Assembly (NCBI RefSeq): GCF_032854445.1
Contig: NC_088301.1
Location: forward strand, 25,714,402-25,778,401
Length of the DNA: 64,000 bases
DNA from: Liolophura sinensis
Taxonomy: Eukaryota > Mollusca > Polyplacophora > Chitonida > Chitonidae
Direction: 5' to 3'
How positions within the stretch are numbered: the first letter of the stretch is position 1; each line of letters opens with the position of its first letter. The position numbers and the translations under genes are program-made. Below, in pieces: positions 1-64,000 of this stretch. The notes under the pieces are model-generated. The model was not told where the DNA came from, did no database searches, and saw only the letters and a program-made list of their open reading frames with translations.

Positions 1-3000
1 AGTATATTTATTCTCCCCTGGGTTTTTGGTATTGGCGGATTTCTTCAACTCCTCGTCGGCTGCGTGTCATTCTCGCGGGGAAAAACTTTCGAAAGTTGCG
101 CCTTCATTGTATTCAGTTGTCTTTGGTTAATCTGGGGGACAGCCAGGGGATTAGATTTCTACGAAGGAGAACAGTGTGTAGCTGTGTCAGTTGGGTGTAT
201 CACCTTCCTTGTAGTCGGCATTTTACTTCTCTTGCTCTCAGCGGTTGTCAGTAAGGCCTGGTTCGTCACGACTCTCCTCTTTAACATGGTCTGTATCGCT
301 TTCCTCGTGGACAGCCTTCAGGTGGAAGCCACCCACTCTTATGAAGTGGTTGTCATGATCATGTTTGCTGTGGTTTCGTTCTACTGTTTCACGGCATGCG
401 CACTGAGATCTGTTACTGGTCGGCCATTACTTCCGCTGGGCTCACCAATCATCAACGTGAGCTATCTCCACGCTCATGGTGGCACCGCAATCTGGGCGAA
501 CGCCAAGAGGGACACGGGCGTATCAAAAATTGCAGGTAAGCTGTTAGAGACAAAAAATGCTTTGTCTAGAGAAAGCAAAAATAGTTTAATAACATACTGA
601 ATTGTGTGTTAATGAGAATGAGAATCTCTGACACTCAGATTGAATGCGAACTGGCAGTCTAGATCCAGTTGTACGAATGTCCTGCTTCGACGTCAGGGTT
701 AAGGGAAAGTGATCAGTTCATCGCCAATTTGTAAATTCAAATATAACAGCAAACTGAAGTGCAAACATCTTTATTTTCAAGTGTCACCTAGTCGTCTAGA
801 ACCACATACATGCTGTCATATAAATAAAACTAGAAAAGCAATGTCATCAAGTTATAAATCTTATTTATTTATTTATTTGATTGGTGTTTTACGCCATACT
901 CAAGAATATTTCACTTATACGACGACGGCCAGCATTATGGTGGGTGGAAACCGGGCACAGCCCTGATGAAACCCAAGACCATCCGCAGGTTGCCGGAAAA
1001 CCTACCCAGATACGGTCGGAGAGACTAAATCTTAGATTGGCATATAATAGAAAAATGGCTGTGGGCTAGTCGTCTATAAAACAACTGAAGAGAAATAAAC
1101 GTAGAGCTGAAATGATGGACTTAACCACTTCGCGGCAGATTCTTATCCATCTTTCAATATCCTATCAATTTAATCTTCAATATAGCATTATCAAATGTTT
1201 CAAATGTGGGACTGCGGGGTACCTTGTTAACAGTGCTCTTCCTTGTTTCGTACAGACATCCTAAACCGCGGAGGGATATGTGGGATACCCTCAGACGTTG
1301 TCTACATCCTCGTGGCTGCCTGTAAACACCCAGAGGCTGTTGAGGTAAAACCAGACTTTAAAATTTAGGTTGGGTGGGGTTAGCCCTTGTATGTTTTCGG
1401 TTACCACAAACTGTCTGCGGTTCATGTCCAGACTTGTTTGGGGAAATCCATGTTAATTTGGAGTTTTAGACAAAGGTGTAAAAACACCATTAACTTGGTT
1501 GATTTTGTGGCATAATCTCAAAAGCACTCCAGATGACATACCTCTCAAAATGAGAAATAAACCCTAGTATCCAGTGATGTTTCCAGAGGAGAATCACTGA
1601 AAAGTAAACAGGAAAGATGTATTTTTCTTTGAAATTTTACAATCAGAATTGGTTCAGTGACGATATGTAATTACTCAGAATTTTGACTTTAAATACACTT
1701 GGCCAGAATGCCCTCTAAAAATGAAAACGGATACGACACTATAATTCCACCGAACGTTTCAAACATCCTATCAGTGTGCACTGTTTCTTTACAGAGAGCG
1801 TATAACACAAAGAAACAAGCGGAAGAGCGTCCTATGTCCATGTGGATCTCGAACCTGAAACAGATTGAGGCTGGTAGGGAGTTGTTCGGAGAGCTGACCT
1901 GGGCATTCATGAAGGAGGTCTGGCCATCCACCATTAGTCTGGTCGTCAACAAAGGTAAAAGATCAATTAGTAACTAACTGTAGTGGAAGAAATGTGTGAT
2001 TGTCCTTCAGTTTTCTTCACAACCGTTCGATCGACTTCATACTTGCAGGACACACGTGTGACAAACGCATACAGATTAAGCAATCATGATATCACAAATC
2101 TTTCGCTGATACACGCACGCTTTAAATTTTAGCTAAACAATATTTTCTTGTTACTCCTTCGCCTCGCTGGTCGGGCCACATAGACTCCTTAATGAGTTAA
2201 CTGCCTACATAGCCGAAGACTATAAACTGCATGATGTCGCGTGTTTTAATACAGTTCTTTCTGGTTGGCGTGCGTCAGTCTATACGCCATGGATTTTAGT
2301 TTTGCCATACCTACTGCTAAATCCATTTCTTCTGCCCTTTAACCAGTGCTATGCTTTAAAGCTGCACTCCTGATTAGCTCTTCTAAGAATAATTTAGCTG
2401 CAGAATAATGTTCATAATTTTGACGTTGTTCCCAGGTGACATTTGTGATTTGATGATGACACTGTATGTCACATAACTGTTTTTGTTGATGTTGTAACAG
2501 GACCGTGGTTGCAGACGTTAGGATTGCGTGACGCAGAGAAATACATTGGCCGGCCTGACAGCATTGCTGTGCGCATGCCTGATAACACCATCACGACGCA
2601 CCTGATTGACAGGACGGGGCCCGTGGCCGTAAGTTCTGCGAATCCCACAGGAGAGGCTGATACTACTCACCACCTGCAGGTGCTCGCTAAACTCGGCCCC
2701 AAAAATGTAAGACATTTTTTTGTAGTCACAGTATCCATTTTGCCTTTGTTACGTTTCGTTGTAGCAAGTGAGAATCTGTGTGTTAAAGATTCCAAATTAG
2801 TATTTAATACTTTGCATCCAAAATCTCTTTTATCTAGGGCGTGTGATACAGTTTACCGTCAGAATATTATGCCTTCTTTCAGCTTGGAGAAGCGAAACGT
2901 TTTTATTAATGCAAAACCTTGGTCGTGATGGCGAAAACTCTAGGACTATAAATCAAAAAATATTCTCAGAGATAAAAATTTTCAGGTAGGATTTATTTTC

Positions 3001-3756
3001 TAGAAACTGAACGCTGTTAATGAAGTAAGCAGTTCACTTCATAAATAAATGTTGTTGATTATTCAGTGTGACGGTATCCTGTGTGACGGACCTTCTCACG
3101 AAAACGCCGCCTCCACTGTGGTGGACTGCAGGAAGATTGAAGAGGGAAAGCTGGGATTTTTCCGCGTTGGAATCGTACCGAAATCCAGAGTGCAAGAGAT
3201 CTTTGATTCAGTCCAAGAGCGGCTCCGCGAGAAAAAGACCAAAGGTCGCTCTGGCTCTATGAGTAGTAGCAACACCAGCAGTGCGGATAGCGGATTGGAC
3301 GACCAGTCACAAGGGACCAGCGCCCGGGGCAGCCAAAAAGGCAGTCGCAAGAGCAGCAGGAAACTCAGCTTGAGAGGCAGTCGAAGAGGAAGTCAGAAAG
3401 GCAAAGTGACCTCTGACATAGAAGGAACCGTCAACCCGGCATTCGTGGATGATGATGACAAGATCATAGTCCATGACAGCAACAAACCCGAACCAGTATC
3501 CACAACGCCAGTGTCCGCCAAGAGCGGTTTATTGTCCAGTAAAGATCATTCATACAATACATTTTCGGTAAATAGTTTAGATGTCGATCCGAGAAGAATC
3601 CGAAGACGAGATTCCACATCCGGGGAATCGGATGTTATTGATCGAGAATCGCATTGGGAAGAGCCCGCAATAATCGGTGATGAGCGCTTACCGGAAGTAC
3701 AAGTCCAAGTTCACAGAACGGTTGTCAACCAAGAGGATGCGACCTCTGCCCTATAA
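1..3756 (+). CDS. GPR1/FUN34/YaaH-like membrane domain fused to a YrdC/Sua5-like domain (5' partial)
   Basis: Exons 1-535, 1256-1344, 1795-1954, 2501-2706 and 3067-3756 join in phase (559 visible residues) with GT-AG borders. The frame is open from base 1, so the start lies upstream. Residues 1-150 hold about five hydrophobic helices and the GPR1/FUN34/YaaH pattern GGFLQLLVG..F.RG.TF..AF, ending in RPLLPLG as that transporter family does; YaaH (SatP) of this family moves acetate and succinate. Residues 179-370 read as a YrdC/Sua5 domain: GGICGIPSDVVY, ERPMSMWIS, WPSTISLVV, DSIAVRMP, SSANPTG and STVVD. YrdC enzymes make threonylcarbamoyl-AMP for tRNA t6A. Residues 390-559 are a Ser/Arg/Lys-rich, probably disordered tail. 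The domain calls are from motifs; the function of the fusion is unknown. Motif departures (DTVYGL to DVVYIL, KxR altered) suggest the YrdC part may not be a standard t6A enzyme. Introns hold a SINE at 861-1023. Confidence 0.8.
861..1023 (-). repeat. SINE-A fragment (tRNA-derived SINE, minus orientation)
   Basis: Starts with the reverse-complemented (AAAT)n tail, then GATTGGTGTTTTACGCC and the conserved body through the GACCATCCGCAGGTTGC segment. The tRNA-like head is missing. It lies in intron 1 of the fusion gene. SINE-A is defined here by comparison of the more than 20 copies in the window. Confidence 0.85.
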
Positions 3757-5113
3757 CGAATATCAATCATATGTAATGACAATAACACACAGCACTATGG
3801 TCATTGGAGCTCAACAGTCTAGTCATAACATGAAAGCCATCATCGTCGTATCTGTCATAAGTTGCACGAAGTTTACTGTACAAATACACGCAGTAAACAG
3901 TATATTTCAACAGTAAACTTACTAAACAAAGCTAGGTTTTCTAAGCACATCTTATCCGCAAACGTGTTCACGTCAAAATCAGTCGGATTCGACAATTTGT
4001 TCAATTTAGAAGCTGCGACAAGCTAGTTGCTGTGCCTGTCTTTCTGTCGGTCGGTTAGTCTGCCTGTGGGTGGGACAAATATTTGACATCCTAGCTATTA
4101 ACATTGGTTATTCACTGAACCAACGGCTTGAGGGCAACACTCCATCGACTTTTTCCGGAATGTTGGAGGGTATTAATTTTATTAATACACCAGGCTGGAT
4201 TTGGTATATGTATCTAATAATTTAATTTAACACGCATAAAATACCAGTAATCTCTCGTTTACTAAGCTTAAGTCCTGGTCCCGATAAGCAGTAAAATTGA
4301 CACAATAACGGCTTATGTGACTTTATTGGACCTTTCCTGGTTGAGCAATTTTTAATTTAACTTTTTCCAGCCATTGACTTCCAGTTCACCATGGTAAAAT
4401 CACTTAACCAGAGGCAATAGGACAATCTTATGAAATAAATGAAGAATTAAATTAAATCAAAACCCCATAATGTTGTCGACTGACATCAGATACACGTTCG
4501 ATGATTGTTTTGTTTTTTCTTTGTATTAAAGTCGATATGCGGGGAAACATATAGAAGGTGTCATTATAGAGCTGAATCTCTTGCATGTTATGTTTCACAA
4601 AATAGTCTCACAGGCAAGTAATTTAGGCCAAACAGAGGTTTTGAGAAAAGCTGACTGTTGTTATTCAAATCAGGCCAACCAGATCAAAATATTATTGTAA
4701 ATAAACGACGTGATATTTGTTTTACCCATTTCTCTGCACGTTAGTACGTTCACACATGTGTTAAAGAAGACAAAATTTTGAGATATATGATTAATAATGA
4801 TAATATAATATATGCATGTACAAATGCTGTAAAATTAAATTTGGTGATGTTTATGCTGAGATATTCTATTTAGGCTATCTGTTGTAAATAAAACATATTT
4901 GTATATCAAGAGAAAACTTTGGTCAGTATTTTCTATTCATTAGTCCTATTCATGTATGTTTTCATTCACTCACCAATGGTTTTTGCTCTTATCAAAAAGG
5001 GCAATGGCAAATGTGAGGACTCGGGCACAATGTCAGCAACCTTCGATGAGAGTTCAAGGCTACTCGTTCAAATTAGTACAAAGAGAGAAAAGGTGTTGGG
5101 TGTGTTTTTAATC
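3757..5113. other. 3' flank of the fusion gene and AT-rich intergenic DNA
   Basis: No coding exon recognised. The first AATAAA downstream of the stop at 3754-3756 is at 4434-4439 and is a plausible polyadenylation signal, giving a 3'UTR of about 0.7 kb. Nothing else was identified. Confidence 0.4.
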
Positions 5114-5121
5114 TAACTATT

Positions 5122-5386
5122 GGTTAGCGTGCTAGCGCAGCGTAATGACCCAAGAGCGTCTCACTAATGCGGTCTCTGTGAGTTCAAGTCCAGTTCATGC
5201 TGGCTTCCTCTCCAGCAGTACCGGGGAAGGTCTGTAGAAACCTGCGGATGGTCGTGGGTCCCCTCCCCTCGGGCTGTGCCCGCTTTCCTCCCACCATAAT
5301 GCTGGTCAACGTTGTATAAGTGAAATATTCTTAGGTACGGCGTAAAACACCATTCAAATAAATAAATAAATAAGTAAATAAATAAA
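5122..5386 (+). repeat. SINE-A, slightly 5'-truncated
   Basis: Reads from GGTTAGCG in the tRNA-like head through the B-box-like GAGTTCAAGTCC, the central GC-rich body and TATAAGTGAAATATTCTT to an (AAAT)n tail. An 8-bp direct repeat TAACTATT flanks it (5114-5121 and 5387-5394), a candidate target-site duplication. Confidence 0.85.
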
Positions 5387-5814
5387 TAACTATTTGCTTC
5401 CGCTTCTTTTTTCGTTTCGAAATATTGTAATGGCCAATACAGCAGTGTTGAGAGACATTACCGGAGCACACAAACTTTCTGCAACACCTTTTTGTTTGTA
5501 ACTTAGTATAGAGGAGCGTAGACAAGTTTACTGGGACAAAGGACTAAGCAAAACTGACTATATCTGTGAATTAAAGCTGCTGACACACTGGTAAGGCTAC
5601 TTCTTTTTTCAGGTCTCTTTTACTCTTCTCTTTATATGGCAAGCATACGATTTTTATAAAGCTCCAAACATACACTGAAGCAATTTATAGGTCGTAAAAG
5701 CGAAAAATGGTAGCCTGCTCCAGTCACATTGAATTTTTTTTTGCATTAGACACTGTAGAGTAGGGAAATTCATTGCATCACAAATGTAACTTTCTGAAAA
5801 ATTACTAAGCCAAA

Positions 5815-6050
5815 ATTAATCTGTTAATTTTAACAGAAAGTCTGTTGTCTGAGTGATGCTAGAATGTATTCTGTTATTATAACATAATATTCTGTCATGG
5901 TCGACATAATGTCCTACTAGTCTAACAGAATCTTTATGTTGAATCAGTAGAATATGTGCCTTATATTTAACAGAATAATTTATTGCAATAGCAATATACA
6001 TTCTAGTATCACTCAGGCAACATACTTTCTGTTAAAATTAATAGATTAAT
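5815..6050. mobile_element. MITE-like non-autonomous DNA transposon with long terminal inverted repeats
   Basis: The two ends are inverted copies over about 55 bp: left ATTAATCTGTTAATTTTAAC..., right the reverse complement ATTAATCTATTAATTTTAAC..., both continuing through a TGAGTGAT(G/A)CTAGAATGTA stretch. The interior is AT-rich with several AACAGAAT words and no coding capacity. Superfamily not assigned. Confidence 0.75.
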
Positions 6051-6829
6051 CGTTTGAGTGTAATCAAATAAAATGTTCTCTATTTGCCAAGAACAGCTCA
6101 AGTTATTGGCAAACCAGCATTATAAATTTACGAACTTACCGAAAGGTCATTGTCTGGGCTATGCTAAAAAAAATAGCAAAAATGCGATCAGGTTTTCGCT
6201 CATCGATGTTTTGCCATCAGAAAAATCGACCAATTAAACTGATAAAAATGTCCATTTATAAAAAATAAAAAAAAAAAGATCCGGTATCGCCCATTCAGGC
6301 TTGCTTTATTTGTTTTACTGAAGTGTTAAACGTCGTGTAACTGTGTTATCTCAGTTTTGCCTCGACGGTGTCTACGTGCATGAAGGCTGCATCCGGTACC
6401 AATGTCCAAACAAATCAATATAGTTGAACTCCTGAAGTACATGTATATGGACATCTGAAATCACTTTTCTTATCGACCAGAGCATGAATATAAATGTTTT
6501 AATACCTTAGAGATGGGACAACTGGACGCCAAAAAACACAAATATGTACAAGTATAATACACAGATAATTAATTAGTTACCTTCCAATAAGTTCGTAACT
6601 GGCTTTACAGAGATATTATCAGGAAATTAGATATATTTAGTAGGCCATTACAGCTTTAAAATTACCATTACCATTTCCATGGCCGCAAAACCTAATAAAT
6701 GTGTGAACACATTTGAAAACAAGTTTATCATCTATGATATTTAAATCTTTGGAGCCAAATAAAAGTATTTTACAAATATATTTCTGAACATTCTTGAACG
6801 AAAAAGAATAATTTGCACTGGGTGAAATA

Positions 6830-7010
6830 ATTTGGGTTAAAGTATTGAGTGCTGCTGGAATAGGTTCTGCTACTGCAACATGATGTTGTATGAGCAACAC
6901 AACACCCCGTTACACTAACAAAAGTATTCTGTTGAAACAACAGAACAATTCTATTATGTATAATATAACAGTTTATAGCAATAACAGAATCTATTCATCA
7001 CTCACAAAAC
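6830..7010. mobile_element. Degenerate relative of the 5815-6050 element (tentative)
   Basis: Contains the same AACAGAAT/ATTCTGTT words in opposite orientations around a short AT-rich core (6920-6990) and ends in an ATTCATCACTCA motif resembling the other element's subterminal TGAGTGAT. The inverted repeat is poorly kept. Confidence 0.35.
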
Positions 7011-7311
7011 GCTGACATCTGTCAGTTTAAGTTTTATAAGTTATATATATATGAGGAAGTCAAGAATGTTCATTGTCGATATTCTGTGTCTATAAATTAG
7101 AAAAATATATATACACAAATTTTTACTCAAATTATTTCTATTTAACAGCAGAGCCTGATACTTGTAAGGTGAATTGTTCATTTCCCCCGGCACTATTATA
7201 TGGATTTAGATTACGCGATTAAGAATTCAGCTGTGTTTTTTGTCCATCCGTGTGGCAGATTCCCCGCTTATATCTTACGAGGTCATTTTCTTAATATCAC
7301 TTCTAGTAAAT

Positions 7312-7556
7312 ACACACTAAAAGCACTTGTATGAACACAAACTTGTCTTTCCCAGAAAAGACTTGTGTAATATTTGAACAACCCTGTCTTGTGCGGAATT
7401 AACACAAGGTCATGTGTTGAACACAAGATCTGTTATACACTATTTGTTGCAAAACACACATGTTTTTGTTGTATTGCATTAATTACCTCATTTTGGTTGA
7501 ACACAAATTTGTGTTTTATTATTTTGTAACACAAACAAGTTTACTTTACATTCATT
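7312..7556. mobile_element. MITE-like repeat rich in AACACAA/TTGTGTT, copy 1
   Basis: About 245 bp with repeated short palindromic words (GAACACAAACTTGT, AACACAAGGTC, CAAATTTGTGTTTTATTATTTT). It aligns along its length with 59629-59900, in the same order and orientation. No coding capacity. Confidence 0.65.
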
Positions 7557-7560
7557 TAAT

Positions 7561-7668
7561 TTATTTATTTATTTGATTGGTGTTTTACGCCGAACTCAAG
7601 AATATTTCACTTATACGACGACGGCCAGCATTATGGTGGGAAGAAACTGGGCAGAGCCCGGGGGAAAT
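7561..7668 (-). repeat. SINE-A fragment
   Basis: Tail, ATTGGTGTTTTACGCC and body down to GGGGGAAATG, where it breaks into unrelated TCACGAGTCCTCTTGTATA. The same breakpoint recurs at about 9707, so the broken copy was later duplicated. Confidence 0.8.
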
Positions 7669-7715
7669 GTCACGAGTCCTCTTGTATATATGTCATGTCA
7701 TCACGTGAAGTTAGA

Positions 7716-7717
<2 letters not shown>

Positions 7718-7792
<75 letters not shown>
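7718..7792. repeat. (TA)n microsatellite
   Basis: About 75 bp of uninterrupted TA dinucleotides. It is flanked by inverted copies of a segment reading ATCACGTGAAGTTAGATTCA on the left (7692-7716) and its near reverse complement on the right (7848-7872). Confidence 0.95.
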
Positions 7793-7795
<3 letters not shown>

Positions 7796-8030
7796 TTAAC
7801 GCAGGTGAATTCCCGGCAGAAGAAAAGCTGATAGTGATCGTGTGATTTTGAATCTAACGTCACGTGATATATATATTGGTTAACGCAGGTGAATTCCCGG
7901 CAGCCCACATTTGGATTTGCCAGTATAGTAGTTCTTCTTTCACTTCTATTTATTGCGTAAGCCAAACACCCGACGTTTGTTGACACATATGTCTGGGTGT
8001 TTACAGTGATAACACATAACACACAGCCGA
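7793..8030. repeat. Scrambled duplicated segment, partner of 9299-9730
   Basis: GGTTAACGCAGGTGAATTCC occurs twice here (7795 and 7879). The block at about 7915-8010 (CAGTATAGTA..TTCTTTCACTTCTATTTATT..GTAAGCCAAAC) is repeated at about 9395-9485. The block 7817-7870 is repeated in inverted orientation at 9544-9591. Confidence 0.6.
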
Positions 8031-9298
8031 CTCCTCGGTAATCCTGTCTATGTACTTAGCCGGTCTGTCATTCTTGTTTCGTTTCCGTGCTAATGTTTTG
8101 TTCTGTAAACTGCATTCCGGACACTTTTCTGTAGGGTTTATGTATCTCCATAGAGGATCAATCCTTCAAAATAGTTCGTTCTTACTAGGTGCCATAAATT
8201 TTAATATCATGGGTCCAAACTAATTTATCAAGATGCTGAAACAATCTAAACGTTGGAACGTCTTATATGGGTGGCCAAAATTAAGTTCTATCCAAGCTTA
8301 GATCCGGTCATGTCATGTATGTGTATGTGAGATTAATCTAACATAGGCAAGATTGTCTACATTCGTCTAATAGGTAACATACGGGTAGGCTCTATTATAT
8401 GTGGTTAATAGAGTATGCGTGCTGTACATCTTTATTAAGGTATACCAATATGCACATAATGTACACCTATTCGCATGGGAGACATTGGTTATGCTTTACT
8501 TAGGTCCAGTTATATACCCTGCCCATGTACGTGTGTCTTTAGTAGATTCATAATGACGGATATTTTCATGGTTATGGGTGATTTTGTTTCTTGTTTTGCT
8601 TTTGAATGCTTTAGTCTAATTTTGTATAGGTCACAATCAGTGTAGTTATGCAACATGGTGTCAGTGGTGGAGGTGTAAAAACTTTCAGAATGCTAGGTTA
8701 AGCCTTCTGCGGTTAAGAAATTTAACAGTTTATATGAGGAAACCGTGCAATAATGTACCATTATCTTACGTCAAACAACACTTCTTTTGTGTATAGAAGG
8801 AATTTTATGTTGAAAATCTTTTAATCTAACATTATGTACCTTTCATGTGGTCATTACTCGGTTTAATAGTTTTAAGATGTGGACAATCACATATTAAAAT
8901 ATTTAACACGATTTATCAGCTTAACAATTATAGAGAGTGTTGACATTCTGACACTTGCGTTTATATCGCAAGGATTATAGAATCACCTTGAACGGAAATG
9001 CTACCGCACTTAAATTAAATGTATGTACTGATCAGTGTGACAACGACAACATGATTTCTAATGAACAACACAGTAGCACGGGTCGAGCATCAGTAAAAAG
9101 TCTTCAGCAGACGAGTTAAAATTGTACCTAGCCTATAAACCGTCTTTTGGTTGACCGAGCCGTTCACATGTGTCTGTGCGAGTATAAATTCTTTGGTGAT
9201 CTGTAACGATATTGTGTAACCGACACTAGCCGAGAAGATTAACAAAACAAGCAGTGATCCAGAAACTGCAAAGTTCGTTTATATGAGATTTCCACCTA
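8031..9298. other. Intergenic DNA, nothing recognised
   Basis: AT-rich, with no exon-like open frame, no SINE and no tandem structure that I can support. Confidence 0.3.
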
Positions 9299-9656
9299 GA
9301 AATGAGACGGCCAAAAAAAAAAAAGCTTTTCTTCTCACCAGGCTATGATTTGAATGTCTACATACAAACAAGGTTTAAAATATGGAGTGTTTCCCCAGTA
9401 TAGTACTTTTTCTTTCACTTCTATTTATTACGTAAGCCAAACTCCTGACGTTCGTTGACTCGGCACATATGTCTGTGTATTTACAGTATTCAATGCAGTC
9501 TGTATTTATAATTTACACAGTAAAGGTTATTTAACAAAGGTGTCATCACGTGAAGTATGATTCAGAATCACACAATCACTATCAGCTTTTCTTCTCATCG
9601 GATTATGATTCATCATCTCCTTTCTTAATTTGAATTTCTGCATTGTTACGTAAACA
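9299..9656. repeat. Second set of the scrambled 7.6-8.0 kb duplicated blocks
   Basis: Contains the CAGTATAGTA..TTCTTTCACTTCTATTTATT block (about 9395-9485) and, at 9544-9591, an inverted copy of 7817-7870 (TCACACAATCACTATCAGC). GCTTTTCTTCTCA occurs twice within it. Confidence 0.55.
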
Positions 9657-9657
9657 A

Positions 9658-9860
9658 GGTGGCGGCCAGCATTATGGTGGGAAGGAACTGGGCAGAGCCC
9701 GGGGGAAATGTCACGAGTCCTCTTGTATAGTGTATATACAAATATGGAGTGTACACTTGGTTGATGGCAGAACTTCCCACTTACGGTCGGAGAGGAAGCC
9801 AGCATGAGCTGGACTGGAACTCACAGCGACCGCATTGGTGAGAGGTCTTCTGGGTGACTG
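9658..9860 (-). repeat. SINE-A copy interrupted by foreign sequence
   Basis: Body 9658-9706, then a TCACGAGTCCTCTTGTATA insert shared with 7668-7690, then the remaining SINE body and head-proximal part 9757-9860 (CTTCCCACTTACGG to CGCATTGGTGAGAGG). Confidence 0.75.
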
Positions 9861-10459
9861 AAAATTGTAAGATGTTATAGTACTGGTATATATAATAAAG
9901 CGTGTGTTTCATTATTTTTATGAATGATATTGATATGTATCTGGCAATATTGATATGAACGATTTTATGGGTACGAACCTGATTTTATTTGTAACAAGTC
10001 GCTATGTCTGTCTGTCTCTCTGTCTGTCTGTCAGTCGGGCAATTTTGTGGACATCCGATCTTTTATCATGTGCCATTCACTTATAGCGAGGGATCTTGTT
10101 GCTAGACGATATGGACAGACTTTCTGTGGATATCGCAGAAGATAGCGGATTTGTTTTATCATACCTTGCCATTATCTTAAAATAAAAGGGGAAAACAACA
10201 TATCAAGTTTCAAACGAAAACTAATTCTACATCATACTTTTATCCACCAATCGATTAAGCTTTGAGAAGAAAGAAGCTCGGTGTTTACTTGTGAAATGTC
10301 ATGATAAATCAAAGAGAAGTTTAATTTCTTTTTAATAAAATTAACCTAATTAAAACATAGTTTAAATCACAAGTAAGCGACGTCTGCAAGTTGACATCAT
10401 TGTTGTTTGTGATTTCTTATTTTGCGTTGTATCACTGATGGTTATCTTCCTTGATACTA

Positions 10460-10536
10460 CACTCTAAGGATTCCTTCGTCGTCATATGACCGAAAAATTG
10501 TTAAGTACGACGTTAAACCCCAAGCACTCACTCACT
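10460..10536 (+). mobile_element. 77-bp 5'-truncated SINE-C tail with perfect target-site duplication
   Basis: Contains GGATTCCTTCGTCGTCATA, TGACCGAAAAATTGTTAAG, ACGACGTTAAACC and a CACTCACTCACT end. It is flanked by perfect 11-bp repeats CCTTGATACTA (10449-10459 and 10537-10547). The paralogous site near 11070-11085 has a single CCTTGATA and no insert, so insertion by retrotransposition is directly visible. Confidence 0.9.
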
Positions 10537-10572
10537 CCTTGATACTAAGCTATCATTCTATGGGTTAGTGCA

Positions 10573-10592
10573 CCCCCCCCCCCCCCCCCCCC
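10573..10592. repeat. Poly-C tract
   Basis: Twenty consecutive C residues inside copy 1 of the local duplication; absent from copy 2. Confidence 0.95.
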
Positions 10593-11599
10593 ACCCTTTC
10601 TCTCTTACCGACAGATAACTTGTGCAGTAATCATTCTGATAAAGATGGTCACAAAGGATATCACTCTTCCTGGTCAGAAAGCTATTTTCGTTGAATAATG
10701 TCTTCATCACTGGCGAATTAAATGGGACTGAATTCTCAGACAGACGTCACAAAACCTTACAATGGATAACTGAAGTTATTTTTAAAACATTTTTCTTACA
10801 AAATGTAACCCCAAGCATACATAATTTACATATTTAACGTACATGATTCACTTAACGTGGGCCTGAGTGCCCGACAAAGTGGGCTTTTGACGTGATGTTG
10901 GAGCTATTACAAATTACAGTAATCAGCCAATCTTTCGGTTAATCCTAAAGCATAATGAAATTAGCCTAATTAAAACATAGTTTGAATCACGAGTAGGCGA
11001 CATCTCCAAGTTGACAGCATTGTTGTTTGTGATTTCTCATTCCGCGTTGTATCACTGATGGTTATCTTCCTTGATATAAATCTATCATTCCACTGGTTGG
11101 TGTGCCTCTTACTGACAAATAACTCTGATAAAGATTGTCACAATGGATATCCCGCACTTCCTGGTCAGAAAGCTATTTTCGTTGAATAAGGTCTTCATCA
11201 CTGGCGAATTGAATTCTTAGACAAACGTCACAAAACCTTAAAGACAGGTAACTGAAGTTCTCTTTAAACATTTTTTTTTACAAAGTATTCCCCTAACATA
11301 TATGCCTAAATGAGCATTTATAGATATAAACGGACATGGATATTCAAATGAAAACATATATGTAAATCTAAATATTTTCAGAATTGAAGACTACATCATG
11401 TCAGCCAAGTTAAAACATTACACATCACTCACATGTCTGAAGTTTTTAGTGTGATTTAATTGATTTTAAAAGTTTTAAACATTACCTAGCGTTAGACGGT
11501 ACTGGCTTTTCCTTCAGTAAAACAGGATTACTTAACATATAGAAGATAGGTATTAAATACAAAAAAAAAAAATGTGAAAATGTATTGTAAAGCCAGGAT

Positions 11600-11850
11600 T
11601 TTAGAATATTTATTTATTTTATATTTGTCTAACTCCATGATTTAGAAGCCGATGTTCTCGGGTTAAACCACTGACCTGAGGCAAGTTTCTGACGAACTTT
11701 ACCACGTGTAACGTATAAACAGGTACACCCCATCGATGGAAGACAAGTGGTCCAGGGTTAGTGGTATTCATTGAACGTTTGGCAGCGGCAACAAAATCAG
11801 TAGGCTTAGCGGCTGGAGAATCTGCAAATTCCTGCCCAACGTGGGTTTTG
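11600..11850 (-). repeat. Repeat family B copy
   Basis: Carries GGTTAAACCACTGACC..GGCAAGTTTCTGACGAACTTT followed by ACCACGTGTAACGT. Related segments occur at 13075-13175, 14758-14935 (other orientation), 32960-33180, 35165-35235, 39490-39660, 55090-55180 and 58205-58320. A 101-codon open frame across it is a by-product of the repeat. Confidence 0.6.
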
Positions 11851-11929
11851 AATTGTTCATGAAATCCCCATAACGATGCTGGAAACGCGGATGCTAATAC
11901 AGCCTTATACAGGTTTTTTTCCACTTATA

Positions 11930-12794
11930 TCTTGTATCTCTTGTTTGAAATGCACTTTGTAAAAAATTCTCTTTACAACACATAAGCCTTACACACGTAC
12001 ACACACACACGCGCGGAGATATATATGTAATTAAATATTATTAATAAACGTTAATATTTGGATGAAATCATATATTTCACATATTTTTGGGAACTTATGG
12101 GATTTCTTTTTCTACGCCTTCATGCATATTGGCGTATGGGAGGAAAACAAAATATGTATAGCCGTATTTTTGATAAAAATCCTTAACCGACTGTTACACC
12201 TCATGTATGTGGGGTGTGTATAGTCAGTGTGTCGTACACGTGACGTTCTGTCATTAAGTGCTATTTATCCGTTTCTCAGAAATAATGAATTGCATATCTT
12301 TCTTTAATGGCCATATGATTTATTCATCCGCAAAACATTTCCTTTTAAGAGTAAAATTTTCAAACAAAAGATGTCCTCATGACATTAACCCGTGTTCATA
12401 AAGTTTCCGCTAGGGTGAGAAATATTTAAAAAAAAAATGACTAATACAAAATAAAGCCCATAAAAATAGCGGTGTGTGAAGGAATAGCCCATGAAGGTAC
12501 GGATAAACACGTTACCGCTTGAGTGAACAGAGTCCTGGTGACTGGGTTCTCCTCAAACACTTCAAGGATAAGTATGAGAGATGTCCTTCTCGGCATTGTG
12601 TCTAGTATAAATCTTTAACAGTAATACATTGCCAACTTTTACTACCGTGACACCGCAAATCTGTTGTTTTGTTTTTTTAAATTGTTTTATTATCAAATTG
12701 AGTTTGCAAAAACATTTAATAAAATGTGACGACCAGGGCTAATGTGGCCAATCATTAATTTCTGATGTTGATGATTTGAGTTTGTATAGACAGT
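11930..12794. other. Intergenic DNA, nothing recognised
   Basis: AT-rich, with a short ACACAC run near 12000. No gene or repeat family that I can support. Confidence 0.3.
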
Positions 12795-12955
12795 TTATTT
12801 ATTTATTTATTTATTTGATTGATGTTTTACCCCGTTCTCAAGAATATTTCACCTATTATTTCGGTAGCAAGCATTATCTTGGGAGGGAACCGGGCAGAGT
12901 CCGGAGAAAACCCACGATCGTCCGCAGGTTAATGGCAGACCTTCCCACGTACGCA
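12795..12955 (-). repeat. SINE-A fragment
   Basis: (TTTA)n, then GATTGATGTTTTACCCCG and the body through CCGCAGGTTAATGGCAGACC; head absent. Confidence 0.8.
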
Positions 12956-13074
12956 CATGCTTCATAGCGGGTTAATTAAAATATATAATTACAGATAATA
13001 ATGGTGTGCAAAGTGATGAGGTTATAAGCGTGAATAATTCAAGTGCTTGTGTTCACGGGCTATAAATAAATATT

Positions 13075-13175
13075 ACGAGCTTTCGGAGTCCCCTATATAA
13101 ACCACCAAACTTCGGCATGTTACTGACGAACTTTTTCACGTATCACGTGCAGACATGCGAACCGACAAAGCCCAA
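13075..13175 (-). repeat. Repeat family B fragment
   Basis: CTTCGGCATGTTACTGACGAACTTTTTC followed by a CACGTGCAGACATGCGAACC segment, as in the copy at 33000-33060. Confidence 0.5.
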
Positions 13176-14542
13176 GGTGTATTATAACAATGCAGACATT
13201 GATTGTTACACGGGACAAGCGTGTTCTTAAGAAATGTCAATAATCTAGGTCATTTATTCAAAGCCAGGTGTGCCATTGTGTAAACCAGGTGTAACTAAAC
13301 AATGTCGCCTTGTAGTTCAGTAAAGACGAGGCGGGGCACTATATACCAGTGCAAGAGTACGCGGCCTGTAGTATAAGCCTGCACGCGTTTTTTGAAAGTG
13401 CACTAATAAAGAACTGAAGTTGTTAGGGCGGTGAAATGCCATGACAGTTCTAAGAGAAACAGTGAGTTTTGGAAAGGAAACGTTGAGGCGTGAATTTTTG
13501 CACTCGTCGGTGACCTTTGGTTGAAAGACAATGGCGCGTATTCTGAAGACTACAGCCCCGGCCCAGCAATTGTTAAACCTACTCTGACCACGGCACGTGC
13601 CTCCCATTCATGGACTCCTCGGTCGATTAACAAACACTATGTGCCCGCCCCAGTAACTATACCTTAGATTTGACAGATGTTTCACAATTACATAACTAAA
13701 AGTACATAATGGAATTTTTGTACTCTCTAAGCCACAACAGATGTTAGAGTCTGATACGCACGTACACATATATGATGGTCTTTTCTTTGACCTATCTACA
13801 CTTAGCAAGACTAACGACTAGGGCGAATTATATAAGGGGGGTAAATATACGTGGGGAATTTCTTGCAGTTTGCATTTGTTCAGTCCAACAAATTTCTTTT
13901 AGAGCAGGGTTTTTTTGTTTTGTTTTGTTTCGTTTTTTAAATAAACTTCATAGTGCATTACTGATCTGCGCAGCGGTGATTTCATTTATTTCCCAAACAA
14001 CAAATACCAACATACATCTTCCTGGGGCCAGCTTTAGGGAAGCAGTCGTAACTTGCGCCTGTCGTAACTTCCATGACAACATATCGTAAAGACATGGATA
14101 CATGTACGTCACCATATACTAAATGTTACTGAGGTAACATTGTACAAACTTTGTAAAATTGTCGAATTTTTGAAACCCTGAAGTAAACACCGTATCCACT
14201 TCATGTAGCTTTCCATTTAATAATACAGCCTATTTTTTCCGAGTGTCTAAGTTGCTAGACGAGGATCACTGGCCGTCACTTGTAATGTTGAGGCCAATTT
14301 CACAAAACGTTCTTAAATTTTCAGTTTATCGCAATTATTTTTGGAATTAAATGAATGAAAGTTGGTAGTCACCCAGATTTACATTATTACAAAAAAGAAA
14401 GTAAATCAGTTCAACTGGATTTTTGGACTTGGATTCATATGTCAACGTGACTGAAACACACTGGTATCTTGTCTGGGTTACAGCTCTACAACGTGAATTC
14501 ACTTACGGAGCAAAATCTACCGACATTCTGAAAACATGTCCT
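13176..14542. other. Intergenic DNA with short unassigned open frames
   Basis: Two minus-strand frames of 96 and 66 codons (13607-13317 and 13808-13608) lack recognisable domains and splice context. Segments opening GGGGCCAG/GAGGCCAATTTCACAAAACG at 14022 and 14290 look like another dispersed repeat (compare 29868). No gene is supported. Confidence 0.3.
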
Positions 14543-14555
14543 AACTTACGCACCA

Positions 14556-14713
14556 GGGGGCCTCCGTGGCTCAGTTGGTTAGCACGCTAGCCTAGCGTAA
14601 TGACCCAGGGATCTCTCACTAATGCTGCTGCTGTGAGTTCAAGTCCAAGTTCAAGTATAAGTGAAATATTCTTGAGTACGTAGTAAAACACCAATGAAAT
14701 AAATATGTAAATA
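14556..14713 (+). mobile_element. SINE-A with internal deletion and perfect 13-bp target-site duplication
   Basis: Complete tRNA-like head (GGGGGCCTCCGTGGCTCAG, A-box-like TGGCTCAGTTGGTTAGCA, B-box-like GAGTTCAAGTCC) and tail, but about 110-130 bp of the middle is missing compared with full copies. The flanks AACTTACGCACCA at 14543-14555 and 14714-14726 are identical, indicating recent insertion. Confidence 0.9.
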
Positions 14714-14757
14714 AACTTACGCACCAAACAAGACAAGGCTGTATCTGTATGTCACAC

Positions 14758-14935
14758 CTGGGAAAGTTTGTTAGTAACTTGCCAAGGTCAGTGGTATATC
14801 ACAGACCCTCTAGTTCCCTCCAAAAAAATGACATTAAATGTGTAAGTTAAAAATGCTTGAGTGTGGGGTTAAACAACAGTCAAATGAATACAATAAATAA
14901 ATAAAGAAAGCAATAAATAAATAAATTTCTAGTCT
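14758..14935 (+). repeat. Repeat family B copy with (AAAT)n tail
   Basis: Opens with GGGAAAGTTTGTTAGTAACTTG and ends GAGTGTGGGGTTAAACAACAG, CAAATGAATACAATAAATAAA. This is SINE-like; its head is not obvious. Confidence 0.6.
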
Positions 14936-15930
14936 ACATATAGGATGTTTTCACGAGTCGCGATTGCAGCCATTTTGTGTGTCAACTCACGGATCAAGCC
15001 CCCTTTCACATAAAATGCTCATGATTCAAAAGGTTGACTGACGTCATTTTTTTAATCTGTCTTCTTACATTTCCTATTTTTATATTTTTGGAGGTCAATA
15101 TCTAAAGCTTAATATACCACTTTTATTTTCTGAACAAGTCAACACCTCGTATTCTAAACAAAGCTGACCGAAGCAATATTTAGCCCTGCTACTTCAGACT
15201 GGATCCGGGTTGAAGATCATGTGACTGGTGACATAGTCACGTGACTTCCCATTTGCTCGTGATGACAGACATGGTTACCTGATTATTACTCCCGATATTT
15301 ATAGCTGTTTTCCTTAATTGTCAGCAGTCAACAATTAATTTACGTGTTATTTGTCACTGAATAAAACTGATTATAGAAACACTGAAATCGCGCGTCTGCA
15401 CGACTTTTATGCTATGCTGTGCTTCATTGGACACATTCGATCGTGCCATTTATACATTGTGAAGATGCACAATGCGCATCTCTATACCATCTGGCATACT
15501 CTCTTAGTTGTAATAAAGGAAATAGTTTGAAACTTAACAATAGTTGGTTGAAAACCTAGGTTTTTCCTGTGGTACAAGGTGTTCAGAAGGAATTTCCTAT
15601 ATTCTCAAGTTACAATGTCTAGTCATTATTTCTCGGCAAAAAGTAGGCTTTTATTATCAATATTCACATGCCGAGCGTGATTTTGATGCTGAACATGATT
15701 TTAACACATATTTTTTATCAACGCATTTCTCGCCTAGTTAATTCGATTTGTTATTTGTATACTAAGTGATATAATCAAGCCATTAGATCAAAGGATCGAA
15801 GACATATAAGAACATGTGTTGGTGACATTTCGTCAGGGCAGTCCACCCATCAAGAATACAACACTGCCAACTTTCAAAGCAAAAAAGAACACATCAAAGT
15901 CCTTATTGGGTCTTACGAGACTACATTAAC
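14936..15930. other. Intergenic DNA with an isolated CLEAR/E-box site
   Basis: GTCACGTGAC occurs exactly at 15236-15245, with GTGACTGGTGAC just before it. No exon is recognised nearby, so its role is unknown. Confidence 0.3.
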
Positions 15931-16190
15931 CCTTGGACATTTTCCCTTAGTTATCATTTTCCAAGTAATACCAGTGAGACACAAATCTTTGAAGAAGTCA
16001 TAAAACTAGTCAGGCTAAAATTCATGAACAAGTCCTCATTTTCCCAGACACAAAACCTGGGACAAGCCTTCAATTTCTAAGTGGTACCAAAGATACAGAA
16101 AACCGTCAATAAACCATCATTTTCCCAGTAGTATCAAGGAAACATAAACCCTTGAACAAGTTATCATTTTCTCGGTGATATTAGGGAGTT
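15930..16190. repeat. Degenerate tandem repeat, period about 55-60 bp
   Basis: Recurring CATTTTCCCAG(T) followed by a (T/G)ATACCA-like word and an AAACC(C/T)TTGAACAAG-like word. The copies are strongly diverged. Confidence 0.4.
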
Positions 16191-16964
16191 CATTTTGGCG
16201 TGTAGACCAAATATTATATATCAAACAGAATATTTGAGATTTCATATAGTAAAACAGACCAGACTTTATTTTGGAATTGAACACTGAGAGAATTACATAC
16301 TAGTCAGGTGGCGAATACTAACTCCTAGATGTCGCCTGCTGGGATATATACAAGGGCAATGGCCTCGCATCGCTTCGCTTTGATCTCGACATGATGGTGA
16401 TTCCCTGGGAAGATGGTAACATTTCCTTCTCTAATATAACTGTCTTCATGTTCATATGATGCTTAATATATGTCGTAACCATTCTGATATTTCTGGGATT
16501 TAATAGCGATCAGTGGAAGCGTAAAATATCAGACACATAAGCAATGTAAATATGACGTGGTTGTTGTGGTGAAGGATTGCTATGTGGATTAATTACTATT
16601 TTGTGATGTTAATTACACAGTTAAAACTGAAATGCCAATTAAGGATAACTTGTTACCTATCAGTTTAACTTGTTGTTGGACACAGTCTTGGTGTATTTCT
16701 CGCCCTGAACTGGTAGAAGGTGCCATGTCATGTGTTCATGCTACATGGAGCGGCCATGTTTATTTCACTATAACTCTCTAATAAATAGGCTTATTTTATT
16801 TGAAGATCTACACATGTTATAGACCACAAAGAGATATAGTAGGAAACTGTTGTTATTATTACTCTGGATGACTTATGTGAAATCAAACAAAATATGATCT
16901 ACGGTCATTCTAATGATGTACTTAGTGTAACTCCATTTTGATGTAGAGAGTACGTGCTGAAGTG

Positions 16965-17090
16965 TATAAAAGCGGGAAATTCAAGTAACCCAGGTACTTG
17001 GTCAAAAATATTGTCCTTGGTCCACACCTTGGTACTTGGTCCACACCTTGACTTATCATCATTGACCTGATCACGGACTGGAATATATCC
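16965..17090 (+). promoter_or_regulatory. Possible TATA promoter and untranslated first exon (orphan)
   Basis: TATAAAAG at 16965-16972 fits the TATA consensus. A transcript starting about 30 bp downstream would reach a donor-like CCTGAG|GTATGA near 17096. The segment has a tandem GGTACTTGGTCCACACCTTG. No downstream coding exon on this strand was identified before 22 kb, so this may be chance. Confidence 0.25.
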
Positions 17091-17099
17091 ACCTGAGGT

Positions 17100-18677
17100 A
17101 TGATAGAGCCTTTGTCATTACCTTACAATCTGTTTTAATTTGGAATTATAAGATTAAACGTCCTATTTTCTCTGCATGTGGGTTTTAACCCTTTGTAAAC
17201 ACGGGCCCCCAGTGCTCCTATGAAATCATAGGGTTACTACTGAAACATGCAGATTTCCACGGGGCAATTCTTTTGTAACAGTTTCAAGGCATTTACGAAT
17301 ACGTCAACCCTGATGTCTGGAATATTCGAAGATAATGAGGATATTACTAATACTGCCTTTACTTGCACTTGTCCGTAAGTTCATGGGGTCACCCCATCGG
17401 GTACTAGGGTAACCTTGTGAAATTATCGGGTACTAGTGCAAGTCAGACAGTGTGTGTACTCCCTTGATGTTGATGGTCACCCCTTTAGAAATGGCTGGGT
17501 CATTATAATGCCGTAGACATCCAAGATACTCAGTCTCCCTTTTGCTGTGTCACTGGTTAATCCCAAGAAAGCATGGGTAGTAGCTGAATCCACTAATCTA
17601 TGATTCACTATGATGCACTGGCTCATGCCTACCCCAAGAAATCATTGGGTACTGAATTTACTGGCTTGCATACAAAAGGAAAGCACATAGAAAGTTAATA
17701 ATTTCGGAATGAGAGAAATTTAAAACACCTGCACGAACATACAGATCATATGTCATCTTCTTGAATAAAACATTGTTTGCTATGTTTCAACCGAAGACTA
17801 CTGTGTTGAGTTGTTCACTATGTAGTTCTTTCACTACCTTTTGATCAGGGATTCATACGCTCTTATCACAAGCTGGTGAATGGCCTATGCGAGGTACTTG
17901 ATATAGTTGTTGCTATACACATCGGGTACTTGGTATGATTAACGATTGATTGGCGTGTGTACACTTCACTAAAGCTTTAGTGAGACTTAATTAGCCAATC
18001 ACAATAGATCCAGCGCATACATAGCAAGATTACTTTCACAACAACGTTTGATGCCACCACTTGTTGAATTAAAACTGTACGTAGAGTAATCATTAAATAT
18101 GAAAGCAGTCGCTGGTTTTCACTCATGCCGGTAAAACGCAGCGAGTATTCAAATCTTGTACTGTGCTAGTCTACAAGTTGTTGTTAATTAGATATATATC
18201 TTATTAATTAAAAATATATCTCATTAGTTTTAATAAAACAATTATAATTTACCACCAAGGGTCAGAAATATCGTTCATTTCTATTATTGAGTGAAATGAC
18301 TCTGTGTATTTCTCACTCTGCCGGGCAAGTCAGTCTCCCTATAGAACCAGGAACTCGGAGCATAAAGCTATGACCACACCGGAAGTAATTTATGAAATCA
18401 TGCGTATTAATGCAGTGGACACAAGTGAACACGGAAAGTGAATAAAACCAAGAAACGGAACGTCACAGAACGCAAACTTTCCGTTTGTGACCACCATACA
18501 ATAAGACTGTTGCAAAATGAAATGAAAATACCTTTGACTCAGTAAATAGTTTCCAAATTACAAGCGTGTGACGTAGTTTTATGGGAATGAAGTCAGAATT
18601 CCCGGATCTAACAAACCATACACTTGACACTGACATCTTCCTTAATGTACAAGTCAAGTAATAACGCCACACTGTAG
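17100..18677. other. Intergenic DNA, nothing recognised
   Basis: A short GGGTACTAGG/CGGGTACTTGG word recurs several times between 17390 and 17945. No coding exon and no SINE. Confidence 0.3.
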
Positions 18678-18686
18678 TTGATAAAT

Positions 18687-18717
<31 letters not shown>

Positions 18718-18778
18718 TTTGATTTGCGGATGGTCGTGGGTTTCTCCCGGGCTCTTCCCGGTTTCCTCCTACCGTTAT
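18678..18778. repeat. SINE-A mosaic fragment
   Basis: A (TTTA)n run from a minus-orientation tail joins directly to a plus-orientation body piece (GCGGATGGTCGTGGGTTTC..CCCGGGCTC). This is a rearranged or nested copy. Confidence 0.7.
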
Positions 18779-18990
18779 TACTCTTTATATCTCGTCCACA
18801 CGTGTTGCCACAACAGTCTGTTTCTTGTAACAAGCTTATATTCAGCAGGTTGTAAATCACTGATACTCCTACCAAAATTGCGACACACTGTATGTACATA
18901 CACACTTAATGACTCCTCGTCATCATATGACTGGAAAATTGTCAAGTATGACGTAAACCCCCGCGCATACATACATACAAGCATACCATG
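18779..18990 (+). repeat. SINE-C copy (3' part)
   Basis: Ends CTCGTCATCATATGACTGG, AAAATTGTCAAGTATGACG, TAAACCC then (CATA)n, the same 3' end as 24920-24995 and 10465-10536. A GTTTCTTGTAACAAG-containing body precedes it. Confidence 0.6.
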
Positions 18991-19208
18991 ATTGCCCTGT
19001 AGTCTGTAACACAGAAAGCTATACGCACTGATTTGTTGAAAGTCTATATCATTGCAAGGAGAATAGAATACTTTGTCTAATTCATAATATTAAGATATAT
19101 TCAGCTTATTTTCGATATGAACGCATTGTCTCAGGTGACATCATCAATATAGTTAGTCGTCTGGACTGAAGCGCTATATACCGAATGACTTTGAGCCAGT
19201 CGCATAAA

Positions 19209-19412
19209 TGTAGGTACTCAGTGGGTTAGCGCGCTAGAGCAGCGTAATGTCCCAGGGGTCTCTCACCAATGAGGATGCTGGCTTCCTCTCCGGCCGTACG
19301 TGGGAAGGTCTCCCAGCATCTTGCGGATGGTCGTGGGTTTCCTCCGGGCTCTGCCCGGTTTCCTCCGACGGCCGCCGTCGTGTAAGTTAAATATTCTTGA
19401 ATCAAGTTGAAT
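19209..19412 (+). repeat. SINE-A copy with small internal deletion
   Basis: Head-proximal GGTTAGCGCGCTAGAGCAGC through GCCGCCGTCGTGTAAG and ATCAAATAAATA. The GAGTTCAAGTCC box has been lost between ACCAATGAGG and ATGCTGGC. Confidence 0.8.
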
Positions 19413-19445
19413 CAAATAAATATAAATGAATGTATGTACCATTCG

Positions 19446-19995
19446 CAGTGAATATAAGCTAGCTGAATGAACGGAGGTGAATAAAAGCTAGCTGTCCGAA
19501 CTGAGGCGCCATCCGCATTGAATAAGTGCTAGTCTTCTGAACTGAGGCCTCATTCTTAAAGGATAAGAGCCAGTTGTCTGAAATGAGGTGAAAAAGATCT
19601 AGTTGTCCTAAGTGAGGCGCCATCCGCATTGAATAAGAGGTCAACTAGGGTCTGAACTGAGGTGTCATTACCAACAATATAAAAGCTAATTGCTTAAAAT
19701 GATGTGAAAAAGAGATTGTGCTCTGAACTGAGGAGCCATTCCCAAGGAATAAGAGCCAGTTGTCTGAACTGAGGTTAATATGAGCTAATAGTCTAAAATG
19801 AGGTCTCATCACAAAGGAATAAGAGGTATCCTTCTGAACTGAGGCGCCACACCCAGTGAATAAGAGGTAGTTGTCCGCATTCAGGCGCCATCCCCAATGA
19901 ATAAAAGCTTATTATCTGAAATGTGGCGCCATTCCAGGTGAATAAGAGCTAGTCGTCTGAACTGAGGTGTAATCCCCAATGAATAAGACCTATTC
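19446..19995. repeat. Degenerate tandem array, unit about 41-47 bp
   Basis: About 12 diverged copies built from GAACTGAGG(C/T)GCCAT, a C/T-rich spacer, GAATAAGAG and CTAGTTGTCT. Spacing varies and several units have lost the GCCAT word. Minus-strand open frames across it are repeat artefacts. Confidence 0.7.
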
Positions 19996-21489
19996 GCCTG
20001 AATAATGCATTGATTAAGAAGCGCACACGCGGACACCAATACGCCAACCAGTATCCACTTACGACATCGTGTCCAACAGCAGTGTCGTTGACGTATTTGA
20101 AACACTTTAACGGTTCCTCTATAAGATTGTATATTCGAGACAGACGAGCATCAGGCGAGAATCTACAAGACTTAGCAACAAATTTTAGACCAGAATCATT
20201 TTGAAGAAGGAAAGGTTGTCAGTTCTCGCTTTTCGGTACACTTGCACCGATTAGCAAATACACCTTAATAAACACGTACAGCATCACGATCACACACGTC
20301 AGTTGACTTTTTTTATTAACTTCTCATGAAAATCACAATTTAACTTATAACAAAATATATTTTCACTGTTCACACTAAAGAAAATGTGCTTACGTGTACA
20401 ATAAATAGTAATTCATACAATCAACGTGATGAAACTGATTATATCGCATGTGGAACATAAAAATTTGAATCGAGATAATTAAAAATTTTGTCATGAAACG
20501 TTTCATTTAAATTGTGCTAATTTGAACTGATTAATGAATCTCTTTATAGTTATACAAGCGAAGAAAAACATATAAAAATCAGAATGACGTAGAACGAAGG
20601 CCGCTAAAAAGATTTTGGGAATGTATAGAAGCATGATTTTTCTGTAGGTAGGAAGATAATGTAATCATTGGATCGACTTAGTGTGAACAGTAAATTGAAC
20701 ATCATATCTATACAATCGACTGTTCCAAAAGACTTTTGAACTCTTATAAATCACCGATTTAGATTTTTCCGAAGATGGGTGAGGGGTGGGGGGGGGGGAT
20801 ATATCTCAAGCGTATTCCATGTTGCTTCGAACCAGAACCATTGCGATTTGCAACGACAATGACAGATATGCCCGTAAAAACTTCACAATTATATATTTGC
20901 TGACACAGCAGATTTCCAGGTGTGCTATGTTGGGCTATGCATACGCATGTACATTTTTTTTTTTGGAGACGTGATAAAAACGTGATAAAAATATCACCAG
21001 CTAGAATGTAGGGCAAAGGGGCGATAAGCGAGTTCAATGGAAATGAACTGTGTGTATTGTAAGCAAACATGGACCGAAACAATGGGGAGTATGCATGCAT
21101 GGGCAGGGGGTGGAGTAGAGAGATACACTGATACTACATATCGGGTCAAAAAAAGGCACGTTCTGTCTTGTACATTAAACAGCTTAGAAGAGCTGGAAAT
21201 GTCACAGATGTAACAGCAAAGTGGAAACAAAGGGGGTGATTTAAGCCCTGTTTCAGCATAAAGCCCTTGTACCTGATACGGTGTACACACCCAAAAAACA
21301 AAGGAGAAAAAAAAGCGCAACGTTATTCTCGCTTTTTGAGCTGTCTTGAAGGTAACAGCAAATCTTGACCGCATGTACATTTCAAGGCAACACGAACATC
21401 TTCCTGTAAAAGTGTTCCAAAAGTGAATGTATATTCTTTTTAAACAGAAGAGCGTCAGTGAGCATTCATCAATGGTTATGAAAAACAGA

Positions 21490-21491
<2 letters not shown>
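19996..21491. other. Intergenic DNA, nothing recognised
   Basis: A short G run lies at about 20787-20798. The 202-codon minus frame 21602-20994 runs through the adjacent (TA)n and has no domain, so no gene is called. Confidence 0.3.

Positions 21492-21566
<75 letters not shown>
21492..21566. repeat. (AT)n microsatellite
   Basis: About 75 bp of uninterrupted AT dinucleotides. Confidence 0.95.
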
Positions 21567-21567
<1 letters not shown>

Positions 21568-22069
21568 TTGATCTCAAGTTTAAACTCAAATTTACAAGAC
21601 ATCGTTTACTGATATTTTATTTCCCCCAACCTAACACTCTGGAACAAAAATTGCATTTAACATTGGCCGTAAATACCACAGTTTTAAACGACGCCTATAC
21701 GTCTATCACAATGACTTTATTACGTATTTACACATACAAAGGGTTTAAATCCAGAGATTTTTTTGCCCTCCGCGACGGGTTTTTAACAAACATTTACATC
21801 TAGCATTTCATCGCAAATACTACAGTTTTTTTAATATTTAAATAAAATGTGTATTCACAGTCCTTACCAGGAAATACCATTACACAACGATATATTGAAA
21901 CATATGACTATGTGGCAAAAACGTCATCGGATGAGTAAAGAAAGACCAGATGATTCTGTCTTTACCATCAAAAGATATTTTAAAAAAATGACAGCAAATT
22001 TCGAGGCGTGGTTGTAAGCTTAACATTGGTCATGAGACAAGTTTAAACCGGGCCTGTCTTCAAGTAGGC

Positions 22070-22074
<5 letters not shown>

Positions 22075-22160
<86 letters not shown>
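22075..22160. repeat. (TA)n microsatellite
   Basis: About 86 bp of TA dinucleotides, roughly 0.4 kb beyond the stop codon of the ACOD1-like gene on its 3' side. Confidence 0.95.
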
Positions 22161-22162
<2 letters not shown>

Positions 22163-22541
22163 CAATGCAAAAGAAACAAGCCAGTTAAATTAGATCAATG
22201 AACATGTTTAGACTGCTTGAAGGTTGTATGCATTACTGAGCAGCCATTCCATTAAAGTCCCACCACTGAAGAGTACTGACAAATTTGCCAATAAGCGTTC
22301 CGGAATTTGTTACAGTCATGACATTTAGATGATCTCAGCAGTTATATCAAATGGCTTTCAATGGTCTTTCCTCCGACTTTCAATCATTTGGATGACCTCA
22401 AGTTATTTCAACTGGCAATCGTTTGTCTGTCCTCCGACATCCAAAGTAATTCTAGGCGTTCAATCATTCAAAGTTCATACACCTTGATCTTCAAACACAG
22501 CAAGCACCAGATGGATTGACCCAACGTGATACAGATCTCTG

Positions 22542-25500
22542 TTAGTGAGCCAAAAGCGCGCCAATGTCAGTACCCCTTGAGTTAGAATCCAAAGACCCCA
22601 CAGATCGTATCATTTCCGCGGGTGCCCCGGCCGGCAGGTCGCGGGTGTTCCTGATAAACTTTTCTTGGATGTGCTTGTCCGACAGGGGTCTCCTCCAGTG
22701 GCCGTACGGCGTGTCACACCTGCCCGTCACCACGCTTCCGTCCTGTAGCTGGACTTCGACAACCACGTACATATCCTCAAAACTGGCAACGTTGTCCTCA
22801 GGCGTTATAACAGCTGTCTTCTCCAAAAGGCCTTGAAGGGACGGTCTGTGGAGACTGTCGTGGTAGAAGGATTCCGGATGGATCTCTCCGTCTAAGAGGG
22901 CTGTGCAGACCATGAACTGAAAGGAGTGACGGGCCTCGTGTTCCGTCGTCGGCAGCGGACGATTGATGTAGCGAGACTTCGGGGCGGAAATGACGATGTT
23001 GGATATAATTCTCGGATCGAGCTGAAAACTGGCACCGGTGATGGTCCGTCTGACTTCCATGGCGGCGTCTACGGCCCAGTGCATTCCGAGATGAGCCGGA
23101 AACCGTTTGATTGCGATGTCTTGGTCATGAAGAACAAACTGGTCCCTCTGGGAATGCGTCCTCATGAATTCCTCCGGATCGTAGTCATCATAGAACGCCC
23201 CGAACCCTGACTGCATGTCCAAGATGTCGTCGTTACCCTCGATGCCGTGTTCCGCCATCAAAGCAGCCTCCAAACCAAAACCTTGCAGACTTTCCACAGT
23301 GGAGAGGCTTTGTCTTGGTGCCAGCATTCGCCATCGGAGCTCCGGCAAAAGAGGCGGCTATAGCTAAGGCATGTCGACTTTTCTTTGGGCCGAAACCCAA
23401 GAGTTTGGAAGCCGCAGCCGCACTGCCCATCACTCCGACAACGGCGGGAGGATGGAACCTTCAAGAAACAAGAATACAAAGGTATTTATGTTTATTATTG
23501 TTACAAAAAATAAGTCTTTGTGTCCTTTCACAATTACATTCATAACGCAAAAAAACAGCTTATACTTACTACAGACAAAATCATTCAAGCTAGAAAGCAG
23601 CAATGCAGTGCAGGCTCATAGATGACTGCCAACTTTCGTCAAAAGAAATGGAGATCTTTCACAATGGACAGTGATGTTGCTCTGGTGATAGGAAGAGTTC
23701 TGTTTCACCAAACTTCGTGAATTAATTTGCTTGTAACGTTTTTTAAAGCTAATTTTAAATTTTCAACCATGATGGAAGTACCAGTTGCAAGACCAATTTC
23801 TAAAACAACGATCAACGAAAACCGCCATCGAACAAAGAAAGTAAGAAGTTACACGTCTTGTCAAATGAAGCCTTTATCAGTTGCTGATGACGCTGGAAAA
23901 CTAAAGGCATGTGTGCATCATACGAGTTACAATGAACAAAGCGTTGTGTAACCTTGCCATTAGTTTAATGGCCCTTGATATAAGACGACTTGAAATATGA
24001 AGTCTCCACGCAATGCTAATGATTACCTTCGAGGTATTTCCCGGGCTTGTCTGGAACACCTCATAAGGAGTCCCTGGACCTGAACGCCTACGTTATAAGC
24101 CAGGATAAGGTCTTCGCCGCTGGGTCTGTACTGTCCCGTCATCGTCTCTGCCAGGGCTAGGATGGTCGGCACCACAGGTCCGCTCGGGTGAGTCGCTGGG
24201 TGCCAAGTATCATCAAAATCCATCGAGTGAACACTGACCCCGTTGATGTAAGCGGCCATAGAGGGAGAGGTCCTGCGGCCACCGCTGCCCCAGATGATAC
24301 TGCCGATCTCTCCATGTCCTAATGCCGGGTCATCGCTAAGTAGTCCGGCGTCTAGTCCCCAGCGGATGATGGACTGAGTGATGTCGGTCTTAGAACCGAG
24401 GTACCCCACCCCGAGGGTGTCCAGAATCATCCTCTTACTTCTGTGCAGGGTCAGGTCTGACAGGTGAGACATGGAAGCGTTTGTGATTTGATCAGCAAAC
24501 CATGAAGTCGTGTTTCCTGCAGGTAGACTCTGAACCTCTGTTCACAAAGGAGAAGAAAATGTCATCTTTTTAGTACAATAGGGAATTTACGCCATTTATG
24601 AGTCTTGTTTAGACTGAAAAGTGAAAGCGGAGGAATTTAGAAATTTACCTCACTCACTGAGCTATCCGCCTATTCCCACAGTTTCGGGAGCGGTAGATCC
24701 AGGGTCAATCCTGGGTCGAGTCACACCTTACACTTTAAAAGAAGAAGTTGTAACTTCCTCGCTTGGGGTTCAGCATGAAGGGGATAGTGCAACGACAGGT
24801 TTACCCGTATCAGTATAATGGCTCGGGTGGGGCGACTTATTTACCTTCGGTAAGTCGTCTCAGTGAAGCAGCACTAAATAAAAGAGCGGTGGAAATCCGT
24901 CCTGCAACAAGGAGGTACATTACATACACCTAAGGATTCCTTCTTCGTCATATGACTGGAAAATTGTTGAGCACGACGTTAAACCACAAGGTCTCACCCA
25001 AAAGGATGCACTGTTAAGTTAGGCTAATGTCTGTTCCGTTTCACTGAATGTATATGCGAGCTACCCAAAGATAGACATATCTGTGTTGCGCAAAACTCCC
25101 ACTGTGCCACTGTGCCAAACTACACACTTGTGCACTTCCTACACATGCGCACTGCTGCTTGTATAACTTCTATAATCAAATAAACTATTTCCAAGTACAG
25201 GCTGGTCGAGACAGTGTTCAACAGTCCATCAAGCAGTAATTCACTTATGGTTATTTAGACTCACTCATGACGATAACTGACGCCATGGTTACAAGTAAAA
25301 TATTCAGTGTGTGTAATATAAGAAATATTGAGACATTCGTAAAATAGTGAAAAAATAAAGGTATTTATTTCAGTTATAACACGGTGGAAGGAAACTGAGC
25401 AGAACCCGGGGAAACCCTTGACCATCCGCAGTTTGCTGCAAAACTTTTCCAGCTAGAAAGTCATCATGAGCTGGGCTTGAACTCATAGCAACAGCATTGG

Positions 25501-28500
25501 TTAGAGGAATAAACGAACAATCTGTGGATAGTGCTGCTATATATGCTATCATGGTAGGTAACAAAACAATTCAAGTCATTGTTAGGATTTCTTGAGGGTG
25601 GGGGATTGATGTCCAATAGTAGTTGATCAATTAAACTACATATGTGCTAACAGAAACACAATTCCCCTACATAATGTGCGCAGAGGGCATACGTGTACGT
25701 TTGTATCCGGTTCTTGGCTTTACTGGCACGTTGAATTGTGACCACTACGCAAGCGTGGCTAAGAGGAAAACCAACATTTAATCATACTCAGGTTTTGTTT
25801 TACATATATAAATATCATTTAACAATTGTTACAAACAATATTAGACAATATTTTTCGAACTTCATGCACTGACTAAACAAAGGCGGTTGTTTAATTTTAG
25901 TCCGCAACAAAACTGGGTTTATATTTTTTTAGACAAAGGTGTGTAACAAAGGGTATCTCACAATAACGTCATTGAAAGGGATGAGGCGAACCATTGTTTT
26001 ATGTCAGAATACTCTCACAACTCGAGACACACTTGGACAAAGACTTCACGCACGAGCTTTTCAAAGAATTTGGATGTTCCGCCGACTGTATGTGACAGGA
26101 ATGCGGAAAGTCGACTTTTTATTCACAATTTATCCGTTTCAGCACTTCACTTGTTGTCTACAGATTGTTTTGTAATGAAATATTCTTTCATAACACGTGA
26201 CTTAATTCCACTAAATAGAAGAAATGAGTTCGTGGACAATGAAGTTATGCTTTCTGCTGATTTACGTGGAATTCAACACAAAGAGGGCCTTTCGGTTAAT
26301 TGTTTTTAATCAAATATTTTTAATTGCACATGGCTCAATTCCATTAAATACGATCGAGAAATGAAGCCGTGGACAATGAAGTCATGCTTTCTGTTTACGT
26401 GGAATTCACGTCTGTCACAACGAAGACTTCGTAGTTAACAGTTTTAGAGGACATATTTTCAATGGCACATGACTCTTTCCGTTAAATACGGGAAATGAGG
26501 CCCTGAACAATATACATTGAGGCCTTAAGTTACATGGGATTCGTGACAAAGATGATATTTCAGTACATAAAATGTGTATACTGTATTAAAAGAAGCTTGA
26601 CTCAGCAACACCGTAATGAAAAATGACATTTGACTAAAACATCCTGTTGACGATGTCAAACCTTACTGGCGAACTAGATTAAAGCAGAAAGTCCCTGAGG
26701 AACAAATTTCTATCCAGGGTTAAACAACTTGACCCCATAACCCGTTTTCAGGAACTGTTTTGTCGCAGTCATTTCTGAGAAAAAGCAGAGCATGTTTACT
26801 GTTCAACTCGTGCCATGAAACACGTGATGGAAAGCCTTCACGTGATACATGTGATTTGCAGCTACTTTTCTTTTCCTCAATATTCAGGCTTCGGCTTTCA
26901 ATTAGAGATTGCCATATATTTAACGAAGGTCGTTGGTTTACTTCAGAAGCTCCGGTTTCCTACACCCATAAACCTGATGGTTGTCATGTAAATAATAAAA
27001 ATTTAAAAAGAACCGTCTGATTTATTTATTTATTTATTTATTTGATTGTTACTTAATGCCAAAGAGCAATGTGGGAATTTCAAAATTCGACATGAAATTC
27101 AGGTATTTGACGAAATTGCGCTTTATACAGCGAGATTTTCATGTTAACAGGTAGACTAATGTTAACAACACATTGGAAAGCGGGACTGCTCATTAGATGG
27201 ACTCTATCTTCGAAATTGTTTACTCCATATACAATACAGCTAGAAAAATGACTAGAAAATGAAAGTCACTTAGTTTTAAAGCGGCTTACATTATATAGAT
27301 TTATAGCTTACATTTCTGTTTATTAATAGATGATATCAGTTATCACTACTTCCTGAATGTCGAAATGCCCGTGTGAAGTATTTCTGTCTCCAAGGACTGT
27401 TGATTGTGGAGTCCAGGATGTGGCACTTGTGAGCGGTCTTGAGAACAATTGTAACGTCTATTGATAGCTCGCGTGATCACGTGAGACGTCCGTACTCGCA
27501 GATATCGATGTTTGTTGAGTGTTCAATAATCAAACTTCATATATCGGTTTAGAACAAGTATCGATGTAGTGACAGACTAAAACCAACCAATGAACCGCAG
27601 TCAGTGTATATAAATGGGTTTGCAGCAAGTATCGATATATACATAATAACAAACTAAAACCAACCAATGAACCAGTTTCAGTTTAGGACATCAATAGTAT
27701 TCACATGATAAAAAAAATATGGTATAATAAATGTACCATATGCATTTGACTGACCGATGGCTTTCGCTGACTAATACGTCTATATCAACCATTTATGTAA
27801 CACTCGACACTTCATTTACTAAATTATTCATTGAATTTCATTCTTTTTTAAACCATCATCGATTTTTTATGGCAGATTCTGCTGATGTTTTGTCGTTCCT
27901 CTAATGATTTTTTTTTTCAGTAGCAACATATTTAACTACTTACAATCAAATGAACCACATTAATATAGCTGACGAGGCGTAAAACCACAGTTAACATTCA
28001 TTCAAACCACTTAACCACGTACATCCGTTTGGATGTACAATTTCTAACTTTGGCCATTCACTTCCTGACTTGTATATCCTTATATAGCGCTGATTGATGT
28101 CGATCACCGGATTAGTAGCATTTAAATGAGATGAGGCAAACTTTCAACTCCCGGAGCACAGCTGATTTACCTTATATGTCATGATTACCCATTCACAGGC
28201 AGCAAGGCTTTGAACCTGTATAGCAGGTGTGACGTAACAATCCCGAAGATTTCCGACTGTTGACGGAAAAATGCATAACCATGCAGTATCAATTGACTAT
28301 CGGCTTTATAATCTAGAAAATTTAGATTTATACATCATTTTTAAAACGAACTGAACTAAGAACTGAAACACGGCTTTCCAAACCCGACAAAAGCTTACAT
28401 AGTGCGATTTGTGGTATGGACTTGTCGAATTCGGCATGTTGAACGAAAATTGAAAAAGCGCGCTTTAACACGGTGCGATTTGTCGAATTCTACACAATTA

Positions 28501-29561
28501 TATGAAATAACTGTGTATCTTGTTTTTATCTAATGAATTCGACTAGTCGATAGATCTACGAAACTATTAAAAACAGTCTGTATACTAACCAGCTAGAGGC
28601 AGTGCCTGATGGCTGAACTTCCGGATCGTCTGTCCCGCCTGAGCCTCTTCTGAAATGGTCGAGGCTTGTCTGGTCGGCTGTACACCTGTTAGCCTGGGTA
28701 GTAAAGGCACCAGGGCGCGAGATATGGATTCGCTCTACAAGACAAAGCGAAAATATGCGTATACTACAAATTCTTTTCACACAGAAATATTGGGAAACAG
28801 CTAACTTTCATTCTAGTTATACCATGTAACTACATGATAAGAACATGCATGTATAGTCACATAAAGTAATTTCATTGACTGAGAAATTACTACCTTGGAA
28901 TCGTCATATGAGGGTCTTGGATTTTGGATAAACAGGCATGTATCCGTTGTAGAAATTTGTGAATGAAATCCCTACATAACTGTAGAGTTTAGCATAACCT
29001 CTATTAACGTAAAGGGTGATTGTGAAATAAAGCACTAGACTTGACATGTTTTACTGGTATTAATTTATCCACGTTAAATATTCGATGGTAAACATTTGCT
29101 AATCCCCGAGGTTGTCCAGTACATAAACAAATTGCGATAAACAAGAATTATGACAAAATATATGTTATTTCCCCTTATAACAACTATAAATAGATGTATT
29201 AGTTTACAGACAGTTTACGTGTTTTTACCTTTCTGTCTGTCTGACGGTAAATGTAAATTACATATCATGAAGCTACGTCTCTCATATGTAATATAACTAA
29301 CCGGAAAATAGCTTGACATAGACAACATGTTGTTCTTTAACCGTTCCTGACGATTCAAAAGCTAGGTGGTACATTCTGAACCATGTTATAATGATTCCTC
29401 ACATGCCTATAATAGCTAACAGAAAAGTAACTAAACTGAGAAAACATGCTTCACTCTAACCGTTCCTGACGATTTTTAAATTACATGATGGATGCAGTAA
29501 AACCCATACGGGGTGGTTATTTCTCATATCTATCAGAAATAAATCTTACCTTAGACAACAT
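22542..29561 (-). CDS. ACOD1: cis-Aconitate decarboxylase (itaconate synthase), ACOD1/IRG1-like, with one frameshift
   Basis: Coding exons on the minus strand are 29561-29550, 28734-28590, 24537-24027 and 23458-22542, all with GT-AG borders and matching phases (1585 nt, one more than 528 codons). The enzyme decarboxylates cis-aconitate to itaconate in mitochondria (MmgE/PrpD superfamily). Exon 1 encodes only M-L-S-K; exon 2 is Arg/Ser/Ala-rich, as expected for a mitochondrial presequence. The ACOD1 signature HSMDFDDTWHPATHPSG is intact. Residues matching human catalytic D93, T97, H103, H159 and K207 are D159, T163, H169, H225 and K273, with nearly identical spacing; the Y318 equivalent is the Tyr in RYINRP (codon 22970-22968). 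A single extra A in the plus-strand run 23277-23280 shifts the frame after residue 283, upstream of that Tyr, and leads to an early stop. This is either an assembly error or a broken allele. Restored length would be about 527 residues versus 481 in human. Confidence 0.9.
23277..23280 (-). other. Frameshift site in the last ACOD1-like exon
   Basis: The plus strand reads CCAAACCAAAACC. Three rather than four A's at 23277-23280 would join the upstream frame (..KPLHCGKSARF) to the downstream frame (GLEAALMAEHG..) without a gap relative to ACOD1. No splice site can explain the shift. Confidence 0.8.
24640..24995 (+). repeat. SINE-C, near full length
   Basis: A tRNA-like start (CTCACTGAGCTATCCGCC..GGGTCAATCCTGGGTCGAG) is followed by a conserved body (GGGGATAGTGCAACGAC, CCCGTATCAGTATAATGG, CAACAAGGAGGTACATTAC) and the tail GGATTCCTTC..CATATGACTGGAAAATTGTT..CGACGTTAAACC. 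It lies in intron 2 of the ACOD1-like gene, on the opposite strand. Confidence 0.8.
25378..25512 (-). repeat. SINE-A fragment (body only)
   Basis: CACGGTGGAAGGAAACTGAG, CAGAACCCGGGGAAACCC, CATCCGCAG, CATGAGCTGGGCTTGAACTC. Both tail and head are degraded. It lies in ACOD1 intron 2. Confidence 0.75.
26180..26590. repeat. Three diverged tandem copies of a roughly 140-bp unit
   Basis: Each copy has CATG(A/G)CT..ATTCC(A/G)(C/T)TAAATA, GAAATGA(A/G)G(C/T)C, GGACAATGAAGT(C/T)ATGC (or a relative) and TTACGTGGAATTCA. The third copy is the most decayed. This is within ACOD1 intron 2 and noncoding. Confidence 0.7.
26600..27530. other. ACOD1 intron 2 DNA with a (TTTA)n remnant
   Basis: TTTATTTATTTATTTATTTG at about 27019-27045 is a SINE tail without a body. 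The preceding 26925-26990 (AAGGTCGTTGGTTTACTTC..CCGGTTTCC) resembles repeat family B. Nothing else was seen. Confidence 0.4.
27535..27685. repeat. Tandem duplication, unit about 70 bp
   Basis: Two copies sharing GTATCGATGTAG/GTATCGATATAT and ACTAAAACCAACCAATGAACC. Confidence 0.75.
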
Positions 29562-29628
29562 TCTGTATGCGTTCTTCTCTTCTCTCTGGCGAAGTATCAG
29601 GAAATGGTTTACTCAGGACGCTATCCAA

Positions 29629-29666
29629 TTTTATGCGCTTATCCATTTGCCTACGTCACGTGACGT
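29629..29666 (-). promoter_or_regulatory. ACOD1-like core promoter: CLEAR/E-box palindrome and TATA-like box
   Basis: A perfect 14-bp palindrome ACGTCACGTGACGT at 29653-29666 contains the exact CLEAR consensus GTCACGTGAC (TFEB/MITF family E-box CACGTG) flanked by TGACGT CRE-like half-sites on both strands. It lies about 92 bp upstream of the ATG (29561). On the minus strand a CATAAAA TATA-like box (29635-29629) follows about 20 bp downstream of it, predicting a start near 29600. The motifs are seen; promoter function is inferred. Confidence 0.6.
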
Positions 29667-29780
29667 GTTGGGCGGTGACATCAGAGTAGGCCTACAGCTA
29701 CCCTCTGAGTGTTTTTTTTTCTTTTCCTTTTCTGCGTGCATTTTTGTGTATTTTTTTCTCGTACCAGTCAGGAGACGTTA

Positions 29781-31477
29781 AGGAGAAAATAGTTTAAGCG
29801 GAACTGAAAGCAAAAACTTTGCTTTGATTTATTAACACGTTTGATAGCAGCTCAACATGATCTGGGGCCAATTCCACAAAACCATTTCTGACTTAAGTCA
29901 AAATTTTCACATTAGATCTTAAAGCTTATGTTTCAGCAAAAAAAAAAATCAAAATTTTGTCCACCTCATCAATATTATCTTAAGACAAATGTGTCCAACT
30001 TTCAATTTTCAGTACCAAAGCCTAAGCATTATTCAGCGGTTTTGAACTGAAATATGTTTATTCAAATATTTGCCCCACGACCCCCTGCCCTAAAAAATGT
30101 ACTCATCCAAGTATAGTAATTGCTTCCCAACATATTATACCTTTCAAAGGAGTTCAAATCAAACTTCTCAGGTAAGCAAATTCACAAAAAAAACACACAA
30201 AAAACACAATGTATTTACATGAAAATATGACATTTAACTGTAACTGTAGAATAACACTGCTTTCATTAACCATAGTCTTAATTACATGTATAGAGTCTGC
30301 ATTTAACCCGGGCAATATAGGCGATGTTCCGCATTGAAACGTGACTGGGGAAGGCACACCGTAGACCCAAGCTAACAGCTCGGCCCGGCACTTATAGATC
30401 AGAAATAAGCTGGCTAAGCTCTAAACCGTGCGCATATGATAATCAGCCTTCACACGTTAGTGACATCCGTATACCTTAAGTTTTGTTTATCTTAAATGAC
30501 TGGCTTATCACTGGTTTTTAGGCGTTTTTAAACCATCATTGTTCTGTGAAGATCAAAATAGTCTGCAGCCTTTACTCTCGACTCAAGTCTTTAATTTGAA
30601 CGCAGAAAACCAGGGTCTATGGATATGTTATTTTGGGTCAACCCATGAAGTCTATATCCGTTATGTCTAGCAGGGGGTCCACTTTGTACATTACCAAATA
30701 TATATAATTTCCTAAACAAGGGTATGACGAAATTCGTTTTAGAAAAGGAAAGTGGTTGATAAATCCATCTGTTTTTACAGCTAACGTAATATGAATATGC
30801 TATAAATCTGCGCGAGATGATCATGCGCACGGAACCTCGTGGATGGTGTATTTACAAACAGATTATCAGCCGATTATGGCTGAGGTGGGCAAAAAATGCG
30901 GACATTAGGGAATATAAATAAAAACCAGCTGCTTCTAGAAAATGCAGACGAAGTAGTCTCGTTGTCAGGCCTGCGTATAGGTAAGAGCATACGTACGCCA
31001 CATACACTGTCTTACACCTGTAAACCTAGGCCTGTATGTGAGAGTGACAGGGAGCGGGAAAATAATGATGATCAAAGGTCGACAACTCTGTTCATAAACA
31101 GACGCATACATGGTCAAGGTTAAAAAGATGGGCATACAAACAAAAAAATGCTCGCTTTGCTCCCCCTCCCCGTAGCGAGATAACAGTCCAGATTTAGCGG
31201 CTCCTTGATTTGTCATTAAGCACACAATACAGGAAGAAACTTTTGGAATTTCATGCAAATAGTCCCATGAGATCATCGTGTGACAGTTTCGGTAACTGAT
31301 ATGCGTACGCCGGTCACATGCGAGTAAAGCCCGCCCTCTTTCAACCACATCCTGGTGGCTAAAGAAATTTCAACCTATCCAGAGAAATCAAAAGCTTTGC
31401 TTTTCCCGTTTTCGATGAATGTGTTACATTGTGCCGGATTATTTTCGACACGCCGTTGTGAAATAACCTCCAGCAGA
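29781..31477. other. Intergenic DNA between the divergent ACOD1-like and PhyH genes
   Basis: A repeat-like segment opening GGGGCCAATTCCACAAAACC lies at 29870-30010 (compare 14290). Open frames at 31348-30965 (minus) and 30896-31123 (plus) show no known domain or splice context. Confidence 0.4.
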
Positions 31478-31478
31478 C

Positions 31479-31486
31479 TATAAATT
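31479..31486 (+). promoter_or_regulatory. Probable TATA box of the PhyH-family gene
   Basis: CTATAAAT about 104 bp upstream of the ATG at 31590. A start about 30 bp downstream would fall near 31510 and give a 5'UTR of about 80 nt with no other in-frame ATG. Confidence 0.5.
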
Positions 31487-31589
31487 CGGAGACGTTCTCC
31501 ATTCTGTCACAGTTGTAAGCTCAGCAGGTTACTTGACAGGCATAAACTGATCATCCGAAGCCTAAAGCGACCACACAACGATCAAAAGC

Positions 31590-34500
31590 ATGGAGACGAG
31601 AAATATTGCTCAGTATTTTGACACAAACGGATACATAGGGAGTCTGAACGTCCTTGACAAGGATGAGGTTGATGACCTCAAATCCAACTTCAAAGCCTTT
31701 GAGGACGACATTGGTAAGTAAAATGGATGTACAGGTTATCAAGGCTAAAGTATTCTTGACAGAAAGATGATGCCAATGATCTTGCCCACGTCTCATTCCA
31801 CTATCATTTTCAGCCATGCGTTAGATGAACCCACTCTTTCCAACGCACATTACGTCTTTAATTTCGCTTTGGCCAGCGTACAACTTTTAATCAAAATAGC
31901 TATATCCTGAATATCATTTAGTCCTTCATTCCCCAGTGATCACCGGCGAATTTTTCAGCCATAAATATGAGGTATGCCTCTATTTTTACTATGAACCGCT
32001 TATGTCTTTAATATCCATAAAATTATTTAGTCGTTCATTGCGTTGTAGAGCAACCTTCTCGTGTTTTCACTTTGTTCTTGCCACGGTATGGCTGAAATAT
32101 TGCCGATGTGGCGTTAAACCATAATCACTCATTCATTCATTAATTCATTCATTGTAGAGCATCGCTCTATCATTCTGCTTTTGCCGGTATTGCCTATTCC
32201 TTGACCGCATCTATATCTTTTAGTCGTTTGATACACTATCTTTGTAGTGCTTCACTTCGCTAGAGCGCCGGATTATCCTTTAACCGTAGTGTGCATGTAA
32301 ATGTTGAATGTCACTATGAACATACTAGCCTGATATTTATTTTCTTCACTTTGCTAGAGCCACTGTCAATCTTTCGGCCATAGGATTTGCTTGCGTAATA
32401 TAATAGTTCTACGGTTAACCTTTTAAATGACCTTCACCCGCATCACTCTCACTGTCGCATAGAACGGAGAAACAAAAGGAACCACCTATGCCCTATAATC
32501 ATCTCTAGTTTATTTATAGCTTTACTTATATGGGACATTTACTTACTATTACTCTTTTAGGGAAAGCCGATGCGCAATATTCCCTTCACAATGTGCACGT
32601 GGTTCATCCATGGGTGTTGCGATTGGCCAGTCACCCCAGAGTCCTTGGACCAATCAAACAGATTCTTGGGGAGAATCTGATTCTCCTAGACTCGAGATTC
32701 ATCTGTAAATATCCAGATACGGAGGTGCCCGGTAAAGATGGCACTGAGGCGTATGTGGCCTGGCATCAGGACGTCAGGTAAGACCAATCACTATGTAAAT
32801 CTTCTGATAAAAGTAAACTGCATATAATCTCTTCAGCAATGTAAGGGTTCGAACCTAAATGTTGATGAGCAGCTAAAAAGACTAATCAGTCGAAACACGA
32901 TCGGGATCTGATATACAAACACATCAATTTAAAATCTCTTAATTTTGATTTATTAAAATTTTACAATGGATGGAGGAGACCGAAATGTTAGATTTAAACC
33001 ACTGTCTTTTGCAAGTTACTCACGAACTTTTCCACGGACATTTGACGTGCAGAGATTCAAACCGTGTAAAAGGCTCTAGTCACACATATCCACGAAACAG
33101 TGAACATGCGGAAAATCTACAAATTCCCTGCTCAAGGTCTGATTTGAACCTTACGATCAGATTAGTATCGTGCTATTAACAAAACATGCTGTCTGAACAG
33201 GATGTTACATGTCCGCGGTAACAATGATGTAAGTTATTCCCTTTGTTCACTTGCTATTTGAAGGAAATATCATTAAACGCAGGAATTAAACAATTAACCG
33301 GATAATACGCACCAATTTGAAACAATACCGCAATTCTTAAGTGTTTATATCTTCTGGTTTTATAAGACGTTTAAAATTTGCCGGATTCAGTACTGTGAAT
33401 GCAAAATATAGCGGGAGTATCCTTCGAGTTGTTGTAACTTTTACCTTATCACAGTCAAAAGATACAATGTTTAAAATAGTGGTTAACAGTCAACAAACTA
33501 CATGTAACTTCATATGTGCACGACATTTACTGAGATTACTCGAGAGTTGGAACTTGAGTTTGTTCTGTTCAATACAGTATACCTCATAAAAATACAAAAA
33601 TATACAAAAATTGTCTGACTTTCAGAAATTATATGTCTGGCAACACTCACATTACAAATTTTTGCACTTTTAAACACAATATAGAATAGCCGATTCTAAA
33701 TTGGTTAACTTAAACAGGGTTTTTTTGTAACAATTTGTGTTGACGTTGCTGTATACAGGTATTGGGGTGTGACTGGTGACGTTGTGTCAGTATGGCTGGC
33801 TGTAGATGACGCCGATGAAGACAATGGGTGTATGTTCGTCATTCCAGGTATAAGCCTATAACGTCATCCATAGACTTTTTTTCATTTGATTTATTTTATT
33901 GGTTTTTTACGCAGCACTCAAGAATATATCACTAATATGGCGGCGGCTGTGAAGACTTTAAATTGTCCCTGAAATACACCCACAAGCAAGCAGTCAGAAT
34001 GAAATTTTTTTTTACACATGTATACATTCCATAAACATAAATCAGGTACACTTTGTCTGTCTCTAAATTCAAAGATACATACAAGTCGATATGACGTCAT
34101 ATGTGATCTATAAATCAAGAATGGTATATATGGTCCAAGCCTATAAAAGCACATACATCACATTTAAAAAAACAGAAATAAAGATAGCTTAATTTGTAGG
34201 CACGGGAACTTCAAGCTTGATCAGCTGATTTGATTGTATGATGAACTGATCTCATCATACAAAATTTAAACATCTAAGAAGCTAAATATAAGACGGCATT
34301 ACCCCTGTCACAAAAGCGAAAAAATGCGAACACCCATACCTCTCTAGCTTAATTATGGGGGATAATTTCAAGATGAACCAGCATAGCTTTTCCATTGTGA
34401 ATTTTTTTTACCAAAATTGTCTTTTGTTCTTGTAGGAACTCACAAAAGTGGCATTTTAGAGCATCACCAAGCTTCAAAGGGAGGAAACCTACTAACGTCC

Positions 34501-34803
34501 AACCAAGAAATTCCCGAGGATCTTTACAACGCTGACGAGGCCGTTCCTTGCCCTCTGAAGGCCGGCCAGATGTCGCTTCATCACGGCCATCTTGTGCACG
34601 GAAGCGGACCCAACCGTTCCGAGCGACGCAGATGCGGCTACGTCATCCGTTACGTGGCAACCTCCGCCTATCCAATCAAGGACGAGAATCGGCCGAGGAA
34701 ATTCGAAGCAACCGTCCTGGTGTCTGGAGAAGATAACTTCAACAATTTCAAAGACAATGCTCCTCAATGGTTCAACAGAAAGAACACTGACGTCATCGCG
34801 TAG
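31590..34803 (+). CDS. PhyH-family Fe(II)/2-oxoglutarate dioxygenase
   Basis: Exons 31590-31713, 32561-32777, 33759-33847 and 34436-34803 have GT-AG borders and phases 1, 2, 1, giving exactly 265 residues plus stop. The family hydroxylates diverse substrates using Fe(II) and 2-oxoglutarate. Visible Fe ligands are H110 and D112 in WHQDVRYWG and H198 in HLVHGSGPN; R209 in ERRRCGY sits 11 residues after H198, the same spacing as H264/R275 in human PHYH, and would bind 2-oxoglutarate. The Asp of HxD is present, so a hydroxylase rather than a PhyH-type halogenase (which has Ala or Gly there) is expected. There is no PTS2 or signal peptide at the N-terminus, so a cytosolic protein closer to PHYHD1 or bacterial PhyH enzymes is more likely than peroxisomal PHYH. 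AATAAA at 34851-34856 is a good polyadenylation signal 48 bp after the stop. The substrate is unknown. Confidence 0.9.
32053..32151 (+). mobile_element. 5'-truncated SINE (D) with 10-bp target-site duplication in PhyH intron 1
   Basis: Contains GCCACGGTATGGCTGAAATA, TTGCCGATGTGGCGTTAAAC and an (ATTC)n end. Identical TTGTAGAGCA direct repeats flank it at 32043-32052 and 32152-32161. Confidence 0.85.
32960..33180 (-). repeat. Repeat family B copy in PhyH intron 2
   Basis: AACCACTGTCTTTTGCAAG, TTACTCACGAACTTTTCCACG and GACGTGCAGAGATTCAAACCG match the order seen at 13100-13170. Confidence 0.6.
33880..33955 (-). repeat. SINE-A tail fragment in PhyH intron 3
   Basis: GATTTATTTTATTGGTTTTT, ACGCAGCACTCAAGAATATA, TCACTAATATGGCGGCGGC; the rest is absent. 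Confidence 0.7.
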
Positions 34804-34850
34804 CCATCAGAGGGGGATCGCTTCAGAACCGTTCACAAAATTTATAAATT

Positions 34851-34856
34851 AATAAA
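34851..34856 (+). terminator. Polyadenylation signal of the PhyH-family gene
   Basis: AATAAA 48 bp downstream of the stop codon; the first such hexamer after the gene. Confidence 0.6.
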
Positions 34857-35164
34857 TTTATGCATTTATGCAAATAACCATTCCACACAGACCATATGCA
34901 TCCACGGTGAAGGGAGAAAAGTGATTTTATTTTTTTAACCACCGTTTGATATTTCTATTGCACCTTTTTCTTTTTCTTTTTAAAGGGTCGGTAAAGGGTA
35001 GGCGTGGAGTATTTGCTGAAACCTGACACAGAGAAGACTTGACTGATAAACAATAAAACATTGACATATATATGTGTTGTTGTTGTTTTTTGTTTGTTTG
35101 TTTGTTTGTTTGTTTTTTCGATTTATATACGAAGGCAGTTTTATACATATAGTCGGAGCAATCA

Positions 35165-35235
35165 TGAGTGACCCGGGTTAAACACCGACCTTTGGCAAGT
35201 TACTGACGAACTCTGGCGCATGCTAGCCAGTGAAC
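35165..35235 (-). repeat. Repeat family B fragment
   Basis: GTGACCCGGGTTAAACACCG, ACCTTTGGCAAGTTACTGAC, GAACTCTGG. Confidence 0.5.
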
Positions 35236-35357
35236 AGACCTTCCTCAATATATTATTATGCAACTATTATTATGCAACTGTTCTTGATTACATTTACTAT
35301 ATCATGAGCGTTTCACAACGTTTCACAAAAAGTGACTTAGAGCAAACAAACGATTGA

Positions 35358-35606
35358 TTTTTTTTTTTTTTTTGATTGGTGTTTTACGCCGTACTCAAGA
35401 ATATTTCACTTATACGACGGCGGCCAGCATTATGGTGGGTGGAAACCGGGCACAGCCCGGCGGAAACCCACGACCATCCGCAGGTTGCTGACAGACCTTC
35501 CCACTTACGGCCGGAGAGGAAGCCAGCATGAGCTGGTCTTGAACTCACAGCGACCGCATTGGTGAGAGGCTTCTGGGTCACTACGCTGCGCTAGCGCGCT
35601 AACCGA
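35358..35606 (-). mobile_element. SINE-A with 15-bp target-site duplication
   Basis: Poly-T replaces the usual (TTTA)n at the tail. The body is complete through CGCATTGGTGAGAGG and CTGCGCTAGCGCGCTAACCG, stopping just short of the GAGCCACGGAGG end. The flanks CAAACAAACGATTGA at 35343-35357 and 35607-35621 are identical. Confidence 0.9.
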
Positions 35607-35621
35607 CAAACAAACGATTGA

Positions 35622-36120
35622 GGAAATTGAGGGACTGAGCGTTAGTGAAGTTAAGAAGTTCCTGAAAGAAAGACGTGTCATTTTTTCCTTCGAAACAAGG
35701 TGATCGGTAAATTAATGTGAAGGAAAGTGGCCCGACATTTGTCACAAGTCACATAATATAGTAACCGTAGGACAAAATACCGTTGTCGTCTTACGCTCAG
35801 GGTATTCTTTATAAGTGAATATCTGTATTCAGATATATGATTTGCCGTCCGTGACCAATCAATAGTCAGAACAACAAAGCTTAACGTCGTAACAAAGTCA
35901 CACACAAACAAACCAGCGCTCCTATACATTATGTGACAAAACAATCTGCGTCAGCTGGATCCAACCTATCACTCCCATCCGGTATTGGCCCCAAGTCCAA
36001 ATAATAGGCCTACACTCACTAGTACTAGGCGTCTTTGATCACTAGGCCAGCTGAGGATTTGAACACAGGACACGAATATTTTAGGGACTTTGTCTAAATA
36101 TTTGGTCGTTTTCAATTGCT
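35622..36120. other. Intergenic DNA, nothing recognised
   Basis: No exon-like frame or repeat family that I can support. Confidence 0.3.
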
Positions 36121-36121
36121 T

Positions 36122-36430
36122 GTTGTTTACGTAATCGAGTGGTTAAGATGCTTGCCTTTCAGTTGCTTGAACACACGTGTGATCGGTTCAAACCCGGCCT
36201 TGGACAGAAAATTGTAGATTCACCCGCTTTCATCTGTCCTGTCAAAATTTGAGCCGTCCAGAGTTCGGTGACGATCACTTGTCTGCCAGCAGTATTGTGT
36301 GCGTATTTAGTGGGAAAGCTTTTCATTAGCCTACCCACGTTCGATGGTTTACCCCGAGCTCTCAGTTTAATAAACTGGCAACCATCGCTTAATTAAAACA
36401 TTCTTTAGTTTGGAGTTAAACCAAAGTGGC
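36122..36430 (+). repeat. tRNA-derived SINE of a different family
   Basis: GTAATCGAGTGGTTAAGATG followed about 40 bp later by GATCGGTTCAAACCCGGCC resembles pol III A and B boxes. The body then runs to TTTGGAGTTAAACCAAAGTG, GCACAAATAAACAC. It is not a tRNA gene, because no paired acceptor stem follows the B box. Confidence 0.6.
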
Positions 36431-36573
36431 ACAAATAAACACATTTACAAATAGCATAAAAAGGGGAACAACTCGGTGGGTAACACCGGAGTTTTTCCCG
36501 AAGATAATGTAAAACCGTGAATGCTAGTGGGTTGAACATATGGTCACTGTTTAGACTACGTAAAATGTCCGTA

Positions 36574-36838
36574 GGGCCACCGTGGCTCAGCTGATTAGCC
36601 CGTTAGCGCAGCGTAATGACCCAGAAGCCTTTCACCAATGCGATCGCTGTGAGTTCTAGTCCAGCTCATTCTGGCTTCCTCTCCGGCCGTAAGTGGGAAG
36701 GTCTCTCAGCAACCTGCGGATGGCCGTGGGTTTCCCCTGGGCTCTGCCTGGTTTCCTCCCACCATAATGCTTGCCGCCGTCGCAAAAGTGAAATATTCTT
36801 GAGTGCGGCGTAAAACACCAATCAAATAAATAAATAAA
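36574..36838 (+). repeat. SINE-A, full length
   Basis: GGGCCACCGTGGCTCAGCTG through GCGTAATGACCCAGAAGCC, GAGTTCTAGTCCAGCTC, the GC-rich body, AGTGAAATATTCTTGAGTGC and (AAAT)n. Confidence 0.9.
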
Positions 36839-37189
36839 ATTTTCGTTATTTCTACTATATCTTGAACTTTTTCATCTAAGGTAGTTTGTGTCAATTTTGT
36901 ATGTATGATAATTAATTACTTGACGGTATCGTGTATGCATGGGAGAAAAGAAAAATTGAACGCACCAAACGTGACGCCTGTACAGAGCTACGGAAAGCGG
37001 GGTTCTGCAACAGGTCCTGGATTAATAAATTACCCCATGAATAAGGGCCAGAGCGTTCGATTAGTTGACAAATCATTGCCAACGTAATAACACGCAATAA
37101 CAACGTAATAAACCGTTATGATAAAAAAAAAGGATAGCGTTAGATTCATTTGTATATAACATCATACACGCGGGCATCGTATAAGTGGC

Positions 37190-37310
37190 TATACCACTTA
37201 ACAATGTACATAAACAACTAGAATAAATCCACAGCTGAGGCAAGTTGGCAACATTTCACCGGTTATGTGTGACCATTTTCTGCTCTTGTTCTATTCTCCA
37301 AGTACAACTC
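37190..37310 (+). repeat. Repeat family E fragment
   Basis: ACAACTAGAATAAATCCACAGCTGAGGCAAGTTGGCAAC..TTTCACCGGTTATGTGTGACCA parallels 42290-42385 and part of 62390-62480. Confidence 0.5.
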
Positions 37311-38425
37311 TTGGCAGATGGAGAGGCTCTGCTGAGCTGTTTTGCAGTGACAATATCTCACCGGACACATATGATGCACATGTAACAGCAAACATGCCCT
37401 CACCAAAGTTGTTTGGGTTTTTGCTTTGGCGTAAGTTAACACTAATTCTTTGTAAAACACGCCATTAGCGATTTTCGGTGAAATCCAACGGTTCATGGAA
37501 TCCAATCCTGGATAAATTATAATACACTCGAAAAAAGATTTGATTCTATGTTCATAGTTTATGTGTAGCATTGTCATCTGGTAATAATGATCTAACGTCA
37601 CATGCAAATTATGTTAATCTGCATTGAAAATATTCTTCAATATAAAAATAATGAAATGATCATTTTCAAGTTTAGTATGAAAGTTGAACTATCGTAGTTC
37701 AAAGAAGTTAAAAAGAATTCATTTAAGTTCGATAATACTGGAAGCTCGCCAGTGTATGTAGAAAATGCGCTAAAATATGAATTTTAGAATTTTTAAACAC
37801 GATTTATTCAGGATGTACGCACACTTTAAGCTATTTGACTTATACTGTTTGGAATCCTTCCATTTTTAAAAAAAGTTTTCATTTGTATTGTAGTGTGTTA
37901 TGGGTCGGCTATTTCAAATCTGCTTTTGTCCTTTTACACTAAAAATAACAGCATATACCCAGTAAAAACATTTTCTTGGACATTTTCTGAAACTGTGTTA
38001 TATTCACCTCCAGCAGATCAGGAAAAAATCAATTATTGTTAAGTATAATCGCAGGGAAAATAACTATATACTGCATTGAGATACTGTCTTTACTTCAGAC
38101 AAACCTAGCCAAAAACATTTGTCTTTCATTGATTTCACACTGCTCCTCTGTAATCTTTCTTTCTTTGATTTTCAGAGAGGAAAAATGGGATTTCCCAGAG
38201 AAGACAATTTAAGAAAATCCAAAAAATTGACCAAGAAAACCTTTTTTCACTGTGTACAATAAGGTATTTCTCAACAGCTCACAATCGGCTTGTTTTGATA
38301 AGCAGATCTATAATGAAATATAATGAATCCCCCCCCACCCACCCTCCTCCAAATAAAGCATAATTTAATGAAGCGACACTGAGTCAGAAATTCAAAGGAA
38401 ATTAAATGAATAATTCAGCTTAAGA
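37311..38425. other. AT-rich intergenic DNA, nothing recognised
   Basis: The minus frame 37607-37263 has no domain. A CCCCCCCACCCACCC run lies near 38330. Confidence 0.3.
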
Positions 38426-38427
38426 AG

Positions 38428-38998
38428 ACGATTGTCTTTATGTGTCATGACCTGGACTCGTCTTCCTAAAATAGGATATAAGGAGTAAGGCTTCACCAAG
38501 TTGTTAAAACGATTGTCTTTATGTGTCAACACCTGGACTCGTCTTCCTAAAATAGGATTTAGGGAGTAAGAGCTCACCAAGTTGTTAAAACGATTGTCTT
38601 TATGTGTCAAGACCTGGACTCGTCCTCCTAAAATAGGATTTAGGGAGTAAGAGCTCACCAAGTTGTTAAAACGATTGTCTTTATGTGTCAACACCTGGAC
38701 TCGTCTTCCTAAAATAGGATTTAGGGAGTAAGAGCTCACCAAGTTGTTAAAACGATTGTCTTTATGTGTTAAGAGCTGGACTCGTCTTCCTAAAATAGGA
38801 TTTAGGGAGTAAGGCTTCACCAAGTTGTTAAAACGATTGTCTTTATGTGTCAAGACCTGGACTCGTCCTCCTAAAATAGGATTTAGGGAGTAAGAGCTCA
38901 CCAAGTTATTAAAACGATTGTCTTTATGTGTCAAGACCTGGACTCGTCCTCCTAAAATAGGATTCAGGGAGTAAGAGCTCACCAAGTTGTTAAGACGT
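38428..38998 (-). repeat. 81-bp tandem repeat (about 7 copies) with an open minus-strand frame
   Basis: The unit is exactly 81 bp (starts at 38428, 38509, 38590 and so on) and the copies are about 90% or more alike. Because 81 is a multiple of three, the minus strand stays open for 229 codons (39081-38392). Each copy encodes 27 residues: NNLVSSYSLNPILG(G/R)R, then VQVLTHKDNRF. Copy differences are SS/KP, G/R and V/L. The open frame extends upstream to about 39150 with no ATG in frame, and a TATATAG lies at 39176-39182 (minus). Whether it is translated is unknown; it could be a plain minisatellite. Confidence 0.85.
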
Positions 38999-39489
38999 TT
39001 GTCTTTGAATCGCCAGGACACAAGGGGTGCGGATTTAATCAGGGCCTTAGACAGGGGGAATATATATTCCTCGGCACTCAATGCTTGTGGAACCTTGGGG
39101 ACAATAAACGTTGGACAATACTCGTGTAGCCATTTGCACAGTTTGATGTTTGTTGAACACCGGGTTGTCTTCCGTCTATATAGTGCTCATGCGCAATAAA
39201 CAATGTGCGATTGCATTGGGACGACACTGATATCTAAGGCCACTGACAGCATGTCTGGGACGAACAAAATAGGGGCTCCTACAGTTTCGCCATTATAGTG
39301 TCGTTACAGAAATGGCCCTATAATCTTCACCAAGTACTGTCGCCGACATTGGGACACTTTCTGGTTGCCCAATGTTGAACCTGAACTGACACACCTGTAT
39401 CTGAAACGGAGAAATGCCGGCCATTTTAACGCCACTGTGCAAAGTAGGCAAAGTTTTAAGAAAACAACAGGTAGATAATATGACCGTCT

Positions 39490-39665
39490 CTTATTGGCTC
39501 TCTGGGTATTGATACCTCACATGTCGGAGAATTCCTAAGTAACTTGTCAATGCTCTCCGGTTTCCCCCACCCATAAAACTAATTTTCATCGTACTAACTG
39601 AGCAATTCTTCAGGAGGTGGTTAAACAACAAACAAATAAAATTCCTGATAAATAAAACAAGATCT
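39490..39665 (+). repeat. Repeat family B copy
   Basis: AAGTAACTTGTCAATGCTC, CCGGTTTCCCCCACCC, GGTGGTTAAACAACAAAC, AAATAAAA tail. Confidence 0.5.
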
Positions 39666-40320
39666 CATGCCTTGATGGTTTAAATAGCGACCCAAATGCA
39701 GATGAAAGAGGCCATCTGATCAGATTCAGTTTCCGCTACCTGGCTGCGACCTGACACCAGGAGCTTTGCCTGATATCTGGACTATTGCGGTGGGTTACAC
39801 TTGACTCCCCGGGTTTGGTCTTTGCTCACGTATAATGTAATACGCAATATTCCAAATTAAGCAAAAACCATGAAGCGAATCAACCTTAAAGGTAACGTGT
39901 TACATTTGGCTGGTCATTTTGTTTCCAACATACTGGGTAGACCACTTGTTTAGCACCCTTTGTAGGTCTTTGTAGGTTCTTACCAAAATGGCCATCTAAA
40001 TAACACAAGCCAAGTGGCACCTCACTACCGAGAACCGGAAGTTAGACGTGCTGCATGGTCACATTCACGATTTATTTCTGGCACTCCAGTTTCCTCCACC
40101 CCTAAATCTGTTCATACCCCTTTGAAAAAATCGTGATCACGGCGTTAAACACCAATCAATCAGTCAATCCTTTCATAGCTGTGATTATAACGTTGTAACC
40201 GTGTTCAACCAGCTGTGGAAAAATGTGTGAATATACACGTGTGCTCCATAATGATAAATCACATCATAAAAGGATGCTTGTTAGTTCATCAGTGCCTTCA
40301 ACCTTGAGTATCTTCCCAAC

Positions 40321-40321
<1 letters not shown>
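39666..40321. other. Intergenic DNA with a SINE-like 3' end
   Basis: 40080-40170 (CCAGTTTCCTCCACCCC..CACGGCGTTAAACACCAATCA) resembles a SINE tail. Nothing else was seen. Confidence 0.35.
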
Positions 40322-40353
<32 letters not shown>

Positions 40354-40605
40354 TTTGATTGGTGTTTTACGCAGTACTCAAGAATATTTGACTTATACGA
40401 CGGCGGTCAGCATTAAGGTGGGTAGAGACTGGACAGAGCAAGGGGGAAACTCACGACCATCCGCAGGTTGATGACAGACCTTCCCACGTACGGCCGGAGA
40501 GGAAGCCAGCATGAGCGGGACTTGAATTCACAGCGACCGCATTGGTGAGAGACTCCTGGGTCATTACGCTGCGCTAGCGCACTAACCAAGTGAGCCACGG
40601 AGCAC
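40322..40605 (-). repeat. SINE-A, full length
   Basis: Long (TTTA)n, GATTGGTGTTTTACGCAG, a complete body and the head end CTAACCAAGTGAGCCACGG. The near-identical flanks CCAACAATTAT (about 40317) and CCAGCAATTAT (about 40639) suggest a target-site duplication later extended by a C-rich insert (40607-40626). Confidence 0.9.
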
Positions 40606-40889
40606 CCTCCCCTCCCCCCCCCCCCACCTCCAACCCCCGCCAGCAATTATAATTATATTATGGTTTCCAATAAGGTCATTTCTTCTAGAAAATACCAGTT
40701 TATATAGTTTTCCATATAACATATAATCTTTGCCTACGTTTGTATGTTCTTCCTTCTTCAGAAAATTAAATGGTTTTTCTTATTGTTATTTTTATTACTA
40801 TTCAAGGCTAATGTCATCGTAAAGAAATATTTGTTTTGTTCTGGTTTTAATAATCACAGAATAAATGCTTAGAATCATCATCTTTAGCA

Positions 40890-41110
40890 ATGACAAAGTC
40901 TATAAAAATTTTTAAAAGGACTGGCAAATGCGTTTACGGCAGTAATCATTCCGTTGGCGATGAGCCTGTTTTGTTCGAGAAGAGCAAGGTTCTGTCCAAT
41001 CCAAATGACAAATCACAGCTATATGCAAATGACGTACCTTTCCCCGGCGGAGCGGCGACTGGAGTCCTAAGCGCTGACAGCGTAGTTTCCTTTCTTGACA
41101 ACTCAGCTCT
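40890..41110 (+). CDS. Possible isolated exon, unrecognised
   Basis: An open frame with balanced codon use and no repeat sequence encodes ..GDEPVLFEKSKVLSNPNDKS and ..YANDVPFPGGAATGVLSAD. It ends at a donor-like GCTCTG|GTATGT and is preceded by acceptor-like CATCTTTAG at 40889. I recognise no family. It may be one exon of a gene whose other parts I could not find, or a chance frame. Confidence 0.2.
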
Positions 41111-41279
41111 GGTATGTTGTATATGCATAACAATCGATCGAATGGTTCCCTTTGAATCTAATTATACCGTGCTTGCTATTTCTCAAACCCAACTCCGAAC
41201 AAATTGTATGAACTATGCATGGGGAATTTCCAGACACCGCCTTGTAAACAGTAGGTAGATTCTCTTTTACGAGTTCAAA

Positions 41280-41502
41280 GTGAGTTCACGCAAATCAGAC
41301 GATAGAGGTCGATTGTTCGAATCCAGCTTTTACTAGTACGCCTGCGACTTTAAGTCAGGATTATTGCCAGGTACTTGGCGAAGGCCGTTGGTTTACTCCT
41401 GGAGATCCGTTTTCTTCCAAACACAACATAGATGAAACAGTCTTGCGTTCGGCTTTAGATACCAACAAAACAAATAAATAAATAAATAAATAAATAAATA
41501 TA
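41280..41502 (+). repeat. tRNA-derived SINE with (AAAT)n tail
   Basis: The B-box-like GGTCGATTGTTCGAATCC, the family-B-like middle (CAGGTACTTGGCGAAGGCC, GTTGGTTTACTCC) and CTTTAGATACCAACAAAAC followed by (AAAT)n. Confidence 0.6.
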
Positions 41503-41687
41503 AACCTATGTCTTAAACAGTGAATCTCTCCCACTTTCCAAAACCGACTGTGTACAAATTTGCATATCCTCAATGTCAGTGGTATACAAATGGGGTGCCA
41601 GTGTATTTTTGCCACAATACTGTGTGCCACTCGTACACAGTGGTTTTAGAGAGTCATGATGGGTGTTTGACATTATAGTGAATCGGA

Positions 41688-41940
41688 AGGGCCTCCGTGG
41701 CTCAGTTGGTTAGCGCGCTAGAAGCCTCTCACCAATGCGGTCGCCGTGAGTTCAAGTCCAGCTCATGCTGCCTTCCTTCCCGGCCGTACGTGGGAAGGTG
41801 TTCCAGCAACCTGCGGATGGTCGCGGGTTTCCTCGGGGCTCTGCCCGGTTTCCTCCCACCATAATGCTGGCCGCCGTCGTATGAGTGAAATATTCTTGAG
41901 TACGGCGTAAAACGCCAATAAAATAAATAGATAAATAAAT
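41688..41940 (+). repeat. SINE-A, nearly full length
   Basis: Complete head (GGCCTCCGTGGCTCAGTTGG) lacking the GCAGCGTAATGACCCAGG stretch, then the full body and tail. The imperfect 12-bp flanks ATAGTGAATCGG (41675-41686) and ATAGATAATCGG (41941-41952) are a likely target-site duplication. Confidence 0.9.
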
Positions 41941-42109
41941 ATAGATAATCGGTCTGAAATGCTTTCACACGCTTTGTGAGTAATTCCAGACCAGTGACCT
42001 GGAATAAATTGCGTTTTAATGTCACTACTGAGATAAAGTCACAAGAATCAAATAACATCAAGACGTTTTTTTTTTACTAGTTTTTTCTCAGCTAGTTATG
42101 ATTGAGTCA

Positions 42110-42440
42110 TGGTGCTAAGGGTGGGTAATTTACTAATATTTAGGCATTTCCACGAACAGTTATATAGAACGAAATCCTAAATGAGGTAAATTCACAAGAT
42201 GCCATTTACATCACCAAGTCTTTTTTTTTTTTGTTTCTTTCCTAGTTCTAATTGAGCCATGGTGCTACGGGAACGATAATTTACTATTCTATTTACGTAT
42301 TTACATGAACAATTAGAATAAAAGCCTAACTGAGGAACACTGACAAGAGGTCGTGTTTCACCGATTAAGTGTGGCCATTTGCGAACTAACACACTATCGT
42401 CGCTTCTCTGGTTTCACTTTCGGTGCTGTAACACTTTTAT
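42110..42440 (+). repeat. Repeat family E, tandem pair
   Basis: Two neighbouring copies of GAGTCATGGTGCTAAGG/GAGCCATGGTGCTACGG, then ATTTAC(G)..GAACAGTTA/GAACAATTAGAAT. The second copy continues to CGATTAAGTGTGGCC and CACACTATCGTCGCTTCTC. The latter part recurs at 62465-62515. Confidence 0.65.
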
Positions 42441-42449
42441 TATATGGCG

Positions 42450-43700
42450 TCAGTATTTTATGATTATTGTCTTCAGCATGGTGATTCACTGAGGTAGCAT
42501 GTCGATATTGAGATTGGCGTGTCACGATGAATGTCTATCGCGATATGGCCACAACATGCAATGATGAAATCAACGCCTACCTCCATGAATTCAAAGAAAT
42601 AGGTTTTAAGACCCTGCAGGCGTAAACTGGCGACCCTCTCACTTCATTAACACCTTATTTTACTAGGATGTAAACATGAAAGCCATTTGGCGTAGACCTA
42701 CGTATCCAATTATCAACCTGGAGCGCTATGAACTCCCATTCACCACCCTAGTTAACGTTTTGACACGTACTATGTACTATATATAGTATGGCTATAGTAT
42801 GGCATCGCAAGAATTCCAGATTAAAAGCTGATTTCTAGGATTACAAATGAAATTGTTTAAAAAAAGAATTCCTACAGCGTTTTAGGCCTTTTTAAACCCA
42901 TCTACGGAAATGTCTAAGGTTATGTTACTTGTAACGTGTTTTCTTCATAGTACCCACAAAGTACGTACCGAAAAACTGGCTGTGACAATGTTAGAAAACA
43001 CAGCATTTAATCCCTGCATGTGTACATCCTATAAATATAACTGTATACAGCGTTGTATTAGTCCACCATTCTGTTATTCGCGGATAATCCATGTGCGAAA
43101 AGACCAAAGCAATATTTTCCACTTACCACTGTTTATATGACATACCATGAATTTAGTTCATGTCAGATCAAACTTTTACCCAGAAAACTTCTTTCCTCAT
43201 TCTTTGGTGGTGTTTTTAGCTCAGTGTTCATTTATTCATGTTTAGAGTCTATTCGGCTTGGTGTGGACTTTTACACTATGAGCTTAAGAATCACTTAAGG
43301 ACATATATTCTGTAAATATCTCTTCGTGTGCAATTTCTTTACCAGGAAGTACTGTCTTCAAATCAGCCTTTCCATTTACCTCTGAACTGCACCAGCAGTA
43401 AGGTAAAGGTATAGCATTATGCGATCTAATGATATACTCTCTCAGGAAGAGCCCGCGGTCCATTGGAAATTAAAGCAGAGGTATATTCCGGTCAGAACTT
43501 AATTATTTATTATCTGCTCCACCCACGCCGGTCCCCGACGCTTGAAGCCCGGGACATCAGGATATTGCGCTGTATACTTATAAAAGGCAGATTATAACTT
43601 GTAGGAACGTATCCAAGCTGAGTGCCAAACGCTCGAATCACAAACAACAGTGCGTGGATTCGTGCCCGCGACCGTTAATTGTTATGCGAGGTAGGACGAA
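42450..43700. other. Intergenic DNA (possible upstream region of the neurensin-like gene)
   Basis: No exon or repeat recognised. Confidence 0.3.
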
Positions 43701-43775
43701 TCAAATGATCGGAGACTTGCATAAATTACCCGCGCGCACATTTTCTCCCAGCAGCGCCCTCAAATCCCAGTTTCC

Positions 43776-44021
43776 GGTTGCTATGGTGATGGATGGCTAA
43801 ATCAATAGAACGTGATTCCGCTATCGGCAAGCCCTGGTAGCCAACCACCCGGGCGTTCGGGCTTCGCATTGGAGGATAAATACTTGTACAGCCTGCAGGA
43901 ATCGCTTCCCATTGACACTGAAGCTTGTTGCGTCTTACACAATACAAGTGGTTTCTTACCACCGTACAGTGTCGTACTCAGCAGATTAGTCATGGGGAAA
44001 GGCATGGAGCTAAGAAGATAG
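43776..44021 (+). promoter_or_regulatory. Candidate promoter and noncoding first exon for the neurensin-like gene
   Basis: GGTTGCTATGGTGAT (43776-43790) resembles an RFX X-box. GATAAATA at 43875-43882 is TATA-like. The following segment is locally GC-richer and ends at a strong donor ATAG|GTAAGC (44021/44022). Its only ATG frame (43992) stops after nine codons, so it would be 5'UTR with a short upstream ORF. Linkage to the acceptor at 50768, 6.7 kb downstream, is inference. Confidence 0.3.
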
Positions 44022-44022
44022 G

Positions 44023-45057
44023 TAAGCCTTTGTCTAGCATGTGTATAGTTCGTTAATGTAAACACGGCGCAAAGCTAGCTCAGGCTACTGTGCCTGCCCG
44101 TATTTCCCCAAGGTCGTGTTGGATATAGGCGTACCAGCAGCACAGCTGCGTATGCTAATTAATTAATTAATCATTTTAAAACAACAGATAAACACTTCAT
44201 TTGTTTTTATCGATCGTAGCATCAACCATATGGACAATGCTACGCCCAGTGACAACTGTCACAGCTTTCAACATATAGTGCTGAATAACACCAAAAACTC
44301 TCATCTACGAAGGTTACGGTGTTAAGAAGGCTTCATAGTTGACAGAAACACGCGTGTGTCAGTCTAAAAGGAAAGTCAATCACCGGCTGCCAAGGCATTT
44401 TATTTAGAGATATCTCGCGGGCATTTTTTTATTATTATTATGTGAAGACCTGTTTCTAAGAATGAGTTTTATTTTGGACGTGAGAGGAAGGGCTCTATCC
44501 TTCTCAGAAATCATCTCGGTGTCAAAAAAAAAAAATGAATGTACACGGAATTGCGCATTATATATGTGTCTGCTTCACAAAGCAGTAGGCCTATAAAGCC
44601 TGTAGACAGATCATTTATCATTGAAGCCCTATGGCAAACGCCCACGTTCGGAACGAACATTGGATGCAGGAAACTCTCAAAGCCGGGCTTCCTGGAATAA
44701 ATGACAATTATTTCTGGAACATCAAGAGCTGTTTCAAAACATTCTATGTTTTATGCAAAGATCCATTTCGCTTTTAAAAACCAGCAATTTTGATGCACGC
44801 TTGCACCAATACTAATGGTATGAGTGATTGCTTATAGAACCATCACCATTTAGTTCATTTATCAATCTTTATTATCCTGGGCTAACATTGTTACGCTAAT
44901 AGCACTGTGATGGCGTTCATCGCTGGAGAAGATTGCACAGAGCCCTGAAGACACAACCGTTTGAAAACACTAAGACGTCAGAAATTGAAGTTCCACACAT
45001 ATGTAAGACTAAGAACAGACAAACGAAGAAGAATAGGCATTTATTGACTTCAAAAAT
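44023..45057. other. Intergenic or intronic DNA, nothing recognised
   Basis: Short simple runs only (TTATTATTATT near 44430, poly-A near 44525). Confidence 0.3.
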
Positions 45058-45059
<2 letters not shown>

Positions 45060-45093
<34 letters not shown>

Positions 45094-45180
45094 TTTGCCT
45101 GCCTGCTCTTTAACACGATACTCAAGAATTTTTATACGATGGCGGTCAGTTTTATGGTGGGTGAATCCAGGGTACCCGGG
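45060..45180 (-). repeat. SINE-A degenerate copy
   Basis: Long (TTTA)n, then ACACGATACTCAAGAATTTT, ATACGATGGCGGTCAG and TTATGGTGGGTG; the rest is lost. Confidence 0.7.
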
Positions 45181-45284
45181 GTGTACCATAGATCAATGGT
45201 GAGTTACATTTCCACGTTGGGCGTACAGATATGAACACCATATTGGTGGAAGACACCTAGTCTGTATAGTGAACGTTACACTGG

Positions 45285-45425
45285 ACAAACGGCCAGCATC
45301 ATGGAGGGAGGAAATAGGACACAGCCCAGGGGAAACCCACGACCATCCGCAAGTTGCTTGCAGACCTTCCCACATACAACCGGAGAGGAAGCCAGCATGA
45401 GCTGGACTTGAGCTCACGACACTCT
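45285..45425 (-). repeat. SINE-A fragment (body)
   Basis: CGGCCAGCATCATGGAGGG to CAGCCCAGGGGAAACCCACG, CCATCCGCAAGTTGC, GGAGAGGAAGCCAGCATGAG. Confidence 0.8.
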
Positions 45426-45819
45426 CTCTTTGACTTTTAAACAATGCATCATGTACTATTTATGTGACATATATAATAGACGTTCATGATCTGTCGTGCT
45501 TGCAACTAGTAATTCAGTGCAGAATTAATTAAATCACCTGTATATAGTTACATTATAATTTGATGACCGTAATAAATATTTTAGACTCATTATATTGCCA
45601 TAGTTACTGAGATAGCCAGATCGATATTGCCTCTTAATAATACATTTCATGCCCTTTGATATGTCGTCAATGTCACTAGTTTCCTAGTTAAAACAATATC
45701 CGTGTATAGACACAGTTCCCCAGGCAAATGTTTTTGTTGTCCCGGGGACGATAATGTTAGCAAATATTGAGAAACTGGTGCAGAGTACAATATCGCGTTT
45801 GCACTTGATGGTTTTTGCA

Positions 45820-46495
45820 TGCACGGTGTGTCACTGGAATTCTCTGGGCAGCAGGCACAGTCTGTCACCGGTGCGGGCTGCATGCACGGTGTGTCACCGG
45901 TACTGGCTGCATGCACGGTGTATCACCGGCACCGGCTGCATGCACCGTGTGTCACCGGTACGGGCTGCTTGCACGTTGTGCCACCGGTACGGGCTGTATG
46001 CACGGTGTGTCACCTGTACGGGCTACATGCACAGTGCTGGTACGGGCTGCATGCACGGTGTGTCACTGGTACGGGCTGCATGCACGGTGTGTCACTGGTA
46101 CGGGCTGCATACACGGTGTGTCACCAGTACGGGCTGCATGCACAGTGTGTCGCTGGTACTGGCGGCATGCACGGTGTGTCATTGGGACGGGCTGCATGCA
46201 CAGTGTGTCGCCGGTACGGGCTGCATGCACGGTATGTCATCGGTATGGGCTGCATGAACGGTGTGTCACCGGTACAGGCTGCATGCACCGTATGTTACCG
46301 GTACCGGCTGCATGGACGGTGTTTCACCGGAACGGGCTGAATGCACTGTGTATCACCGGAACGGGTTGCATGCACGATGTTTCACCGGTACCGGCTGCAT
46401 GCACGATGTTTCACCGGTACCGGCTGCATGTACTGTGTGTCACCGGTACCGGCTGAATGCACAGTGTGTCACCGGTACCGGCTACATGCACGATA
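45820..46495. repeat. 29-bp minisatellite, about 23 copies
   Basis: The unit is CATGCACGGTGTGTCACCGG followed by TACGGGCTG. Each unit holds a GGTG-TGT-CACC inverted repeat and an ACCGGT palindrome. Because 29 is not a multiple of three and the unit has no stops, all three plus frames stay open; those frames are not genes. Confidence 0.95.
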
Positions 46496-46887
46496 ACATG
46501 ACTTAAGAGTCATTTATAGTTTACACACATTTTGAATGAAATATTAATTTGAATATGAACTGAAAGCTTTTGCCGGAAAATTAATTATAACAGATTTTAC
46601 ATGAAACATACTTTATCACATAGGGACTGGGTTGACCTGACCTGGTGTTATATTTATGACAGGAAAAAGCACTTGCGGGTGTATCCCCTCCTCCACTCCC
46701 CCCCCCCCCTCCCGAAAAAAAAGAATCCGGTGGACCTTGAATAACTTTGGAATTTTTAGTTCTTGTATCTAAGCGTCAAGTCCGATATTCGTATATCAAT
46801 TGTAGACTATAAAAGTGAGATCCAAATCGCTAATCCAAAACAACTTAAAACTCCAGTTCCCTAATGAATATGTAATGAATAATATAT

Positions 46888-47153
46888 ATTTATTTATTTA
46901 TTTGATTGGTGTTTCACGCCGTACTCAAGAATATTTCACTTATACGATGACGGCCAGCATTATGGTGGGAGGAAATCGGGCAAAGCTCATGGAAACTCAC
47001 GATCAGCCACAGGTTGCTTGAAGACCTTCCCACGTATGGGTGGGGAGGAAGGCAGCATGAGCTGGACTTGAATTCAGGGTGATCGCATTGGTATTCGGCT
47101 CCGGAGTCATTGCGCCGTGCTGGCGTGCTAACCACCTCGGCCACGGAGGCCCC
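46888..47153 (-). repeat. SINE-A, full length
   Basis: (TTTA)n, GATTGGTGTTTCACGCCG, the complete body and head end ACCTCGGCCACGGAGGCCCC. The flanks AATAATATATA (about 46879) and AATAGTATATA (47154-47164) form an imperfect target-site duplication. Confidence 0.9.
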
Positions 47154-47487
47154 AATAGTATATAAATAACAAATAAAGCTGGTAACATTTATGAGAGAAG
47201 GCGCTCATAAGTTTTCAATGATTTAAGAAAGACAGTCGATATTTCAGACTCGTTGTCCTTCAATGATTTCCGCCACTAATATAAATATAGGTATCTCAGC
47301 AGCGTTTGGAGAACAATTGGTCCTAACAGCATAATGTTGATGCATTAAACATGGATGCTTAGACAGCCTCTGGCCCCGTTTAAAAAGCTCCATTTAAAAG
47401 TCGACGTCAGGTTTTAGGGGTTCATACGAGAACTGTGTCATGTTAAAAATACAAACGAGTGAATACGGCGAGTAAAACCAAAACCGG

Positions 47488-47747
47488 GGCCTCCAGTGGC
47501 TCAGTTGGTTAGCGCTCTAGCGCAGCGTAATAACCCAGGAACCTCTCACCAATGCGGTCGCTGTGAGTTCAAGTCCAACTAATGCTGGCTTCCTCTTCGG
47601 CCGTACTAGGAAGGTCTGCCAGCAACCTGCGGTGTGTCGTGAGTTTCCCCCGGGCTCTGCCCGGTTTTCTCCTACCATAATGCTGGTCGCCGTCGTATAA
47701 GTGAAATATGCTTGAGTATGGCGTAAAACACCAATCAAATAAATAAA
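47488..47747 (+). repeat. SINE-A, full length
   Basis: GGGGCCTCCAGTGGCTCAG, GCAGCGTAATAACCCAGG, GAGTTCAAGTCCAAC, the body, AGTGAAATATGCTTGAGTAT and (AAAT)n. Confidence 0.9.
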
Positions 47748-47759
47748 TCAAATCAAAAT

Positions 47760-49108
47760 CATTTATTTATTCATTCAACAGAGTGAATGTTAATGCGTGG
47801 CGAAAACCTGATAGAAAAGGGTAATACTTTTAAATACAGCATTAGTTGCGTTAGTTGGTTTTTACGTACACGCATGGACAGAAGTTTCATTTTACCTCCG
47901 TTTGTTGAAATTTTGTGATATAAAGTACAATGAAATATCCGTTTGGTTAATACTGTTATTTCATTAATTGTAAAATTCTGCAGTGACTTATTTCCATTAT
48001 AAATCATATAGCACAATTGTTGCATTGAGCTGTAAAACATATGAGTCACTCCAACGGTAAAAACTCTGGTTCTATATTAAAGAGATATATTATACAGTAA
48101 TAATCGCTTCGAGTATTTGTCTTCGTGTTCACTTAATTCTGTGTGCTTGCTGCTATGATAAATGCATTCACTGCTTTGCTAATGCATGCAATGCTTTGAT
48201 AAATGTATTCACCCTTTTGAATAATAGCTGCCAAGTAAAAATTGTTTATTTGTCAATGCCACGTTCAATAGACATTGTAAGTATGTGTCCATCCGCCTCT
48301 TAAATTGTAAACCGTTGTGTATAAATAAATTACCTAACTTCTACTCAGGTTCATGTCAGCAGCACAGTTGGGTGTCTTGACACTTGCAATCTGCATTAAG
48401 CCACCCATTGTGTACATCTGGCCTGATAGCCATTTCAGCGTGTATGCCCGACATGTCTACCCCTGACATAACGCCGCACGTGGATTAAAGTGCATATACA
48501 GTCGAATTGAACTGACAGCTTGTGACGGTCTGGCCAGATGTACAAGTGATAAGAAACTCGTAAAACTTGTCCCAACGGACACAGCCTGGACAGCAGGGGA
48601 TTGTTGGACAGCGTATAAATATCTTTGGTCGAAAGGGCATGTCATATCTGAATTTGTCAGCTGTGGAATAAATACATGTATATCGAACGTTAGTCCAGCA
48701 GTCCCTGTGTTGTTCAGTTTCAGAAAGGTCTCAAGGATATTAAGTCTTACTTGATATTATAGAGAAGATATTCCCTTTTCTATATCTATAAACACGGACT
48801 TCATCTCCACAATTGGATGTGAATAATTCCGGCATAAAGTCTCAAAGTATCATTTAATTTTGGGGAATGGATCTTGGATCTACAGTTCTTAGGTTTCCTT
48901 TGATGGATACACACAGTGTGTGTATATGTACACGTGTAATCTTTTAATTCAGTTAATTCAGTGCAACAATCGCGGGCCCAGCCTAATACGCATGCGTACC
49001 GAAGTAAACCGTATAAGCTGTCCATTTAGCTAACACGGCACTGGATTATCAATAGCTTATTTCAGTTATATGCCTGATAACAGTTAAATCGCCAGTGTAA
49101 TATACAGT
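47760..49108. other. Intergenic or intronic DNA, nothing recognised
   Basis: AATGCATTCACTGCTTTGCT and related words recur three times near 48155-48220. No exon seen. Confidence 0.3.
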
Positions 49109-49121
49109 GCGAACCTTTATA

Positions 49122-49393
49122 TTTATTTATTATTTTTGTTTTGTTTATTTGACTGGTGTTTTACGCCATTCTCAAGAATATTTCACTTATACGACGGCGG
49201 CCATCATTATGGTGGGAGGAAACCAGGCAGAGCCCGGGGGAAACCCACGGCCATCCGCAGGTTGCTTGCAGACCTTCTCACTTAAGGCCGGAGAGCTGAG
49301 CTGGACTTGAACTCACAGCGACCGCCTCGGTGAGAGGCTCCTGTGTCATTACGCTGCGCTAACGCGCTAACCATCTGAGCCACGGAGGCCCCC
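49122..49393 (-). mobile_element. SINE-A, full length, with 13-bp target-site duplication
   Basis: Complete from the tail to CTGAGCCACGGAGGCCCCC. The flanks GCGAACCTTTATA (49109-49121) and GCGAATCTTTATA (49394-49406) differ at one base. Confidence 0.9.
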
Positions 49394-49409
49394 GCGAATC
49401 TTTATAAGC

Positions 49410-50768
49410 AACAAAATACACAATCTAATCCATCCAATATGTTTTAGTTAGTTATATACTGACTTAAATATTAGCCTCCGGCCTCGGAGCTGTTGCTTGT
49501 GTAAAGTCTACCAACAAGAGAAATGTCCAAGCTGACCTTAAAATATTTATTGATTGAATGAGCTTGCGGCAACGTTGGACCTATTTTTAGCGTTAACTCC
49601 AGACATCAATAATCAAAATGTCGACCCAAGATGAAGTAAACACATACAACTGTAAGTGTAAGTGTCGACAATTTACATCATCTGTCAACCTTAAAGAGAC
49701 GTTTCATGTCGATATCATCATGACACGTATATTTCCTGGCGACCATAATTACCAATTCTCGAAGGATTAGATATAATTCTCCAAGAATTTGCGAAAAAAC
49801 AAAAACTTTTTCTCCAAGACTCTATACAAACAATAAACCAATGCCTTTTTGTCAGGTATTTGACAACATTCTAGGTTTAATGTTGTAGCAAAAGTGGCAA
49901 TAACCACCTTATTAGGTTAAGCCAGCGAAGGCTCATATATATTTTTTGAACGTTTCAAACACCGCGTGTAACGTTATGTTTAGGTAGCCCTTTTCAAAAC
50001 AAAAAATGTTGCGCACCAATTTTATATGAGTGTATTAGCCTTTTAATTAGCAGTCAATCATGTTTGTTATCTTCCATGCAGAAACAAGCGATGCCTAGAG
50101 CATGGATGCCAAGCGCTGTCCGTTGTAGTGCAGACACTCTATAGCTTGTCAGGTGAAAATCCCCGTGGGAGTCATGTGCCTTAGAGTAGATGCTCAAGTG
50201 GCAGACGATAGAGAATGTCACGTTTCACCATTCCGCCTCTTGTAGTCCAAATACCAATCTCCATTAACACTGCTTTTCCACGAATCCCTTGCACAAGTCA
50301 AATACTTTCAGTTAGACAAACAGCAAGTTCCAAGGCATCATTTTAACGCTGCTTCCACTGCTGCTATTCAAGCCTAATTTTGTGTCAAACTGTACGGTTC
50401 TCTGGCGTAAAGTGTTTGCATTCACCATAAATGTGGGACCGAAAAATCAAATATACTGTATTTGAACAAAAAACTAGTTTTAGACGGAAGTAAAGCACAT
50501 AAAATATTACTTTTGGAACTTTTCCAGTAGGATATCATGTCTGACAAAGTACTAACAATTCTCTAAAACTCTCACAATCAGGCAAAATAAGTAACTGGGT
50601 CATGGACAAAATTTTAGGTCGAACACAGTATTTAGCAATGTAAGGCAGATATACATTTTATTTATTGTTTGTTTGTTTAGTACTGCTTTATTTGTATAAG
50701 TTTTATTTATCTCTTAAATTATTTATATTATTTATCTATTTATTTGTCTATGTTCATTTACATTTCAG
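49410..50768. other. Intergenic or intronic DNA upstream of the neurensin-like exon
   Basis: No coding exon seen. It ends in a pyrimidine-rich stretch and the acceptor TTTACATTTCAG at 50768. Confidence 0.35.
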
Positions 50769-50829
50769 AAATTTCCCATCAGCTCCTTCGCTCACGCTCC
50801 GAGTCACGTGGCACGGCTGGATTCAAACC

Positions 50830-51624
50830 ATGGCGGAACTGCCAGTGACAGAAGAACGGGAATTTCTTCCGCAAACGGGCCACAGTCGGAAATCGTCTGT
50901 CGCGTCCGTGGGTGCTGACGAGTCCAGGTCGAATTCCAGGAGAAGCAGTAAACGTCTGAGTCGACAGGCCTCGATGGAGAGGCATTCCTTGGACGAGCAG
51001 GAATCGCGTCGCACCAGGAAGTACGACAAGCGACGTAGTTGTCCGGACTATTTCGGCGTGAAATCCTACCTTCACAATTTCTATGATACCGCCTTCTTCA
51101 AGGACCCGTCTATATACGAGGAAGAAGACGACTATCGGTACCTTCTGAATCCGGCACGGAGGCGACGCCGGTGTCGGCCCGTCTGGTGGAAGGTGTCCAC
51201 CTGGATCGGTGTCAACCTCATGATCTTCGGGGTGATCGGGATCCTTGTGGGCTACCTCGTACCCAGAAAACCCATCATCATAGAGACTGATTCTTCCAAC
51301 CAAATTTTGCTGGTGGACAAGCAGGCGAATCCGCACAACACCATGCTGGATATGTGCAAAGTAATCGGACTGGTGCTGTTCTGTCTCGGTGGAACGACCT
51401 TGGCGCTCGCTCTGCTCTTTCCTAGCTTTCTGCATCAATATTGCAATGAGGAACGCTACGACGACGCGATTCGTGTCCGTTACGGAGAGGACGCCAAACC
51501 TCCGCCTTTAAGTCCTATAGAAATGACCATTCCGGCCTCTTCGAAGGTCAGCAGTGTCCAGCCCGAGAGGAACGGCGCGGAATCTTTACTAACCAAAGAC
51601 GGAATGGTTAATGTTAAAGACTAG
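50830..51624 (+). CDS. Neurensin-like two-pass membrane protein
   Basis: 264 residues from an ATG in a good context (AACCATGG). Upstream codons in the same frame (50769-50829) follow an acceptor at 50768 and are taken as 5'UTR. The core matches vertebrate neurensins (NRSN1/2): YFGVKSYLHNFYD at 74-86, an acidic EEEDDYRYL, VWWKVSTW, a first helix at about 124-145, the LDMCKVIGLVLFCLGGTT second helix at about 173-200 and LHQYCNEER. Neurensins are vesicle membrane proteins of neurons linked to neurite growth. Compared with the vertebrate proteins (about 200 residues), this one has an extra N-terminal 70 residues rich in RRSS, RLSRQAS and RKSS, which look like basophilic-kinase sites, so both tails are probably cytosolic. 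A 219-codon frame on the other strand is a shadow. No clear AATAAA was found within 500 bp. Confidence 0.88.
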   Translation: MAELPVTEEREFLPQTGHSRKSSVASVGADESRSNSRRSSKRLSRQASMERHSLDEQESRRTRKYDKRRSCPDYFGVKSYLHNFYDTAFFKDPSIYEEEDDYRYLLNPARRRRRCRPVWWKVSTWIGVNLMIFGVIGILVGYLVPRKPIIIETDSSNQILLVDKQANPHNTMLDMCKVIGLVLFCLGGTTLALALLFPSFLHQYCNEERYDDAIRVRYGEDAKPPPLSPIEMTIPASSKVSSVQPERNGAESLLTKDGMVNVKD

Positions 51625-54600
51625 ACCTTTGCTGGTGACGGACCTGGAAAGAGAACTCGTACATTGCTCTTGTCAGAGACATTTCCGCCATGTAAATGAG
51701 CTGGGAGGAAATCAGACATTCATCACGCTAGGCAATGATTAGAATAATTGTCTTGCCGAGACAGTCGGGTATGGTTATTGATCAAGACCAAATGTGTGTG
51801 ATTACATTTTATATACTCATTGATTTTCTGATCAACCATATTGTATTAAGGGTCTGTAATGTTATATTCAGGACAGAAAAGAATTACGTACATGTTGCTG
51901 CTGGTGGTGCGTAAGCACGCAAATATATGTCCCCAGTGTTCCAGGTGAATGTAATCGGCCGAATTTTTGAAAATCAGTAACACGATTTAACACTCGTTTG
52001 TATTTTTCCAAAACATGAAAAAGTGATCTTTATACAACATGGCCGTATATATATAAATATGGGACTGTGGGAAAATAATACATGGCACAAATTATTCAAT
52101 TCGTTATATTAAGAAAAGAGGCATGTGTTTGATATCAGCCGTTCTGTTTTAACTCTTACTAAGAAGGCATAAGTCATTTGTTCACCTATTATCGTGTCTG
52201 GTGAAAAAGTGCCCACTGAGGCCGAAAAAAAAAAGGCATACCGTATGTCTAACTCATTCGCCATCCTGTTCTCTAACAAATTCGTTTGTGAGCTCACAAT
52301 TCGATCGTTAGCGGAGTAGTTCTTTCACAGAGAATATAATCAATATCTAAGCAGTTGTGTAGGGTCACGAGAACTACTCTGTCATAAATACACTTAATGG
52401 GCCTGGGTATATTTTTTTTTCAAGACTGGAAGTGGCAATGTATTAAAACGAGCATAACCATATCATACTCTCCACCTTAACCGGCGTAAAGTCAATGGCG
52501 AGGCTGGTCTCATGGAGTCAAAGCCACACGGAAGCGATGGACTATGATGGTTATAACCAAAGGCTATCTATATATCTCGGCACGTTTGGGACATTATCTC
52601 GGGGAAACTCACTGATCATCATCTAAGCTCGTTTTTATTAATCGGATGAGGTAAACACGATCTGTTTACGTGGAGTCGAGTAGAACCGGTCCGCCAAGGC
52701 TGTGTATTGCGATACTCATGCCAGTTCGATTAAGTAAACGAAATGTAACTGGGGACAGATTCCGCGGACTCGAAATGAAGTGGTTAACTCGGGGGAAGTG
52801 TGGATTCGTCGGGGGAAAAATCACCGCTTGATCGAGTTATTTTACCGTCAATACCGGGTGAATTATTGAGTCATTTACGGTCAACAATGCGCCCAAAAAG
52901 GATTTTTGACATCACTTTGTTCTTACAGATAGAGAAATTGTACGTATATACAGCGTAACAGCAAATTTCGCTAATATTTGCAGGTCTGTATTTATCTGAT
53001 TGATTGCGTGAATGATTAATTGATTGATTGTTTTTATTCATTAACACCAGTGATCACAGAAGTCACATTGAACTATAATAACGTTAGCAGCTTTCTATAC
53101 ATATTTTAAAACGAAAACCAAGAATACTGAAACGTGCAAAATACATATAGCATCCCGACTGGCTGAAATAAAGCTCAACAATGTAACTATGGACGTACAA
53201 CATAGAAAGTAAAACCAGAGCAGTGACGACAGTGTTAATAGTTGCCAAATGTTCAAATTTTCTTGTTCTGTTCCTGCAAGCCAGCACGCCTGCAAGCCTT
53301 AGTGGCTACTGGCTGCGGGGAATCGCTGTTAAATAAGAAATGAATTCAGTTCAATTCAATTAAAACTTGATTTGCCAACCATCATATATTACACTCAGTT
53401 GTGCTTTAATTACAGCTATGCACAAAATTACCTCATAATTACGCAATATGCCAGATATATGCAGCTGTTTCGAGTGGTGCCCCAGTGTACATGTGCGTGA
53501 ACAAAAACATGTGGGATAAACAAAAACACACGATAATTTATGTCTATGGCACAACATTACAATCTTCCACGAAAGCCCAGAATTCAACTCCAATCCAATT
53601 TCTTAAAATGTATTTTTCTGATTTTCAACTTGAAACTGTCCTCGAACCCATGTAAAGTCTCAGATGTCACAACGAGTTGAATAAAGTACACGGATTTTGC
53701 TGAACTTTGTGTAATTACCGAGCGTCATAATGGTTTGACACGGTCACGTGGATGTGTTTGTCCAGTACCGATGAAATCTCGATCATGCGCACTGGAAACA
53801 GCTATCCAGCTTATTATATCAATATGAATTATGCTATATATATTTGCTTAAATTTGCAGGTTATAATGGTAAGAACGGCCTCGAGGAAATTGGAATCGCA
53901 CGTGCGGTAAATACCCGTGGTGCATCATGATTTGATGGCTCCCTGGGCAGTGTTTGATAACGGCGATGCCTCACAGAATTCTGTGTTTGCTTGACCCGGG
54001 GAAAGATTGTACATCATGCTTTCTAGAGCTAAAATACCGTACAGGAAATGTTATTCCTGAACGCCTGAGCTCCAATTGTTCTCCAGGGTAGAATTAGCAG
54101 TCTGTCAGACTGTTAACCCGTCGACCATTGTAGAAGGAAAGCAAGATGCATGGAACGACCGTCTGATAGATCCACAAATCGTGCCAAGCATCGATTCTGT
54201 GCACCACCCACGGGTTTTAACCAAGGGACTCCTTTACACACACATAAACACAGATTGGCTAACAGCTTCCCTCTAAACAGATATCTTTCACCTCCAACGA
54301 CACAACCGCAATGATTTTAAATGATTATCTTCGCCATACACACAAACACAAAAAATAGCATTGATGTTAACAGATGAACGGCTTTACGGCTTGAGTGATT
54401 ACTTTTTTTCACTTTAACAGAAACACAGCTTTGACAGGAAGACAGCTTTGGCTTAAACACAGCTTAGGCACAAATACAGCTTTGGCACGAACAGTTGCGC
54501 CCACGCATACGCGACAGAGCCGTTTGCCCTTGAACCAGAATGATGCATGCGTAGAGCAACATCAGCGCAGCTACCACATTACCAAGACCTGAACTGACAG

Positions 54601-55089
54601 GCAGCGGTTTACTTACAAGTCAAACCAGATAACAGCTTGTTGCCATGACCAACGCCTTCTTACTAAGGCTTCCTGGAACAGAGAATTGGTAGACAACAGC
54701 AACTCAACTGAGTGTTTTGAAACTATATCGGTAAATATGGAGCTGGATGGCTCGGTATGGCAGTCTTATGTACTGGCAAAAACAGGCCAGAATTTAGCTT
54801 TAGCAGGTCGACCGTCAGCCGTTGATTTTAAAAGAAACGCAAAATTGCAGACCATTAGGACTTGGATTCTTTTCTTTCCTGGTATACAAAGTTATTATGT
54901 CATGTGTCATTTATGTCATTTGACCCGGGGGAATTCATTGAACTCAAGAGAAATAACAGGTGTCAGATATTTCCTCTCATTAGTCGTGGAGCTTCGATGA
55001 CAATAAGCAGTGGACTATGTTAATGCGGCCGTTTGTGGAGCGCTAGTTGAGGACCACTTGACTCCCATACACCAACATGCGTGTTGTGC
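51625..55089. other. Intergenic DNA downstream of the neurensin-like gene
   Basis: A CAGCTTTGGC(A/T) word recurs four times at 54425-54490. The 104-codon frame at 54686 has no domain or splice context. No gene is supported. Confidence 0.35.
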
Positions 55090-55260
55090 ATATCTGCTCG
55101 TCATACGTGGAAAAGTTCGTCAAAGTTTTGTCAAAGGTCGGTGGTTTATTCTTGGCACTGCATCCATTAAACTAATATCCACTGTTTATAAGTGAATAAT
55201 TCTTGAGTATGTAGCTTAACATCAATCAGATAAATAAATAAATATAAATACATAAATAAA
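55090..55260 (+). repeat. Repeat family B middle joined to a SINE-A-like tail
   Basis: GTGGAAAAGTTCGTCAAAG..AAGGTCGGTGGTTTATTC, then TATAAGTGAATAATTCTTGA and (AAAT)n. Confidence 0.6.
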
Positions 55261-55954
55261 TCAGGCCTTTCCTAATTCGAGCCCTGGTTGGGCTGGGTCA
55301 AATGGCATATGTCATGATCTTTCGCTAGCAAAATAGCTCGTTTGGAAGTCAAATCTGTTCCCTTCAGGGCATCACATTTTGAATAGTGTTTTTTCTGTCC
55401 CAGAATCACGCTCAACTGATTGGGTAAGAACTTAATAGAACTGTGCCATTTGCAAAACATCACCTGTCTGAATTATTTACACAAGGTGGGGTTTTTTTGT
55501 GCAGCGCATGGTCATTTTGAATAAGGTACCTTCTATCTGAGAATTATGCTCAATCTGCTTAATAGAACTCTGATATGTGCAAAACACCACCTTTCTGACT
55601 TATTTACACAATGAGATTTTGCGCTGAATTTTGTTCAGCGAGAAATTTAAAATATTGCATAAACATCATAACATGTGTACTTAAGAAAATCGTGCAGTGC
55701 TTGGAGGTTGGCTCCAAATCTTTGAATTGCACTCCGTTGCCACCTTCTGTATATTGTGCGGAAGGATTTCTTTACAAAGGGGTTGCAAAGTTATCGCGCG
55801 TTACGGCGACTTGGGTCCAAGCTGGAGTGACGATTATTTTCTTTAAGTACATGTCTACTTCATTACTAGTTTTCCCACAAAATATCACCCTAGGAATGAA
55901 GATCAGGTCTTGGATCTAGATGACAAATCTGCCTAAATGTTTCACAAGTAACAA

Positions 55955-56045
55955 TATTCGTGTTTCACGCCCTACTCAAGAATATTTCACTTATATGACG
56001 GCGTTAAATAAGTGAAACCGAGCAGAACCCATAGGAAACTGGTGG
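55955..56045 (-). repeat. SINE-A fragment
   Basis: TTCGTGTTTCACGCCCTACT, CAAGAATATTTCACTTATAT, GACGGCG, then a degraded body. Confidence 0.7.
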
Positions 56046-56158
56046 ATTTACATTATTATCTATATACGTGTTGTGTGAACTAGATGACATGGACATTTCC
56101 TGTCAGAAACCGGCCAAGGCAAAGCTTCTTGTATTTCCATTGATTTGGGAGATTTTTA

Positions 56159-56414
56159 TTTATTTATTTATTTATTTATTCCATTGGTGTTTTACGTCGT
56201 ACTCAAGAATATTTCACTTATACGACGGCGGCCAGCATGATTGTGGGAGGAAACCGGGCATGGCCCGGTGAAAACCCACGACCACGTTGCTGGCACACCT
56301 TCCCACATACGGCAAGCATGAGCAGAACTTGAACTTACAGTGAACGCATTGGTGGGAGACTCCTGGGTCATTACGCTGCGCTAGCGCGCTAACCAACTGA
56401 GCCACGGAGGCCCC
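56159..56414 (-). mobile_element. SINE-A, full length, with perfect 13-bp target-site duplication
   Basis: Complete from (TTTA)n to ACTGAGCCACGGAGGCCCC. The flanks TGGGAGATTTTTA at 56146-56158 and 56415-56427 are identical, so the insertion is recent. Confidence 0.93.
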
Positions 56415-56429
56415 TGGGAGATTTTTAAA

Positions 56430-57490
56430 TCGAAAGGGAAAGATAAACATATTAAATATACTGGGACAATATGTGATGACCTTTTAACGGTAGAACATGT
56501 TTTCAAGCCAACATAAAGTCTTTTACGATTTACAGTCATGTAAGCAAACATATGGTGACCTTTCAATGCCTGCATGAAGATGTTTGCAGGCTATAATGAT
56601 GCAGTGTTTGATTCATAGTTATGTGAACATCGATATGATAATCTATTCAAGCCGACAATGCAGTAGTTTGTTCATTGGTATGTAAACATATGCAGATATG
56701 TTTGCCGACTAACTGTGTCGTCTTGTATTCACAGTTATGTAACGATACCTGTTATATGATGACATTTCATCGCTGAACTTTGTTTTGAAACCGACGCTGC
56801 AGCCTAGTATAGGCACAGTTGGGTAAACAGATTTTTGATGACCTCACAGTACGTGAAGATGTTTACAGGAATGCATGCAGTCTATTATTAACACAAATAT
56901 AAACAGACACCATTCAAATATCTGTGTGACACGCAGAGTTGCTCAAGAGCTTTATAATACAACGAAAAAGCACTCAAGAGTTTTCAGGACAGGAGAGCTT
57001 ATAATGTCAGTCCGGGGAGCCGGACATGAAGTCTGTCGTCCGCCGTTATCCGCCGCGGTTGATACCATCCGGAAACACAAACCGGTTTCAGCCAAGCTAA
57101 AACCGCACCGACGCCATTTGGTCACTACTGCGGTCAGTCTGCATAGGGCAGCCGACCAACACGATGTGATATCCGGGAAAAGGTTGTAGTTTTATTTCCT
57201 CTTTGTAGATTCCTCTGCTGTCAATATTCGTGGAGCCGAGATGACAATTAAAACAGTCCGTTCAAACAGTCTAATATTTGTTAAGGATGACTTGTCTCCC
57301 ATCAATGGATTCATATCCGTAGGTCACAAGTGGAAGAACATCTTGAAAAAGCCTCGGCTTCCACTGCCGAATGTGGAAGTGAAATATTCTCCAATATGGT
57401 TTTAAACAGCAATCAACTGATAAATCAATCAATCGATTGGTGATGCCTGGTCTTTGCGCTTCTTTATCTTGGCACAGCCTAGATAAGGGT
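56430..57490. other. Intergenic DNA, nothing recognised
   Basis: A degenerate repeat with 'TATGTAAACATATG..GATGACCTTTC'-like words spans about 56460-56870. A GC-richer stretch at 57000-57180 has an open frame without a recognised domain. Confidence 0.35.
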
Positions 57491-57494
57491 TGTA

Positions 57495-57600
57495 TATTTA
57501 TTTATTTGATTGGTGTTTGACGCCGCACTCATGAATATTTCACTAACACGACGTCTGCAGCATCATGGTGGGAGAAAACTAAGCAGAGTCCAAGGGAAAC
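57495..57600 (-). repeat. SINE-A fragment
   Basis: TTATTTATTTGATTGGTGTT, TGACGCCGCACTCATGAATA, then CATCATGGTGGGAGAAAAC. Confidence 0.8.
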
Positions 57601-57736
57601 CGAAGAGAAAAGTTACTTTGTGAACGAAATCCATTCGGCTAATGGGTCAGTCCAGTTAATGGTTGGTAACTATTTGGTGAGCTAGTTATATAGGAAAACA
57701 CTTGTGTAACCCACTAAACGTTTCCAAATACAAGAT

Positions 57737-57985
57737 ATTTATTTTATTTATTTATTTGATTGGTGCTTACGCCCCTACTCAAGATTATTTCAGTTATACG
57801 ACGGCTGTCAGCATTATGGTGGGAGGAAAGCGGACAGAGCCATATCAGGCTGCTACAGACATTCCCACGTATAGGGCCGAAGAGGAAGTCAACGTGAACA
57901 GGACTTGACCTCACAGCAACCGCATTGGCGAGAGGCTTCTATGTCCCCGCGCCGCGTTGTCATGCGAACCACCTCGTCCACCTGA
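57737..57985 (-). repeat. SINE-A, nearly full length but diverged
   Basis: (TTTA)n, GATTGGTGCTTACGCCCC, CAGCATTATGGTGGGAGG, CGCATTGGCGAGAGGC and a head end GCGAACCACCTCGTCCACC. Confidence 0.8.
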
Positions 57986-58204
57986 AAGTGTGTCCGAAAT
58001 TGCCGTCGTTGAAAGCAGCAAAGGTAAACACCAGGTTGCGAGGTTTCATCAATATGACAAACGCTATGATCTTACAGACTTGAATGATGATTCATTCATG
58101 ATGATGTTAAGTGCAGAGCTGTGACATGGAACATGTAATGGGTCATTCTGGTCAAATGATGAAGTATACCACGGTGAACTACTAGTTATATTTAATTGTT
58201 ACAT

Positions 58205-58320
58205 TGGTGTTAAACGCCGTAGTCAAGATGCTTGGCGTTAAGTGGTGAAGACCGGAGTGCCCGTAGTAAACCACTGACCTTCGGCAGATGCCTGCGTGAC
58301 AAAGCCCCTGACTTAAAGGC
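58205..58320 (-). repeat. Repeat family B copy
   Basis: TGGTGTTAAACGCCGTAGTC, AGTAAACCACTGACCTTCGG, CAGATGCCTGCGTGACAAAG. Confidence 0.55.
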
Positions 58321-58329
58321 GCATCTGAA

Positions 58330-59628
58330 ATTGCTTCTTGGAAATCGCCACGTTGATGTACAAAGTGAGAGAGAAAAGAAGAAAAAAAAGAGAAAAAAAA
58401 AGGCTCCGACGGCCTTGGTTATATATAGTAAAATAAAACCTAACAAATGATGGAAACAGAGATGCATACTAATTTATTCCATCCCTAGCTGCTTATCCTG
58501 TACCTGTGTCTGCAAAATGATATTCCTGATACAATTTATTTCAACATTGAGAGATAGTATTATGGGATACTGACGGAAATATATAGTAGCGTAGCTTACA
58601 CCGTTAACTATGAACGTGATCGGCAAAATGACAGACAGCGAAATATACTGAGTGCTTTGGGAGGGGGTGGGGTGTTGCCTGATGGATGATGAATAACGAG
58701 AGTTTGTGTGCAATATGATACAGAATTTACCCCGAGTCTCTTCATTGTCTGTTAACGCAATCACTGAAGCCAATCCACTCACGCAAGCGTGGACAAATTA
58801 TGCTTTGCACTCTACACCAAGTTGTTTCATGGATGCTTTTATAATTTTTATATTTTTTTTACCCCTATCATTTTTGACACCCTATATCATTTGCCATTCA
58901 GTTAATGAGGCTCTTGAGCCCAAGACAACTTCGTCTCTTTGCGGGATGTTCCAGCAATTGCGAATTTGTGCTTAATTGTAAACTAAATGCATGCATGATC
59001 GTGCATATGATTTGCTTGCATCTTATATCATTTTCCAAACCGTAGCAGGGAAGTTGAAAAGTCCACTATACCATAGTTTGGTTCATTCTCTCGAATTCTC
59101 CGATTCCTCTGCCCAGTGTATTAAACATCTCCGAGTCTATATGAAGCAGACGTTTATATTTATGTTAAAAAAATGACATTATGTCGGATTTCCCACCAGG
59201 CTTGTTCATATTGCTCGTGCAGCAATATTCTGTATTCTCTATCGTAAGTGGGATTTTATGAAAAATGTCAAATATATATCAAAATCAATAAATATTGGTT
59301 CCCTGGTGACATTTTAAAAATACTTAATTCATTTAGAGGGAAGTTTACACGTCACCTGTGTTTAATATAGCAACCACGTGTACATATCAGCGCGAAGGCG
59401 GTACACGAGGGAAAGTTCGACTGTAACATCTTACAGGTCTGTGCATGGGTTACCCCTGGGGATACTGGTCTCCACCATCCGTTAAACAGACCGCCATCGT
59501 GTGTAAAATTACTATGTATATGACGCTAAACGACAATTTGATAAGGGAAGCAAAGAAATAAAATCTATATTTCAGTTCCTGTACTTAATACATATCTGTC
59601 AAACAATCATTTTCCAAGTAATCTACAC
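58330..59628. other. Intergenic DNA, nothing recognised
   Basis: A purine-rich GAGAGAAAAGAAGAAAAAAA tract lies near 58368-58402. No gene seen. Confidence 0.3.
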
Positions 59629-59900
59629 TCAAAAAAACACTTGTGTTGTATGAACACAAACTTGTGTTTTTTCCAACAAATGTATGGAGTCATATTTCAA
59701 CAACTTTATCTTGTGCTGAATTAACACTAGGTCTTGTGTTGAAAGAATTGAACTCAAGATTTGTTAGGCGTTATATACAATATTTGTTGCAAAATACACA
59801 AATTTTTGGTGAATTGCATAAATTACCTGTATTTGGTTCAACACAAGTTTGTGTTTTATTATTTTTTTTCTAACACAAACAGATGTCTTTCACATCTATT
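59629..59900. mobile_element. MITE-like repeat rich in AACACAA/TTGTGTT, copy 2
   Basis: Aligns with 7312-7556 over its length (GTATGAACACAAACTTGTGT, AATTAACACTAGGTCTTGTG, ATATTTGTTGCAAAATACAC, TTGTGTTTTATTATTTT), with the same inverted AACACAA words at both ends. Confidence 0.65.
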
Positions 59901-60047
59901 TAACGCATGTTTGTGTTGGGGTAGCACATTTCTTCTTCGCATGAAAACAACACAAGTGTTTTTGTGTGTATGTCAAGAAGATACGCACTTTCCAAAGAAC
60001 TACACAAAAACATTCGTTGGGAGAAAAAAAACGAAAAAAAAATATGG

Positions 60048-60205
60048 AGGAACCGAACAAGGAAACCCTAGACCTGGCAGGCATTCCTACGTACGACTAG
60101 AGAGGAAGCGAGCCTTGAGCTGGACTTGAGCTCACATCGACCGCATTGGTGAAAGACTCCAAGGGTCATTGTGAAGGGCCATAGCACGCTGACCACGGAG
60201 GCTCC
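60048..60205 (-). repeat. SINE-A fragment (body and head, no tail)
   Basis: GAGGAAGCGAGCCTTGAGCT, GGACTTGAGCTCACATCGAC, CGCATTGGTGAAAGACTCC and the head end GACCACGGAGGCTCC. Confidence 0.75.
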
Positions 60206-60214
60206 GTTGCCTGT

Positions 60215-61215
60215 TTTGTATTTGCAGAATAAATACTCTGTAACACTCCATTAAATCCACATGATTTAGTCCAGATTATCCCGGCCACATCGTTAAGGAT
60301 GCTCGTTGGATCTCCGAACTACTTTTCATTGGCTCCGTAATGGCTCGCAGATTGACGCCATATAGGATCGAAACCCCTAGCCCAACCATCTTTGTGCGAA
60401 CTAAGTGGGGAACCTTAGGAGTCACTAGCTTTAGTGGTCAATCAAGTTTCTTGTTAACTTTCGCAATGGTTATTCCCGTGTGAGTGGCACCAAGTGCAGG
60501 CGTTCTTACCCGGACTGCTTAAGGTTGACGCTGCTCCGAGGTAAATAGTGCTGATGGTAATCACTGCTGTGGACGTGAGTGGAATGGTCAATAAAAGATA
60601 GGTCAATCTTCACTGTGTACTAGCCGCTTTGTCGACGACTTTCCATTACGCATGAGCAAGGCTAGAAAAGCAATTGTGACATTTGTTAATGTTTATTTAT
60701 TTGTTTACGTGATTGTTGTTTTTTTTGGGGGAGGGGGGGTGGTGCCATGCATATATACTTATGAATTTTTACCACGGAGGTCAGATTTGAACCACCGAGC
60801 TAATGTAATTGTCATATTCGTTGATATTAGAAACAAACTGTCCCATTCGTGGATGTAAGAAACACATTAATCACACATTTCATTTTATCTCTAATCTCAC
60901 AGGCCTTTAGCTTCGTTGAGCAGAAGCTGTGAAGGTTCTAATATGGCTTTCTATGTACGCAATAACATAGGCCGTGTATCAAATGATCTTGCACATGCCT
61001 TCATGTGCAAGATAAAATGATAATAATAATAAAAAACATGCTCTTCGGCCACAATAATCTCCTGATTCATGGGTTAAAAACCTATACAGCAAATCCATGC
61101 GAGGCATGTGTTTATCATTTAAATACCAGTTTTGATTTCATGAAAATTTTAAAGCGCCCTTTTCACCCCTCCAAAGATCAACATCATTGATCCATGTATA
61201 ATGCTGTCCTCAATG
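60215..61215. other. Intergenic DNA, nothing recognised
   Basis: No exon-like frame. A GGGGGAGGGGGGGTGG run lies near 60728-60743. Confidence 0.3.
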
Positions 61216-61219
61216 ACGG

Positions 61220-61360
61220 CGACAAGGTTCCTAGGTGGAGAAACTTGCAGCACCGGAGTAAACCAATGCCTTTATAGGCACTTGGCATTTGCTGCTGACT
61301 TAAAGCCGCATTCAAAGTGTAACACGCGAACGCACGACCTCGTTGTCCAAAGGCCTAACA
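61220..61360 (-). repeat. Repeat family B-like fragment
   Basis: GAGTAAACCAATGCCTTTAT, AGGCACTTGGCATTTGCTGC, then GAACGCACGACCTCG, in the family B order but diverged. Confidence 0.4.
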
Positions 61361-61409
61361 ACTACATTCATGTTTACACGTGTTGTTGTGTAAGTCACAG
61401 ACTTTTATA

Positions 61410-61770
61410 ATGGTCTATGTAATGAACGTTATACATCGCATCCTGATGCATAGACCTATGCAATAATCTATGTAATGAATGTTACATGGCATCCTGAAGC
61501 ATAGATCTATGTAATGATCTATGTAATGAACGTTATGCATGGCATCCTGAAGCATAGATCTATGTAATGATCTATGTAATGAACGTTATACATCGCATCC
61601 TGAAGCATGGACCTATGCAATGATCTATGTAATGAATGTTACATGACATCCTGCAATATATACCTATGTAATGATCTATGTAATGAACGTTATACATGGC
61701 ATCCTGCAGCATAGACCTATGTAATGATGTATGTAATGAACGTTATACATCGCATCCTGAAGCATAGGGC
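61410..61770. repeat. Tandem repeat, unit 51-53 bp, about 7 copies
   Basis: The unit is TATGTAATGATCTATGTAAT followed by GAACGTTATACATGGCATCC and TGAAGCATAGACC. The units contain internal repeats of CTATGTAATGA and differ in length by 1-2 bp. No open frame is kept. Confidence 0.9.
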
Positions 61771-61774
61771 TATA

Positions 61775-62370
61775 TGCTCATCAATACAAACGTGGAAATG
61801 GTGAATGGTTGTCGCCCGGTCGTCCATATGGAAATATAACCGATGAATGATACGAGTATATAAGACCATTCACTCAATACCAAATATATCATTCTATTCC
61901 GCATGTTATATCAGTTCCATGCATAGAGATAGTTATTGGTAAGCCTACTTGGCAACATTGATAGTGATAATTTAGGTTAATGGTAGGCCTAAACTGAAAG
62001 TATATGTGGTATACGGTACAACAATAACTAGCAGATTCATCACATGGAGGTATAATGCACACACTTGTTTCACCAAATATTGAGGACACTCCGGTGAAAC
62101 GCATCCCCATGCATTGCGTGTATGCTGCATGGCTACTGATGAATGTATTGTTCAATATTTATTTATTTATTAGAATTTTTTATTATTTTTTATTACTATT
62201 ATTATTGATTTTTATTGATGTTTTCTTCAAGTTTTGATTACGCAGCACTCAAGAAAGTTCCAGTTATGTTACGACGAACAGGTTTCCGAATGGAGAAATT
62301 GCAATCAACATTGTATAGGGGGGGGGGTGTCACCTAATTATGCTAAAGTCATGGTGTTAGGAGAATCTAT
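61775..62370. other. Intergenic DNA, nothing recognised
   Basis: A decayed SINE-A tail may lie at 62160-62260 (TTTATTTATTAG..GCAGCACTCAAGAA). Confidence 0.3.
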
Positions 62371-62374
62371 AAGT

Positions 62375-62525
62375 TGCTACTATTTAAGCTTATATAGACG
62401 AACAGTTATTATGAAATTACAACTCGTCTGAGGTAAGCTCAGAGGAGGTCGGTTAGGTGTCACCACTTGCCAACTATCACACTGTCGTCGCTGTCCTGGT
62501 TTAACTCTCTGTGCCTTTGTCTTAC
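62375..62525 (+). repeat. Repeat family E copy
   Basis: GACGAACAGTTATTATGAAA, GAGGAGGTCGGTTAGGTGTC, GCCAACTATCACACTGTCGT, CGCTGTCCTGG; compare 42290-42440. Confidence 0.6.
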
Positions 62526-62529
62526 ATAC

Positions 62530-64000
62530 TGTTTGATGTTAATTTGTCTGGGATTTGTTTGTACAAACCTTCCCTTGTTTAAACAAAGGACCGAGCCGTG
62601 GCGTTTACTATTGTACTATAACAAAGCAGAGAAACCCTGGTTAGCTTTCATTACATGACGTCTATTCACGTTTAAAAGGGAGGTATGCCTTTATGACGGC
62701 TACAGTGTATATATCGAGCGTGCGTTCACAATGCATGACCATGTACCAGCTGCGGACATTTCCGTCACTGGAAAGTTGAGCTATCGAAAGTAAATATCTC
62801 TGCCATCCCTGATCTACTTGCAAGACGATCCTTGAAATTCCAGTCATTACCGTTTCCTTCTCTTGCTGATATCCGTCACATTAGCGCTTTTAACAGCAAT
62901 AATCATTGGACAATTGACTTCAACTCGAAAATAAGTAATATCGGATCCCCAAGTGAGGAGGTACTAGTATATGGTTTTAATTAATGCTATAGGGATATCA
63001 CGAATCGCTTTACCTGGGTGGACTACTGACGTGGACAGAACAGCCGCCATTTACGGCTGCGCCATGGCTGTGTTCCCTCAGAACAATTCGGACTATGTAA
63101 TGAACAGCATATATATATATACTGTTATATACCTTAACATGTATAAGTGTTTATTGCAGATAGGACATGTGGAAAGTGGTTATTACAGTAGGTCTGCTGT
63201 TAAGTGTTTAGCGGTATTGCATAATATAGTTGATGCCGAATCTGTGATTCGATTTCATCGCTGAATAAGAATATTGAATCCTTCAGAAGTTTACATGATT
63301 TAATTGTCATTTGTTGACGGCAAAAAGTGTACGCAGTGGGGTACGTTTTACTGTGCAGTAGTGACTAGGGTGCTTTGGACTGCTGCATGAGTGCTACATT
63401 AGCAGTCTGTTCATAAATCGATATTATACATACAAAGGCAGGGCCCAATACGATTTGTCGCCTCTGGAATTAGAAGAAAGTCGTCCGAAAGATCTTCTGT
63501 TTCAGAATGACTGACCTGATATAGCTTCTAGAAACGAAAGACCTCAAACCAAGTGGACGATTACAAATCGGGTTGACCGTACGCTTTACAGCGCACGTGC
63601 CGCTCCCTACGCTCGCTTTACATCATTGCCAGCACAAGATAAGTTTGACCTTTGGAGCCCGTGCGAACCACGTAAGCTTGTCCAGGTTTATCTCCATCAC
63701 TGGTGTCCTCGTGCGGAACTATTTAATCAGCATTCATCAATAAAAGTGTTTCAGGTGTTCATTTTGAATAAATGTTGTGAATATTTTATATAACAACAAT
63801 TTATGTACACAAAGTATTATTGGAACATTTTACTATTATTTCTGACATCACTTCTTGCCTCTTCACCGTGACCGAGGTGATCTTGGTAATGTTCAAGATT
63901 TCTGTACAAAATTTCCCAGTGGTGGCAGTGATATAACGTTGGTAGACCTAATTATACGGTACCGGTTTAAGGTTAATGAATAGCATGTTCATTCTTAATT
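62530..64000. other. Intergenic DNA to the window end, nothing recognised
   Basis: No domain-bearing open frame, SINE or tandem array that I can support. Confidence 0.3.

Follow-up and report, generated by a model that had tools for sequence, protein, structure and literature searches.

The chiton Liolophura sinensis is predicted to carry two head-to-head genes, here called A and B, that each encode three AceTr-like membrane repeats followed by a YrdC domain, one copy (B) with an intact catalytic motif and the other (A) with a broken one. The AceTr-YrdC fusion itself is not a first: Ghasemi et al. (iScience, June 2026; PMC13316224) describe an ATO-YrdC architecture in non-mammalian vertebrates, with Oryzias melastigma A0A3B3D9A3 as an example, and leave its function open. 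Our literature search found no paper on a PF01184 + PF01300 fusion besides that one. Gene A is, as judged from its sequence, a divergent member of this animal family of three AceTr/ATO repeats plus YrdC, and what appears to be new is the second gene of the same architecture lying beside it and the difference between the two catalytic motifs. The vertebrate fusions are likewise described as three Gpr1/Fun34/YaaH units and then a C-terminal Sua5/YciO/YrdC domain, at about 900 residues compared with 1007 for chiton A and 866 for B. Set beside them by description, the present case comes from a mollusc, with two genes head to head, and gene A is without the KxR arginine and has a Ser/Arg-rich tail of 172 residues.

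The window analysed here, a stretch of 64,000 nucleotides (C7:25714402-25778401), cuts gene A at its left edge. With the neighbouring genome stretch added, the whole gene was modelled as six exons encoding 1007 residues, its ATG lying at C7:25710394, 4,008 bases upstream of window base 1. The codons in the window are those of residue 449 onward, helix 1 of the third repeat being upstream. Gene B came to light because the strongest of the PF01300 matches found in the genome lies on the minus strand, 21.5 kb upstream of the window, and it was modelled from splice sites and similarity; the end of its exon 3 has three equivalent donors, of which the first was used. The features are as follows, in window positions unless C7 is given.

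C7:25708736 to 25689410, minus strand: gene B, eight exons, 866 residues, with three repeats and YrdC as in A.
C7:25710394-25710583, plus strand: gene A exon 1, a splice-site model from the neighbouring stretch.
C7:25713248-25714936 (window part 1..535), plus strand: gene A exon 2, beginning 1,154 bases upstream of the window.
1..535, plus strand: window part of gene A exon 2, with helices 2-6 of the third AceTr-like repeat, the linker and the first YrdC residues.
1256..1344, plus strand: gene A exon 3, where the YrdC core begins; Ser639 codon at 1291-1293.
1795..1954, plus strand: gene A exon 4, YrdC, with K662-K-Q664; Lys codon at 1810-1812 and Gln codon at 1816-1818.
2501..2706, plus strand: gene A exon 5, YrdC, with the insertion and S755-A-N757 (codons 2635-2643).
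3067..3237, plus strand: 5' part of gene A exon 6, the final YrdC strands, with S794 (ASTVV) and R811 (FFRVG) retained.
3238..3753, plus strand: 3' part of gene A exon 6, the 172-residue tail ending in TSAL; stop codon at 3754-3756.

The five window exons (1-535, 1256-1344, 1795-1954, 2501-2706 and 3067-3756) joined in phase into one open frame of 559 codons, with GT-AG at all four window introns and canonical splice sites in all five introns of the gene. Read in the remaining two frames, the joined exons contained 22 and 33 stops, and the GC content was 0.51 in exons vs 0.37 in introns. The joining of exons in the original prediction, made from the window sequence alone, was thus upheld, but its five-exon count and its start within the window helices were not, the gene having six exons and an upstream ATG. 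The GPR1/FUN34/YaaH family that it named for those helices was supported by profile-profile comparison, although the window shows only part of the third of three repeats, and the Ser/Arg-rich tail that it described was recovered (of its 172 residues, 18.6% are Ser and 8.7% Arg). This tail ends in TSAL, which resembles a PDZ ligand of class I. Exon 2 has another possible acceptor, which would add six residues; it was without a pyrimidine tract and was set aside, and the finding is unaffected by this choice.

Gene A is predicted to encode a true fusion of a membrane part and a YrdC part. That the fusion is a misreading of splicing and the two parts come from separate transcripts is very improbable: the PF01300 match does begin at residue 628, two residues past the exon 2/3 junction (residue 626.3), but the TIGR00057 match has its start at residue 618, which is 8 residues before the junction and still in exon 2, the A/B alignment runs across the junction with one 5-residue gap, in the linker, and the order of parts is the same in gene B and in the published vertebrate proteins. 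The TIGR00057 match and the A/B alignment indicate that exon 2 holds the last helices, the linker and the first YrdC residues, and because this exon carries residues of both halves, separate transcripts for them are unlikely.

The ATGs of the two genes are separated by 1,657 bases, an interval that could hold a shared promoter, although the head-to-head placement is no proof of co-regulation. Over 840 aligned columns, genes A and B shared 27% identity (E 1e-84); repeat by repeat the values were 28.5, 19.9 and 24.7%, and YrdC reached 47.2%. As the best conserved part of the pair, the YrdC domain was probably kept for something. Intron positions mostly differ between the two genes, with two pairs near each other, and the duplication looks old from these comparisons. 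Since both copies are fused, the fusion would be older than the duplication.

The membrane part of A reads as three tandem SatP-like six-helix units. When the membrane parts of A and B were each cut into three repeats (A1-A3 and B1-B3), 11 of the 15 repeat pairs aligned at z 4.1-21.4 over composition shuffles, which lose the hydrophobic pattern, and the other four, all with A1, gave z 0.4 to 1.8. Hydropathy segments numbered 17 in A and 13 in B, for an expected 18. The original prediction would have fallen had PF01184 given no hit in the window helices; this profile did align, over positions 52-188 of 207, but below its gathering cut-off of 25, with 18.6 bits for the window membrane part, 15.2 for the window protein and 14.2 when the complete membrane part of A was used. 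In gene B, the membrane part scored 11.4 and repeat 1 alone 15.7, and repeats 2 and 3 taken alone gave no PF01184 match. The NCBIfam model AceTr_1 scored 18.7 in B (cut-off 50) and gave no match in A at E up to 0.01. Other families, for example DUF7057, matched the membrane part weakly, under their cut-offs, and the third repeat had no match in the PDB at E up to 10. As far as the published account goes, PF01184 scores can be weak in animals, as they are in A and B.

Because the PF01184 score lies under its gathering cut-off, the link to the AceTr family rests on profile-profile comparison. In hhalign, a profile of the six repeats matched five SatP proteins with a probability of 98.2% over 180 columns, compared with 0.8% when the repeats were reversed, 0.9% when SatP was reversed and 1.0% for the highest of all reversed runs. 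The same profile gave 94.9% against E. coli SatP alone; none of 22 further membrane proteins of this bacterium, which were selected by their annotation within three stretches, exceeded 1.7%. Subsets of repeats gave varying values against SatP (A3+B3, 95.4%; A2+B2, 95.5%; A1+B1, 39.1%; B1+B2, 96.6%; B1+B2+B3, 96.3%), and single repeats gave 0.3% (A1), 32% (A2), 90.9% (A3), 90.4% (B1), 76.2% (B2) and 39.2% (B3). As judged from these profiles, the AceTr relationship is real though remote, with the first repeat the weakest.

The NPAPLGL motif was found in none of the three repeats of gene A and was partial in two of the three in gene B, as the EPxALG remnants EPGALG and EPMALG. For the FLY residues, placed here by SatP numbering, the Phe position was Asn in all six repeats and Phe in four of the five SatP proteins used. 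The TM3 Trp was retained in all six repeats and the TM6 Tyr in five, A1 having Phe in the hhalign alignment; a joint MAFFT alignment gives Tyr in all six. Ghasemi et al. assign the FLY Tyr to the TM3 motif SY[F]GFW (PMC13316224), and at that Tyr position the six repeats have Tyr, Phe and Leu, two of each. Compared with SatP/YaaH and yeast Ato1/Ady2 (AceTr, PF01184; 5ZUG, 5YS3), the chiton proteins share the six-helix unit, a full-length profile match, the TM3 Trp and mostly the TM6 Tyr; they differ in having three units per chain plus YrdC, in the loss of NPAPLGL in A and in the Asn in place of the FLY Phe.

The other half of the original prediction, a YrdC/Sua5 fold, was borne out by a PF01300 match over residues 180-356 of the 559-residue window protein (E 8e-27, 94.3 bits; cut-off 25.1). 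Gene B gave E 4.4e-33 and 114.7 bits, and the best solved Sua5/TsaC structures matched the gene A window protein at E 4e-11 to 3e-10. In Pyrococcus abyssi Sua5, the ATP and threonine contacts are described as K56xR58, S143xN145, T33, S181 and R195, and yeast Sua5 needed every one of these residues (PMC10321239). When these positions were mapped by alignment to Pa-Sua5 (6f89), gene B kept all seven (T657, K680, R682, S773, N775, S811 and R828) and gene A five (K662, S755, N757, S794 and R811), with T33 replaced by Ser639 and R58 by Gln664. The KxR/SxN tetrad is complete in gene B (KGR and SAN) and broken in gene A (KKQ and SAN). The residue preceding SxN in gene A is Ser, the TsaC-type signature; Sua5-type would be Pro. 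Both domains carry an insertion, GxWLxxxGLxDAxxYIG (GPWLQTLGLRDAEKYIG in gene A), that is absent from the other 11 domains of a 13-row YrdC set, both have an altered PGP(L/V)T stretch, and neither reached the TIGR00057 equivalog cut-off of 123.2 bits (A, 88.4; B, 109.1). Gene A thus resembles TsaC/Sua5/YRDC (PF01300) in the domain as seen by sequence, in the SxN, Ser and Arg contacts and in the TsaC-type residue before SxN, and departs from them in its broken KxR; the insertion, the altered PGP(L/V)T and the membrane tether set both A and B apart.

Two more PF01300 matches, on C1, can be read as pieces of a single YRDC-like gene carrying PTDT, KRR and SAN motifs, the domain having been joined by hand from open frames with splice sites unchecked. 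In a YrdC tree of the 13 rows, which takes in 6 of 25 listed plasmid matches and this hand-joined domain, A and B were split from the 11 bacterial, archaeal and YRDC-like rows (100/100), forming one clade separate from the genome's own YRDC-like gene. Branch lengths were 1.26 for A, 0.33 for B and 3.38 for the YRDC-like domain. Six of the ten inner forks are open, and the tree says little beyond A and B as sisters. Neither this tree nor the plasmid matches nor a GTDB scan supported a recent acquisition of the YrdC part from bacteria: the plasmid TsaC/Sua5 matches were at most 36.5% identical, among the matches listed (25 of 64 records), and the scan, which requires near-exact 8-residue peptides and is insensitive, found a relative encoded in one of 88 pattern-matching stretches (Methanobrevibacter, 35% identity). 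A viral source was likewise set aside, a relative being encoded in none of 35 pattern matches in viral_contigs by the same insensitive peptide scan.

The t6A enzyme of the cell is probably not encoded by gene A: with a separate YRDC-like gene in the genome and the KxR arginine lost, A is unlikely to supply TC-AMP for tRNA. Its YrdC domain is still the best conserved part, so it was probably kept for binding rather than lost. We therefore put forward, tentatively and with somewhat less than even confidence, that the YrdC domain of A serves a regulatory, ligand-binding role, attached to a membrane unit of AceTr descent. The domain would no longer form threonylcarbamoyl-AMP for tRNA; as a cytosolic module it would bind a nucleotide, bicarbonate or an amino acid, and would report to, or gate, the membrane unit in a transceptor-like manner. 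The original prediction offered two roles, a membrane-anchored sensor and a carboxylate/bicarbonate-coupled enzyme; with the KxR arginine lost, sensing or regulation would be the better fit for A than enzyme activity. An analogy only is offered by CrbS, described as carrying a histidine kinase together with an SLC5 transporter-like domain (PMC5715377), where a transporter-derived part is likewise combined with a signalling module; both the transporter family and the output domain are unrelated to those of A. Several observations speak against the regulatory reading. The Thr to Ser change is conservative, and replacing Arg by Gln might do no more than lower or shift the catalytic activity; an active enzyme would be just as compatible with 47% identity to a paralogue that looks intact; single repeats match SatP unevenly (A1, 0.3%; A2, 32%; B3, 39.2%); and the hydropathy segments of A and B fall short of the expected 18. 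The loss of NPAPLGL in the repeats of A also makes it uncertain that its membrane part transports or senses anything.

A less likely possibility is that A has remained an enzyme but changed its chemistry, as a carbamoyl- or acyl-AMP domain using another acid or amine, its Arg to Gln change having retuned the substrate. The 47.2% identity to the intact B domain, the five of seven contacts kept and the intact SxN would agree with this, as would the YrdC domains of TobZ and HypF, which use carbamoyl phosphate (PMC9654439). These too are YrdC domains outside t6A within multidomain proteins, but they are described as fused to Kae1-like domains and as retaining KxR...SxN, which A does not (PMC9654439). 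The longer branch of A compared with B and the scores of both domains below the TIGR00057 cut-off also argue against altered chemistry.

Coupling of a transporter to an assimilating enzyme, in which the AceTr part would import a carboxylate and YrdC activate it to an adenylate, has been suggested for the vertebrate fusions (PMC13316224). The profile link to SatP, the TM3 Trp and TM6 Tyr retained in most or all repeats, and the EPxALG remnants and intact YrdC tetrad of B are consistent with it. For A we consider it doubtful, in view of the NPAPLGL motif missing from all three repeats, the Asn that stands for the FLY Phe in each of the six repeats of A and B, the broken KxR and the impaired function of yeast Ato1 on NPAPLGL changes (cited in PMC13316224).

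There is also little probability that A is a paralogue drifting to loss of function with no special role. Its longer branch, the motif losses in both the membrane and YrdC parts and the low A/B identity of the membrane part would be in keeping with drift, but the complete 1007-codon frame, the canonical splice sites in five introns and a YrdC domain that is better conserved than the membrane part point to purifying selection on A.

If the regulatory reading holds, gene B would be a candidate catalytic partner or subunit of A, and the shared 5' region a possible route to their co-expression. Two subunits of the vertebrate proteins are proposed to rebuild the SatP hexameric, six-domain ring (PMC13316224). 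More speculatively, A and B, each with three repeats, might pair as such a SatP-type ring, in which B would carry the only active adenylate-forming domain. That a common promoter region drives both genes together, and that their products form a 3+3-repeat heterodimer ring with one live YrdC (B) and one dead (A), is a long shot. If true, the heterodimer would form adenylates at the membrane, and a pseudo-synthase within it, responding to ATP, bicarbonate or an amino acid, would regulate an anion pathway; the t6A enzyme fold would then have a use apart from tRNA.

The back-to-back pair, one copy with an intact motif and one with a broken motif, together with the YRDC-like gene, provides a natural comparison for a fusion of open function: the tRNA question and the membrane question can be taken separately, and exact residues are singled out. 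Horizontal transfer of the fusion into protostomes has been suggested (PMC13316224), and its presence in a mollusc bears on that suggestion. The deep A/B split and the mostly different intron positions would be easier to square with an old bilaterian gene.

Beyond the fusion of transporter-like (AceTr-like) repeats with a YrdC domain (gene A), other protein-coding genes were noted in the window:
22542-24541, minus strand: MmgE/PrpD family gene (Pfam domain matches)
34387-34803, plus strand: phytanoyl-CoA dioxygenase (PhyH) gene, C-terminal piece (E = 4e-10)
50644-51624, plus strand: Neurensin/TMEM74 family gene, single open frame (E = 9e-31)

In the MmgE/PrpD gene, one open frame matches the N-terminal Pfam domain (E = 4e-30) and another the C-terminal one (E = 5e-38). 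Animal members of this family include cis-aconitate decarboxylase-like proteins, and therefore a carboxylate enzyme lies near the transporter-like gene A, at a distance of about 19 kb. This closeness is probably a coincidence.

Repeated sequences were also observed in the window:
901-924 and 14 further sites: dispersed repeat, core CAAGAATATTTCACTTATACGACG
38428-39006: 81-bp minisatellite, 7.1 copies, 95% match
45816-46492: 29-bp minisatellite, 23.3 copies

The dispersed core was counted 15 times at three or fewer mismatches and never in 100 shuffles, and its sites include the first intron of gene A within the window. This repeat resembles a short interspersed element. A minus-strand frame (38392-39186) stays open across the 81-bp array, and three plus-strand frames of 189-215 codons are open across most of the 29-bp array.

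A further repeat was found upstream of the window, in the head-to-head neighbour of gene A, which shares its architecture (gene B):
L006:82-309 (stretch of the same contig, C7, about 25694483-25694710), minus strand: 3'-end repeat of gene B exon 3, four copies

Its 66-bp period corresponds to 22 codons per copy, and the reading frame is uninterrupted throughout the copies. The splice donor (ATG|GTAAGG) is present in copies 1-3, a sequence arrangement that could allow gene B isoforms whose third AceTr-like repeat varies in length in increments of 22 residues.
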